Source of the DNA: Pseudomonadota bacterium
GTDB lineage: Bacteria; Pseudomonadota; Gammaproteobacteria; Steroidobacterales; Woeseiaceae
Length of the DNA: 51,053 nucleotides
Assembly (NCBI GenBank): GCA_027621915.1
Contig: JAQCAD010000020.1
Span: 1-51,053, forward strand
Direction of reading: 5' to 3'
The first letter of the stretch is position 1. Every line of letters begins with the position of its first letter. Shown here piece by piece: positions 1 through 51,053 of the stretch. A program made the position numbers and the translations under genes. Under the pieces are notes generated by a model that had not been told where the DNA came from, made no database searches, and was given only the letters and a program-made list of their open reading frames with translations.

Positions 1-1
1 C

Positions 2-682
2 AGTGATGCCGATTATGCCGCCGAGAAGGCGGTGATCGAGACCATCCTCAAACATTATCCGGACCACGCGATCCTGGCCGAGGAAAGCGGACAAACGGGT
101 GAATCCGACTATGTCTGGATCATCGATCCGCTTGATGGCACGACGAATTACCTGCACCGCTTCCCTGTCTACTGCGTATCAGTCGCCCTGGCTCATAACG
201 GACGCCTCGAGCATGGCGCGGTATATGACCCGCTCAGGCAGGAGTTTTTCACCGCCACACGCGGCCAGGGAGCACAGCTGGAGGGTCACAAGATTCGTGT
301 CAGCGGCAGGATCGACCTGGAACGGGCCCTCATCGGTACCGGTTTTCCGTATCGCGACTCGAATGAAGCGTTCGAGCCATACATGAACATGCTGGTCAGC
401 GCGATGAAAAATACGACTGGCATACGACGGGCCGGTTCGGCGGCGCTTGACCTTTGCTACGTCGCAGCGGGTCGTCTTGACGCCTATTGGGAAACCGGCC
501 TCAAGCCATGGGATCTGGCCGCAGGTACGCTGATCGTTCGTGAGGCAGGCGGGATTGTCAGTGGTCTCGATGGCAGCGAAGAATTCATGGACAACGGCCA
601 CGTGTTGTGTGGCTCACCCAAAATATATGCTGCGCTGGCCAAACTTTTCGGACCGGATATCAAGGCGATGTTCGCCGCCTGA
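2..682 (+). CDS. suhB: Inositol-1-monophosphatase SuhB (5' truncated)
   Basis: Mg2+-dependent inositol monophosphatase family protein. In Enterobacteria SuhB also acts in rRNA transcription antitermination; this second role is family knowledge, not visible here. The reading frame is open to the left edge, so the N-terminus lies outside the window; a GTG at 32 is internal. The metal-binding signatures are present: EES near the start, IDPLDGTTNYLH, and WDLAAGTLIVREAGG toward the C-terminus. The C-terminal end looks complete. The gene converges on secF with a gap of about 43 bases. A suhB neighbour next to secDF is also found in Pseudomonas, which supports orthology. Confidence 0.93.
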   Translation, partial: SDADYAAEKAVIETILKHYPDHAILAEESGQTGESDYVWIIDPLDGTTNYLHRFPVYCVSVALAHNGRLEHGAVYDPLRQEFFTATRGQGAQLEGHKIRVSGRIDLERALIGTGFPYRDSNEAFEPYMNMLVSAMKNTTGIRRAGSAALDLCYVAAGRLDAYWETGLKPWDLAAGTLIVREAGGIVSGLDGSEEFMDNGHVLCGSPKIYAALAKLFGPDIKAMFAA

Positions 683-725
683 GACAGTATCCGGGTCGGA
701 GCAAGTCTCTGACGCCGGATTATTA

Positions 726-1670
726 TCAGGGGAGATCGTCGACGAAATCCGGATCATGCTCGGGCGGCAGCAGGTCCTTCGCGTTTACATGCAACATTAG
801 TGCAACAGCGCTCGCCGTGTAAACGGAAGAGTAAGTACCGACAATAATTCCGACTATGATCGCCACGGAAAACGGCCCCACCGATTCGCCGCCAAGAACC
901 AGCAACGCGACTAATACAAGCAGCGTCGTCAGGCCCGTGATGATCGTTCGTGCGAGCGTCTCATTGATGGAAATGTTTATGGCATCAGTTGGGCCTAGTC
1001 CCCTTAACTTGCTGAAGTTCTCGCGAATCCTGTCGAACACGACGACCGTGTCATTCAATGAATAGCCGATTACTGCCAATACGGCAGCGACTACCGAAAG
1101 ATCGAAAGTGATGCCGGTAAAAGAGAAAAACCCGATCGTGACAATGACATCGTGCGCCAACGCTGCCACTGCGCCAGCGGCAAATTTCCACTGAAAACGA
1201 AACATGACGTAAATGAAGATCATCATCAGCGCAAAAATCAGCGCGAGGCCACCCTGCTCGGTTAACTCTTCGCCAACCTGGGCGCTAACCAGTTCAATGC
1301 GACGCAACACAACGGCGTCGTCACCACTGGACAGCACACTAAAAAGCCTGTCCCTGACCGCATTCGAATCTTCGCCGGGTTGCGGAGGCAAACGCACGAG
1401 TACATCCGTCGGAGTACCGAACACCTGGACGACAAATTGTGAATATCCCGCCTCCTGGAGCTTCGACCTGATATTCCCGAGATCTGCCTGCTGCGGGTAG
1501 CGCACTTCCAGCAACAGACCGCCGGTGAAATCGATGCCAAGGTTCAAGCCACGAACAGCGAAGGACGCAATCGAAGAGAGAATTATCAGAATCGAAAACC
1601 CGACGGCAATGTTTCGCCGCGACCGACTCAGGAAATCGATATTTGTCTTGTCTTTGATAAGGCGCATCAA
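726..1670 (-). CDS. secF: Protein translocase subunit SecF
   Basis: Inner-membrane RND-like subunit that works with SecD and YajC to drive late steps of SecYEG protein export using the proton gradient. The 314 residues are normal for SecF. An N-terminal membrane segment (about residues 20-42) is followed by the family motif GIDFTGG, then a periplasmic domain (about 45-135). Five further hydrophobic helices contain the conserved IGYSLNDTVVVFDRIRENF stretch. It is the last gene of the leftward queA-tgt-yajC-secD-secF series and starts 6 bases after secD stops, so the two are probably translated together. Confidence 0.97.
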   Translation of the reverse strand: MMRLIKDKTNIDFLSRSRRNIAVGFSILIILSSIASFAVRGLNLGIDFTGGLLLEVRYPQQADLGNIRSKLQEAGYSQFVVQVFGTPTDVLVRLPPQPGEDSNAVRDRLFSVLSSGDDAVVLRRIELVSAQVGEELTEQGGLALIFALMMIFIYVMFRFQWKFAAGAVAALAHDVIVTIGFFSFTGITFDLSVVAAVLAVIGYSLNDTVVVFDRIRENFSKLRGLGPTDAINISINETLARTIITGLTTLLVLVALLVLGGESVGPFSVAIIVGIIVGTYSSVYTASAVALMLHVNAKDLLPPEHDPDFVDDLP

Positions 1671-1676
1671 TAATTC

Positions 1677-3488
1677 CTAAATCGACAATTTTTCCAGCCG
1701 GCGCCCGCCAAATATCAGGTTGACCACCGTACGTGTGCCTACAATGGCAGTGAACATCGATGTCATGATCCCGAGCGACAACGTTACGGCGAACCCTTTG
1801 ATCGGTCCGGTGCCAAAAGCGAACAAGACGATCGCGGCAATCAGGGTTGTTACGTTCGCATCAGCAATCGACGAGAACGCTTTTTCATAGCCGGCATCAA
1901 TACTTTTTTGTACCGTTTCCCCTGCGCTTAATTCTTCCCTTATTCGTTCGAATATGAGCACATTCGCGTCCACTGCCATTCCGACGGTTAAGACAATACC
2001 GGCAATACCTGGCAGCGTCAGCGATGCCTGCAACAATGACAGCAGCGCGACAATGAAAATCAAATTGGAAAACAAAGCAAGGTTCGCGATCATGCCGAAA
2101 CCACGATAATAAATCGCCATAAAAACAATCACCGCCAGGAAACCGATTTGTACTGCCTCGAATCCTCTGGCGATATTTTCCTTGCCTAGTGTCGGCCCGA
2201 TAGTCCGATCCTCGACTTTGAACACCGGTGCGGCCAGGGCGCCCGCCCTGAGAAGCAGCGCGAGCTCGCGAGCTTCAGACATACTCAGTCCGGTCGTTCT
2301 GAACGAATCTTTGAATACGCCCTGGATTGTCGCGGTGTTAATAATTTCTTCCGTCTTTATCACCCGAAATGACGTCGTTCCATCCGGCAATGTGATGGGT
2401 TCGCGACGGGTCTCAATAAATACCGTCGACATCGGTTTCCTGAGGTTGGCTTTGGTGTTTGCGAGCATGCGCTCGCCGCCGGCCGAGTCGAGCCGGATGT
2501 TGACGGCAGGCTGGCCCTCGTCGAACCCTGTCGACGCATCGATGATCTGATCACCCGAGACAATGACTTCCCGCTTCAACAGCTGGCCGGGAACGCCCTT
2601 GCCCGGGTATCGCCTCGACCCCGGGCTGTCCCCTGTCGTATCGACCATGCGAAGCTCGAGCGTTGCTGTCGCCGTCAAAATCTTGTCGAGCTCGTTTGGA
2701 TCCTGAACGCCGGGTAGCTGGACAACAATCCGGTTTACACCCTGGCGCTGCACCAGCGGCTCAGCGACACCCAATTGGTCAACACGGTTGCGAAGCGTCG
2801 TCATGTTCTGCTCAATCGCAAAATCCTGTCGCGCTTTGATCTGTATTTCGTTCATTCGAACGCGCAATGAGCGCCCGTCTGCGCCGTCAAGAATTAGAAC
2901 GCCTGAATCCGCTTCTCTGATAATTTCACGGGCTCTCTCAACATCCTCCGCCGATCGCAATCTTACGGTGATCTGCGAACCGTCCAGCTCAACTAACGGG
3001 CGAATTCTTTCTGCTCGTAGCCGCGTGTCGAAGTCCTGTTGATAGGCGGCGAGTCGGCTCGCGACGGCGCTGTCCATATCGACCTCCAGCAGGACATACA
3101 CACCCCCGCGCAGGTCAAGACCAAGACTCATTGGGTTAAGACCGAGGCCTCTTACCCAATCCGGCAGTTTCGGCGCAAGGGTAATAGCGATATTCGAATC
3201 TGTATCGAAGCGTTCCTTAAGAAGGTCGGCTGCTCTTTTCTGATCGCTTTCCGATTCAAAACGCACGACCACACGACCTTCCTTCAGATATGCGGCCTCC
3301 GGCGTAATACTTTCTTCTTCCAGCACCTCGGTGACGCGTAATACCCGGGCCTCGTCAAACAGATCGCCGTCCCGATGCGCAATCTGAATCGCATTGGACG
3401 AGCCGTAAATGTTTGGCATCGCGATCAGAATCCCCAACATCAGGATGACGAGCACCAGTACGTTCAACCAGGCTGGATAGCGATTCAT
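1677..3488 (-). CDS. secD: Protein translocase subunit SecD
   Basis: Partner of SecF in the proton-driven SecDF complex that pulls exported proteins into the periplasm. The 603 residues match the usual gammaproteobacterial length. There is an N-terminal anchor (about 10-28), the D1 motif GLDLRGGVYVLLEVD, a long periplasmic region with the P1 domain, and a C-terminal membrane bundle. That bundle carries VGMAVDANVLIFERIREEL, which contains the acidic residue used in proton transfer in this family. The gene lies 15 bases downstream of yajC and directly upstream of secF, the canonical order. Confidence 0.97.
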   Translation of the reverse strand: MNRYPAWLNVLVLVILMLGILIAMPNIYGSSNAIQIAHRDGDLFDEARVLRVTEVLEEESITPEAAYLKEGRVVVRFESESDQKRAADLLKERFDTDSNIAITLAPKLPDWVRGLGLNPMSLGLDLRGGVYVLLEVDMDSAVASRLAAYQQDFDTRLRAERIRPLVELDGSQITVRLRSAEDVERAREIIREADSGVLILDGADGRSLRVRMNEIQIKARQDFAIEQNMTTLRNRVDQLGVAEPLVQRQGVNRIVVQLPGVQDPNELDKILTATATLELRMVDTTGDSPGSRRYPGKGVPGQLLKREVIVSGDQIIDASTGFDEGQPAVNIRLDSAGGERMLANTKANLRKPMSTVFIETRREPITLPDGTTSFRVIKTEEIINTATIQGVFKDSFRTTGLSMSEARELALLLRAGALAAPVFKVEDRTIGPTLGKENIARGFEAVQIGFLAVIVFMAIYYRGFGMIANLALFSNLIFIVALLSLLQASLTLPGIAGIVLTVGMAVDANVLIFERIREELSAGETVQKSIDAGYEKAFSSIADANVTTLIAAIVLFAFGTGPIKGFAVTLSLGIMTSMFTAIVGTRTVVNLIFGGRRLEKLSI

Positions 3489-3503
3489 AACTGAACTTTA
3501 AGT

Positions 3504-3827
3504 TCAGGCTGCGTCGAACGTGCCCTTCGGCACGACAGCAGACACTGTGGATTTCTGAATTTTAATTTCGACGTTTTCAGCGATCTGCAGCGTCGCATAG
3601 TGGTCGCTAACGGCAGTAACCTTGCCGAGTACGCCGCCTGCTGTCAGCACCTCGTCGCCTGTCGCCAACGCACCAATGAGTGCTGCATGTGCTTTTTGTT
3701 TTTTTTGCTGAGGACGAATCAGCAGAAAGTAGAACGCGACGAAAATGACAATCATCGGCAAGAAAAAGCCGAACGGATCGGCTGCGGGGACGTCCTGCGC
3801 GTAGGCAGAACTGATTAAAAAATCCAT
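3504..3827 (-). CDS. yajC: Sec translocon accessory subunit YajC
   Basis: Small single-pass inner-membrane protein of the SecDF-YajC complex. The 107 residues have a hydrophobic helix at about 19-39 followed by the typical RPQQKKQKAH cytoplasmic start and a small beta-rich domain (GDEVLTAGGVLGKV). It lies between tgt and secD on the same strand, as in most Proteobacteria. The 142-base gap to tgt is the largest in this operon, so an internal promoter is possible, but none stands out. Confidence 0.95.
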   Translation of the reverse strand: MDFLISSAYAQDVPAADPFGFFLPMIVIFVAFYFLLIRPQQKKQKAHAALIGALATGDEVLTAGGVLGKVTAVSDHYATLQIAENVEIKIQKSTVSAVVPKGTFDAA

Positions 3828-3969
3828 GATTTACTTTCCTGTAGCCGGTACGTTGGTCGAGCCAAAAAAAAGGCGCGCCATTATGGCACACGAACAGCTT
3901 ACTTGGGGACGCCGATTCGTGAATCAAGCAATCCATTCGAAAAGGCCCGGGCGGTAGCTCGAAGATCAA

Positions 3970-6113
<2,144 letters not shown>

Positions 6114-6148
6114 GGGCGCGAATGGTAACCCACACGCGCCCGTTTTTT
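6114..6148. terminator. GC-rich hairpin with T tracts on both sides, abutting queA
   Basis: The arms at 6114-6120 (GGGCGCG) and 6135-6141 (CGCGCCC) are perfectly complementary with a 14-base loop. On the + strand the stem is followed by G and six T's, a good intrinsic terminator shape. On the - strand it lies between the end of the PDZ gene (6160) and queA, and the bases after it are the queA start codon followed by a T run (ATGTTTTT). It may end transcripts from the PDZ operon, regulate queA, or both. The function is inferred from shape only. Confidence 0.6.
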
Positions 6149-6159
6149 GCTACCAATCC

Positions 6160-7239
6160 TCAGATTCCGTCGTTGTCGACGACGACCACCTTTTTATGAA
6201 TTTCTACCGGAGGATGGGTTGTGAAATCCGGCACGTTGGCACCGCGTCGATTATCCGGAATCTTCAGACTGATCGTCTGCTTCCGTTTGTCGCGCATGAT
6301 TTCGATCTTCAGCTCTTCGCCACTCTCATAAGACCCAAGAATTCGCATTGCATGTGCCACCGACGTCGGATTTCGCCCATCAATACTCAAAATCACATCG
6401 CCGTCTTCCAGTTGCAGGTCTTTATTACCAGGCGCACTCACAACCAGAAGACCTTCACTGGTGCCGAAATAAGTGCCAAGGCGCTCACTCAGTTGGGCAA
6501 GTTCCATAGCACCGAAACCATCAGCATCAGACCGCCAAATAAAGCCGCCAAACGGTGCAGCGTTCGGCGCAACATGAACGTTGGGTACCGCGAAATTTCC
6601 ATCATTAAAGTCGAATGCGAAGACGTTGCTGCCCATCGGGCGAGGCGTGATCTCGGTAACAGCGGTTTTTCCGTCGCGAAGATATTCGACTGCCAGCGCA
6701 TCTCCAACTTCGACGCCTTGCATGAAGTCGAGTAACTTGTCGCTCGCTTTTTGACTGCTATCTGCCGTCAGCGACTCTTTGTTAATTGACGTTATGACGT
6801 CGCCGGATCGCAATCCAGCGTCTGCAGCCGCCCCACCGGGCGATACACCGAGTATTTCAACACCTTCGACAGGACTGTCACCCTCGTCGGCACCGATGGA
6901 TATGCCAAGCATCGGACCACGACTGCCTCGAATGATTCGCTCGAGGCCCTCCACTCTTGGCAATTGCGCCATCGACAAGTCGGCAACCTGCCGCGCCGCT
7001 TCAGCCATACGTCGTTCCGCGTCGCGCATACGAACCTCAACTTCATACTGCGCGCTTCGCTGCTCGTTCGTTTCTGCGTGCTGCATATCTTCGGCTTGCC
7101 GCATTTCGTGTGCTCGAACGGCGTCCTCGGCCTCCTGTTGCAAACGCCGTTCGGCTGGTTCGGCGTCGCCCTGCGCCATCACCGGCACACACAAAAGCAC
7201 CGCTGTAATTATCGCAATTGTTTTCGTTAAAATTTCCAT
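6160..7239 (-). CDS. Exported double-PDZ protein without protease domain
   Basis: The 359-residue protein has a signal peptide (about 1-22, ending in VMAQG). A charged helical and probably coiled-coil stretch rich in A, E, R and Q follows (about 26-100). Then come a PDZ domain (about 109-198, with LGISIG and GLRSGDVITSIN) and a second PDZ-like domain (about 247-327, with LEDGDVILSIDGR). There is no serine-protease domain, so it is not DegP/DegS itself. It is the third gene leftward from the ECF sigma factor and the membrane protein, which suggests a periplasmic sensing or adaptor role in that sigma circuit. The exact function is unknown. Confidence 0.8.
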   Translation of the reverse strand: MEILTKTIAIITAVLLCVPVMAQGDAEPAERRLQQEAEDAVRAHEMRQAEDMQHAETNEQRSAQYEVEVRMRDAERRMAEAARQVADLSMAQLPRVEGLERIIRGSRGPMLGISIGADEGDSPVEGVEILGVSPGGAAADAGLRSGDVITSINKESLTADSSQKASDKLLDFMQGVEVGDALAVEYLRDGKTAVTEITPRPMGSNVFAFDFNDGNFAVPNVHVAPNAAPFGGFIWRSDADGFGAMELAQLSERLGTYFGTSEGLLVVSAPGNKDLQLEDGDVILSIDGRNPTSVAHAMRILGSYESGEELKIEIMRDKRKQTISLKIPDNRRGANVPDFTTHPPVEIHKKVVVVDNDGI

Positions 7240-7300
7240 CTGTCTACTCCTGGTCCCGCTCGCACCGGCCCGACTACTTCAGGGTGTCGCAGAACATTAA

Positions 7301-7858
7301 TCAAAATGCCATCCGCTGCGCCTGGGCGGTACGCAAATTCAGCAATGAATTCATCAGCCTGACGCGTTCGCGCCAGTAAATTTCAGCGTCTACAGGGGTC
7401 AGGCGATAAGCCGGGTGATTGAGGCGATAGTCGATCGCCGCTATCTGGTCCTCAAGATGCACAATCGTCGCCGCTGTACTGGCGCGAACCATGCGTGGCT
7501 GACCCGGCAGCGCGCGCAAGTCTCGTTCGATCTGTTGTGAGCGCACCATCAGCGCATTCAGGTTCGCCGGCCCGCTGTTGTCAACTTCGGCAATGCTCGG
7601 CGTACCAGAGAACTCACGCTGACCGCCATCTATCATCGGTGTTACCGGAATATTCAGGACAGCAAGCACAACTGCCGCCGCAATACCGGTGCCGGCCAGC
7701 CATTTGACAGTTTCAAAATACCGCGCCTGAAACAATCCCTCGGCGCGAGCCTGAGCTTCAATTTTTTGCCACACCTCGCGTGGCGGTGTTGTGTCTCTAA
7801 GTTCACGAAGCCTGGTCTGCAGAACGTCGCGCTGCGAAACGCTCAAACCGATGTTCAT
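7301..7858 (-). CDS. One-pass membrane protein, putative anti-sigma factor
   Basis: I do not recognise a named family. The start at 7858 is chosen because AAGGA lies seven bases before it. An ATG at 7897 (13 residues longer, weaker AGGG) is also possible. From 7858 the protein has about 185 residues: a cytoplasmic helical segment of about 50 residues (TRLRELRD, PPREVWQKIEAQA), one hydrophobic helix near residues 53-73 (KWLAGTGIAAAVVLAVLNI), and a periplasmic tail of about 110 residues. The zinc anti-sigma motif HxxxCxxC is absent. Its position directly behind the sigma factor gene and its topology suggest an anti-sigma factor. This is inference from context. Confidence 0.75.
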   Translation of the reverse strand: MNIGLSVSQRDVLQTRLRELRDTTPPREVWQKIEAQARAEGLFQARYFETVKWLAGTGIAAAVVLAVLNIPVTPMIDGGQREFSGTPSIAEVDNSGPANLNALMVRSQQIERDLRALPGQPRMVRASTAATIVHLEDQIAAIDYRLNHPAYRLTPVDAEIYWRERVRLMNSLLNLRTAQAQRMAF

Positions 7859-7919
7859 TTTGTCGTCCTTACGTTCATCACTCTGATTCATAGTCATACA
7901 ACCCTGTTTCCGGTCATTT

Positions 7920-8531
7920 TCAGCAACTGCCCAGCACCGATTCCTGCATGCCTGATTTCGCATCTGCATGCTCGATTTCCGCGTCAAGCATTGGCCGTAG
8001 CCGCTGGTAAGCACGTGACAATTGCGATTTCGAAAAACTTTCGGTCTTTCCCATCTGCTCGGCGATCTCTTTATGTGTGAATCCTTCCACGTCATGTAAC
8101 CAGACTACGACCCGGCTGATTTCGGGCAAACTCGCTAAAGCTGCATCAAGATCCATTGCCTGATCCTGCCTTGCTGAATGAGTTGGCGATGCCCGACTCT
8201 CGAATGTCATTTCTTCCCAGTCATCATCCAGGCTCTGGCCCCGGCTATGCCACGCCGAGCGCAGGAACATGAGTGCTTTCGAAATCGCGATTCGACGAAT
8301 CCACATGCCGAGCGGCGCCTCTCCGCGAAAACCGGAAATACTGCGGATCACCTCTATATAAGTGTCCTGCAGCAAATCCTCTGCTTGCGCGGGCACTCTC
8401 GTAAACCGCAGGCAAACCGAATAGACGGGTGCAGAGAAGGCGCGGTAGATAATTTCGTGCGCTTTCGCATCGCCACGGGCTGCGCGCTTTACGATCGCGG
8501 GATCGATTTGAATATCAGTAAATTTACTCAT
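7920..8531 (-). CDS. RNA polymerase ECF-type sigma factor
   Basis: Alternative sigma factor of the extracytoplasmic-function group, 203 residues. Region 2 is seen around AEDLLQDTYIEVIRSISGFRGEAPLGMWIRRIAISKAL (about residues 50-90). Region 4 is around LASLPEISRVVVWLHDVEGFTHKEIAEQMGKTESFSKSQLSRAYQRLR (about 130-180). The two are joined by an acidic linker. It opens a leftward three-gene series with the one-pass membrane protein and the PDZ protein. No E. coli RpoE-like autoregulatory promoter (GAACTT...TCTGA) is visible upstream. Confidence 0.92.
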   Translation of the reverse strand: MSKFTDIQIDPAIVKRAARGDAKAHEIIYRAFSAPVYSVCLRFTRVPAQAEDLLQDTYIEVIRSISGFRGEAPLGMWIRRIAISKALMFLRSAWHSRGQSLDDDWEEMTFESRASPTHSARQDQAMDLDAALASLPEISRVVVWLHDVEGFTHKEIAEQMGKTESFSKSQLSRAYQRLRPMLDAEIEHADAKSGMQESVLGSC

Positions 8532-8675
8532 GTCTCGATCACTAAGATGCGGCCATTTTCGAAAAGGTCGCAGGAATTATCAGTATAGTGTGGCGGGCGC
8601 CTGGTCTCCCGCATATACTGTCGGCCTTTCGGCCGGGGGCTCGCCATTTGGCGCATCCGGCAGGCGATTGATGCA

Positions 8676-8762
8676 GCCGGGGTGGCGGAACTGGTAGACG
8701 CGCCGGACTCAAAATCCGGTTCTGGCAACAGAGTGCGAGTTCGATTCTCGCTCCCGGCACCA
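8676..8762 (+). tRNA. tRNA-Leu(CAA)
   Basis: A complete 87-base tRNA with encoded CCA. The acceptor stem GCCGGGG pairs with TCCCGGC. The anticodon stem CCGGA/TCCGG encloses the loop CTCAAAA, giving anticodon CAA (reads UUG). The long variable arm (TCTGGCAACAGA region) is typical of class II tRNA-Leu, and the T arm GTTCGATTC is present. It stands alone, without other tRNAs beside it. Confidence 0.95.
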
Positions 8763-8984
8763 TCAATACCAACTATAGCGGGCCCTCTGCTATGGCTTTC
8801 CAGGTGCGAAACGACGACCCTGTTTCAGTCCGCGAGTCAGTCCGGGCAGCACTTCCACGCCAAGGCGTTGTCCGTCTTCAAATCCGGGATTCTCGGTCGC
8901 GACTTCAAATTCATGTCGAAAGTTTGAATCGAAATATGAAAATGGGTGAACGATAAAAAATGCAGGTCCTGAATTACCGTATCC

Positions 8985-9761
8985 CTATTTGATATTCGTG
9001 CTGAACCCGACCAATTTCCACCCCAGCCCTTCGTAAACGTATTTTTGCTCGAAGTGCACCTGAGTCGGCTTCGTTGGGTAATAGCCCGAAAGCAAGAGGA
9101 TTCCATTTTCGTCAACGGAAGGCTCCGGATCGAATCCCGGGCTGAAATTATCAAGGACCGTCAGATCGGCACCAAACTCGTAGAACACCGCAAATGCTTG
9201 ATCCAGATCTTCAATTGTTGTTTGTTTCTGCCAGAGATTTGACGTGTGCTCAAAAAACGCCTTCATACTCCTGTCGTTTACGGATTCTGCAAACACATGC
9301 ATCGTCGTCCTCGCCAAATCGACCTGATCTGATGCAGAAGGCATCTGAAACGAAGCTGATTCAACCTGCAGTCCTGTCGCGGGTTTCTGAATCGCGTAGA
9401 TTTTCCAACTGTTGTCACCCTTCACGAGGCTAAGGGAAATAGGCACAACACCGCCAGACGTCGTCGTAATCGAGCCGACAAGCTCGCCGCGGCCCCCGCT
9501 AACTGATCGGTTTTGCCAATTTGCCTCCTGAAACTCTGTCAGGCGATTGCTTTGCGCAAAAGTGGACAGTTCGGACTGCGATGTGCTGGCTTGGAAATCT
9601 TCAGACAAGAAGGAATAGGCTGCAGCAATATCGCCGTTTTTTGTCGCCAGAAAGAAATCATCAGCAGTACGGACCATATCGGATGTGAAATAGAATACCG
9701 AACCAAGTCCAAGCGCTACAAGGCTCAGGATTCCGACAAGAATTTTCAAAAACTTGTTCAA
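8985..9761 (-). CDS. Membrane-anchored protein with two NTF2-like repeats
   Basis: Unrecognised 258-residue protein. The N-terminus (about 5-27) is hydrophobic and either an uncleaved anchor or a signal peptide without a lipobox. The rest looks like two copies of one fold, at about 30-125 and 145-257. Each begins with a helix followed by short helices (DDFFLATKNGDIAAAYSFL and VFAESVNDRSMKAFFEH). Each ends in a beta sheet closing with an aromatic strand (NSWKIYAIQ and GLGWKLVGFS). This pattern resembles NTF2-like or DUF4878-type periplasmic domains. No catalytic motif is evident. It lies beside the tRNA-Leu, away from any operon. Confidence 0.7.
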   Translation of the reverse strand: MNKFLKILVGILSLVALGLGSVFYFTSDMVRTADDFFLATKNGDIAAAYSFLSEDFQASTSQSELSTFAQSNRLTEFQEANWQNRSVSGGRGELVGSITTTSGGVVPISLSLVKGDNSWKIYAIQKPATGLQVESASFQMPSASDQVDLARTTMHVFAESVNDRSMKAFFEHTSNLWQKQTTIEDLDQAFAVFYEFGADLTVLDNFSPGFDPEPSVDENGILLLSGYYPTKPTQVHFEQKYVYEGLGWKLVGFSTNIK

Positions 9762-9845
9762 TTTTCAACCCTCCTGATATCTTAACCGGTCAGTGCACTA
9801 TTCAAAAACCTTCGCTCGTATTGCAAAAGTGATTGCACCACACGC

Positions 9846-10448
9846 TTACTCAACCTCGAGCTTGCTCAGATCTGACAGCCAGCCCTCAAGGTCACTTGAA
9901 ATCTGATCCACTTTGGTTCGGCAAAAAATAAACGGGTACCGCTCCAGTGTCTGCCTGTGGGCATCGGGTTCATCGCCACAGCAATCCTCTACTATTCCAA
10001 CCAGGTAGCCTCGTTGAGCCGCATGTGCCGCGGTAAGCAGCACACATACAGACGTCACAAGTCCCGCTACCAGGATAAATCGTTTCTTGTTTTCGCGAAG
10101 GTATAGTTGCAGTTCCGGGTTCTGGAAGCCGTCAAACGTCTGCTTGGTAATCACCTTTTCACCCGGCAACTCATTGGCGAAAGGGAATACTTCTGAACCC
10201 TGGGTTCCCTCTACGCAGGGGACGTGACCAAGTAATTTGTACTTCACCATCCAATCCGATTCGTCCGCGCGAAAACGGGCACGTAAATGCACGATGTCAA
10301 TCTGCGCTTGCCGACAATTGGCAAGAAGTGCTCTTACATTGTTCTGATAATCAGGAAATGCCTGAGACATATCAGCACTCCAGAAGTCCCTCTGCACATC
10401 GATTAACAGTAGTACGAACGGATCCCACTTGCGAACGCTTTCCGACAT
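9846..10448 (-). CDS. Isochorismatase-family cysteine hydrolase
   Basis: A roughly 200-residue alpha/beta hydrolase of the isochorismatase-like superfamily, which includes nicotinamidases and N-carbamoyl amidases. The start at 10448 is chosen because GGAG sits ten bases before it. The open frame continues upstream to 10580, but without family-like sequence. The expected catalytic triad is visible as Asp17 (LLLIDVQRDFW), Lys102 (VITKQTFDGF) and Cys134 (GLVTSVCVLLTAAHAAQRGY). The substrate cannot be told from sequence. The neighbours (a membrane protein and an HTH gene transcribed away) give no pathway hint. Confidence 0.85.
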   Translation of the reverse strand: MSESVRKWDPFVLLLIDVQRDFWSADMSQAFPDYQNNVRALLANCRQAQIDIVHLRARFRADESDWMVKYKLLGHVPCVEGTQGSEVFPFANELPGEKVITKQTFDGFQNPELQLYLRENKKRFILVAGLVTSVCVLLTAAHAAQRGYLVGIVEDCCGDEPDAHRQTLERYPFIFCRTKVDQISSDLEGWLSDLSKLEVE

Positions 10449-10768
10449 CTTTTGCTCCGAATACATGCACTTTAGCTGGCATTGGCCAATATGCCCGATT
10501 TCTGTTGTTCGACGGAGGTATACGTGCCTGGAGTTGGTCAGAATCGGGGGCAGCAACGAGGCCAATTTCCCGGATCCCAATCTGACTTTAGCTTAACGAC
10601 CGCTTTCAGGAGGTGACTTCAACCGTTTGATCCGCATACCATCCATCTCGTTTTTCCGATCGTTCAGTTTTCCAACCAGATGTTGGATTTACATAATTCA
10701 CCCCTATAATCCTATACCGCGCTTTGATAGTGAAACAGCGCACGACGGTAATTATCGCAATAGGGCAA
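10449..10768. other. Intergenic region between divergent genes
   Basis: About 320 bases between the start of the leftward cysteine hydrolase and the start of the rightward small HTH gene. Apart from the promoter at 10683-10710, nothing recognisable is present: no RNA gene and no repeat. Frames that run through it do not resemble known proteins. Confidence 0.5.
10683..10710 (+). promoter_or_regulatory. Sigma-70-like promoter for the HTH gene
   Basis: A perfect -10 hexamer TATAAT (10705-10710) is preceded at 16 bases by TTGGAT (10683-10688), a half-match to the -35 box. Transcription would begin near 10717, about 50 bases before the ATG at 10769. This argues against the upstream TTG at 10724 as the translation start. 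Confidence 0.45.
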
Positions 10769-10999
10769 ATGATGAGATATCCCGTAATTAAACCACCGAC
10801 AAAACAGGAACAGGCGCTGATACGCCGGAAGATCAAGGAAGTTGTGAAGGCCCAAGGCGGATTAAGGCCTGCTGCCCGGCACCTGAAAATCAAGAGCAGT
10901 TATCTTGGATCACTATTGGACGGCACGAAGAATAATCCGGGTGACTGGTATCTTCGCAAACTCGGTTTGCGCCGCGTGACTTACATTGAGGAAGTCTGA
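10769..10999 (+). CDS. Small helix-turn-helix DNA-binding protein
   Basis: A 76-residue basic protein. The start is set at the ATG pair 10769/10772, preceded by AGGG. The open frame could begin upstream at TTG 10724. The core GGLRPAARHLKIKSSYLGSLLDGTKNNPGDWYLRKLGL fits a small Cro/CI-type HTH: a helix, then a turn, then a recognition helix beginning at SSYLGSLL. It ends with LGLRRVTYIEE, as in short phage- and plasmid-associated HTH proteins whose last lines read like LGLERVTYR. No cognate repressor, toxin or phage gene lies beside it. Its target is unknown. Confidence 0.6.
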   Translation: MMRYPVIKPPTKQEQALIRRKIKEVVKAQGGLRPAARHLKIKSSYLGSLLDGTKNNPGDWYLRKLGLRRVTYIEEV

Positions 11000-11317
11000 T
11001 TGTCAGCTGCGGCTCTACCCCAAGAGTCTTGTCGTTCTCCAGTCAGTTTTCTAACGCTTCGTCGCTCGCAAATCTTGGGTATCGGTCTTTCTGCAGTGTT
11101 TGCGTGAGGCGGCTTACGTTCGCCATACCGAATATTCGTCGATGTAGTTTTGAGAATGGCCGCGGCTGTCCCGGAAATTTGTGGATTCTCGTGCTGTCTA
11201 GTACTGTTGCGTTCGCTGAGAGGCAACTGGAAGATTCACTCTCAATACGGGACCCCAGGCCCATTCTTGCGCTGGGTCATTAATCACGCAACGCGCAGCT
11301 GGATCACCTATACATCG
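11000..11317. other. Intergenic region without recognisable content
   Basis: About 318 bases between the small HTH gene and the Nudix gene. Weak open frames pass through on both strands, including an in-frame upstream extension of the Nudix gene to 11150. Their translations look like random sequence (rich in C, R and S). I see no RNA gene, repeat or convincing promoter. It could be decayed coding DNA, but no parent gene is recognisable. Confidence 0.4.
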
Positions 11318-11863
11318 ATGAAATACTGTTCAAGCTGTGCCACAGAGGTCGCTAGAAACATACCGAAGGGAGACACCAGGGAGCGCTGGGTCTGCGGCAA
11401 CTGCGGTGTCGTGCATTACCAGAATCCTAAAATCGTCGTCGGATGTATCCCGGAACGGGACGGCAAAATCCTGCTTTGTAAAAGAGCGATTGAACCACGC
11501 CGCGGGTTCTGGACAGCGCCAGCCGGATTTATGGAACTCGGTGAAAGTATTGCCGAGGGCGCGGCAAGAGAGACGCTGGAGGAGGCTTGTGCCAAGGTTG
11601 AAATCGGACACCTTTTCGCTTCCGTCGATGTGGTCTATGCGGGGCAGCTACATCTTTTTTTCAAGGCAAAGTTACTCAGTGATTTCGCGGCCGGCGACGA
11701 AAGTCTGGACGTGAAATTATTCGAAGTCGATGACATTCCATGGAACGACCTGGCGTTCACCAGCAATCGATTCGCACTCGAAAAATACATTGGGGACGCG
11801 GGCCGGGACAACGGCGTGCATATGTGCGCCATTAAGAAGAAACGCGAGTCCGATCCTATTTAG
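11318..11863 (+). CDS. Nudix hydrolase with N-terminal zinc ribbon
   Basis: A 181-residue Nudix pyrophosphohydrolase. From the ATG at 11318 the protein opens with a zinc ribbon, CSSC (Cys4, Cys7) and CGNC (Cys26, Cys29). The Nudix box follows, GFMELGESIAEGAARETLEEA, with the catalytic REXXEE residues intact. This zinc-ribbon/Nudix layout is shared with ADP-ribose or NADH pyrophosphatase-like enzymes, but the NudC specificity motif is not obvious, so the substrate stays open. It converges on dsbC with a gap of 13 bases. Confidence 0.88.
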   Translation: MKYCSSCATEVARNIPKGDTRERWVCGNCGVVHYQNPKIVVGCIPERDGKILLCKRAIEPRRGFWTAPAGFMELGESIAEGAARETLEEACAKVEIGHLFASVDVVYAGQLHLFFKAKLLSDFAAGDESLDVKLFEVDDIPWNDLAFTSNRFALEKYIGDAGRDNGVHMCAIKKKRESDPI

Positions 11864-11876
11864 AATCGAGGCTAAC

Positions 11877-12620
11877 CTATTCCAGTGTGGACGCGATGGC
11901 TTCGCTGAGCTGTTTGGGCGGCAGATATCCACTGAACAGAGTGCCGTCTTCAAGCACGATTGCTGGCGTACCTCTGAGACCGACATCCTGACCGATAGCG
12001 TAGTGCGAGCCAATCATTGACGAATCGCACTCATGCATGGGAAAACTCTTGTCCAGCTTCGCTAGTGTGAGTGCCTCGTTACGATTGTCCGCACACCAGA
12101 CGTTCTGCGCTTTCACCCAGGACTCCGAAGTTGGACCGTTGCGCGGATAGAGGAAATAACGAATTTCGATTCCTTCATCCATGTATTCATCCAACTGGCT
12201 GTGAAGGCGTCGGCAAAATGTGCAGTCAATATCCGTAAATACGGAAACCGAATGACGAACCGTTTCCGGTGTATAGACGATCAGCTCGTCCTGGGAGACC
12301 GATGACATCATCTTTACGCGCGCATCGTTACGATTTCGCTCGGTGAGATTCTTCGATTCCTGAAGATCGATCAAATCACCCTGCAGAAGATAGCGACCAT
12401 CACTCGAAATGTAGGCAATGATTGCGCCTTTTCGAATCGTGTACCAGCCGTCGATCTCACTGGCAAAAACGTCATCCGCTTCGATACCGGAAAACATTCC
12501 CGAAACCGTCTTACGGACATGCTGCAGCTCTGCCGAATCATCTGCAGACAACGCGGGCGCAGCAAGACACGTGAGCGCCACTGATGCCAGTAAATGGGTT
12601 CGCAGAATGTTCGTTCTCAT
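11877..12620 (-). CDS. dsbC: Thiol:disulfide interchange protein DsbC
   Basis: Periplasmic disulfide isomerase that repairs wrong disulfides and is kept reduced by DsbD. The ATG at 12620 is chosen because AAGGA precedes it and a clean signal peptide follows (about 1-26, cleaving after PALSA). The 247-residue protein has the N-terminal dimerisation domain and then the thioredoxin fold. The active site is Cys133-Thr-Phe-Cys136 (DIDCTFCRRLH) and the cis-proline loop is GLRGTPAIVLEDG. A second cysteine pair (WCADN...HECD) is also typical of DsbC. It follows xerD on the same strand, the order known from E. coli, although recJ is not next. Confidence 0.95.
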   Translation of the reverse strand: MRTNILRTHLLASVALTCLAAPALSADDSAELQHVRKTVSGMFSGIEADDVFASEIDGWYTIRKGAIIAYISSDGRYLLQGDLIDLQESKNLTERNRNDARVKMMSSVSQDELIVYTPETVRHSVSVFTDIDCTFCRRLHSQLDEYMDEGIEIRYFLYPRNGPTSESWVKAQNVWCADNRNEALTLAKLDKSFPMHECDSSMIGSHYAIGQDVGLRGTPAIVLEDGTLFSGYLPPKQLSEAIASTLE

Positions 12621-12795
12621 CGGGTTGTCCTTTTGTCGCGCCGGCCGGCGACCTGATTCAATTGAATGTGGCGTCGGAACTGGTTTGGACAGTCTGCCTG
12701 CACGCCGGTTCCGCCGCCTGAAGCGACGCGATTGTACCAAAGGAGACCGCCAAGTATCGCCATATGTTACGCCAGTCGAGCGGGCGTGAGGGAAG

Positions 12796-13725
12796 TTAGC
12801 CCCGGGGATGGTGCTGGCTGTGCAGGTCCTTCAATCGCTCGCGGGCGACATGCGTATAAATCTGGGTTGTCGACAGGTCGCTATGGCCCAACAACAGCTG
12901 CACGACACGCAGGTCCGCACCGCGGTTCAAAAGATGAGTCGCAAATGCGTGACGCAGACTATGCGGCGACAGCTTCTTGTCTATCCCGGCCTTGACCGCG
13001 TAGCGCTTGATAATGTGCCAGAACGCCTGGCGGGTCATCCGGTCACCGCGTCGTGTCGGGAAAAGGTAATCCGTTTGACGCTCCAGCAGTATCTCCATGC
13101 GCGGGCCGTCAATGAAGTCGCGCATCCAGCGCTGGGCTTCTTCGCCCAGCGGAATCAATCTTTCGCGGTCACCTTTACCGACAATCCGCAGCACGCCCTG
13201 ATTGAAATTTACCTGGGACTGTTTGAGATTGATCAATTCTGAAACCCGCAGGCCTGTTGCGTATAGCAGCTCCAGCATAGCCCGGTCGCGGTGGCCAAGC
13301 GGCTCATCCGGGTTAGGTGCCTGGAGCAGCGCATCTACCTCATCCTCCGTCAGCGTTTTCGGTAACGAGCGACCAATACGAGGCATCTCGATATCCGCCG
13401 TCGGATCTGTATCACGCAACCCTTCCCTCATGATGTAGCGGAAAAAGCGGCGGAAACTGGATAGCTGGCGTGCCGTCGATCGAGGTTTGGCCCCGCCTTC
13501 CACACGACCTGCAATAAATTCAAGGAGGTCAGCTTTCTGCGCGCGTTCTATAGAGATGTCCTGCTCCGACAGGCGCCGCTCCAGCGTCATCAGATCAGCT
13601 CGATACGCGCCAAGCGTGTTCGCGGACAGGCCTCGCTCCATCCAGATGGCATCGAGAAAACGGTCGACCAGGTCTTCCGAACCTGCCGCGCGTTTGCCGT
13701 TCTTGTCAGTCTGATTGCTAATCAT
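12796..13725 (-). CDS. xerD: Tyrosine site-specific recombinase XerD
   Basis: With XerC it resolves chromosome dimers at dif near the divisome. It has the SAM-like N-terminal core-binding domain (FLDAIWMERGLSANTLGAYRADL) and the catalytic domain with Arg in ATGLRVSELINL. HSLRHAFATHLL follows, and then LLLGHSDLSTTQIYTHV with the nucleophilic tyrosine. The start is uncertain: ATGs at 13752, 13734 and 13725 are in frame and none has a strong ribosome site; 13725 best matches family length (about 310 residues). The dsbC neighbour marks it as the housekeeping XerD, not a mobile-element integrase. Confidence 0.94.
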   Translation of the reverse strand: MISNQTDKNGKRAAGSEDLVDRFLDAIWMERGLSANTLGAYRADLMTLERRLSEQDISIERAQKADLLEFIAGRVEGGAKPRSTARQLSSFRRFFRYIMREGLRDTDPTADIEMPRIGRSLPKTLTEDEVDALLQAPNPDEPLGHRDRAMLELLYATGLRVSELINLKQSQVNFNQGVLRIVGKGDRERLIPLGEEAQRWMRDFIDGPRMEILLERQTDYLFPTRRGDRMTRQAFWHIIKRYAVKAGIDKKLSPHSLRHAFATHLLNRGADLRVVQLLLGHSDLSTTQIYTHVARERLKDLHSQHHPRG

Positions 13726-14004
13726 AATGTCCATCGATTGCTGGCCGTCCATGGCTCGCCTGTCAGTCGAAGTGATCGCATTGCGATTCGGGGATGGTAA
13801 CATAACGGTTCACAACAAAGCCCGGTCGCAATTTGAATCAATCCGATTGCCAAGCAACGGATTTTTCAAGGAATTGAGTATGATGAGCCCTATACCGGAT
13901 CGGCGTGACCGCTGTCACAGATTCTTCAAGGCATTAACATAAAGTGACCTGTGTCACAGACCAATTGGCCGATTTGTTCGGCGCGAGCCAATCATCGACT
14001 CTAA

Positions 14005-14760
14005 ATGACTGACTCACGTGCCAGTTCCCTACAGATTGTCGGCAACCTGCTGTTTGGCATTTATGCCTGGATCGTTTTCGTAATGAGCGTCCTGGCTGCC
14101 ATTTTTTGCACATTGCTCGTACCAGGACTCACGAGGCGTCGCCAATGTGTATCGTTTTTCGCACGATTGCCACTGCAGCTTGCCGGTGTCCATACTGACA
14201 TCAATGGATGGGAAAAAATCCCGCCATGCGACTGCATCGTAGTCGCAAATCATGCGAGCTACCTGGACGGCGTGATCCTGCAGGGATTCCTGCCACCGAG
14301 GTTTTCGTACGTGATCAAGGGAGAGATGCGGAATTTTCCGGTCGTCAGAATCCTGTTGCGACGAATTGGTTCGAAGTTCGTTGAACGTTTTGAAGCATCG
14401 GGAAGCGCTCGAGATGCAAGAGAATTGTTAAGGGCAGCCAGTGCCGGTGAATCACTGGCATTGTTTCCGGAAGGCACTTTCATCAAAGATCGCGGACTTG
14501 GGCGATTCCGCTCGGGCGCTTTCGCCGCTGCAATCAAAGCCGGCGTCCCGGTAGTACCGGTCGTAATTTCCGGGTCCCGGCATATCATGCCCGCGGGAAA
14601 AGTACTGCCCCGCCACGGCCACATTCGAATCGATATTCTGAATCCGATTGAGCCCTCAGATCGAGCCTTCGCGAGCAGCAAGGCGCTGGCAGAAGAAGCA
14701 AGGCAGCGGATCCTCCACGTACTGGACGAACCAGACCTGACCAGCGACGCCAGCCTGTAG
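14005..14760 (+). CDS. 1-acyl-sn-glycerol-3-phosphate acyltransferase family protein
   Basis: PlsC-type membrane acyltransferase, 251 residues, that would place the second acyl chain on lysophosphatidic acid or a related lysolipid. A hydrophobic N-terminal helix (about 11-40) is followed by the catalytic HX4D motif (His83 to Asp88, NHASYLD). The substrate-binding FPEGT motif is at about 154-158, and the later PVVPVVISG strand is also typical. No clear Shine-Dalgarno sequence lies before the ATG. It is a lone gene between divergent xerD and the thiolase. Confidence 0.88.
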   Translation: MTDSRASSLQIVGNLLFGIYAWIVFVMSVLAAIFCTLLVPGLTRRRQCVSFFARLPLQLAGVHTDINGWEKIPPCDCIVVANHASYLDGVILQGFLPPRFSYVIKGEMRNFPVVRILLRRIGSKFVERFEASGSARDARELLRAASAGESLALFPEGTFIKDRGLGRFRSGAFAAAIKAGVPVVPVVISGSRHIMPAGKVLPRHGHIRIDILNPIEPSDRAFASSKALAEEARQRILHVLDEPDLTSDASL

Positions 14761-14838
14761 CTCTCTCGATATTGCACGATGCGCCAAGATACGGGAAAGT
14801 AGCGCACCCGAACCAGCCTCATGCGGAAAAACCATTTT

Positions 14839-16020
14839 ATGAATCAGGACCCAGTTGTAATTGTTGCTGCGCGTCGTACACCTATCGGCGGATTCCAGGG
14901 TGCGCTTGGCCCGGCCAGTGCAACTGATTTGTCAGCGGCCGCGTGTCGCGCGGCATTTGGAGACACCGGACTGGACGCCACGGAAATCGACGAGGTTTTG
15001 CTGGGGTGTGTGCTGCCCGCCGGTCTCGGTCAGGCACCGGCTCGCCAGGCCGCCCTGGGCGCCGGATTTCCGGAGGGAGTTCAGTGCACAACAATCAACA
15101 AGGTCTGTGGTTCCGGCATGAAATCAACGATGATTGGCCACGACCTGATACGGGCGGGTAGTGCGAATGTCGTCCTGACCGGCGGCATGGAATCAATGAC
15201 CAACTCGCCTTTCCTGATGCCAAAAGCCCGTGGCGGCTATCGAATGGGCCACCAGGAAGTGCTTGACCACATGTTCTTCGATGGTCTGCAGAATCCGTAT
15301 GACGGCAACATGATGGGACACTTCGCGGAAATCACAGCTGAGAAGTATGGCTTCACGCGAGAAGACCAGGATGCGTTTGCAATTCAGTCAGTCACTCGCG
15401 CAAGAGCAGCTATCAACGAGGGCCGATTTGATGATGAGATCGTCGCAGTCGTGGTGAAGACCCGTAAGGGTGAAACAGTTGTTGAGAAAGATGAAGGCCC
15501 CGGTCTTGCCAACATCGAAAAAATCTCAGAATTGCGCCCCGCTTTCAAAACCGACGGCACTGTAACGGCAGCGAGTTCGTCATCGATTTCCGACGGCGCT
15601 GCCAGCCTTGTACTTATGCGCGAAAGCCATGCGAAATCACGCGGCGTAAGTGTGTTGGCCAGAATCATTGGCCATTCCGGATTCGCACATGAGCCCGAAT
15701 GGTTTACAACGGCACCGGTTTTCGCAATTAAAGCATTACACAAGAAACTGGCATGGGATTTATCAGATGTGGATCTTTACGAAATTAACGAAGCTTTCGC
15801 CTGTGTAACGATGGCTGCGATGAAAGATGTCGGCATTTCACACAATAAAGTGAACGTGAACGGTGGGGCTTGCGCGCTCGGACACCCTATCGGTGCATCA
15901 GGCGCACGCATTATCGTGACGCTCGTTCACGCGCTTCGAAATCGTGGGGGTGGCAAGGGCATCGCGTCGCTTTGTATTGGCGGTGGTGAAGCTACTGCCA
16001 TCGCCATCGAAGTCGACTAA
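14839..16020 (+). CDS. Acetyl-CoA C-acyltransferase (thiolase)
   Basis: Thiolase that condenses two acetyl-CoA or cleaves 3-ketoacyl-CoA. About 393 residues from the ATG at 14839; a second ATG at 14821 adds six residues, and neither has a strong ribosome site. The acyl-carrying nucleophile is Cys90 (NKVCGSGMKS). The NEAFA motif and GGACALGHPIGASGARI with the second catalytic cysteine are present. The sequence looks closest to the AtoB/PhaA acetoacetyl-CoA type. A short-chain dehydrogenase follows after 21 bases, suggesting a two-gene unit for consecutive beta-oxidation steps. Confidence 0.93.
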   Translation: MNQDPVVIVAARRTPIGGFQGALGPASATDLSAAACRAAFGDTGLDATEIDEVLLGCVLPAGLGQAPARQAALGAGFPEGVQCTTINKVCGSGMKSTMIGHDLIRAGSANVVLTGGMESMTNSPFLMPKARGGYRMGHQEVLDHMFFDGLQNPYDGNMMGHFAEITAEKYGFTREDQDAFAIQSVTRARAAINEGRFDDEIVAVVVKTRKGETVVEKDEGPGLANIEKISELRPAFKTDGTVTAASSSSISDGAASLVLMRESHAKSRGVSVLARIIGHSGFAHEPEWFTTAPVFAIKALHKKLAWDLSDVDLYEINEAFACVTMAAMKDVGISHNKVNVNGGACALGHPIGASGARIIVTLVHALRNRGGGKGIASLCIGGGEATAIAIEVD

Positions 16021-16041
16021 ACGATAATCTCGGAGAATCAG

Positions 16042-16815
16042 ATGGAACTCGCTTCAGCTAAAGCAGTGGTTACCGGCGCCGCATCAATACATGGGTTGGG
16101 ATTTGCAACCGCCAAACGAGTAATAGATGCAGGTGGTTACGCTGCGCTGCTTGACGTGAATGACGACGAAGGCCGGCAAAGCGCGGCAGCCCTTGGTGAT
16201 CGGGCAATTTACATTCACACCGATGTGTCATCCGAATCCAGCATTCAGGCCGCCATCGCAAAGGCTAGGGAATTCATGGGTGGAATCACACTCGCCGTAA
16301 ACTGTGCAGGAGTGATCGGCGCCGCACGGGCGCTGGGGCGCGAAGCCCCCATGCCGGGCGAATTTTTTGCCAGGACAATCGCTGTCAACCTGGTCGGTTC
16401 GTTCCTGGTAGCCAAGGAAGCCGCCAATGTCATGCAAGGCAACGAGGCTAACGACGACGGAGAGCGCGGGCTGATCATCAGCACAGCATCGGTCGCCGCT
16501 TTTGAGGGTCAGATTGGACAGGTCTCATATTCGGCGTCGAAAGGAGGCGTGGTTGCAATGACGTTGCCGCTCGCGCGAGAGTTTGCACGGGTAGGCATAC
16601 GCGTGAATGTAATTGCACCGGGGATTTTTATGACGCCAATGGTCGCCGGCATGACGCCTGAACTTCAACAGTCGCTCGGCGCGCAGGTTCCTTTTCCGTC
16701 TCGCCTTGGCAGACCCGAAGAATACGCCGACCTGGTTGCTTGTATTTACGGCAATGCGATGATCAACGGTGAGACGATTCGGCTCGATGGAGCAATCAGG
16801 ATGCAACCGAAATAA
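16042..16815 (+). CDS. SDR 3-hydroxyacyl-CoA dehydrogenase-like protein
   Basis: A 257-residue NAD(P)-dependent short-chain dehydrogenase. It has the nucleotide-binding TGAASIHGLG, the NCAG motif, and the catalytic Ser150, Tyr163 and Lys167 (YSASK). The insert around GLIISTASVAAFEGQIGQVSYSASKGGV and the ending with PFPSRLGRPEEYADLV resemble type-2 3-hydroxyacyl-CoA dehydrogenases (HSD17B10-like). It lies directly behind the thiolase, which fits oxidation of 3-hydroxyacyl-CoA to the thiolase substrate. It converges on the ETF-QO gene. Confidence 0.9.
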   Translation: MELASAKAVVTGAASIHGLGFATAKRVIDAGGYAALLDVNDDEGRQSAAALGDRAIYIHTDVSSESSIQAAIAKAREFMGGITLAVNCAGVIGAARALGREAPMPGEFFARTIAVNLVGSFLVAKEAANVMQGNEANDDGERGLIISTASVAAFEGQIGQVSYSASKGGVVAMTLPLAREFARVGIRVNVIAPGIFMTPMVAGMTPELQQSLGAQVPFPSRLGRPEEYADLVACIYGNAMINGETIRLDGAIRMQPK

Positions 16816-16837
16816 AATTGGTCATCGGCGCTGTAAA

Positions 16838-18496
16838 TCACATACCCGAATAATTAGGCCCACCCCCACCTTCCGGCACAGTCCACACGATATTTTGTGT
16901 GGGATCTTTGATATCGCAGGTTTTGCAGTGCACGCAGTTTCCCGCGTTGATCTGGAAACGCGGCTCACCCCCGTCATCGACGATCTCGTAAACGCCTGCC
17001 GGACAATAGCGTTGTGCCGGCTCGTCAAAAATCGGCAGGTTGTGCGAGATTGGAGTGGCCTCATTCTTGAGCCTCAAATGCGACGGCTGGTCTTCTTCGT
17101 GAATTGTACTGGACAGGAATACCGACGAAAGACGATCGAACGTAATGACGCCGTCCGGTTTCGCGTAATCGATCGGCCGCGCGTCAATGGCCTTCGTTAA
17201 CGACGCATGATCCGTTTCCTTGTTGCGCATCGTAAATGGTAATTTGCCACGAAAAATATTCTGATCGATGAATGTAAATGCCGCGCCAAGAAATGTGCCC
17301 AACTTGTGCAGTGCTGGTCCGAAGTTCCGGACCCGATGCAGTTCTTTGTAAACCCAGGACTCTCTGACTCGCTGATCGTAGTCACTGAGCGTCTCGCGCT
17401 CCTCGCCCTTCGCAAGAGATGCATACACGCTCTCGGCGGCAAGCATGCCGGTCTTGATAGCAGTGTGAGCACCCTTGATTTTCACGCCGTTGAGGAAGCC
17501 CGCGCCACAACCGACCAGCATTCCACCCGGGAAGCTCAGTCTCGGCAGTGATTGCAGTCCGCCTTTGTTGACGGCCCGCGCGCCGTAGCCAATTCTTTTA
17601 CCGCCCTCGAAGTAATGGCGAATTTCCGGATGCAATTTCCAGCGCTGAAATTCCTGAAAGGGTGACAAATAGGGATTGCGGTAATTCAGCGCGACAATAA
17701 AACCGGCAAATACCTGGTTGTTGGCGGCGTGGTAAAGAAATCCGCCACCTTCCGTCTTGTTGTCGAGTGGCCAGCCCATCGTGTGCACGACGAGGCCTTC
17801 TTGGTGTTTCGAGGAATCTATTTCCCAGATCTCCTTGATGCCAATTCCGTAATGTTGTGGATCGGCATCTTTGCGAAGATCGAATTTCTGCATCAACGAC
17901 TCGCTAAGGTTGCCCCTGACGCCTTCGGCAAAAATTGTGTATTTGCCAACAAGTTCGTATCCGGCCTGGAAGGAATCCTTGCGGTGGCCGTCCTTGCCGA
18001 TACCCATGTCACTGGTCGCGACACCTTTGACACTGCCATTGTCGTCGTACAGGACTTCGGACGCCGCAAATCCTGGGAAAACGTTTATACCCGCAGCCTC
18101 AGCCTTTTCGCCCATCCATTGGCACAGCCGGCCAAGGCTGATGATGTAGTTGCCCTTATTGTGCATGGGTGCGGGCAGAAATATTCCGGGCACGCGTAAC
18201 GACTTTTGTTCGCTGATCAGGTAATGAATCGTGTCGCCCGTAACTGCACTCCTGACAGGCGCTCCCTCCTCCTTCCATTTCGGGAACAGTTCGTCGAGCG
18301 CCCCTGGTTCAAACACGTTTCCAGACAGGATGTGGGCGCCGATTTCCGAGCCCTTTTCAACGACGACGACGGACAATTCTTTTCCGTCCGCCTCCGCGAG
18401 TTGCGTCAGACGACATGCTGCCGCCAGGCCGGCCGGTCCGCCGCCGACGATCACAACGTCAAACTCCATGGATTCACGCTCAGTTGGATCGGACAT
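16838..18496 (-). CDS. Electron transfer flavoprotein-ubiquinone oxidoreductase
   Basis: Membrane-associated FAD/4Fe-4S enzyme that passes electrons from ETF, reduced by acyl-CoA dehydrogenases, to ubiquinone. The ATG at 18496 is preferred over a TTG at 18508, which lies one base behind an AGGA-like site and so is too close. The 552 residues are the normal length. The N-terminal FAD motif is VVIVGGGPAGLAAACRL. The C-terminal cluster ligands are YCPAGVYE and NCVHCKTCDIKDPTQNI. ETF alpha/beta genes are not in the window; the electron donors encoded here would be the two acyl-CoA dehydrogenases. Confidence 0.96.
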   Translation of the reverse strand: MSDPTERESMEFDVVIVGGGPAGLAAACRLTQLAEADGKELSVVVVEKGSEIGAHILSGNVFEPGALDELFPKWKEEGAPVRSAVTGDTIHYLISEQKSLRVPGIFLPAPMHNKGNYIISLGRLCQWMGEKAEAAGINVFPGFAASEVLYDDNGSVKGVATSDMGIGKDGHRKDSFQAGYELVGKYTIFAEGVRGNLSESLMQKFDLRKDADPQHYGIGIKEIWEIDSSKHQEGLVVHTMGWPLDNKTEGGGFLYHAANNQVFAGFIVALNYRNPYLSPFQEFQRWKLHPEIRHYFEGGKRIGYGARAVNKGGLQSLPRLSFPGGMLVGCGAGFLNGVKIKGAHTAIKTGMLAAESVYASLAKGEERETLSDYDQRVRESWVYKELHRVRNFGPALHKLGTFLGAAFTFIDQNIFRGKLPFTMRNKETDHASLTKAIDARPIDYAKPDGVITFDRLSSVFLSSTIHEEDQPSHLRLKNEATPISHNLPIFDEPAQRYCPAGVYEIVDDGGEPRFQINAGNCVHCKTCDIKDPTQNIVWTVPEGGGGPNYSGM

Positions 18497-18597
18497 AATC
18501 GTATGCAATTCCTGTGACCAGAAAAGCAGTTTAGCAAAGTGTCAGTTTTTCACGGTACCAATTTCAATGTACGCTGGGTCTCTGCAAGAGGATTCGT

Positions 18598-19686
18598 ATG
18601 ACCATCAGGCAAGCCTACAAGCTGGCGACGGCAAAACACGGTCTGGTCGCCGACGAAGCGCAGCGCCTGGTCGTGGAACATCTGGATATTCTGCAACGCA
18701 GGGTCCTCGAACAGGAATCGGCATTTGCGAAACTACGCCGATGGCTGCCGGGTGTAACACCTGTAGCCGCCCCTCGCGGCGTATATCTGTGGGGTGGCGT
18801 CGGTCGGGGCAAGACGTTCCTGATGGATCTTTTCTTTGCGTCTCTCAATGTGAAACGTAAGAAGAGAGTTCACTTTCACCGCATGATGAGCGATGTCCAC
18901 GCGCGGCTACGAAAGATATCGGGCACTGAGGACCCGTTGATCCAGGTAGCTGCGGATATCGCAGCTGAGACATCGGTCCTTTGCTTCGACGAATTTTTTG
19001 TCAGTGACATCGGCGATGCCATGATCCTGGGACGCCTCCTGAAAGGCCTTTTTGATCGGGGAGTCATCCTGATCGCGACGTCAAATGCGAGGCCGGACGA
19101 TTTGTACAAGGAGGGACTGCAGCGTCAACGTTTTCTACCGGCGATTGAAGCAATCAGGAAACATACGGACGTGATCGAGCTGGACGGCGGTACTGACTAC
19201 CGCCTGCGATTGTTCGAAGAGGCCGGAACGTATCTGACCCCTCCGGATGAAACCTCAGAGCGCAAGCTAACGCACTACTTTGAGGAGATCGCGTCGGGAG
19301 AGAGCGCCAGCGATCACCGGATCGAAATCCTTGGCAGGGAGATCGAAACCCGGCATTGTGCGAAGGGTATTGTCTGGTTCGACTTCATCGAGATCTGCGA
19401 CGGTCCACGTAGTCAGGAAGACTACATCGAGATCGCACGCTGGTATCCAACTGTCATCATTTCTGACATTCCGATTTTGACCGCCGACCTTGAGAATGCG
19501 GCGCGACGATTCGTCGCACTTGTGGATGAATTCTACGACCGCAAAGTGAAACTGATGGTGTCCGCAGCGACCGGGCCAGATCTGCTTTACGCTGGTAAAC
19601 GTCTCGAATTCGAGTTCCAGCGCACGAGTAGTCGCCTGACCGAAATGCAATCGGTCGAGTACCTGCACGCCCCCCATCTGGCATAA
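18598..19686 (+). CDS. zapE: Cell division protein ZapE (AFG1-like ATPase)
   Basis: AAA-type ATPase of the AFG1/ZapE family, 362 residues; in E. coli it acts at the FtsZ ring during late division or stress. The Walker A motif GGVGRGKT is at about 66-73, and Walker B VLCFDEF has Asp130-Glu131. The family sequences SDIGDAMILGRLLKGLFDRGV and ATSNARPDDLYKEGLQRQRFLPAI are also present. It is transcribed divergently from ETF-QO across about 100 bases. Confidence 0.95.
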   Translation: MTIRQAYKLATAKHGLVADEAQRLVVEHLDILQRRVLEQESAFAKLRRWLPGVTPVAAPRGVYLWGGVGRGKTFLMDLFFASLNVKRKKRVHFHRMMSDVHARLRKISGTEDPLIQVAADIAAETSVLCFDEFFVSDIGDAMILGRLLKGLFDRGVILIATSNARPDDLYKEGLQRQRFLPAIEAIRKHTDVIELDGGTDYRLRLFEEAGTYLTPPDETSERKLTHYFEEIASGESASDHRIEILGREIETRHCAKGIVWFDFIEICDGPRSQEDYIEIARWYPTVIISDIPILTADLENAARRFVALVDEFYDRKVKLMVSAATGPDLLYAGKRLEFEFQRTSSRLTEMQSVEYLHAPHLA

Positions 19687-19773
19687 CCGGGTCAATGCTG
19701 GCGGTTTAACAAGTGACCGCAACCACGTAACATCTGCCAACACAAATACAGACTCCTGGGGGAGCATTCAGAA

Positions 19774-20235
19774 GTGGAAGGAAAAGCTGATAAACCATTG
19801 ATTTTAGAGGATTTTCTACCGTACCGCCTCGCAATCCTTTCGCATACGGTGTCCAGCCTGATTGCACGCGTGTATGACAAGCGCTTCGGACTCACTATCC
19901 CCGAATGGCGGGTCATCGCTATCGTAGGCCGGTTTCCCGGCCTTTCTGCAGTTGAAGTGGCCGATCGCACCATGCTCGACAAGGTTGCAGTCAGTCGGGC
20001 CGTCACAAAGCTGATCAAGGCCGGGCGTATCGACCGGGAGTTTGCTGACGTTGACAGGCGCCGATCGATTCTGACCTTGTCGGAAGACGGCCGTAAAGTA
20101 CACAACGAGATAGCGCCGCTGGCGCTCGAGATGGAGCAGGATCTGCTTCACGGGCTCAATGATGAACAAATTACCACGCTAAACGTCGTCATCGAGCGGC
20201 TGCTGGCCAGGGCCCGCCTGATCAGCTCGCCCTGA
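19774..20235 (+). CDS. MarR-family transcriptional regulator
   Basis: A 153-residue winged-helix regulator. The start is a GTG at 19774 with GGGGGAG upstream (spacing about nine bases). The DNA-binding region spans SAVEVADRTMLDKVAVSRAVTKLIKAGRIDREFADVDRRRSILTLSEDG (about residues 50-105), typical of MarR. It lies just upstream of the NAD-glutamate dehydrogenase gene on the same strand, across a 199-base gap. Its ligand and targets are unknown; control of the next gene is possible but inferred only from position. Confidence 0.9.
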   Translation: MEGKADKPLILEDFLPYRLAILSHTVSSLIARVYDKRFGLTIPEWRVIAIVGRFPGLSAVEVADRTMLDKVAVSRAVTKLIKAGRIDREFADVDRRRSILTLSEDGRKVHNEIAPLALEMEQDLLHGLNDEQITTLNVVIERLLARARLISSP

Positions 20236-20434
20236 ACCGGATCTGATTGAATTATCTAAAAATGTACTCTGCCGCCGCCAGCCCTGCCTCTTGCGCATTT
20301 AGCTGAGTTAATGCGTGATTTACGGCAATCATGGGTAGCATTGAAGTGGACAGAGGAATAATCTTGCCACCCGAAATCATCAGCAACTTACTGCGCCGTT
20401 CAATCTGCGCGTTGGTCCGGTCGGAGTTCCTTTA

Positions 20435-23400
20435 GTGTCAAAAGAGCAGCATCGCCGCGCAAGCGACATTTCGGACAATCTCGTCGACGCAATTGTCGCG
20501 ACAAATCCAAATTCGAAATCGTTAAAACCCGGTAAACATACTGAACAGTTTTTACGTCTGTACTACGCCGACGTGCCACATGACGATATGCAGGGTCGCT
20601 CGCCGGTCATCATGGGGCAGGCGGCCGTATCTCATCTTGATTTCGCCAGAACGCGGCGTCCGGATGTCGCGCTGCTACGCATATTCAACCCGGAAGAAAA
20701 AAAACACGGTTACCAGTCCGCATATACGATTATCGAAATGGTCAACGACAACATGCCATTTTTGGTCGATTCCGTATCTGCGGCAATCAACCGCCAGGAA
20801 CTTGTCATCCATATGACAGTTCATCCTGTCCTCCGCGTACGTCGTAATGCGAGCGGCAAACTCCTGGGCGTCGCGAATAGAAATGACGATGGTGGGATCG
20901 TCGAATCGTACGTGCGTTTTGCAGTCGACCGGGAATCAGATCAGAACCACCTGAATATCCTCGAGCATGAAATATTAAAAGTTCTGTCGGATGTGCGAGC
21001 CTCAGTCCGTGACTGGCGCAAAATGCGCGACATAATGCTTGAGGCCGCGTCTAACCTTGACCGTGGGCCCATCGGTGCCGATCCGGCCGTACGTATAGAG
21101 ACTGACGCGCTGTTGCAGTGGATGGCGGACGATCACTTTACGTTTCTCGGCTATCGTGAATATAAATTGCGCAAAAGTGGAGCGAAGATGTACCTCGCTC
21201 CCGTTAAGGGTTCCGGCCTTGGTGTACTGAGCAGCGACGACCGAGGCGGGGGAGCGGTGGAGCTCAACAAGGAGATGCGCCGTCATACGCGATCACGAGA
21301 CTGGTTAATTATTACGAAAGCGAATTCCCGCTCGACGGTACACCGACATATTTACCTTGATTACGTCGGCGTCAAAATTTTTGATCGCAACGGAAACGCA
21401 GTTGGGGAAAAACGGTTTATTGGCCTTTTTACGTCGATTGCCTACAGCGAGAATCCGCGCAACATTCCGCTGTTGCGCCTGAAAGTTCAACGCGTGCTGG
21501 AAGCCCTTGCGGTCGATCCGGCGGGTCATCGCGGCAAAGCTTTAGTGCACATTCTCGATTCATTCCCGCGCGACGAGCTGTTTCAGAGCACCATTAAAGA
21601 CCTCGTCCGAACGACCACGGGTATTTTGAATTTGCAGGATCGCCGCCGCGTAAAATTCTTCCTGCGCCGTGACACATTCAGACGGTTTTTCTCCTGTATC
21701 GTTTACGTTCCACGGGAAAAATACACGACGGCGATTCGACGGGCTGTCGAAGAAATACTGCTGGAAGAATTCCAGGGATCATCGGTCGACTCCAGCGTCC
21801 AGATCGTTGACTCACCGCTCGCAAGACTACATACGATCGTGCGAGTCGGCGTTGATAGTCGGCCGCGGATCAGTATGCGCCGCATTGAGGAGCGCATAGA
21901 GCAGGCGGTCGTTGGTTGGCGCGATCGCCTTCGCGTTCAACTCACAGAAAGGTATGGGCAGGATGAAGGATTTGCCTTGTTTCGCGAGTACGGCGAGAGT
22001 TTTTCACCTGCATACGAGGGTGAAACTGATCCGAGAATTGCCTGCCTCGACGTCAAACGAATCGACGGCATCCTGAAGGGAGAACACGACGATTTTCTCC
22101 TTCTGCACCAGCCAGGCGACAGTGCGCCGGATCAGGTGCATTTTCGCACTTTCAGAAAAGACGAGCCGCTGCAACTGTCCACAGTGTTGCCGTTACTTGA
22201 GGATCTCGGAACAGATGTCCACAGCGAACGGCCGTATGATGTGAAACTGCGATCAGGCGGCCAGTTCTGGATTCAGGATTTTCAGTTGCAATTCAAGAAT
22301 GCTGGCGATGTCAATATGGCATCAGCCGCCGGACGATTTCAGGAAGGATTTCGCCAGGCATTAAGTGGCGAGTCGGAGAGCGATACTTTTAACACCCTGA
22401 TACTCGCCGCTGGATTGAATGCCCGGCAGGCATCTCTCATTCGCTGCTACGCGAAATTTATTCTGCAACTTGGAATCCCCTTCAGCCAGAACGCGATGGA
22501 AGAGGTGCTCGTTGCAAATGCGGAAATGGCAGCCGCCCTGGTAAATCAGTTCGAATTGCAGTTCGACCCGAAATTGTCGCAGCCAAAAAGGCAGGAGGAA
22601 CTTAAGACCTGCACGTCGATGATTGCACGAGGCGTAGCGAAAGCGAGGAGCCTCGACGAGGACAGGATTCTCACGGCATTTGCCGGAGCGGTCACTGCAA
22701 CACTGCGCACGAATTATTTCCAGCGCGACGTTAATGGAAACCCGAAAAACTGTATCTCGATCAAAGTCGACCCGAAAATGATCCCTGAGGCACCTCTGCC
22801 GAAGCCAAAATTCGAGATATTTGTCTATTCTCCGCGAGTCGAGGCTGTTCATTTACGCGGTGGTAGCATCGCACGCGGCGGTATTCGGTGGTCAGACCGG
22901 CGCGAGGATTTTCGTACCGAAGTGCTCGGCCTGATGAAGGCACAGGTCGTCAAGAATACGGTGATTGTCCCAACCGGTGCCAAAGGCGGCTTTTTTCCAA
23001 AACACCTGCCGGAAGGTGATCGCGAAGCGATACTCGCGGAAGGAATCGCCTGCTACCGAATATTTATTTCCGGTTTGCTGGATATAACCGACAACGTAGT
23101 CGGCGACGGGATCGTGCCACCAGTCGACGTCGTCAGGCGTGACGGTGACGATCCTTATCTCGTCGTCGCAGCCGACAAGGGCACGGCTACATTTTCCGAT
23201 ATTGCTAACAGTATTTCAGCGGACTACGGTTTCTGGCTGGATGACGCTTTTGCTTCCGGCGGATCTGCTGGTTACGACCACAAGAAGATGGGAATAACGG
23301 CACGCGGCGCGTGGGAGGCTGTCAGCAGGCATTTTCGCGAACGAAATATCGACATCCAGAAAACGCCTTTCACGGTTGCCGGCATCGGCGATTTGAGCGG

Positions 23401-25267
23401 TGACGTATTCGGCAATGGCATGCTTCTGTCACGCAAGATCAGACTTGTCGCCGCATTCAATCATATGCACATTTTTCTCGACCCGAACCCGGACATGGCA
23501 GCGAGTTTTCGTGAACGACAAAGGATTTTTCGTTTAAGCAGGTCAAGCTGGGCCGATTACAGTGAGGAACTGATTTCAAAGGGTGGCGGCGTATTCTCGC
23601 GGCAGGCGAAGCAGATCAAATTGAGTACGGAAGCCAGGCGAATGCTCGGCACATCCGAAATTACTGTGCGGCCGTTGGATCTCATTCGCCTGATTTTGCG
23701 AATGGAAGTTGACCTGTTGTGGAACGGTGGCATCGGCACCTACGTAAAAGCAAGCACCGAGAGTCACGCGGATGTCGGCGATCGAGGCAATGATGGCTTA
23801 CGCGTAAACGCAAATGAACTGCGTTGCAAAGTTATTGGAGAAGGCGGAAATCTCGGTCTTACTCAACGCGCAAGAATTGAGTACAGCCTCAACGGCGGCA
23901 GAATTAACACAGACTTCATCGACAACTCTGCCGGCGTCGACAGTTCGGATCGCGAAGTCAACATAAAGATACTGCTAAGCGCTGCGGCGAAGGAAAATGG
24001 TTTGACCCGTGTCAAACGCGACAAGCTGCTCGCAGAAATGACCGACGACGTCGCACAGTTCGTGCTGCGCAACAACTACCTCCAGACTCAGGCCATCAGC
24101 ATGATGGAAACGCGTGCCCGCGAGCGGCTTTCCGAGACCGCGCGGTTCATTACCGATCTTGAGAAAACCGGCCTTCTGAACCGTGACCTGGAATTCCTTC
24201 CCGATGAACTCGAAATCGATGAGCGGCGGCAGCGTGATCAGGGCCTGACACGTCCGGAACTCGCGGTCGTATTGAGTTACGCCAAGATAGATCTCTACAA
24301 CGGTCTCGAAGGATCAGAGCAGGCACTCGATGATTTCCTCGCTGTCGACCCGCAACGGTATTTCCCGCCAGTCCTTCGCCGACGGTATGCCGAGTTGATT
24401 CCAGGCCATCGACTAAGCCGGCAAATCCTGGCGACATTGATCGCCAATAACATTGTCAATCGGATGGGTCCGACCTTCGTGAAGCGCGTTCAGGCCGATA
24501 CCGGCGCGGACATTGTTACGGTTGCACGAGCGTATGTAGTCGCGAAGGAAATCTGCCAGGCCAGCGAAATCTGGCGAATGATCGAATTGCTGGATAACGA
24601 AGTCCCGGCGAATATTCAGCAGACCATGATGTTTGACGTTGCACGCATTCTCCGCCATGCCTGTTACTGGCTTATTGAACGCTACGGCGACAACCTTGAC
24701 ATTGTGAAAGCGGTTAAAGACCTGCAGGAAAATATGGCGACTATTTACGCCCGCGCCTTGAGCATCGTCATCGGTCCGGCCAAAGAGCGGCAAAAGAATG
24801 CGGCTCAGGAGTACATACGGCACGGAGTGTCGGAAAAGCTCGCGAAAAACATGGCCTCGCTACTGCTGACCAGGGGTGGCCTTGATATCGCCGACCTGGC
24901 CAACCGTCATCGCAAGGATGTGGTAGAAACAGCGAATATGTATTCGGTGATAAGCGACCGGCTCGGCATCGTATGGATGAATCGCTGTGTCGAGAACCTG
25001 GTGGTCGAAGGTCGCTGGCAGGCACGTGCTCGCAGTAATTTGCGCGATGACTTCTATCGGATTCGGCGCGATTTTGCGACGGTATTGTTGAGCAAACGTA
25101 GCAGAAAAACACCCGAACAATTATTCGCAGCATGGATGCAGAAAAATGCTGCAGCTGTTCGAATGTTTGATTCGATTCTCGCAGAAATGCGACTGAGATC
25201 CGACATCGATTTCGCTACGATGACTGTCGCAGCACAAGAATTGCGAAAGCTGACCGACAGTTTATAG
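20435..25267 (+). CDS. NAD-specific glutamate dehydrogenase, 180-kDa class
   Basis: Large catabolic enzyme that oxidises glutamate to 2-oxoglutarate and ammonia, producing NADH; 1610 residues, the usual size of the L_180 class. The start is a GTG with GGAG nine bases before it. The long N-terminal part (about 1-700) contains the ACT-like regulatory region, for example FLVDSVSAAINRQELVIHMTVHPV. The catalytic core begins near residue 790, with RGGIRWSDRREDFRTEVLGLMKAQVVKNTVIVPTGAKGGFF. The NAD domain carries GDLSGDVFGNGML. A MarR regulator precedes it and gpmA follows 21 bases later. Confidence 0.96.
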   Translation: MSKEQHRRASDISDNLVDAIVATNPNSKSLKPGKHTEQFLRLYYADVPHDDMQGRSPVIMGQAAVSHLDFARTRRPDVALLRIFNPEEKKHGYQSAYTIIEMVNDNMPFLVDSVSAAINRQELVIHMTVHPVLRVRRNASGKLLGVANRNDDGGIVESYVRFAVDRESDQNHLNILEHEILKVLSDVRASVRDWRKMRDIMLEAASNLDRGPIGADPAVRIETDALLQWMADDHFTFLGYREYKLRKSGAKMYLAPVKGSGLGVLSSDDRGGGAVELNKEMRRHTRSRDWLIITKANSRSTVHRHIYLDYVGVKIFDRNGNAVGEKRFIGLFTSIAYSENPRNIPLLRLKVQRVLEALAVDPAGHRGKALVHILDSFPRDELFQSTIKDLVRTTTGILNLQDRRRVKFFLRRDTFRRFFSCIVYVPREKYTTAIRRAVEEILLEEFQGSSVDSSVQIVDSPLARLHTIVRVGVDSRPRISMRRIEERIEQAVVGWRDRLRVQLTERYGQDEGFALFREYGESFSPAYEGETDPRIACLDVKRIDGILKGEHDDFLLLHQPGDSAPDQVHFRTFRKDEPLQLSTVLPLLEDLGTDVHSERPYDVKLRSGGQFWIQDFQLQFKNAGDVNMASAAGRFQEGFRQALSGESESDTFNTLILAAGLNARQASLIRCYAKFILQLGIPFSQNAMEEVLVANAEMAAALVNQFELQFDPKLSQPKRQEELKTCTSMIARGVAKARSLDEDRILTAFAGAVTATLRTNYFQRDVNGNPKNCISIKVDPKMIPEAPLPKPKFEIFVYSPRVEAVHLRGGSIARGGIRWSDRREDFRTEVLGLMKAQVVKNTVIVPTGAKGGFFPKHLPEGDREAILAEGIACYRIFISGLLDITDNVVGDGIVPPVDVVRRDGDDPYLVVAADKGTATFSDIANSISADYGFWLDDAFASGGSAGYDHKKMGITARGAWEAVSRHFRERNIDIQKTPFTVAGIGDLSGDVFGNGMLLSRKIRLVAAFNHMHIFLDPNPDMAASFRERQRIFRLSRSSWADYSEELISKGGGVFSRQAKQIKLSTEARRMLGTSEITVRPLDLIRLILRMEVDLLWNGGIGTYVKASTESHADVGDRGNDGLRVNANELRCKVIGEGGNLGLTQRARIEYSLNGGRINTDFIDNSAGVDSSDREVNIKILLSAAAKENGLTRVKRDKLLAEMTDDVAQFVLRNNYLQTQAISMMETRARERLSETARFITDLEKTGLLNRDLEFLPDELEIDERRQRDQGLTRPELAVVLSYAKIDLYNGLEGSEQALDDFLAVDPQRYFPPVLRRRYAELIPGHRLSRQILATLIANNIVNRMGPTFVKRVQADTGADIVTVARAYVVAKEICQASEIWRMIELLDNEVPANIQQTMMFDVARILRHACYWLIERYGDNLDIVKAVKDLQENMATIYARALSIVIGPAKERQKNAAQEYIRHGVSEKLAKNMASLLLTRGGLDIADLANRHRKDVVETANMYSVISDRLGIVWMNRCVENLVVEGRWQARARSNLRDDFYRIRRDFATVLLSKRSRKTPEQLFAAWMQKNAAAVRMFDSILAEMRLRSDIDFATMTVAAQELRKLTDSL

Positions 25268-25288
25268 AAATCAAATTCTGGAGTTTTC

Positions 25289-26032
25289 ATGGCAGGCCAA
25301 CTTGTCTTATGCCGTCACGGCCAAAGTGACTGGAATCTGAAAAATCTGTTCACTGGCTGGACCGATGTCGAACTGACCCAACAGGGTGTCGCTGAGGCGG
25401 TGGCTGCCGGCCAACTTCTGAAAAGTCTTGGCTACGAATTTGATGTCGCCTATACGTCCGTGTTGAAACGGGCGATTCGCACGTTGTGGATCATGCTGGA
25501 TGAAATGGATCGCATGTGGATTCCTGTCATCAGGGACTGGCGATTGAACGAGCGCCATTATGGTGCTCTCCAGGGGCTCAACAAAGCGGAAACTGCCGCA
25601 AAGTATGGCGATGAACAGGTACACATCTGGCGCCGCAGCTATGCAATATCGCCACCGCCACTTGAACTTGATGATGAACGCCACCCGGCGCATGACAAAC
25701 GGTATGCCGGCATCTCCAGCCTGCCCGCGACGGAGTCGCTGGCAACGACGCTCGAGCGGGTCATGCCGTGCTGGAACGAAACTATTGCGCCTGACCTGAG
25801 AAGCGGAAAAAACGTGCTGATCGCCGCACACGGAAACAGCCTTCGGGCGCTCGTCAAAATGCTGGATGGTGTATCTGAGGAAGAAATCACCGGGTTCAAT
25901 ATTCCTACCGGCGTACCACTTGCCTATGAGCTGGACGAGACGCTAACTCCACTTTCCCGGGAGTTTCTGGGTGACGCAGCATCGATTGCCGCCGCCGCTG
26001 CGGCTGTGGCTAACCAGGCGAATGCCAATTAG
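25289..26032 (+). CDS. gpmA: 2,3-bisphosphoglycerate-dependent phosphoglycerate mutase
   Basis: Glycolytic and gluconeogenic mutase interconverting 3- and 2-phosphoglycerate, 247 residues. The N-terminal CRHGQSDWN contains the phospho-accepting histidine. [14 protein letters not shown] and the C-terminal [14 protein letters not shown] contain the other active-site residues. GGAG precedes the ATG. Its stop codon directly abuts the stop codon of the convergent tesB, with no bases between them. Confidence 0.97.
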
Positions 26033-26935
26033 TCAGACCTGTCGTTTCGGATCGGAACGTATCGACTGACTCTTGTCGTCAGAAAGAACGCGAACCAGAC
26101 CTTCCTGGGTCGAGGATGCGACCAGCGTGCCGTCCGCTGTGAAAAACTGCCCTCTTGAAAGTCCTCTTGCGCCGGACGAATTCGGACTGTCCATTGAATA
26201 CAATAGCCAGTCATCCACTTTGAAATCGCGATGGAACCATAGTGCATGGTCCAGGCTCGCCATCATGACGCGACTCCGATCGAACGTCAGCCCATGCGGC
26301 AGCGTACTCGTACCCAGCAATTCATAGTCCGACACATATGCGAGCAGGTTCTGGTGTAACGCCTGATTGTCCGGTAACGAATCCACCGCTTTAATCCAAA
26401 CGTATTTCTGTGGCGGGCGAACCTGTGCCGTCATGAAGTCACTCGGTTCAACCGGTCGAAATTCGAACGGGCGTTTCTCGGTAAGGTACCGTCGCATTTT
26501 TTCCGGAATTTTTTCAAGGACCTCGGGCGCAATTTCTGTCAGGTCCTGCAAGCCATCAGGCCCTTGTACCCGGGGCATTTCTGCCTGGTGTTCGAGACCA
26601 GGCTCTGGGATCTGAAACGACGCAGCGAGGTTGAATATTGGACGTCCATGCTGGATCGCAACCACCCGCCGTACAGAAAAGCTGCCGCCGTCGCGCGCCC
26701 GATCAACATCATAAATAATGGGTGCGTTCATATCGCCCCGGCGCAAAAAATAGGCATGGAGAGAATGCGCACGGCGGCCATCGACGGTGAGGTGCGCTGC
26801 AGATAGTGCTTGCCCAAGAACCTGTCCGCCAAAAACCTGCGCGCTTCCAATATCACGACTCGCGCCGCGGAAAATATTGTCTTCGATACGCTCCAGCGTC
26901 AGAAGGTCAATCAGGTCTTTAAGGACTGGATGCAT
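26033..26935 (-). CDS. tesB: Acyl-CoA thioesterase II
   Basis: Double-hotdog thioesterase that hydrolyses medium- and long-chain acyl-CoA to free acid and CoA; 300 residues. The first hotdog shows FRGASRDIGSAQVFGGQVLGQAL. The second shows SLDHALWFHRDF and GLSRGQFFTADGTLVASSTQEGLVR, which carry the Asp and Gln of the usual catalytic set. It ends zero bases from gpmA and lies upstream of the SDR and acyl-CoA ligase genes, which are transcribed in the same direction. Confidence 0.95.
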   Translation of the reverse strand: MHPVLKDLIDLLTLERIEDNIFRGASRDIGSAQVFGGQVLGQALSAAHLTVDGRRAHSLHAYFLRRGDMNAPIIYDVDRARDGGSFSVRRVVAIQHGRPIFNLAASFQIPEPGLEHQAEMPRVQGPDGLQDLTEIAPEVLEKIPEKMRRYLTEKRPFEFRPVEPSDFMTAQVRPPQKYVWIKAVDSLPDNQALHQNLLAYVSDYELLGTSTLPHGLTFDRSRVMMASLDHALWFHRDFKVDDWLLYSMDSPNSSGARGLSRGQFFTADGTLVASSTQEGLVRVLSDDKSQSIRSDPKRQV

Positions 26936-27047
26936 TCAGGCACTTAATGAGGAATTCTGTTTTGGAGTGACGCGCAACTGGCGACCAACCGTCGCCGACA
27001 TTCTCAATGCCAGAATGCGCCCCCTGGATGATTTTCTTAATACGCTG

Positions 27048-27800
27048 TCATTTGGCTGCGACGCCGCCATCGACCATGATCCCTGTTCCGCTTACGAACA
27101 CGGAATCATCCGTAGCAAGGAAAAGCGCGACTTTGGCGACGTCAACCGGTTCACCAAGACGCTTCGCCGCCGAACGCTGTATGCAGAAATCTCGCAGCGC
27201 CTTGTCGTTATTGAAAACACGACGACTTTCCGGCGTCATGATCGCACCCAGCTGGATGTAATTGACATTGATGCCAAACTCCGCGACTTCCGCCGCAAAG
27301 CGTTTTGTCAGGTCGGCAATCGCGGCCTCTGATTTCGCATAGCTGTCCGTCCCGTCCCTGGCGAATACACTTCTGTTAAACCCCAGAAGGACAATCCTGC
27401 CTGCCGGACTGCTTTTCATCATCGGCAATAACTGCCGGCAAATACCCTCAACGAGATCATTTTTGCGTGTCAGTAAAACTGAGAGCGCCTCGCCGTCGCT
27501 ATCACTGATCGGGCCATCGGACCGCGGGCTGACGTTGCAAATCACGATATCGACGACACCGAGTTCCGTTGCAGCTATTTCGCCGACCTTGGTTGCGACG
27601 TCCGTCGCATTGATATCGATAGGCGCTCCACGAACTCCACGAACTCCCTTGAAATGCGTTTCTATTCCACTGCTGGCCGAATCAAGGGCGAGTACTTCCG
27701 CCCCCTGTTTGACCAATGTCCGGACTATCGCCTCGCCAATGCCACTACCGGCACCGGTCACGACAGCCCTCAACCCAAAAAGACGCAACGCGTCAGCCAT
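27048..27800 (-). CDS. Short-chain dehydrogenase-like protein lacking the catalytic lysine
   Basis: A 250-residue SDR-fold protein with an intact nucleotide-binding motif (VVTGAGSGIGEA). The usual catalytic residues are altered. The NNAG motif reads CNVSP. The YxxxK motif reads Tyr154-Ala-Lys156-Ser-Glu158, so Glu stands at the lysine position. The residue 13 before the tyrosine, normally Ser, is Phe141 (a Ser lies at 144). The end (PVDVAKVALFLATDDSVFVSGTGIMVDGGVAAK) is normal for SDRs. It lies 37 bases after the acyl-CoA ligase on the same strand. It may be inactive, have a different mechanism, or act as a binding protein. Confidence 0.87.
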   Translation of the reverse strand: MADALRLFGLRAVVTGAGSGIGEAIVRTLVKQGAEVLALDSASSGIETHFKGVRGVRGAPIDINATDVATKVGEIAATELGVVDIVICNVSPRSDGPISDSDGEALSVLLTRKNDLVEGICRQLLPMMKSSPAGRIVLLGFNRSVFARDGTDSYAKSEAAIADLTKRFAAEVAEFGINVNYIQLGAIMTPESRRVFNNDKALRDFCIQRSAAKRLGEPVDVAKVALFLATDDSVFVSGTGIMVDGGVAAK

Positions 27801-27836
27801 AATTCACCCAAACAATTGATTAACGTAAAAATTCTA

Positions 27837-29468
27837 TCAGGACGGTAACTGGTAGTCCTTGAACTGCTTCCGCAATTCTATTTTCTTGATCTTGCCGGTC
27901 GCCGTATGCGGAATTTCATCTACAAAGACGACATCGTCGGGAATCCACCATTTCGCGATCTTGCCCTCAAGCCATGCCAGCATTTGAGCTCGGTCGAGGT
28001 CGGCACCCTCGGCCCTGATTATGATCAGCAATGGTCGCTCGGTCCATTTGGGATGGGGCACGCCAATGACGGCCGCCTCGGAGACGCCCTCATGACCCAT
28101 CGCTGTATTCTCGACATCGATTGAACTGATCCACTCGCCGCCAGACTTGATGACGTCCTTGGTTCGATCGGTAATCGCCATGTAACCTTGCTTGTCGATT
28201 GTCGCAACATCTCCGGTATCAAACCATCCATCCGCCGTATGCGCCTCGCTTTTGCCTTCGAGCTTGAAATAGCCGCTGCAAATCCACGGTCCGCGCACCT
28301 GCAGCGATCCATAGGCGACGCCGTCCCATGGCAACTCAACGCCCTCGTCATTCACGATTCGCATCTCGACACCGTAAATACCGCGACCCGCTTTCGCGCG
28401 AACTGCGACCAACTGGTCCGGCGTCAGGGACTCCATGCCGAATTTCGGCGTACTGACCGTGCCAAGGGGACTCATCTCCGTCATACCCCAGCCCTGGATT
28501 ACGACGACGTCGTGTTTATCGCGAAATGCGCGAATCATCGATTCAGGTACAGCCGCACCGCCGATGACAGTCCTATTGAGTTTGTTCAGCTTCTTGCCAG
28601 CCTTGGTCGTATATTGCAGAAGCGCGAGCCACACGGTCGGAACACCGAGCGCCAGCGACACCTCCTCCTGCTCAAGCAGCTGATAGAGCGTTTCGCCATC
28701 ACCCATTTTCGGGCCCGGAAACACGAGCTTGCTCCCTACCATCAATGCCGCAAACGGAATACCCCACGCGTTGACGTGAAAAAGCGGCACAACCGGCAGC
28801 ACACAGTCGGTGCTCGAAAGCCTCATCACATCCGGCGCGACTGCGGCGTAAGCATGCAAAACAGTCGAACGATGATCATATAGAACGCCTTTCGGATCGC
28901 CGGTTGTACCGGATGTGTAGCACAGTATCGATGCCGACCGCTCATCAAAGACAGGCCAGGCAAATTCGTCACTTTCGCCGCCGATCAGCGCTTCGTAGCA
29001 GACCGCGTTCTTGAGGCTCGTCTCAGGCATATGTTTTTCATCGGTCATGATGACGAAGCCCTCTACACCGGAAATCTGGGCCGCGATTTTCTCGAGCAAT
29101 GGAACCATCAACACGTCCACAAAGATCCACCGGTCTTCGGCATGATTGATGATAAAAACGATCTGTTCCGGGAACAGGCGCGGGTTGACTGTGTGGCAAA
29201 CATACCCGGAGCCGGTCAATGCATAGTAAGTCTCAAGATGCCGATAGTCGTTCCAGGCCATTGTGGCTACACGATCACCGCGTTCCAGCCCAAGCCTGCG
29301 CAACGCGTTGGCGAGCTGGCGGGCCCGCCGGAAGCAGTCTTTGTATGTGTAGCGATGTAGCGGGTTATCCGCCGTCACAGAGACAATTTCCTGGTCGCCG
29401 AAATTCCGATCCGCATGCCTGAGAATCGTTGAAATCAGCAGCTCGTCGTGTATCATCAAGCCTTGCAT
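27837..29468 (-). CDS. Medium/long-chain acyl-CoA ligase (AMP-dependent)
   Basis: Activates a carboxylic acid to its CoA thioester through an acyl-AMP intermediate; about 544 residues. The start at 29468 is chosen for GAGG six bases upstream. ATGs at 29480 and 29456 are alternatives. The AMP-binding motif is [20 protein letters not shown], followed by [10 protein letters not shown], the hinge [12 protein letters not shown] and the catalytic lysine region [14 protein letters not shown]. Sequence style resembles AlkK and the methylthiopropionyl-CoA ligase DmdB, so substrates may be medium-chain or short organic acids. It is divergent from the TonB receptor. Confidence 0.9.
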
Positions 29469-29806
29469 TCGAATCCTCATTTGTTTGACTTAACGCCGCA
29501 GGACTCGCAATTTAACAGATCTTGCCGTCCTGACCGAAACAATTGGCATTTGGCCCGGCAGCACTTGGGAACAGTTCTTAACGAGCTGCCCCGCGGGACA
29601 ATAGATATCGTGCCGCCACGTACAGTTTTCCGTCGTTCCGGGGGACGAATTGAGTGACTGGTTCGTGCTATTCTCAGGCCTTGATTGAACCGCCGTGGAT
29701 AGCAACGAGATAAGGAAAATCTCGCGTGGATTCAGGGAGGGCGGGACCATCCAGCGATTGGGGCTAGTAGCGTACAGAATACTTTTCCTGGAGGGAGAAA
29801 ATAGCC
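29469..29806. other. Divergent regulatory region, ligase / TonB receptor
   Basis: About 338 bases between the leftward acyl-CoA ligase and the rightward TonB receptor. It should contain both promoters, but no convincing -35/-10 pair, Fur box or hairpin was seen. A strong ribosome site (TGGAGGGAG) sits 10-20 bases before the receptor ATG. Confidence 0.45.
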
Positions 29807-32410
29807 ATGAACGCCAATTTATCAAAGATTAAATCGGTCGCGCTAATCATTGCCGCCGGTGGAATAAATCTTCCGGCCCTTGCACAAGATAACTCGCTGA
29901 TCGAAGAGATCATCGTTACTGCGACCAAGATAGAACGAAACATGCAGGACATTCCGGTAGCGGTTACTGCGATCACTGGTCAAAACATCCAGGATGCCGG
30001 CATCAAGGACATGTTTGACCTGCAGACAAATGCGCCTGGCCTGATAATGGGGCAGAGCCAGACGACGACGACGTCCAATTTCTCAATACGTGGCATTGGC
30101 ACCAGCTCGAACAATTTCGGCCTCGAGTCCTCGGTAGGTCTCTATGTGGACGGCGTCTATCGTTCGCGCCAGAACTCAATGATCAACGAATTGGTCGACG
30201 TCGAAGCGGTTGAAATCCTGCGCGGACCGCAGGGCACGCTTTTTGGCAAGAACACACCACAAGGCGCGGTGAACCTGCGCACGGTAGCGCCAAGCACGGA
30301 AGAAGCAAACGCGTTTGTTGAGCTCTCAGGTGGCGATTACGGCCTGGTAAGGCTCGCCGCCGCATCGAATTTCACACTGTCTGACAGCACAGCCATGCGA
30401 GCGACTGTCTTCTCCAGTCAACGAGACGGTTACGTTTCCGACCTAACCGGCGGAAGTGACGTTCTCAACGACAGGGACCGCTTCGGTGCACGATTGCAGC
30501 TCGCATACAGCAACGACAACAATTTCGATATGCGCATTATTGCCGAATACTCGGAAATCGATGAGGCATGCTGCGCGGCAGTCTCAAGGGTCGACAGCAT
30601 TTTTGCGAACGGTTACACCGATCCGCTCTCTGGCGTTCCGGGTGGACTGGTTCCGGGCACGGACTTCCTGATGTTCGGTCTAGGCGGAACGATCTATTCG
30701 GCGAATCCTTATGACGCCGCGACAATTGGCCTGGTTACTGCAGTCGCTCAAAGCCTCGGATTGCCGGGCAATGGAACCATCATCGGCAGCACACCATTTG
30801 ACGAGTATCTAGTGGCCTACAACAGCCTGCCGCACTCAACCAGCGAGGACAGCGGCCTGTCGGTGGAACTCAACTGGGATCTCGCCAACGACATGACAGT
30901 CACATCGATCACGGGCTATCGCGCATTCGATTCGACAGACACGATCGATGCTGACTTCACCGACGTGCCATTGCTCAACCGCGCCCAACAGGCACAACAA
31001 AGCTCGATAACGCAGGAACTGAGGCTCTCCGGAGCGATTGGCGATCGCGGCTCTTTCGTTACCGGCGTTTATTACTTCGACCAGGATCTGGACAACCAGA
31101 AACAGACCAATGGCGAACCGTTCCTCGGCACCTATGTCAACCTCGCAGAGCCAGATCTGGTTGCGCTGGTCAACGGCGTCAACGCCGTCAGTGCAGGATC
31201 CGGCGGCGCGCTGCCGATGGCAGCAACCGCTTTCCCGGTAAATTCATTTGCCGACGACGACATGCGCCAGCAACACCAAAGTTGGGCGGTGTTCGGACAG
31301 GTCGATCTCCCCATGGGTGAAGACTGGTTGTTGACCGTTGGCGCTCGATATACGGAGGAAGATAAAGACATGGTCGGCACTTTTGTCCAGGCTGCACAGG
31401 GCCCGGCACCCGACCTTGATGCGATAGAAACGCATCTGTTTTACGCGCTGACCGGGAACCCGTTATTCAATCCTGCGGTACTGGCGCCCACCTGGCAACC
31501 CGGCTGGGGCACGTATCTTTTCGCACCGCTCGCGCCGCGATCCGACTTGAACGAGACACTGAAAGATGACCAGGTGTCCGGGACTATAAAGCTGACCTGG
31601 TTCGCTAACGATTCCACAATGTTCTATGCGTCGTACGGTGAAGGTTTCAAATCCGGCGGCACCAACACTGACCGTATTGACGCCTCATTCAATCCAATAT
31701 TCGGACCAGAAACTTCGGAGACGATCGAGCTCGGTATGAAAGCCGATTTCCCGGATCAAAACGTGCGCGTCAATCTTGCCGTTTACGACACGCAGGTTGA
31801 CGGCCTGCAGGCGAACTCCTGGACTGGCACGGGTTTCAACCTGCAAAACGCAGGTTCCGCCGATACGTCCGGCTGGGAACTCGAGACCTGGTGGGTGCCA
31901 ACAGAGACACTCGCATTCCAGGCTTACTGGGTACGCAGCGACGCCAAGTTTGAGAGCTTCGTAAACGGCACGTGCTGGGACGCGTACGTGTTCCATACCG
32001 GCATGCTGGATCCGAACAGCGGCGGTGACGTCGACGCAGAACAGTGCCCGCGTACCGGCGGACGTCTGGCGTACAACCCGGAAGATGTGTTCTATTTTTC
32101 CTTTACAAAGGACTTTCGTGTCACCGATTCCGCGACGGCGTATGTCCGGGGCGAGTACTCCTACTACTCGGAAATCCTGACAGACGGTGATCTCGATCCG
32201 TTTACGTTGCTCGATTCACTGAGCCTGATCAATGCACGACTCGGCGTTCGCTGGGACGACATCGGATCGGAACTGGTTTTCTGGGGCCGAAACTTAAGTG
32301 ACGAGCGCTACCACGCTGGTTCATTCGACGCTCCAATTCAACCGGGCCGGATGAATTCCTATCCCGCTGAACCGAGAACCTGGGGCGTAACGTTCCGCAA
32401 GGATTTTTAG
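29807..32410 (+). CDS. TonB-dependent outer-membrane receptor
   Basis: An 867-residue outer-membrane transporter. It has a signal peptide (about 1-27, ending ALAQ), a TonB-box-like stretch (EEIIVTATK, about 33-41) and a plug domain (about 45-160, with NFSIRGIGT and SVGLYVDGVYRSR). The 22-stranded barrel ends in WGVTFRKDF with the terminal aromatic residue. Long loops contain cysteine pairs (DEACCAAV, and CWDAYV...EQCPR). This subfamily is common in marine heterotrophs and has no assigned substrate here. The neighbouring acyl-CoA genes hint at a hydrophobic substrate, but this is only context. A strong terminator follows. Confidence 0.92.
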   Translation: MNANLSKIKSVALIIAAGGINLPALAQDNSLIEEIIVTATKIERNMQDIPVAVTAITGQNIQDAGIKDMFDLQTNAPGLIMGQSQTTTTSNFSIRGIGTSSNNFGLESSVGLYVDGVYRSRQNSMINELVDVEAVEILRGPQGTLFGKNTPQGAVNLRTVAPSTEEANAFVELSGGDYGLVRLAAASNFTLSDSTAMRATVFSSQRDGYVSDLTGGSDVLNDRDRFGARLQLAYSNDNNFDMRIIAEYSEIDEACCAAVSRVDSIFANGYTDPLSGVPGGLVPGTDFLMFGLGGTIYSANPYDAATIGLVTAVAQSLGLPGNGTIIGSTPFDEYLVAYNSLPHSTSEDSGLSVELNWDLANDMTVTSITGYRAFDSTDTIDADFTDVPLLNRAQQAQQSSITQELRLSGAIGDRGSFVTGVYYFDQDLDNQKQTNGEPFLGTYVNLAEPDLVALVNGVNAVSAGSGGALPMAATAFPVNSFADDDMRQQHQSWAVFGQVDLPMGEDWLLTVGARYTEEDKDMVGTFVQAAQGPAPDLDAIETHLFYALTGNPLFNPAVLAPTWQPGWGTYLFAPLAPRSDLNETLKDDQVSGTIKLTWFANDSTMFYASYGEGFKSGGTNTDRIDASFNPIFGPETSETIELGMKADFPDQNVRVNLAVYDTQVDGLQANSWTGTGFNLQNAGSADTSGWELETWWVPTETLAFQAYWVRSDAKFESFVNGTCWDAYVFHTGMLDPNSGGDVDAEQCPRTGGRLAYNPEDVFYFSFTKDFRVTDSATAYVRGEYSYYSEILTDGDLDPFTLLDSLSLINARLGVRWDDIGSELVFWGRNLSDERYHAGSFDAPIQPGRMNSYPAEPRTWGVTFRKDF

Positions 32411-32428
32411 GGCATTCCTCAAACTGAC

Positions 32429-32458
32429 AAAAAACGGGCCTTGCGCCCGTTTTTTTTC
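32429..32458 (+). terminator. Intrinsic terminator after the TonB receptor
   Basis: The stem CGGGC (32435-32439) pairs with GCCCG (32445-32449). It is extended by an A run on the left and a T run of eight on the right, with loop CTTGC. It lies about 20 bases after the receptor stop codon. Because A and T tracts flank both sides it could act in both directions. Confidence 0.85.
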
Positions 32459-32529
32459 ATTGCTCGCTTCGTCGCGATATGTATTGATTGGTCGACTTCC
32501 AAAACGGCATAAAAACAGGAAAACAGCAT

Positions 32530-34026
32530 ATGGGACGTTTATTCGACAACATACTCGAGACTGTCGGCAGAACGCCTGTCGTTCGACTCAACAAGATCGG
32601 CCCTGCTGGCGTCAACATTTACGTCAAGATCGAATCTTTCAATCCTATGGGTTCGGTTAAGGACCGGCTTGCTCTGGGTGTCATCGAAGACGCCGAAAAG
32701 TCCGGAGCATTGACGCCCGGCCAAACCGTGATCGAGGCCACCAGCGGCAACACCGGTATCGGGCTCGCAATGGTATGTGCTCAAAAAGGCTACCCATTGG
32801 TCGTAACGATGGTTGAGAGCTTCAGCATCGAGCGCCGTAAAATGATGCGATTCCTCGGCGCAAAAGTCGTACTGACGCCCGCCTCCCTGAAAGGCAGCGG
32901 CATGCTCGCGAAAGCAATCGAACTCTCGAAACAACACGGGTGGTTTCTTTGCAGGCAATTCGAGAACGAATCAAACGCAGACGCACATTCGAGGACTACC
33001 GCGCCGGAAATTCTCGATGACTTCGAAGGTGAGCGCCTCGACTACTGGGTGACCGGTTTCGGAACCGGCGGCACACTGAAGGGGGTCTCGCGCATTCTGA
33101 AAAAAGCGCGGCCAGAAACGAAGATCATTGTCTGCGAACCCGACAATGTGCAAATTCTTGGCAGCGGTATTGCGCAGCAAAAGCACCCGGACGGCTCGCC
33201 AGCTGACAGCCATCCCATGTTTCGTCCACACCTGATGCAGGGCTGGAGCCCCGATTTCATTCCCAAACTGGCCGAGGATACGGTCGCCGCGAAACTGATC
33301 GATGAAATTGTGCCGGTCAGCGGTAGCGAAGCCATGCGATTGTCCAAAGCGCTTGCGACAGAGGAAGGGATTTTCGTGGGCATCTCAGCCGGAGCCACGC
33401 TGGCTGGCGCGATCGAAATCGCCAAAAGAGCGCCCAAGGGATCCAACATTCTTTGCATGCTGCCCGACACCGGGGAGCGTTATTTATCTACGCCGCTTTT
33501 CGACGGTGTTCCTGAAGACATGACGGCGGAGGAAATGGAGATCTCAAAGTCGACTCCAGGATATCGCTTCGACGCCCCTCCCCCGGTGACGGCCGCGGCG
33601 GTCAAAGAAGACGAAAACTCCGCGCCGGCACCGGCTGAAGCGGTTCGGTTTCTCGAGGAAACCACGCATGACCAGGATTACCCGGTCATTCTGTTCGCAC
33701 TGGAGTGGTGCGAGTTTTGCTGGTCTGTCAGAAAGATGCTGGCGAAATACGAAATCCCGTACCGTGCCATCGATCTCGACGCGGTTGAATATCAGAAAGA
33801 CAACAAGGGCGGGAACATCCGGGCCGCGATTTATGAGCAAACGGGCCTGAAAACGATCCCACAGATCTATATCGGCGGACAACACATCGGTGGTGCGACA
33901 GAATTTTTCGATGCGTGTAAAGACGGCTCAATGCAAAAGGCACTGAACGCACACGACGTCAGTTACAACCACCAGGTCGACACGGATCCTTATACGTTTT
34001 TGCCAGGGTGGTTACACACGCGCTAG
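32530..34026 (+). CDS. Cysteine synthase fused to a C-terminal glutaredoxin domain
   Basis: A 498-residue two-domain protein; the ATG at 32530 follows AGGAAAA. Residues 1 to about 310 are a PLP-dependent O-acetylserine sulfhydrylase of the CysK type. Lys44 (FNPMGSVKDR) is the PLP lysine, with TSGNTG (71-76) and GFGTGGTLKGV as cofactor motifs. After a Pro/Ala-rich linker (about 335-370) comes a glutaredoxin (about 383-475). This has active site Cys394-Glu-Phe-Cys397 and the later TIPQIYIGGQHIGGATEFFD. The fusion would join cysteine formation to dithiol redox chemistry. The redox partner is unknown. Confidence 0.93.
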   Translation: MGRLFDNILETVGRTPVVRLNKIGPAGVNIYVKIESFNPMGSVKDRLALGVIEDAEKSGALTPGQTVIEATSGNTGIGLAMVCAQKGYPLVVTMVESFSIERRKMMRFLGAKVVLTPASLKGSGMLAKAIELSKQHGWFLCRQFENESNADAHSRTTAPEILDDFEGERLDYWVTGFGTGGTLKGVSRILKKARPETKIIVCEPDNVQILGSGIAQQKHPDGSPADSHPMFRPHLMQGWSPDFIPKLAEDTVAAKLIDEIVPVSGSEAMRLSKALATEEGIFVGISAGATLAGAIEIAKRAPKGSNILCMLPDTGERYLSTPLFDGVPEDMTAEEMEISKSTPGYRFDAPPPVTAAAVKEDENSAPAPAEAVRFLEETTHDQDYPVILFALEWCEFCWSVRKMLAKYEIPYRAIDLDAVEYQKDNKGGNIRAAIYEQTGLKTIPQIYIGGQHIGGATEFFDACKDGSMQKALNAHDVSYNHQVDTDPYTFLPGWLHTR

Positions 34027-34065
34027 ATCCCTGCATCAGGAACGCTCAGGGTTCTCCGGCAGCTG

Positions 34066-34560
34066 CTACCCTGTGCTGACGGCCCTCTCTTCTGCAACAT
34101 CGTCCGCAAAGAAGTACATGCCCAGCGTTTCAGCGATGCACGCAGGCTTCCGTTCGCCTTCGACTTCTATTCTGACTTCGGATGACAAGTGCAACGCGCC
34201 GGCTCGTTTCCTGGCCTGAATGACTGTGGCCCGGCAACGAACTCGACTGCCAACCGGCACCATCGTGTAAAAACGGACTTTGTTGCAGCCGAAGTTGATA
34301 GCGCGCGCCAGATTTTCCATATGCACGAAACCGTCTGTCAGGGCGGGTATCAACGACAGCGTCAGGTAACCGTGAGCGATCGTTTTGCCGTCTGGTAAGT
34401 CCCTGGCCGCACGGACCGGATCAACGTGAATCCACTGAAAATCCCCGGTCGCTTCGGCAAATTGGTCAATGCGCTGCTGATCGACGAGGACCCAGTCCGA
34501 AACGCCGACTTCATGACCTTCCAGGGCCTTCGCATCCTCGACTGACTTGATCGTGTACAA
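34066..34560 (-). CDS. MaoC-like enoyl-CoA hydratase
   Basis: A 164-residue single-hotdog protein of the MaoC/(R)-specific enoyl-CoA hydratase family. The catalytic pair is visible as Asp40 and His45 in TGDFQWIHVDP, followed by IAHGYLTLSLIPAL. The start is a TTG at 34560, fixed by AAGGA six bases upstream; no nearby ATG is better placed. It would hydrate trans-2-enoyl-CoA. It stands between the cysteine synthase fusion (convergent) and the mocA-like gene (divergent). Confidence 0.9.
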   Translation of the reverse strand: MYTIKSVEDAKALEGHEVGVSDWVLVDQQRIDQFAEATGDFQWIHVDPVRAARDLPDGKTIAHGYLTLSLIPALTDGFVHMENLARAINFGCNKVRFYTMVPVGSRVRCRATVIQARKRAGALHLSSEVRIEVEGERKPACIAETLGMYFFADDVAEERAVSTG

Positions 34561-34803
34561 ACCCGTTCCTTTTTGGTGTATTTATGTTGCAGTGCAAGAA
34601 AATCACAGAACACACCGGCAGGGCAAGTTTTCTTAAGTGATTTGCTGCGGGTCTTGTGTCTCTAGTTGGTGAAACACTGTCGTCACGCGGTCGCAGGCAA
34701 TAGCTTATTGCTGCGTTTTCCAGCAGGCTTTGCAGCACGCGCAAGGCCCTTGCGTAATCCACAAACCGCGAATCTTTTACCAAATGCTTATAAAGTCCTG
34801 CTG

Positions 34804-35409
34804 ATGCCTGAAAACGCGCTCTATGCAATCGTTCTCGCTGCTGGCCGGGCCAGCCGGTTTGGGTCAACAAAACAACTCGCGATATGCAGCGGCCAGCCTC
34901 TTGTCGCCAGTGCAGTTCGACAGGCGGAGCAGGTTTGTGGCTCGCGATCAGTTTTGGTGACTGGCAACGACTGGCGAAATGTTGCGGCTGCATGTGAACC
35001 ATTAAAGGGATTTTTTTTGATGAATCCCGGTTTCGAAGGCGGCATGGCGACGTCCCTCTCCGCAGGAATCAGAAGCGTTCAGGATATCGCCAACGGCGTG
35101 CTGATAATGCTCGCTGACCAGCCATTGATAACAGTCGCCCACCTCTGGTCTTTAGTCGGCACATGGAGCGGCAATCACCATGCTATTTGTGCAAGTGCTT
35201 TCGCGGAAACCGCAGGCCCACCAGTGATATTTCCGCGACGGTATTTCCCCGAGCTCGCGAAACTGGAAGGCGATCGCGGTGCCAAAGCAGTGCTGGATTT
35301 GTACCGGGACGAGGTTATTACGATTCAGTTTGACGACGCCGCAGTCGATATCGACCGGCCTGACGACCTCGTCGGAATCCAGACGACAGGGTCAATAAAA
35401 GGGCTCTGA
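34804..35409 (+). CDS. Molybdopterin cytidylyltransferase (MocA-like)
   Basis: A roughly 201-residue nucleotidyltransferase. The N-terminal motif is LAAGRASRFGSTKQL, with LAAG as in CTP-using MocA proteins rather than LAGG as in MobA. The later motif is LIMLADQPLI. MocA makes molybdopterin cytosine dinucleotide for xanthine oxidase-type enzymes; a related member without Mo specificity cannot be excluded. The frame stays open upstream to 34666, but the family homology begins at 34804; the ribosome site there is weak. It converges on the moaA-moaE operon, whose presence supports the assignment. Confidence 0.82.
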   Translation: MPENALYAIVLAAGRASRFGSTKQLAICSGQPLVASAVRQAEQVCGSRSVLVTGNDWRNVAAACEPLKGFFLMNPGFEGGMATSLSAGIRSVQDIANGVLIMLADQPLITVAHLWSLVGTWSGNHHAICASAFAETAGPPVIFPRRYFPELAKLEGDRGAKAVLDLYRDEVITIQFDDAAVDIDRPDDLVGIQTTGSIKGL

Positions 35410-35418
35410 CCCCTTTTT
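35389..35418 (+). terminator. Intrinsic terminator at the end of mocA
   Basis: GGGTCA (35389-35394) pairs with TGACCC (35407-35412), followed by C and five T's. The 3' arm includes the mocA stop codon, so the hairpin overlaps the coding end. An alternative stem, AAAAGGG with CCCTTTT, is also possible. It ends right at the last codon of the convergent moaE. Confidence 0.7.
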
Positions 35419-35874
35419 CTAACCGCTTGCGACCGTCGACGAATGTTGGTGCCCGTGCGTTGCGCAACGCTCGCAATTGACCCAACCGGAGTGGCCTTTG
35501 GCATAGTGCTCTTTCTTCCAGATCGGCAAGCGCACTTTCACCTGGTCAATAATATAGCGGCAGGCGGCAAACGCTTCGTCGCGATGAGCGGACGTCACTC
35601 CGACCCATACCGCACACTCACCGATTTCCAGTAGTCCGGAGCGGTGGACACAATCGGCATGCAGTACAGGAAACTTCTTTTTCGCCTCTTCAATGATCTT
35701 TTCGCCATCTTTGATCGCGATCGGTTCATACACCTCGTATTCCAGGCGTACTACTTCCTGTCCCTCATTCTGATTGCGTATCCATCCTTCGAATGAAACA
35801 AAAGCGCCTGCGCCGCGATCGACCAGCTCATCGCGCAGTTTGTCCGGCTCGATTCTATCTTTGGATATGCGCAC
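35419..35874 (-). CDS. moaE: Molybdopterin synthase catalytic subunit MoaE
   Basis: Large subunit of the synthase that inserts two sulfurs into cPMP to make molybdopterin; sulfur comes from thiocarboxylated MoaD. The GTG at 35874 is chosen because GGGAGGG lies seven bases upstream, inside the end of moaD. An in-frame TTG exists at 35892. Typical residues are GAFVSFEGWIRNQNEG, VHRSGLLEIGECAVWVGVTSAHRDEAF and the active-site lysine region PIWKKEHY. The short histidine-containing tail (HGHQHS) is unusual but minor. Confidence 0.95.
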   Translation of the reverse strand: MRISKDRIEPDKLRDELVDRGAGAFVSFEGWIRNQNEGQEVVRLEYEVYEPIAIKDGEKIIEEAKKKFPVLHADCVHRSGLLEIGECAVWVGVTSAHRDEAFAACRYIIDQVKVRLPIWKKEHYAKGHSGWVNCERCATHGHQHSSTVASG

Positions 35875-35878
35875 GCCG

Positions 35879-36124
35879 TTACCCTCCCGCAACCGGCGGG
35901 AACAACAGCACGGTGTCGCCGTCGTTTACGTTCGAGCTCCAGTCCGCCATCTCATCATTGATCGCCACTTTGCAATGACCGAGCGGCTCAGTTGAGCCGT
36001 GTCGATGCTTTAACAGTGCAAAGACATCTCCGGCAGTGGCGACCTCGATATTGACCTCTTCCTCATCCGTTCCCGCTTTCTCACGGAATCCAGCAAAGTA
36101 TCGCACTGTAATTCTCTTCGTCAT
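35879..36124 (-). CDS. moaD: Molybdopterin synthase sulfur-carrier subunit MoaD
   Basis: An 81-residue ubiquitin-fold protein ending in Gly-Gly (PPVAGG), whose C-terminus is adenylated and thiocarboxylated. It overlaps mobA by four bases (ATGA) and precedes moaE by five. Its short length and GG end are decisive. The activating enzyme MoeB is not in the window. Confidence 0.94.
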   Translation of the reverse strand: MTKRITVRYFAGFREKAGTDEEEVNIEVATAGDVFALLKHRHGSTEPLGHCKVAINDEMADWSSNVNDGDTVLLFPPVAGG

Positions 36125-36714
36125 GACGCGAGCTCGATGCCGGTACCAACCAGATCGTCAGGTGAATTGATATTGTGCAAAGCGCCCGGATTCGGCTGCT
36201 CCAGCAGACACGTCTTTGAATTGATCAGGATTTTTCGCGGGCAGTGAATTCTATCGCGCACAAAACGATCGATTGTCGCGCGGGATTCCGGACGGTAGAT
36301 CGCGCACAAAGGTTCCGGCATGCCATCCAGAGTGCTGCGATAGGCAGTCGCGAGGTGATCCGGCGATGCGTTTCCCAGAAGGAAGGCGATCGTATCGTCG
36401 TCGACATTGGGCAAGTCGCAAGCAAGGACCAGCCAGCTGACCTCCGGGTCGCTGTCCATCGCGGACAGAATCCCGGCAAGCGGACCAAGATCTGAGTAAC
36501 GGTCAAGGATTTGTTCATATTTGACGCGAACGGGATCATCGGCCTGGTCCCGCCTCGCAGAAACAAAAACGCGATCAAGATGAGCGCCGAGCAAACTCAT
36601 CGATCGATCGAGCTGCGTTTCACCACCCTGTTTAAGCGAAGCCTTATCGCTTCCCATCCTGCGACTCTTGCCGCCAGCCAGGACGAGCCCCCAAACTTCC
36701 TCAGGCACTGCCAC
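36121..36714 (-). CDS. mobA: Molybdenum cofactor guanylyltransferase MobA
   Basis: Couples GMP to molybdenum-bound molybdopterin to form the guanine dinucleotide cofactor used by DMSO reductase-type enzymes. 197 residues; the start is a GTG at 36714 with AAGGA eight bases upstream. The N-terminal motif LAGGKSRRMGSDKA is the MobA GTP signature. DLGPLAGILSAM and LVLACDLPNV also match. It overlaps the end of moaC by 14 bases and the start of moaD by four. Confidence 0.94.
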   Translation of the reverse strand: MAVPEEVWGLVLAGGKSRRMGSDKASLKQGGETQLDRSMSLLGAHLDRVFVSARRDQADDPVRVKYEQILDRYSDLGPLAGILSAMDSDPEVSWLVLACDLPNVDDDTIAFLLGNASPDHLATAYRSTLDGMPEPLCAIYRPESRATIDRFVRDRIHCPRKILINSKTCLLEQPNPGALHNINSPDDLVGTGIELAS

Positions 36715-37183
36715 TAACGTAGTCCTTTTTACCGCCGCTCTTGGAAATCAGGCGAGTTTCTTTGATGACAATTTCATGAGACAGCGCCTTGCACATATCG
36801 TAGACAGTCAACGCCGCGATACTGGCACCCATTAGCGCTTCCATCTCAACACCGGTTCGATGATGAACTTTGCAATGACAGTCAATAACGACGCGTTGTT
36901 GTTCGTCAAGTTCGATCTCGACCTTGCAGTTGCTGAGTCCCAGCGGATGACAAAATGGAATTAACTCGTGTGTACGTTTCGCTGCCATGACACCTGCCAC
37001 TATCGCCGTCGCGAAAACCGGCCCCTTCGCTGTTTCGATATCACCACCTGAAAACCGCCCTGCAACATCAGTTGGAAATTCGACGATCGCTCGTGCATGC
37101 GCCTCGCGATCGCTCGATGTCTTACCACTGACGTCGACCATGGTCGGCCGGTTTTTCGTATCGATGTGACTGAGTTTCTCCAT
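36701..37183 (-). CDS. moaC: Cyclic pyranopterin monophosphate synthase MoaC
   Basis: Converts the MoaA product into cyclic pyranopterin monophosphate. About 160 residues from the ATG at 37183, eight bases after moaA stops. Family motifs are MVDVSGK, ARAIVEFP, KGPVFATAIVAGVMAAKRTHELIPFCHPL and HRTGVEMEALMGASIAALTVYDMCKA. It lies within the leftward moaA-moaC-mobA-moaD-moaE operon. Confidence 0.96.
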   Translation of the reverse strand: MEKLSHIDTKNRPTMVDVSGKTSSDREAHARAIVEFPTDVAGRFSGGDIETAKGPVFATAIVAGVMAAKRTHELIPFCHPLGLSNCKVEIELDEQQRVVIDCHCKVHHRTGVEMEALMGASIAALTVYDMCKALSHEIVIKETRLISKSGGKKDYVSGSA

Positions 37184-37190
37184 AATTTTT

Positions 37191-38246
37191 CTAACCGCCC
37201 ATGCGGTACATTTCAACCTTATTAATAAGAGGTTTTTCGTCTGGCACAGGCCTTCGAGTTTCGCTATATCGATCGTCCCTCAATTTCCAGACCGACGATA
37301 GAATAGTTGCAAGCTCCTGATCGTCAGCGCCGTTTCTGAGCGGCTCCCTGAGATTCGTGCCGGTCGACGCAAACAGGCAGGTGTACAGAGTGCCATCCGC
37401 AGATATCCGCGCACGGCTGCATGAACCACAAAAAGGTTCTGTTACGGATGAGATAAAGCCCAGCTCGCCCTGTCCGTCCAGGTATTGGTACCGACTGGCA
37501 ACCTCACCCGGATAGTTCCGACCGACCGGCCTCACCGGCCAGCGTGCGTGAATCTGCTTTAACACTTCTTTCGACGGTACGACCTGTTCCATTGACCAAC
37601 CGTTGCGATTTCCGACGTCCATAAACTCAATTAATCGAACGATATGACCCGTCCCGCGAAAATGTTCGAGAACGTCCAGTACGGTGTGGTCGTTAATTCC
37701 CCGTTGCACAACAACGTTTATCTTGATCGGTGACAGGCCTGCTTGCTCGGCTGCCGCGATTCCTTCGAGAACCTTTGAAATATCCCCGCGATTGCCACTC
37801 ATGGTACGGAATATGTCTTCGTCCAGACTATCGAGACTGATCGTAACCCGCTGCAATCCCGCGTCAGCCAGCGCCTGTGCGACCGGAGCAAGCAGCACTC
37901 CATTGGTTGTCAGCGCAAGATCTTCAACCCCTGCGAGCGTCGCGAGGCGCCCCACCAGGTCGGCGACTTTCTTATCAAGCAATGGTTCGCCACCGGTAAT
38001 TCTCAGTTTCGTTACGCCCAGGCCGACAGCGATGCCGGCTAAACGAAATATCTCGTCGTGACTAAGTCGGGCAGATTTCGAGAGAAACTGATAATCCTCG
38101 GTGTACTCGGCCTCCGGCATACAGTATGGACAGCGAAAGTTACATCGATCCAGAAGGGAAATACGAAGGTCCTGCAGCGGTCTGCCGAGCGTGTCCGCGA
38201 CCACCAGGTTGCCAGGACTGTCCTTCAAATCTCGTAAGTTACTCAT
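37191..38246 (-). CDS. moaA: GTP 3',8-cyclase MoaA (radical SAM)
   Basis: Radical SAM enzyme that begins molybdenum cofactor synthesis from GTP. From the ATG at 38246 it has 351 residues. The SAM cluster is Cys35, Cys39 and Cys42 (CNFRCPYC) and the second cluster is FCGSCSRARISADGTLYTC. The C-terminus ends in Gly-Gly (YRMGG), as needed for activity in this family. The upstream frame to 38285 lacks homology. No molybdenum cofactor riboswitch could be recognised in the 209 bases upstream. Confidence 0.96.
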   Translation of the reverse strand: MSNLRDLKDSPGNLVVADTLGRPLQDLRISLLDRCNFRCPYCMPEAEYTEDYQFLSKSARLSHDEIFRLAGIAVGLGVTKLRITGGEPLLDKKVADLVGRLATLAGVEDLALTTNGVLLAPVAQALADAGLQRVTISLDSLDEDIFRTMSGNRGDISKVLEGIAAAEQAGLSPIKINVVVQRGINDHTVLDVLEHFRGTGHIVRLIEFMDVGNRNGWSMEQVVPSKEVLKQIHARWPVRPVGRNYPGEVASRYQYLDGQGELGFISSVTEPFCGSCSRARISADGTLYTCLFASTGTNLREPLRNGADDQELATILSSVWKLRDDRYSETRRPVPDEKPLINKVEMYRMGG

Positions 38247-38422
38247 CCACGAATTCTGCCCGAATCCGGGCCGATCCGTAACCACCAGAGATCATTAATG
38301 TCATGGATATCATTGAATATGCACGGCGTACTTATGTTTAGCGGCATGGCGTTGGGAATGTTAATCTGCCGCAGAACCGATCATTCCGAGTGGTTTATTG
38401 TTGCTGCCGATGGCTCGAACCG

Positions 38423-38438
38423 GCGCGCTACGGCGCGC
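38423..38438 (+). other. Leader hairpin with UNCG-type tetraloop
   Basis: GCGCGC, TACG, GCGCGC form a perfect 6-bp stem with a C(UACG)G loop in + strand RNA. UNCG loops are especially stable. It sits 17 bases before the ATG of the acyl-CoA dehydrogenase at 38456 and just upstream of its CGGAAA ribosome site. It could affect mRNA stability or translation. Shape evidence only. Confidence 0.5.
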
Positions 38439-38455
38439 TCTGAACGGAAAATGAC

Positions 38456-39658
38456 ATGAATATCGACCTTACTCACGAAGAAGTCGCTTTCCGCGACGAA
38501 GTCCGACAATTTCTCGACACCGAATATCCCGAGGATATCCGGCGCAAACGTGATGAAAGCGTCCCGCTGACGCGGGACGATATGATTCGCTGGCAAAAAG
38601 CGCTGAATAGTCGTGGTTGGTTCGCGGTCAACTGGCCGGTCGAATACGGGGGCACAGGCTGGACGCCGGTTCAGAAATACCTGTTCGCCAACGAGTTGGC
38701 CAACGCCAATGCACCGCACGTAGTTCCCTTTGGCGTGAAAATGGTCGCCCCGATAATTTATACCTTTGGCAACGAGGCGCAGAAAAAGCGATTCCTGCCA
38801 GACATCCTGTCAAGTGACGTGTGGTGGTGCCAGGGGTACTCCGAACCAGGATCAGGATCTGACCTCGCATCGCTCAGCACACGGGCAATTCGTGACGGCA
38901 GCCACTACGTTGTCAACGGCACGAAAACCTGGACAACACTGGGCCAGCACGCAGACTGGATATTTTGCCTTGTCCGAACAAGTTCCGATGTCGCACGCAA
39001 ACAGGAGGGCATTAGCTTTATCCTGATTGACATGAAAACGCCGGGCGTTTCAGTGAAACCGATCATCACAATTGAAGGCGACCACGAAGTTAACGAAATC
39101 CATTTCGAAAATGTTCGCGTGCCGGTCGAAAACCTGGTCGGCGAAGAAGGCAAAGGCTGGACCTACGGCAAAGTCCTATTGCAGCACGAGCGCACGAACA
39201 TTGCCGGTGTCGCGAACTCGCAGTATCGCCTGAACAAACTGAGAGACCGAGCCGGACAATCACTTCACGGCGGCGAGCCACTGGTCAACGACACGAACTT
39301 TGTCCGCAAAATTGCCATGCTGGACATCGAACTCAAGGCGCTCGAATTCACTGAGTTGCGCACACTGGCCTCGGTTGCAGTCGGAAATGCACCAGGTCCC
39401 GAATCCTCATTCCTTAAGATTCGCGGAACCGAAGTGCAACAGGCACTGGATGCGCTCCTGGTCGAAGCCGCAGGTTACTACGCCCTGCCTTACGTACCTC
39501 AGCAATATGTTCTTGAATACCCTGCCGCAGACCGAATCGGCGAAGGTTCAGAAACCAGCACGTCGCTTCATTATTTCAACAATCGCAAGGCCTCGATTTA
39601 TGGCGGTTCCAACGAAATACAGAAAAATATCATCGCCAAGCATGTGCTCGGCCTTTAG
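38456..39658 (+). CDS. Acyl-CoA dehydrogenase (first of a pair)
   Basis: A 400-residue FAD enzyme that introduces a 2,3-double bond in an acyl-CoA. It has the ACAD-fold features WWCQGYSEPGSGSDLASLSTRA (FAD/substrate strand), GTKTWTT and the C-terminal YGGSNEIQKNIIAKHVLGL. The position of the MCAD catalytic glutamate (YEG in MCAD) holds glycine here. A different residue, such as one in LLQHERTNIAG, must act as base, as in several other ACADs. The next ACAD follows after 12 bases. Such pairs often form heteromeric enzymes for bulky substrates. Confidence 0.93.
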   Translation: MNIDLTHEEVAFRDEVRQFLDTEYPEDIRRKRDESVPLTRDDMIRWQKALNSRGWFAVNWPVEYGGTGWTPVQKYLFANELANANAPHVVPFGVKMVAPIIYTFGNEAQKKRFLPDILSSDVWWCQGYSEPGSGSDLASLSTRAIRDGSHYVVNGTKTWTTLGQHADWIFCLVRTSSDVARKQEGISFILIDMKTPGVSVKPIITIEGDHEVNEIHFENVRVPVENLVGEEGKGWTYGKVLLQHERTNIAGVANSQYRLNKLRDRAGQSLHGGEPLVNDTNFVRKIAMLDIELKALEFTELRTLASVAVGNAPGPESSFLKIRGTEVQQALDALLVEAAGYYALPYVPQQYVLEYPAADRIGEGSETSTSLHYFNNRKASIYGGSNEIQKNIIAKHVLGL

Positions 39659-39670
39659 GACGTAACGCAA

Positions 39671-40804
39671 ATGGACTTTTCTTTCAGCGAAGAGCAGACA
39701 ATGCTCGCCGATAGCGTTGCCCGTTTTATCGACACCGACTACGACTTCGAGAGCAGACAAAAAACCGCTGCCAGCGAATCCGGATACAGCGAGAAAATGT
39801 GGCGTACTTTTGCCGAGCTTGGCTGGACCGCCGTTCCATTTGCAGAAGAAGATGGCGGACTCGGCGGCGGCACTATCGAACAGATGCTGGTGATGGAGCA
39901 AATAGGCCGCGGCCTTGTCGTGGAACCTTACCTGGCTACCGTCATCATGGCCGGTGGAATTCTCAGGCGCTTGGCGAGTAATGAACAGAAATTGAAATGG
40001 CTCGCACCGATTATTGGGGGAGAGCTGATTGCGACACTTGCATTCGCTGAGCCACAAAGTCGCTTCAACGTCGCCAATATCGCGACCACTGCAAAACGCG
40101 ACGGCCAGGGTTTTGTGCTCAATGGGCAAAAAACTATCGTACTGAATGGCAACAGTGCGGACCTGATCGTCGTGCCAGCACGCACTTCAGGGAATCAATC
40201 CGACAGGTCCGGTATTACGCTGTTTGCCGTTCCCGGTGATGTCAGCGGCCTTAATCGACGAGGATACGCAACGGTCGATGGGTTGCGTGCAGCAGACATT
40301 CATCTGGACAACGTTCGGCTCGACGCAGCCGATGTACTTGGTGAAGAGCACAATGGGTTTATGGCGCTCGACCGCGTGATTGGAGAGGCGACGCTCGCCA
40401 TTTCGGCGGAAGCAATGGGCATCATGCAAAAGATGCACGACAAGACCGTTGAGTACTCGAAAAGCCGCGTTCAGTTCGGTGTGCCGATTGGCAGCTTCCA
40501 GGCATTGCAACATCGTATGGTCGATTCATTGATGTCGTGCGAGCAGAGCCGGTCACTGTTGTACTGGTGCGTGATGCTGAATGCAAAAGGACATGCGGAC
40601 GCAATCAAGGCGATTAGCGCGCTGAAATACCAGGTTGGAACCGCGGGCGTCCGGGTCGCACAGGAAGCGGTCCAGATTCACGGCGGCATGGGTGTTACCT
40701 GGGAGCTGGATATCGCACATTACTTCAAGAGAATCACTGCCATCGATCTGATGTTTGGCAATGCCGATCACCATCTCGATCGGTTCATCTCCTTTTCGCA
40801 ATAG
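39671..40804 (+). CDS. Acyl-CoA dehydrogenase (second of a pair)
   Basis: A 377-residue ACAD-family protein. The middle domain has LIATLAFAEPQSRFN in place of the usual EPxxGSD. The C-terminal domain has QIHGGMGVTWELDIAHYFKRI and ends FGNADHHLDRF. This layout matches the less conserved partner in two-subunit ACADs such as steroid or pimeloyl-CoA dehydrogenases. It is separated from the first ACAD by 12 bases and from yhhQ by 23, giving a four-gene rightward series. A heterodimer with the first ACAD is inferred. Confidence 0.91.
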   Translation: MDFSFSEEQTMLADSVARFIDTDYDFESRQKTAASESGYSEKMWRTFAELGWTAVPFAEEDGGLGGGTIEQMLVMEQIGRGLVVEPYLATVIMAGGILRRLASNEQKLKWLAPIIGGELIATLAFAEPQSRFNVANIATTAKRDGQGFVLNGQKTIVLNGNSADLIVVPARTSGNQSDRSGITLFAVPGDVSGLNRRGYATVDGLRAADIHLDNVRLDAADVLGEEHNGFMALDRVIGEATLAISAEAMGIMQKMHDKTVEYSKSRVQFGVPIGSFQALQHRMVDSLMSCEQSRSLLYWCVMLNAKGHADAIKAISALKYQVGTAGVRVAQEAVQIHGGMGVTWELDIAHYFKRITAIDLMFGNADHHLDRFISFSQ

Positions 40805-40827
40805 TTCAGGTCCGGTAGTAACCAGTC

Positions 40828-41568
40828 ATGTTTTCGCAAAGTCTCACGCATTTTTTTGCGATGAACCAGGAAGTCCTCTGGATAACCACCTTGCTCCTCG
40901 ATCTGACTGGAACGGTCCTGATGTATCGGATGTTCGGAAAAGTCGGATTGCAGGTCGCCATCGCCACGGCGATTATTCTTGCCAACTTGCAGGGACCCAA
41001 GCTCACATCGATATTTGGATTTGAGACAACTATCGGTGTGATTTTCTACTCCAGTATTTTTCTTGCCACTGACATTTTGAGTGAAAACTACGGTCGGGCA
41101 GAGGCCAACAAAGCAGTTCGAATGGGATTCGCAGTCAGCCTAATCGTGCTGCTAATGCTAAGCCTTTCAATGATGTATCTGCCCACACAGAGGCAGTTCG
41201 CGATCGACATACACAATGCATTCAGTACGATTCTTAATTTCACCCCTCGTTTCGTGTTGGGCTCGTTGTTCGCGTATATCGTCAGTCAAAGTTTCGACGT
41301 CTGGGCGTTTCACCAAATAAAGAAATACACAGGTGAAAAATGGCTATGGTTGCGTAACAACGGATCGACCATGTTGTCGCAGATCATTGACACGACGATA
41401 TTTTCACTGGTCGTCTGGTGGGGCACGGTCGACCTGGCTACTGCCCTTAAGCTTGGCGCGGCGAAATTCGGCTTCAAAATGGTCATTGCCCTTATCGACA
41501 CGGGCTTTCTCTACTGGGCAAAAGGAATGTTCCGTAAACACGAGGTTCCGGTCGTACAGGCGAGTTGA
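40828..41568 (+). CDS. yhhQ: Queuosine precursor transporter YhhQ (VUT family)
   Basis: Inner-membrane transporter of 246 residues that takes up queuosine precursors such as preQ0/preQ1 in E. coli. About six to seven hydrophobic helices are seen. Family sequences include ATDILSENYGRAEANKAVRMGF, RFVLGSLFAYIVSQSFDVWAFH, LWLRNNGSTMLSQIIDTTIFS and KLGAAKFGFKMVIALIDTGFLY. It follows the two ACAD genes. The user enzymes Tgt and QueA are encoded at the left end of the window. Confidence 0.93.
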   Translation: MFSQSLTHFFAMNQEVLWITTLLLDLTGTVLMYRMFGKVGLQVAIATAIILANLQGPKLTSIFGFETTIGVIFYSSIFLATDILSENYGRAEANKAVRMGFAVSLIVLLMLSLSMMYLPTQRQFAIDIHNAFSTILNFTPRFVLGSLFAYIVSQSFDVWAFHQIKKYTGEKWLWLRNNGSTMLSQIIDTTIFSLVVWWGTVDLATALKLGAAKFGFKMVIALIDTGFLYWAKGMFRKHEVPVVQAS

Positions 41569-41598
41569 TATCGGCGCTTTACGGTATGATCAATTCCC

Positions 41599-42420
41599 AT
41601 GACTGACTGGCAAGCCTCTGGCGTTATCACTGTTACAACCGACTTCGGACACAAAGGTCCGTTCGCCGCCGTGATGACCGGCGTCATTGTCAAACGATTC
41701 CCCCAGGCGAGAGTCATCGATCTTGCCCATGACATTCCTGCACATTGGCCGCCCGAGGCAGGTTTCTGGCTGAGCCGGTCATTTTCGTATTTCCCGACAG
41801 GTACGGTACACGTGGCCATCGTTGATCCAGGCGTAGGTACCGAGCGTGAAATTTTGCTGGCGCTGAAAGACGGGCATTTGTTCATGGCACCCGACAACGG
41901 TCTGCTGGCGCCGATACTGGAAGTTGCAGACAAAGTCTACAAACTCAATCATGACGCATTAACGGTAATTGGCGCAGGCGTTCCGAGCCTGACTTTTCAC
42001 GGTAGAGATATTTTCGCACCCATTGCCGCTGAACTGGCGGCCGGTCGTATCGGAATTGACGATATCAGCATCGAAACCCGAGAATGGACGCCGGGCTGGC
42101 TCGAAGATCCGGAGTGTAGCAACGGGCGCGTAAGCGGCATTGTCGTCACGGTAGATGCTTTCGGCAACCTCATCAGCAATATCGATGCGTCGCTGATTGA
42201 CGGAATCAAGAGTCCGCTCGTTCATATCGCGGGACACCACATCGAAATGAAACACACCTACGGCCGGGTCAAACCGGGTGAATATCTTGCGCTCATCAAT
42301 TCTTTTGGTGTGATCGAAATTGCGCGTTCGGAAGAGAGCGCCGCGGATGGACTTGGATGCGAACGTGGTGCGCCAGTTGTCGTCAGCGACGCTGGCAAAG
42401 ACCAGGCAACTAGTCTGTAA
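41599..42420 (+). CDS. SAM hydroxide adenosyltransferase / SAM hydrolase (DUF62)
   Basis: A 273-residue protein of the family that splits S-adenosylmethionine with water into adenosine and methionine; it shares its fold with the fluorinase and chlorinase. Signatures are TTDFGHKGPFAAVMTG, VAIVDPGVGTER, FMAPDNGLLAPI and TFHGRDIFAPIAAEL. The halogenase-specific loops cannot be judged by eye, so the hydrolase is the conservative call. It begins 30 bases after yhhQ. Confidence 0.9.
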   Translation: MTDWQASGVITVTTDFGHKGPFAAVMTGVIVKRFPQARVIDLAHDIPAHWPPEAGFWLSRSFSYFPTGTVHVAIVDPGVGTEREILLALKDGHLFMAPDNGLLAPILEVADKVYKLNHDALTVIGAGVPSLTFHGRDIFAPIAAELAAGRIGIDDISIETREWTPGWLEDPECSNGRVSGIVVTVDAFGNLISNIDASLIDGIKSPLVHIAGHHIEMKHTYGRVKPGEYLALINSFGVIEIARSEESAADGLGCERGAPVVVSDAGKDQATSL

Positions 42421-42553
42421 GTCAGCGATTGAACCCACACAAAACTTTTTTTGACGCGTTCGATTCCTGCGAGTGAAGTTCTATTCGAGTGAGAAGCGAA
42501 CGCGCGTGGTCGCCGCCTTAGGCGATGTGAATTCAGTGCGTCTCTATTTGACC

Positions 42554-42600
42554 CAATCCGCCTGGGCTCGTGAAAGTAAATAGTGGATCGGCGCGGATTG
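42554..42600. repeat. Perfect 8-bp inverted repeat in convergent gap
   Basis: CAATCCGC (42554-42561) and GCGGATTG (42593-42600) are exact inverted copies separated by 31 bases. They lie in the 210-base gap between the converging SAM hydrolase and glnS genes. A smaller stem, TCGCC/GGCGA, lies at about 42509-42524. No T tract follows either, so a terminator role is unproven. Confidence 0.4.
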
Positions 42601-42630
42601 ACCTTTAGCGCGATTCACAGCAATGACGAA

Positions 42631-44307
42631 TCAATTGCCCGCCAATGCCTGCTTTTCGATTTTTGACCACGAGTCCCGCAGCGTAACGATTCGGTTGAAA
42701 ACGGGTTTTTCCACCGAATGCTCTACCGAATCCGGGCAAAAATAGCCAAGTCGCTCAAACTGCACCGCCTCGCTCGCCGAGGCGAGCGATGGCTCGAGCC
42801 TCGCATTGACGTTTTCGAGCGAATCGGGATTGAGATTATCCATCACGTTATCGTCAGATCCGGGATCTGGAACCGTAAAGAGGCGATCATAGAGCCGTAC
42901 CTCGGCGCTAACGGCATGTTCCGCCGAAACCCAGTGTATGGTTCCCTTTACTTTTCGATCGCTGTTGTCGCTGCCACTTCGCGTGTCAGCATCGTAGCTG
43001 CAATGCAACTCTGTAACTTCACCGTCGTCATTCTTAATCACTTCGTTACACTGAATGATGTAGGCAAAACGAAGGCGCACTTCGCCCCCTGGCTTCAGTC
43101 GGAAAAACTTTCGCGGTGCATCCTCCATGAAGTCATCACGTTCGATAAATAACTCCCGACCAAAAGGCAGCTCGCGCGTACCCAGCTCCGGCTTGATCGG
43201 GTGATTCATTGCAACCATTTGTTCTGTCTGGCCCTGCGGATAGTTGGTGATTACAACTTTCAGCGGATTGAGAACCGCCATACGCCGTTCCGCTGCATCG
43301 CCAAGATTTTCACGTATGCTGTTTTCGAGGACGCCCATTTCGATCATGTTGTCTTTCTTGGTAACGCCGATACGACTGATAAAATCCCGTATCGCCGCCG
43401 GTGGATACCCGCGACGACGCATGCCCGCGAGCGTCGCGAGTCGCGGATCATCCCACCCTTTAACGACGCCCATCTCTACCAGCGCGCTGAGCTTGCGTTT
43501 GCTGGTGAGCGCGTACGCGAGATTGAGACGAGAAAACTCGATCTGACGCGGACGGTGCTTCGGCACAAGCTGATCGAGAAACCAGTCGTACAACGGTCGA
43601 TGATCCTCGAATTCCAGCGTACAAAGCGAATGGGTAATTCCCTCGTAGGCGTCGGAAAGGCCATGGGCGAAATCGTACATCGGGTAGACGTTCCATTTGT
43701 CGCCGGCATTCTGGTGAGCAATTTTGCGAATTCGATAAAGCGTGGGATCCCGCATATTGATGTTTGGCGATGCCATGTCGATTTTCGCGCGCAGCACGTG
43801 CGCACCTTCGTCAAATTCGCCGTCCTGCATGCGTTGAAACAGATCCAGGTTTTCCGCAACTTCGCGATTCCGGTGGGGGCTGTCCTTGCCAGGCGCAGTG
43901 AGTGTGCCTCGGTACTCACGAATCTCATCGGCACTAAGACTATCAACGTACGCCTTGCCCATTTCGATAAGCCTGATCGCAGAGTCGTACAGTTCATCGA
44001 AGTAGTCTGATGCGTGGGTTAAGCGATCCTCCCAGTCAAACCCGAGCCATCGGACATCTTCCTTGATCGCGCTTACATACTCTTCACTCTCCCTGCCCGG
44101 ATTCGTGTCATCGAAACGTAAGAAAGTCTTGCCGGAATGCTCGCCAGCAACGCCAAAATTCAGACAGATCGATTTCGCGTGACCGATATGCAGAAAGCCG
44201 TTTGGCTCTGGCGGAAAACGGGTAACGACAGCACCGCCATGTTTGCCGCTCGCGACGTCGTCATCAATAATCTGACGGATAAAGTCTTTCGATTCGTTTT
44301 CGCTCAT
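42631..44307 (-). CDS. glnS: Glutamine--tRNA ligase
   Basis: Class I aminoacyl-tRNA synthetase that charges tRNA-Gln, so this organism does not depend only on the GatCAB route. The ATG at 44307 matches the family N-terminus; the upstream open frame to 44352 does not. About 558 residues. The HIGH motif is in [15 protein letters not shown] and the KMSKS equivalent is ALTSKRKL. The C-terminal anticodon-binding beta barrels follow. Confidence 0.97.
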
Positions 44308-44364
44308 AGATCCGTGGGGCGTCCAGTTCAGGCTGCGCAATTGTACGCACAATGCCGATCAATG

Positions 44365-44862
44365 CTAGTTGCCGGAGGTTGTGCAGCCCTGACAGGTCCC
44401 CTGGATTTCTAACGTCTGGTGTACAGCCTTGAATCCCTGCCCAGCTGCACTTGATTCGATCAGGTCACTAATTTTGGAATCATCCAGCTCGGTTACAGAG
44501 CGGCAGGATTGGCATATCAGGAACTGCCCGGCGTGAGGAATATTCGGTTCAGGGCAGCCAACAAATGCGTTCAGGGAATCAAGTCGATGAACCAGGTCCG
44601 CGTCGATCAGGAACTCCAGCGCCCGATATACAGTCGGCGGAGCTGTTTTATGGCCGTCCCGATTCATGCGATCAAGAATGTCGTACGCACCGACGGGTTT
44701 GTGGCTATTCCATACCAGTCTTAGCACCTTTTTTCGCTGCGCGGTAAATCGAAGGCCCCGCTGCCGGCAGATTCGCTCCGCATTTTCCACGGCCAGCTCG
44801 ACACAATCGTCGTGGTCATGCTCATCGGCTGAAAAACGACTACTGGACACTACTTCGCTCAT
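44365..44862 (-). CDS. zur: Zinc uptake regulator Zur (Fur family)
   Basis: A 165-residue metal-dependent repressor. The start at 44862 follows CAGGAGA. The winged-helix N-terminus includes RQRGLRFTAQRKKVL and TAPPTVYRALEFLIDADLVHRL. The metal region contains FLICQSCRSV and the C-terminal GTCQGC, giving the two CxxC pairs of the structural zinc site. Zur-like rather than Fur-like character is judged from these pairs and the short C-terminus. It is upstream of glnS on the same strand and divergent from thrS; no znu genes are nearby. Confidence 0.87.
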   Translation of the reverse strand: MSEVVSSSRFSADEHDHDDCVELAVENAERICRQRGLRFTAQRKKVLRLVWNSHKPVGAYDILDRMNRDGHKTAPPTVYRALEFLIDADLVHRLDSLNAFVGCPEPNIPHAGQFLICQSCRSVTELDDSKISDLIESSAAGQGFKAVHQTLEIQGTCQGCTTSGN

Positions 44863-44997
44863 CGGATCTCCTGGCCTGGGGAACGAAATAGATTGTACCC
44901 GCTGGCGGACGATTATGCCGCTGAGGCGCGTTTGGCTCAGACGCAGTATTCTGTACAATAGCGCGCGATGCGATATCCCTCACCAGTGCAGGAAAAA

Positions 44998-46926
44998 ATG
45001 CCAAAAATTCAACTACCTGACGGTTCAGAACGCCAGTACGACGGCGTCGTTTCCGGCGTGGACATAGCCGAGTCAATCGGCCGGGGCCTGGCCAGGGATG
45101 CTGTCGCAATCCGTGTCGGCGGTGAACTATGGGACCTGACCCGTGCCATTGAGGATGATTCGTCAGTTGAGATCGTTACCCGGGACTCCGCAGACGGACT
45201 CGAGCTCCTTCGACACGACGCCGCGCACGTTCTTGCCGAAGCCGTCAAGGAACTCTGGCCCGACACCCAGGTGACCATCGGACCGGCGATAGAAAATGGT
45301 TTCTACTACGATTTCGCTCGCGAGGCGCCGTTTACCGAGGAAGACTTGAAGGTAATTGAAGCTCGCATGATAGAGATCGTGGATCGCGACGAGGCGATCG
45401 AACGACAGGTATGGGAGCGCGATGACGCGATTCGGTTTTTTCGTGAAATCGGTGAGGAGTACAAGGCCCGGCTTATCGAGGATATTCCAGGCGATGAGAC
45501 GCTTACGCTCTACCGACAGGGCGAATTTATCGATCTGTGCCGCGGACCACATTTGCCCTCCACCGGGAAACTCGGCAAGTCGTTTCGGCTGACACGAGTC
45601 TCCGGCGCTTATTGGCGCGGTGACGCGAAGAACGCGATGTTGCAGCGGATATATGGCACTGCGTGGGCAAACGACAAGCAACTGCGAACTTACCTCACAC
45701 AGCTTGAAGAGGCGGAGAAACGCGATCATCGCAGGCTGGGCCGAATTATGGATTTATTCCATTTCCAGGAAGAAGCCCCGGGTGCAGTGTTCTGGCATCC
45801 CAAAGGCTGGAGTCTGTTTCAGAACCTGGTCGACTACATGCGACAACGCCAGAATGAAGCCGGTTATCAGGAGGTCAATACGCCGGAATTGATGGACCGG
45901 TCGCTTTGGGAGGCATCCGGTCACTGGGAATCTTTCCACGACCATATGTTTACGAGTGAAACGGAAGATGGCAGGAACTTCGCTATAAAGCCGATGAATT
46001 GCCCCGGGCACGTGCAGATTTTCAAGCAGGGCATTACCAGCTATCGTGACCTGCCCTATCGTCTCGCTGAATTCGGCAAAGTTCATCGCTATGAACCGTC
46101 GGGTGCATTGCATGGCATGCTTCGCGTCCGGGCGTTCACGCAGGACGACGCGCACATTTTTTGCACGCCCGAACAGATCACTGCGGAAACGATTGCGGTC
46201 TGCGATCTGATTCTCGGCATTTATCGTGACTTCGGTTTTGAAGATGTACTAATAAAATTTGCAGATCGACCAAAGATTCGGGTTGGCGACGATAGTGTTT
46301 GGGATCAGGCCGAAGCCGCGCTAAAGTCAGCACTGGATTCCTCTGGCCTTGAGTACTCCTATAATCCGGGCGAAGGCGCGTTCTATGGTCCGAAACTTGA
46401 ATTTGTATTGAGGGACGCAATCGGCCGCGACTGGCAATGCGGCACACATCAGGTTGACTTGAACCTGGCACGACGCCTCGGTGCGACCTTCATCGGCGAG
46501 GATGGTCAAAAGCACACGCCGGTCTTGCTGCATCGCGCAATGTTTGGTTCCCTGGAAAGATTCATTGGCATTCTCTTGGAGCATCACGCCGGAAACCTGC
46601 CCTTGTGGCTCGCACCGACCCAGGTAAAGGTCCTGACCATCACATCCGATGCGGATGACTACGCGAAGGATGTCGTTGCGAAACTCCGATCGGCCGGAAT
46701 AATGGCAGAGGTGGATCTCAGGAATGAAAAGATTTCTTACAAGGTTCGTGAGCACAGCGTCGCGAAAATTCCGGTTCTGTTTGCTGTTGGTCAACGCGAA
46801 GTGGAAGAGCAGACAGTAGCCGTGAGACGCCTCGGCTCTAAAGAACAAAATGTGTGCGCGCTCAGCGATGTTATCAGCAGTTTGACGGACGAAATTCGCG
46901 ACCGGGGAACGGCGGTCCGAATCTGA
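44998..46926 (+). CDS. thrS: Threonine--tRNA ligase
   Basis: Class II synthetase of 642 residues. The ATG at 44998 follows AGGAAAA; an upstream in-frame ATG at 44968 is less likely. Domains in order: TGS (1 to about 62), editing domain with the metal-type motif [13 protein letters not shown], and the catalytic core with [15 protein letters not shown] (zinc-ligand cysteine) and [11 protein letters not shown]. The anticodon-binding domain follows (about 540-642). Contrary to the common gammaproteobacterial order, infC-rpmI-rplT do not follow. Confidence 0.97.
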
Positions 46927-46950
46927 GTCTGCCGGCGACCTCCGGCAGAC
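46927..46950 (+). terminator. Perfect hairpin immediately after thrS
   Basis: GTCTGCCGG and CCGGCAGAC form a 9-bp perfect stem with loop CGACCT, beginning on the base after the thrS stop codon. No T tract follows, so it may protect the mRNA 3' end or assist Rho-dependent ending rather than act as a classic terminator. The rest of the gap up to 47166 contains an isolated TATACT (47104-47109) without a clear -35. Confidence 0.5.
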
Positions 46951-47166
46951 TATCGCGCAACTCGAATCACGACCTGCCGAAAGGCTCCGGGCGCCTTGCC
47001 CTGTCATGCCCAAACGTGACGGTTCCTGCACTCTGATTGTGCGGCACTTCACAGATTCGATAACAAGTCGGCCAATGGCGACAAAACCCTTTAATAGCGG
47101 AGATATACTCACTTCCCGCGAAGGTTCAAGAACACGATTCGACATAAGCCGCCAAGGAGGACGTTA

Positions 47167-50100
47167 GTGTCATTGGAGCGTTACAAAACCCAAGTTCTTC
47201 TGCTGCATAGTCAGCTAAGCACCCTGGACGTCTTGAGCGCCGGTTTTAACGACCGTTACTCTGTCCATTGTGCAACAAGTGGCACTGAAGCGCTGAACAC
47301 CCTGGGCGACACGCCGATTCATGTATTTGTATCGGCGCAGGATCTGCCAGGCATGAGTGGGTTGGACGCAATTCGAGAAGCAAAAAAACGATCGCCGGAA
47401 ACTATTGGCATTTTGCTTGCCGGCACCGATATGCAGGATGGACTGGAGGCATTAGTTGGTATTCAGGAAGTTTTTCAGATCGTCCGCGGAAAAATTGAAC
47501 CTGTTGCATTGCTCGAATTGATTGAAACTGCAACGAAGAGCGTGCGTCTGCTCGCATTGTCTGAATCTGCAAATGATCACAGAGCCAATGTCGATGAGCC
47601 GATATCCGAGCACATCGTCATGGAGACGTCGGAGAACGGCTCCACTATCATAAGCGATGGAACAGGCACCCTGCCGGTTCTTCGGCCGAGCAAAGTAGAT
47701 TTGGCACCGGGTGTCGGCGGTCGCGACGTCGACGTCCTGGTGCTGACCAAAGACGAAGAGTTTCTGGCAACGATCAAAGACTCTGCGCGCGGACTGCACA
47801 ATGTCTACCACGCGGTAACTCCTACTCAGGCCGAAACCTTCGTTCGCGACCACAAAGTCGGCGTCCTGGTGACGGATGCGGCAATGGTCGGATCTAATAT
47901 CGAAGGACTAACACAACGCCTGCGCGCGAAGCGAGGAAGAATAGTTGCTATCGTCGCCGGACGACGGGATGACGGCGATTTACTGATGGACCTGATCAAT
48001 CGCGGTCATGTCTACCGCTTCCTTCTGAAGCCGGTTTCACCGGGACGGGCACGACTGGCCATCGAGGCATCGGTAAAACACCACATGGAAGCGCCGGATG
48101 AAGCTTTTACACCGAAGAATCAGCCGTCACAGATCGCGCCAAAGCCAACCCCGGTGGCGAAACCGGCTACTGTTCCAAAAGTCAGCGAGAAACCGAAAGC
48201 AAAACCCGCTGCAGCGCAGCCTGCAAAAACAGCGCCTAAGCGTGAACCGCGACCGGCACCGAAGTTGTCGGAAAAGCCGAAGCCAGTAGCAACGACAGGC
48301 CAAAAGATCGAACCGACGATCTCGAGCATGTCTTCTGCGGTGACGCTCGACGCCGGTCTTGACGCCGCATTCGGAGAAACCAACAGTTTCACCGATACGA
48401 TGACCGGCATAGTCACGTCGTTTGGCAAATCAGTTTCTGGTGCCAAAGAATCCGTTGTCGGTGGCGCGAAGGACGTACTCCATTCTGTCGGCAGCACCGA
48501 CGCGTTCAAGAACACGAAATTTATTGCTATCGGCGGCGGTGTGCTCGCAGTTGCAGTCGTTGCCTGGCTTGTGCTGAGCGGCGGCGAATCATCTGAGGAT
48601 GCCTCCGGCGGGCAACAAACCAGCAATACAACGGCAGTCAGAGACCTGCCACCGTCGAACAACTCTGACAAGGTGGTTGAAGCGCAGGCAGAGCGACCGA
48701 TTCAACCCGGCGATGTAAATATCGCTACAGCACCCCCAAGATTTGCAGCCCGTCTCGAGGAAGCACGAGCGGCACGTGATGCCGGTAACCTGATTGCACC
48801 TCCCGGAAAGAATGCGCTGGAATTATTTTCTGCGACCGTGGCCCAGGCGGACGGCGACGCAATCGTTGCTGCCGAGTTCAATGCGGTTGTCGGCCAAGTA
48901 TTGGGAATGGCGGAGAACGCGATCCTTGCACGAAACGCAGTTGATGCCGAATCAGCATTAACCATGGCTCGAAATGCGGATCCGCAAAACCCGCGCCTGG
49001 CCTTCCTGAGGGCACAGCTGTCGGAGCTTAAGGTTAGGGACACGGCCGACCGGGCTCGCGTAGCCATACGTGAAGACCGTTTCGACGACGCCACTGCACT
49101 TATTTCGGAGGCAAGATCAGTTGCAGGTGCCAACTCCGTCGAAGTCAACCTGCTCACGGCGGAATTGCAATCAGCCCGAACCGGGAAGCAAGTTAGTGAA
49201 ACAATTGCGATTGCCAATCAGCGCCTGGAGGCAGGCACACTGATCGCGCCGGCAAATGACAATGCTCGCTACTTTTTTCAGCAGGCCCTGATAAACGATC
49301 CTGAAAACCAGGCCGCACATCAGGGATTGATAACGATTGCCAGCAAGCTGGTTTTGCAGGCCCGGGATGCAATCGACAACGGCCGGCTGGACAGCGCCGA
49401 TACTTTACTTGGCGAGGCCAGGTCACTCGATCCAGCCAGCAGTGAGCTCCGCGCCGCAACGACTGCGTTGGCGGGCGCCCGCGAGGCGGTTGCCGAGGCC
49501 GCGCGTCAGGCCGAGAAAAATCGGCTGGCCGAATTACAACGACAGCAGGAAGCAGCCAGGCAAGCTGAAGCGGAACGCGTAGCAACGGCACAACGTGCCC
49601 AGGAAGCCGCTCAAAAGGCTGAAGCCGACCGAGTGGCCGAAGCGAAACGGCAGCAGGAGGCTGCCCGACAGGCCGAAGCTGATCGTCAGGCCGAAATCGA
49701 TCGGCAGGCGGAAGCACAGCGTCTTGCCGATGCCCGTCGTGCCGAGCAGGCGAAGCAGGACGAACTCGATCGGATAGCCGCTGTGAAACAGCAGGCAATT
49801 GATGCCGAAGTTGCAAGAATCGCAGCCGAAAAGCAGGCTAACCAGGCGGCGACCGCTTCGCCGCTGGGGGTTGGCGCTGCAGCGCCTGTGACAGCAGCCC
49901 CGGTCGTACAGAAACCGCAACCCGAAAGTCCGACGCGAAATGCGGTGACAACCTTCAGCTTGCCAGCGCAGGACACATCCCGTGTCGACACGCTCCCGGC
50001 TGCGAGCGCAAGACCTGAATCGCAGCAAGGGCAAATTCAGCAGCAGCCTGTACAGGAGCAGCCCGTAGCACAGCAACAACAGCCGGTTTTGCAAAGCCGG

Positions 50101-50397
50101 GTGCAGGGAGAGCCCGAATTAGTACCAGTCAGTCAATTGACCCGGACGAATTACGTCGGGCCGGAGTACCCGCGCGCTGCGCGTCGTCGCAATCAGACCG
50201 GGGCTGTCGAAGTCCAGTTTACTGTCACCACCGATGGCCGGGTGCGCAACATGTCTGTCTTACGTTCTGAGCCAGGCGACACGTTTGACCAGGCCGCGAT
50301 GGATGCCGTTGAGCAATGGCGATTCGAGCCAGTCATTGAAAATGGAATGGCGGTCGAAAAGCGAACCGCCGTCCGGCTGGCGTTTGACCTGCAATAG
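47167..50397 (+). CDS. Receiver-receiver-TM-coiled-coil-TonB fusion protein
   Basis: A 1076-residue single-pass membrane protein; GTG start with AAGGAGG six bases upstream. Residues 8-122 form a receiver-like domain with Ala57 where the phosphoacceptor Asp should be. Residues 187-304 form a second receiver-like domain that keeps Asp237 (VLVTDAAM) and Lys288-Pro289. A Pro/Ala/Lys-rich linker (about 315-380) leads to a membrane helix (about 452-470). Periplasmic helical repeats (about 525-785, TPR-like), a long A/E/Q/R coiled coil (about 790-890) and a Gln/Pro-rich stretch follow. The end is a TonB C-terminal domain (983-1076: GPEYPRAARR, GAVEVQFTV, AAMDAVEQWRFEP). No exbB/exbD genes accompany it. 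The function is inferred. Confidence 0.9.
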   Translation: MSLERYKTQVLLLHSQLSTLDVLSAGFNDRYSVHCATSGTEALNTLGDTPIHVFVSAQDLPGMSGLDAIREAKKRSPETIGILLAGTDMQDGLEALVGIQEVFQIVRGKIEPVALLELIETATKSVRLLALSESANDHRANVDEPISEHIVMETSENGSTIISDGTGTLPVLRPSKVDLAPGVGGRDVDVLVLTKDEEFLATIKDSARGLHNVYHAVTPTQAETFVRDHKVGVLVTDAAMVGSNIEGLTQRLRAKRGRIVAIVAGRRDDGDLLMDLINRGHVYRFLLKPVSPGRARLAIEASVKHHMEAPDEAFTPKNQPSQIAPKPTPVAKPATVPKVSEKPKAKPAAAQPAKTAPKREPRPAPKLSEKPKPVATTGQKIEPTISSMSSAVTLDAGLDAAFGETNSFTDTMTGIVTSFGKSVSGAKESVVGGAKDVLHSVGSTDAFKNTKFIAIGGGVLAVAVVAWLVLSGGESSEDASGGQQTSNTTAVRDLPPSNNSDKVVEAQAERPIQPGDVNIATAPPRFAARLEEARAARDAGNLIAPPGKNALELFSATVAQADGDAIVAAEFNAVVGQVLGMAENAILARNAVDAESALTMARNADPQNPRLAFLRAQLSELKVRDTADRARVAIREDRFDDATALISEARSVAGANSVEVNLLTAELQSARTGKQVSETIAIANQRLEAGTLIAPANDNARYFFQQALINDPENQAAHQGLITIASKLVLQARDAIDNGRLDSADTLLGEARSLDPASSELRAATTALAGAREAVAEAARQAEKNRLAELQRQQEAARQAEAERVATAQRAQEAAQKAEADRVAEAKRQQEAARQAEADRQAEIDRQAEAQRLADARRAEQAKQDELDRIAAVKQQAIDAEVARIAAEKQANQAATASPLGVGAAAPVTAAPVVQKPQPESPTRNAVTTFSLPAQDTSRVDTLPAASARPESQQGQIQQQPVQEQPVAQQQQPVLQSRVQGEPELVPVSQLTRTNYVGPEYPRAARRRNQTGAVEVQFTVTTDGRVRNMSVLRSEPGDTFDQAAMDAVEQWRFEPVIENGMAVEKRTAVRLAFDLQ

Positions 50398-50491
50398 CAA
50401 GTATTTTCCGCTTGTATAAATAATCCGGGTTGGACCATTTTGTATCCAGCCGGTATTCTTGGGCCCAATGCAACAGTCAGGAGCCCTTGCA

Positions 50492-51053
50492 GTGAGCGAA
50501 AGCCCGGAGAAATTACCGAGAAAACAACAACAACGAAGCACACTGACCAAGCAGAAATTGCTGGATGCGGCGCTTGACGCCTTTTCAGAAAACGGCTTCA
50601 AGGGAACGTCGACGCGGGATATCGCCGCTCGCGCGGGCGTACACCATCCGCTGATCACCTACCATTTCAGCAACAAGGATCGGTTGTGGCGTTCTGCCGT
50701 CAAACACGTATTCGGCGAGTTTATTGCGGACCTGCAAAAGGCGCAGCAGGAACATGCAGACGATTGCCCGAAAGCTCGCTTTGCCGCAATGATCCGAATT
50801 TATGTGCACTATGCTGCTAGACACCCTGCACTACACAAGATCATTCTGCAGGAATCGAGTTTTCCGAGCGACCGGCTTGATTGGCTGAGTGAAAACTTCT
50901 TGAGACCATTGTCCGATGTTTCGTCAGGTTACATCGCTGAACTTCAGGAAAAAGGCGTCATCCCCTTGGGCAACCCCGCACTCATTTTGAAGTGGTCAAG
51001 TAATTCCGGACACTTTGTTAAGAGCTCTTTCGTAATCCATCGGTGTTGTATAC
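50492..51053 (+). CDS. TetR-family transcriptional regulator (3' truncated)
   Basis: The frame runs off the right edge, so the C-terminus is missing; 187 codons are visible. The start is a GTG at 50492, eight bases after AGGAG; an ATG at 50468 is less well placed. The N-terminal HTH is clear: KLLDAALDAFSENGFKGTS, TRDIAARAGVHHPLITYHF and SNKDRLWRSAV (TetR helices 1-4). The ligand domain follows. The target is unknown; the gene is 94 bases after the receiver-TonB gene on the same strand. Confidence 0.85.
   Translation, partial: MSESPEKLPRKQQQRSTLTKQKLLDAALDAFSENGFKGTSTRDIAARAGVHHPLITYHFSNKDRLWRSAVKHVFGEFIADLQKAQQEHADDCPKARFAAMIRIYVHYAARHPALHKIILQESSFPSDRLDWLSENFLRPLSDVSSGYIAELQEKGVIPLGNPALILKWSSNSGHFVKSSFVIHRCCI

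Follow-up and report, generated by a model that had tools for sequence, protein, structure and literature searches.

The locus raises the question of what a TonB domain does on a protein whose cytoplasmic side carries signalling domains. The window, a stretch of 51,053 nucleotides from a Woeseiaceae genome (GCA_027621915.1, contig JAQCAD010000020.1), encodes at 47167..50397 of the forward strand a 1076-residue protein, delimited from the ORF listing, Pfam domains and alignment. An earlier note on this DNA, made from the letters alone, had described two receiver-like domains, one membrane helix, helical repeats, a long helix and a TonB C-terminus, and all were recovered by Pfam, solved-structure matches, hydropathy and predicted models. 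In the Pfam search, TonB_C and Response_reg scored above cut-off and TPR_2 below it.

The gene starts with a GTG that aligns with GTG (V) in the remaining aligned rows. The fused form is represented by 33 aligned rows, the window and 32 of the 35 loci with a family match (L012 is truncated; L001 and L013 are the window itself); L009 and L014 have the same sequence, so that 32 rows are distinct. A family match at E 1e-3 was found in 101 of 107 Woeseiaceae genomes, a figure that includes matches to the TonB domain only. With the window protein as query, at least 79 of the 107 have a frame of 750 residues or more whose match begins at residue 4 or earlier, counting one genome (G066) whose frame has one stop read through. 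The same architecture thus recurs across the Woeseiaceae, with constant neighbours. Upstream lies an ORF that we take from its sequence to be thrS, for threonyl-tRNA synthetase (44968..46926, forward strand), on the same strand in 32/32 loci. Downstream, a TetR-type regulator gene (TetR_N match; 50459..51052, forward strand, cut by the window end) shares the strand in 30 of the 32 loci examined; the two loci without it (L026, L027) also lack the C-terminal domain of the fusion itself. Since frame, domain order and thrS-tetR setting recur across genomes, a chance ORF or a mis-assembly was ruled out. Beside the window gene we saw no gene for a kinase, a receptor or a motor, and the ORFs around it agree with the earlier statement that no histidine kinase is adjacent.

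The cytoplasmic side contains two receiver folds. Response_reg matched in two stretches, the best at residues 29-94 (E 2.6e-9; 37.6 bits, with the cut-off at 30.2). Receiver domain 1 (47182..47550, forward strand, about residues 6-128), assigned from Pfam, solved-structure and Foldseek matches and from the alignment, is degenerate. Residues 10-131 match the solved HupR receiver in a single stretch (2jk1, E 5.3e-7), and the top solved-structure match, 3kcn (2.3e-8), sums pieces from both receivers. Its site residues D-D, D, T, K are replaced by H-S, A, A, G, and all phosphorylation residues are lost in 33/33 fused rows (32 distinct). Hence the proposal of two receivers holds for the folds, and two working receivers are ruled out by the first one. 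A conserved linker follows (47560..47706, forward strand, about residues 132-180; SAND..ANVD.P..EHI.METSENGS.IISDGTG in the alignment), for which no Pfam family match was obtained. Receiver domain 2 (47728..48090, forward strand, about residues 188-308) was placed by alignment and by matches of a nine-sequence profile to solved receivers (3kcn at 8.9e-14, HupR at 7.1e-11). It keeps D196, the acceptor Asp D237 and K288 in 33/33 fused rows, and is without the first acid and the beta-4 Thr/Ser. The remaining cytoplasmic part, as read from the sequence, is a long Pro/Ala/Lys-rich linker (48091..48519, forward strand, about residues 309-451). Because of it, receivers make up only about 310 of the approximately 450 cytoplasmic residues, all of which had been assigned to signalling domains. 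The predicted model of the N-terminal part is weak (mean pLDDT 55); receiver 1 residues 11-80 reach 72-85 and receiver 2 is modelled in part. With this model, Foldseek matched single receivers and multi-domain response regulators. The receiver fold is common to HupR (2jk1), 3kcn, 3hv2 and the window protein, whose output differs from theirs in being a membrane-anchored periplasmic TonB rod and whose receiver 1 lacks the phosphorylation site.

For the periplasmic side, a model built from a four-sequence alignment contains a TPR-like stack, a long helix and a TonB-like domain. The TPR-like helical repeats (48745..49428, forward strand, about residues 527-754) have block pLDDT values of 79-95; TPR_2 is sub-threshold in Pfam (E 0.049). 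They are followed by an uninterrupted charged helix, about 131 residues long (49441..49833, forward strand, about residues 759-889; model residues 277-407), which by arithmetic would measure approximately 20 nm if straight and along which pLDDT drops from about 95 to 54. A Gln/Pro-rich stretch (49834..50118, forward strand) is predicted to be disordered (pLDDT below 50). The TonB C-terminal domain (50161..50391, forward strand, residues 999-1075), modelled at pLDDT of about 59-76, is matched by TonB_C at E 5.5e-21, and the last 92 residues are matched by the FoxA-bound TonB of P. aeruginosa (6i97, 1.4e-14) and also by E. coli TonB. Foldseek searches with the periplasmic model retrieved TonB C-terminal domains and BamD/TPR proteins. 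With 21 Plug-domain matches, the genome offers candidate partners for the TonB domain.

Between both sides, a single membrane helix (48520..48579, forward strand, about residues 452-471) was located by alignment and hydropathy. The hydrophobic segment is present in 33/33 fused rows (mean hydropathy of 1.5 or more over 19 residues), and its sequence is poorly conserved. Membrane proteins follow the positive-inside rule; Lys residues before the helix and acidic residues after it therefore indicate an N-in/C-out topology. The helix contains no His in any of the 33 fused rows, and no match to the SHLS motif at its usual spacing. In the accessible text of PMC12204202, the SHLS motif of the TonB membrane helix is the one that binds the motor (ExbB), and linkage of exbB/exbD to tonB is common, not obligatory. 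Since the His of the ExbB motif is missing in 33/33 rows, ordinary Ton energy coupling is unlikely. Three other TonBs of the same genome have a discernible helix, with a His in L002 and L005 and none in L003; the spacing scan covered the fused rows. As the earlier note had stated, no exbBD genes are adjacent: no MotA_ExbB or ExbD match lies on the window contig, and the ExbB and ExbD homologues of this genome are on other contigs, one of which (C11) has another TonB beside them.

These observations bear on the main idea of the earlier note, namely that the receivers gate the transport work of a TonB energised by ExbBD. In its favour, the TonB domain is close to those of true transport TonBs, best of all P. 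aeruginosa TonB with FoxA, and both Plug domains and motor homologues occur in the genome. On the other hand, the helix lacks the His and the SHLS match, the motor genes are off this contig, and the C11 TonB sits next to ExbB/ExbD homologues. We consider such a regulated energy transducer to be quite improbable. Like canonical TonB of E. coli and P. aeruginosa, the window protein has a TonB C-terminal domain, an inner-membrane anchor and a periplasm-spanning middle; unlike it, there are about 450 cytoplasmic residues, TPRs with a long helix, and no His in the membrane helix. Most probably, it differs in function from an ordinary ExbBD-driven TonB. What was kept of the idea that intracellular signals govern TonB is their action through a TonB-domain rod, for which kinase-linked relatives provide independent support.

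In the first kind of kinase-linked relative, 22/22 loci have three consecutive genes, for a histidine kinase, a double-receiver protein and a TM-repeat-TonB protein. Twenty are Woeseiaceae loci (19 genomes), found with a double-receiver query itself taken from one of them (L077); the two others belong to family f186 and were found with a TonB-family query. All the site residues of receiver 1 (D-D, D, T, K) are intact in 22/22 proteins of the operon form, versus 0/33 of the fused Woeseiaceae form. The third gene has a BLAST match to the TonB region at 22/22 loci and a TonB-like end motif in the same frame at 17 of the 22; no clear helix was found in L143. The TonB-region gene of L077 is broken by frame, and the operon kinase of L143 is cut by a contig end. 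At the thresholds used (E 1e-40 for the histidine kinase), neither the relatives' histidine kinase nor their double-receiver protein had a match in the window's genome. The best reading is that the window's gene represents a fused, kinase-less branch of the family. In this branch, receiver 1, its chemistry lost, may serve as a fixed module for docking or dimerisation.

The direction of signalling can be questioned here. If the TonB domain and the TPRs felt the state of the outer membrane or wall, the receivers could report it by docking to cytoplasmic partners. Such an inward sensor would agree with a receiver 1 that keeps its fold and loses its site, and with the better conservation of the N-terminal part (80-91% identity to three relatives, versus 53-62% for the periplasmic part). 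However, the gene order of the split operon and its intact receiver 1 fit signalling from kinase to receiver, and we regard an inward sensor as unlikely.

The second kind of kinase-linked relative involves chemotaxis-like components. In the sister family f2, a TonB-family relative stands alongside a CheA-like kinase (Hpt + HATPase), CheY and CheX in 20/20 clusters examined; 13 were chosen for a TonB match known beforehand, and the relative was present in 7/7 of those chosen without such knowledge. CheX was found in 29 genomes, and the sample comprised 22 clusters, the remaining 7 genomes being outside it. Four clusters came via the TonB gene, nine via a TonB match within 5 kb and nine without prior knowledge. 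Among these last nine, the TonB relative is present in seven, all f2, and absent from two; the latter (L221, L227; families f191 and f195) are the two CheA-CheY-CheX clusters from other families, for which the count is thus 0/2. The family match extends to the TonB domain in 17 of the 22 clusters, the exceptions being L105, L216, L229, L221 and L227. A crude TonB-end motif failed in seven CheA-linked rows (L105, L214, L215, L222, L226, L228, L229); a BLAST TonB match was nevertheless present in L214, L215, L222, L226 and L228. In a sample of 19 relatives' receivers, which leaves out row L086 (wrong antisense frame), 18 retain the acceptor Asp and 15 the Lys. The Lys is lost from many CheA-linked TonB proteins among the 20 rows run, which include two kinase frames (L226, L228), one wrong hydrophobic segment (L222) and one row that begins inside the gene (L217). 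Because this Lys is often gone, the TonB protein may not itself be phosphorylated at CheA-linked loci. As in known CheA-CheY-CheX modules, the f2 relatives adjoin an Hpt + HATPase kinase, CheY and CheX (PF13690); they differ from these modules in a kinase that by eye looks membrane-anchored and in the TonB-domain protein of the cluster. A partner CheA-like kinase was rejected for the window's genome, where the sole match is the ATPase part of a 1827-residue frame on contig C70.

Relatives with the arrangement receiver, TM, repeats, TonB occur in several families of this order, and beyond it in three genomes of family f145. Given this span of single-receiver relatives, a lineage-specific oddity was rejected. 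When eight of them were scanned with Pfam, 0/8 reached the Response_reg cut-off; proteins with TonB_C as their only domain above cut-off can thus hide a receiver. A match to one or the other kinase type lies near 4 of the 16 fused relatives examined outside the Woeseiaceae (L073, L105, L106, L110), and neither was matched near the 12 others (L074, L101-L104, L107-L109, L185-L188); a weak kinase match was found some 6 kb from L108. In family f183, one fused double-receiver protein (L083/L102) has retained both the acceptor Asp and the Lys of receiver 1, and its 9.4-kb contig gave no kinase match. Hence loss of the receiver site is not strictly tied to absence of the kinase, and a rule to that effect fails outside the Woeseiaceae. 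L189, a Ser/Thr-kinase-TM-TPR protein considered as a kinase-TonB fusion, was set aside as Pfam gives no TonB_C.

The many relatives without a linked kinase, and the degenerate receivers, would also suit a structural tether or a polar or motility scaffold on which receivers are passive localisation domains. Precedents exist. In PMC3169522, Myxococcus xanthus GltG (PglI) is described with a cytosolic FHA domain, one TM, a periplasmic part and a C-terminal PF03544, and a two-hybrid test showed it to bind the AglR motor. The published description makes GltG similar to the window protein in its order of cytosolic domain, TM, periplasmic part and TonB_C. GltG differs in its FHA head, its motor-linked motility cluster and, as far as that description goes, the lack of a histidine kinase partner; the window protein has receivers, no Pfam match to an FHA domain and, judging from MotA_ExbB and ExbD searches, no AglRQS-type motor genes on its contig. 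Similarly, the accessible text of PMC6321873 ties P. aeruginosa TonB3, whose locus tag is close to that of pilG, to twitching. Against a scaffold of the GltG/GltJ or TonB3/Poc kind stand the constant thrS-tetR setting, which is without motility genes, and the invariant D and K of receiver 2, which a passive domain would not need. We find a passive scaffold hard to favour, and rate it among the unlikely explanations.

On balance, we lean slightly towards an envelope-spanning tether or transducer whose cytoplasmic receivers set its grip on an outer-membrane (or peptidoglycan) partner. Its elements, as far as homology can identify them, are the receivers, one membrane helix, TPR-like repeats, a long helix and a TonB domain, strictly conserved, with a histidine kinase gene as partner in part of the relatives. 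Receiver 2, next to the membrane, would change its dimerisation or partner binding. The trigger would be phosphorylation in kinase-linked relatives; in the window's branch, it could be phosphorylation by an unlinked kinase, or pure protein docking. The membrane helix could then relay the change to the TPR/coiled rod, and the TonB domain would engage or release its partner; the simplest candidate is the TonB box of at least one TonB-dependent receptor.

More broadly, these proteins may form a phosphorelay output class in Gammaproteobacteria, a proposal that we put forward tentatively, at somewhat less than an even chance. Kinases, either a histidine kinase or a membrane CheA-like kinase with CheY/CheX, would act on receivers fused to or beside a periplasm-spanning TonB rod, and a phosphorylation signal from the cytoplasm would so set the engagement of outer-membrane receptors directly, without transcription. 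The window gene would belong to its fused, nearly family-wide, kinase-less Woeseiaceae branch. The class would be previously undescribed: no description of a receiver-TonB fusion or a kinase-TonB link was found in the open-licence literature, a weak indication, with preprints outside the scope of the search.

Overall, the kinase-linked relatives together with the receiver-to-TonB architecture suggest a little-known route for signals to the outer cell surface. This touches on how, or whether, the cytoplasm instructs the outer membrane faster than gene expression allows. A receiver-to-TonB protein with kinase-linked relatives would offer a direct, physical and testable route.

The gene at 47167-50397 (+) is an open frame of 1076 residues carrying two receivers, a membrane helix, helical repeats and a TonB_C domain. 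In Pfam, TonB_C is matched at residues 999-1075 (E 5.5e-21) and Response_reg in two stretches (E 2.6e-9). By phmmer, the first 318 residues find solved receivers, with HupR (2jk1) aligned over residues 10-131 (E 5.3e-7), and a receiver 2 profile made from nine relatives matches 3kcn (8.9e-14) and HupR (7.1e-11). The C-terminal 92 residues resemble the P. aeruginosa TonB of the FoxA complex (1.4e-14); E. coli TonB was also matched. The AlphaFold2 model of the periplasmic part, built on a four-sequence alignment, contains a confident TPR-like stack, then a 131-residue helix whose confidence drops along its length (about 20 nm if straight, by arithmetic), and on the C-terminal side a disordered stretch and a TonB fold at medium confidence. 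Foldseek on this model matched TonB domains and BamD/TPR proteins. For the N-terminal part, the model has low overall confidence (mean pLDDT 55) but still covers much of receiver 1. Together, these data bear out the earlier note, which had read receivers, a membrane helix and a TonB domain in a single protein. The linker between the receivers (47560-47706) gave no match in a Pfam scan and carries, in the alignment, the strongly conserved motif SAND..ANVD.P..EHI.METSENGS.IISDGTG, possibly a docking peptide.

The fused gene is widespread in the Woeseiaceae. Some match at E 1e-3, including matches to the TonB domain alone, was found in 101 of 107 genomes, and at least 79 (hand count) contain a frame of 750 aa or longer in which the match begins at residue 4 or before; in one of these a stop was read through. 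The remaining six genomes, which gave no match, are small and belong to a single genus, g10. All 32 loci for which flanks were available have thrS upstream on the same strand, and 30 have a TetR gene downstream; the other two also lack the C-terminal domain of the fusion, as expected of cut contigs. In three relatives, the N-terminal 320 residues show 80-91% identity, as compared to 53-62% for the periplasmic part, and both receivers and their motif-rich linker are well conserved in the alignment. About 17 kb upstream of the fused gene, a Plug domain (29945-30268) lies within an 879-aa open frame, likely a TonB-dependent receptor.

In family f186 and part of the Woeseiaceae, a histidine kinase (HK), a double-receiver protein and a TM-repeat-TonB protein are encoded by separate consecutive genes. 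At the thresholds used, the double-receiver and HK queries matched 24 and 27 of the 107 Woeseiaceae genomes, respectively, and neither matched the window's genome; the strong matches correspond to 20 loci in 19 genomes. The three parts occur in the same order at 22/22 loci (these 20 and two of f186). The operon HK has hydrophobic helices, as judged by eye, and the two scanned contain HATPase_c (1.4e-26 and 2.9e-26), with HisKA over cut-off in one. In 17 of the 22 loci, the frame of the third gene continues uninterrupted to a TonB-like end. In genome G099 this gene is broken between frames (locus L077, 6578-7908), through either decay or an assembly error. Since 18 of the 19 operon genomes are among those with a long fused frame, and the remaining one (G087) has a 377-aa fragment of the fused protein, the split and fused forms coexist.

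The two forms differ at receiver 1. Its D-D pair, acceptor D, T and K are all intact in 22/22 operon loci versus 0/33 aligned fused proteins (32 distinct), none of which has either the acceptor D or the K. Judged from these residues, receiver 1 of the fused protein is a pseudo-receiver. Both receivers of the earlier note stand as folds, the first of them without its phosphorylation site. In receiver 2, one acid, acceptor D237 and K288 are retained in 33/33 fused proteins, and the first acid and the strand-4 Thr/Ser are missing; receiver 2 of the operon form is similar, with D and K together in 20/22. This atypical receiver may or may not be phosphorylated. L083, a locus of family f183 (frame at 942, +), has two receivers in one chain, like the window's protein, with acceptor Asp and Lys retained in receiver 1 and no kinase match on its contig. 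It may represent an intermediate stage linking the operon form to the fused form of the window's protein.

A second kinase linkage is seen in family f2, where a receiver-TM-repeat-TonB gene adjoins an Hpt and HATPase kinase, CheY and CheX (PF13690). CheX was found in 29/195 genomes, and all 22 clusters examined contain CheA-like kinase, CheY and CheX together. A TonB-family match is close by in 20/20 f2 clusters, 13 of which were chosen on a known TonB match; of nine clusters chosen blind to it, seven have one. In 17 of the 20 f2 clusters, the match reaches the TonB domain itself. Two clusters without a TonB-family match (L221 and L227, families f191 and f195) may join the kinase trio to other outputs. 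Where the frame is complete, the N-terminus of the TonB proteins in CheA-type clusters is receiver-like by eye, with the strand-3 Asp usual and the Lys often absent. Among 16 fused genes outside the Woeseiaceae, whose surroundings were fetched for their own sake, four adjoin a CheA-like kinase; near the other 12 neither kinase query matched, an absence that covers two kinase types only. The linkage thus characterises parts of the family, not the whole. On contig C70 of the window's genome, a TonB_C gene (L005, 16248-16649) lies about 10 kb from an 1827-aa frame with a CheA-type ATPase match (26498-26719), which we take to be ChpA-like. This arrangement is reminiscent of P. aeruginosa tonB3 near pilG. 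TonB3 is described as having a part in twitching (PMC6321873).

The architecture extends further. A single-receiver relative used as query matched 157/195 genomes of the order at E 1e-8. This figure should not be read as the frequency of the architecture, as many of the matches listed cover the TonB domain or repeats alone. The best loci read gave the order receiver, TM, helical repeats, TonB_C in several families, with the acceptor Asp in 18/19 and the Lys in 15/19 receivers. Beyond the order, single-receiver TonB relatives with these parts in the same arrangement are encoded in three genomes of a single family (L185-L187). In one further genome (L188) the receiver is very degenerate, and the class-level matches listed beyond the order mostly cover the TonB domain alone. 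Within a few kb of L185, L186 and L187 lies a gene that is presumably thrS, as at the window's gene, a hint that the location is old and shared. L189 (6471-9071, -) combines a Ser/Thr protein kinase, a hydrophobic helix and repeats (TPRs) related to those of the family; TonB_C was not found in this protein, which has the same chassis with a different cytoplasmic head.

TonB and TolA are described as binding their motors via an SHLS motif of the membrane helix (PMC12204202). Neither His nor an SHLS match is present in the helix of any of the 33 fused proteins. In the operon form, one of 22 loci has a His there, at the end of the helix, and none has SHLS (in L143 no clear helix could be made out). 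Three other TonBs of the window's genome have a discernible helix, with His in L002 and L005 and none in L003, which makes this a limited control. ExbB and ExbD homologues occur together with a TonB gene on contig C11, and no ExbB or ExbD match lies on the window's contig. Energy transfer as in ordinary TonB, one of the roles first considered, is therefore disfavoured.

Overall, the protein has a cytoplasmic part with receivers, one membrane helix, a periplasmic rod and a TonB domain, and kinases are encoded beside part of its relatives. The signal state of the membrane-proximal receiver would set the assembly or pose of the rod, which in turn would set engagement of an outer-membrane partner. 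In the Woeseiaceae, the kinase-linked form retains the receiver 1 site and the fused form has lost it, a residue pattern that speaks for a role of phosphorylation where the kinase is encoded; L083 indicates that the rule does not hold strictly outside the family. Signalling may run either way. The idea of intracellular signals acting via the TonB rod gains from the 22 operon loci and 20 f2 clusters, and is weakened by the 12 of 16 fused relatives without a kinase match. The earlier observation is confirmed; its interpretation has partial support and has been widened.

The combination of a signalling-type domain in the cytosol and a TonB end has a precedent in GltG of the Myxococcus gliding machinery, described as an FHA domain, in place of receivers, joined to a TonB domain and contacting the AglR motor (PMC3169522). 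Cyanobacterial SjdR, annotated as TonB, is described as having about 65 cytosolic residues and as probably not acting in transport (PMC8262864). Searches of the open-licence literature turned up no account of a receiver-TonB protein that has a kinase operon, which is weak evidence as much literature lies outside that scope. The window's protein is a visible representative of a family that has apparently gone unrecognised, in which receivers, and in some members phosphorelays, are tied to TonB-domain rods.
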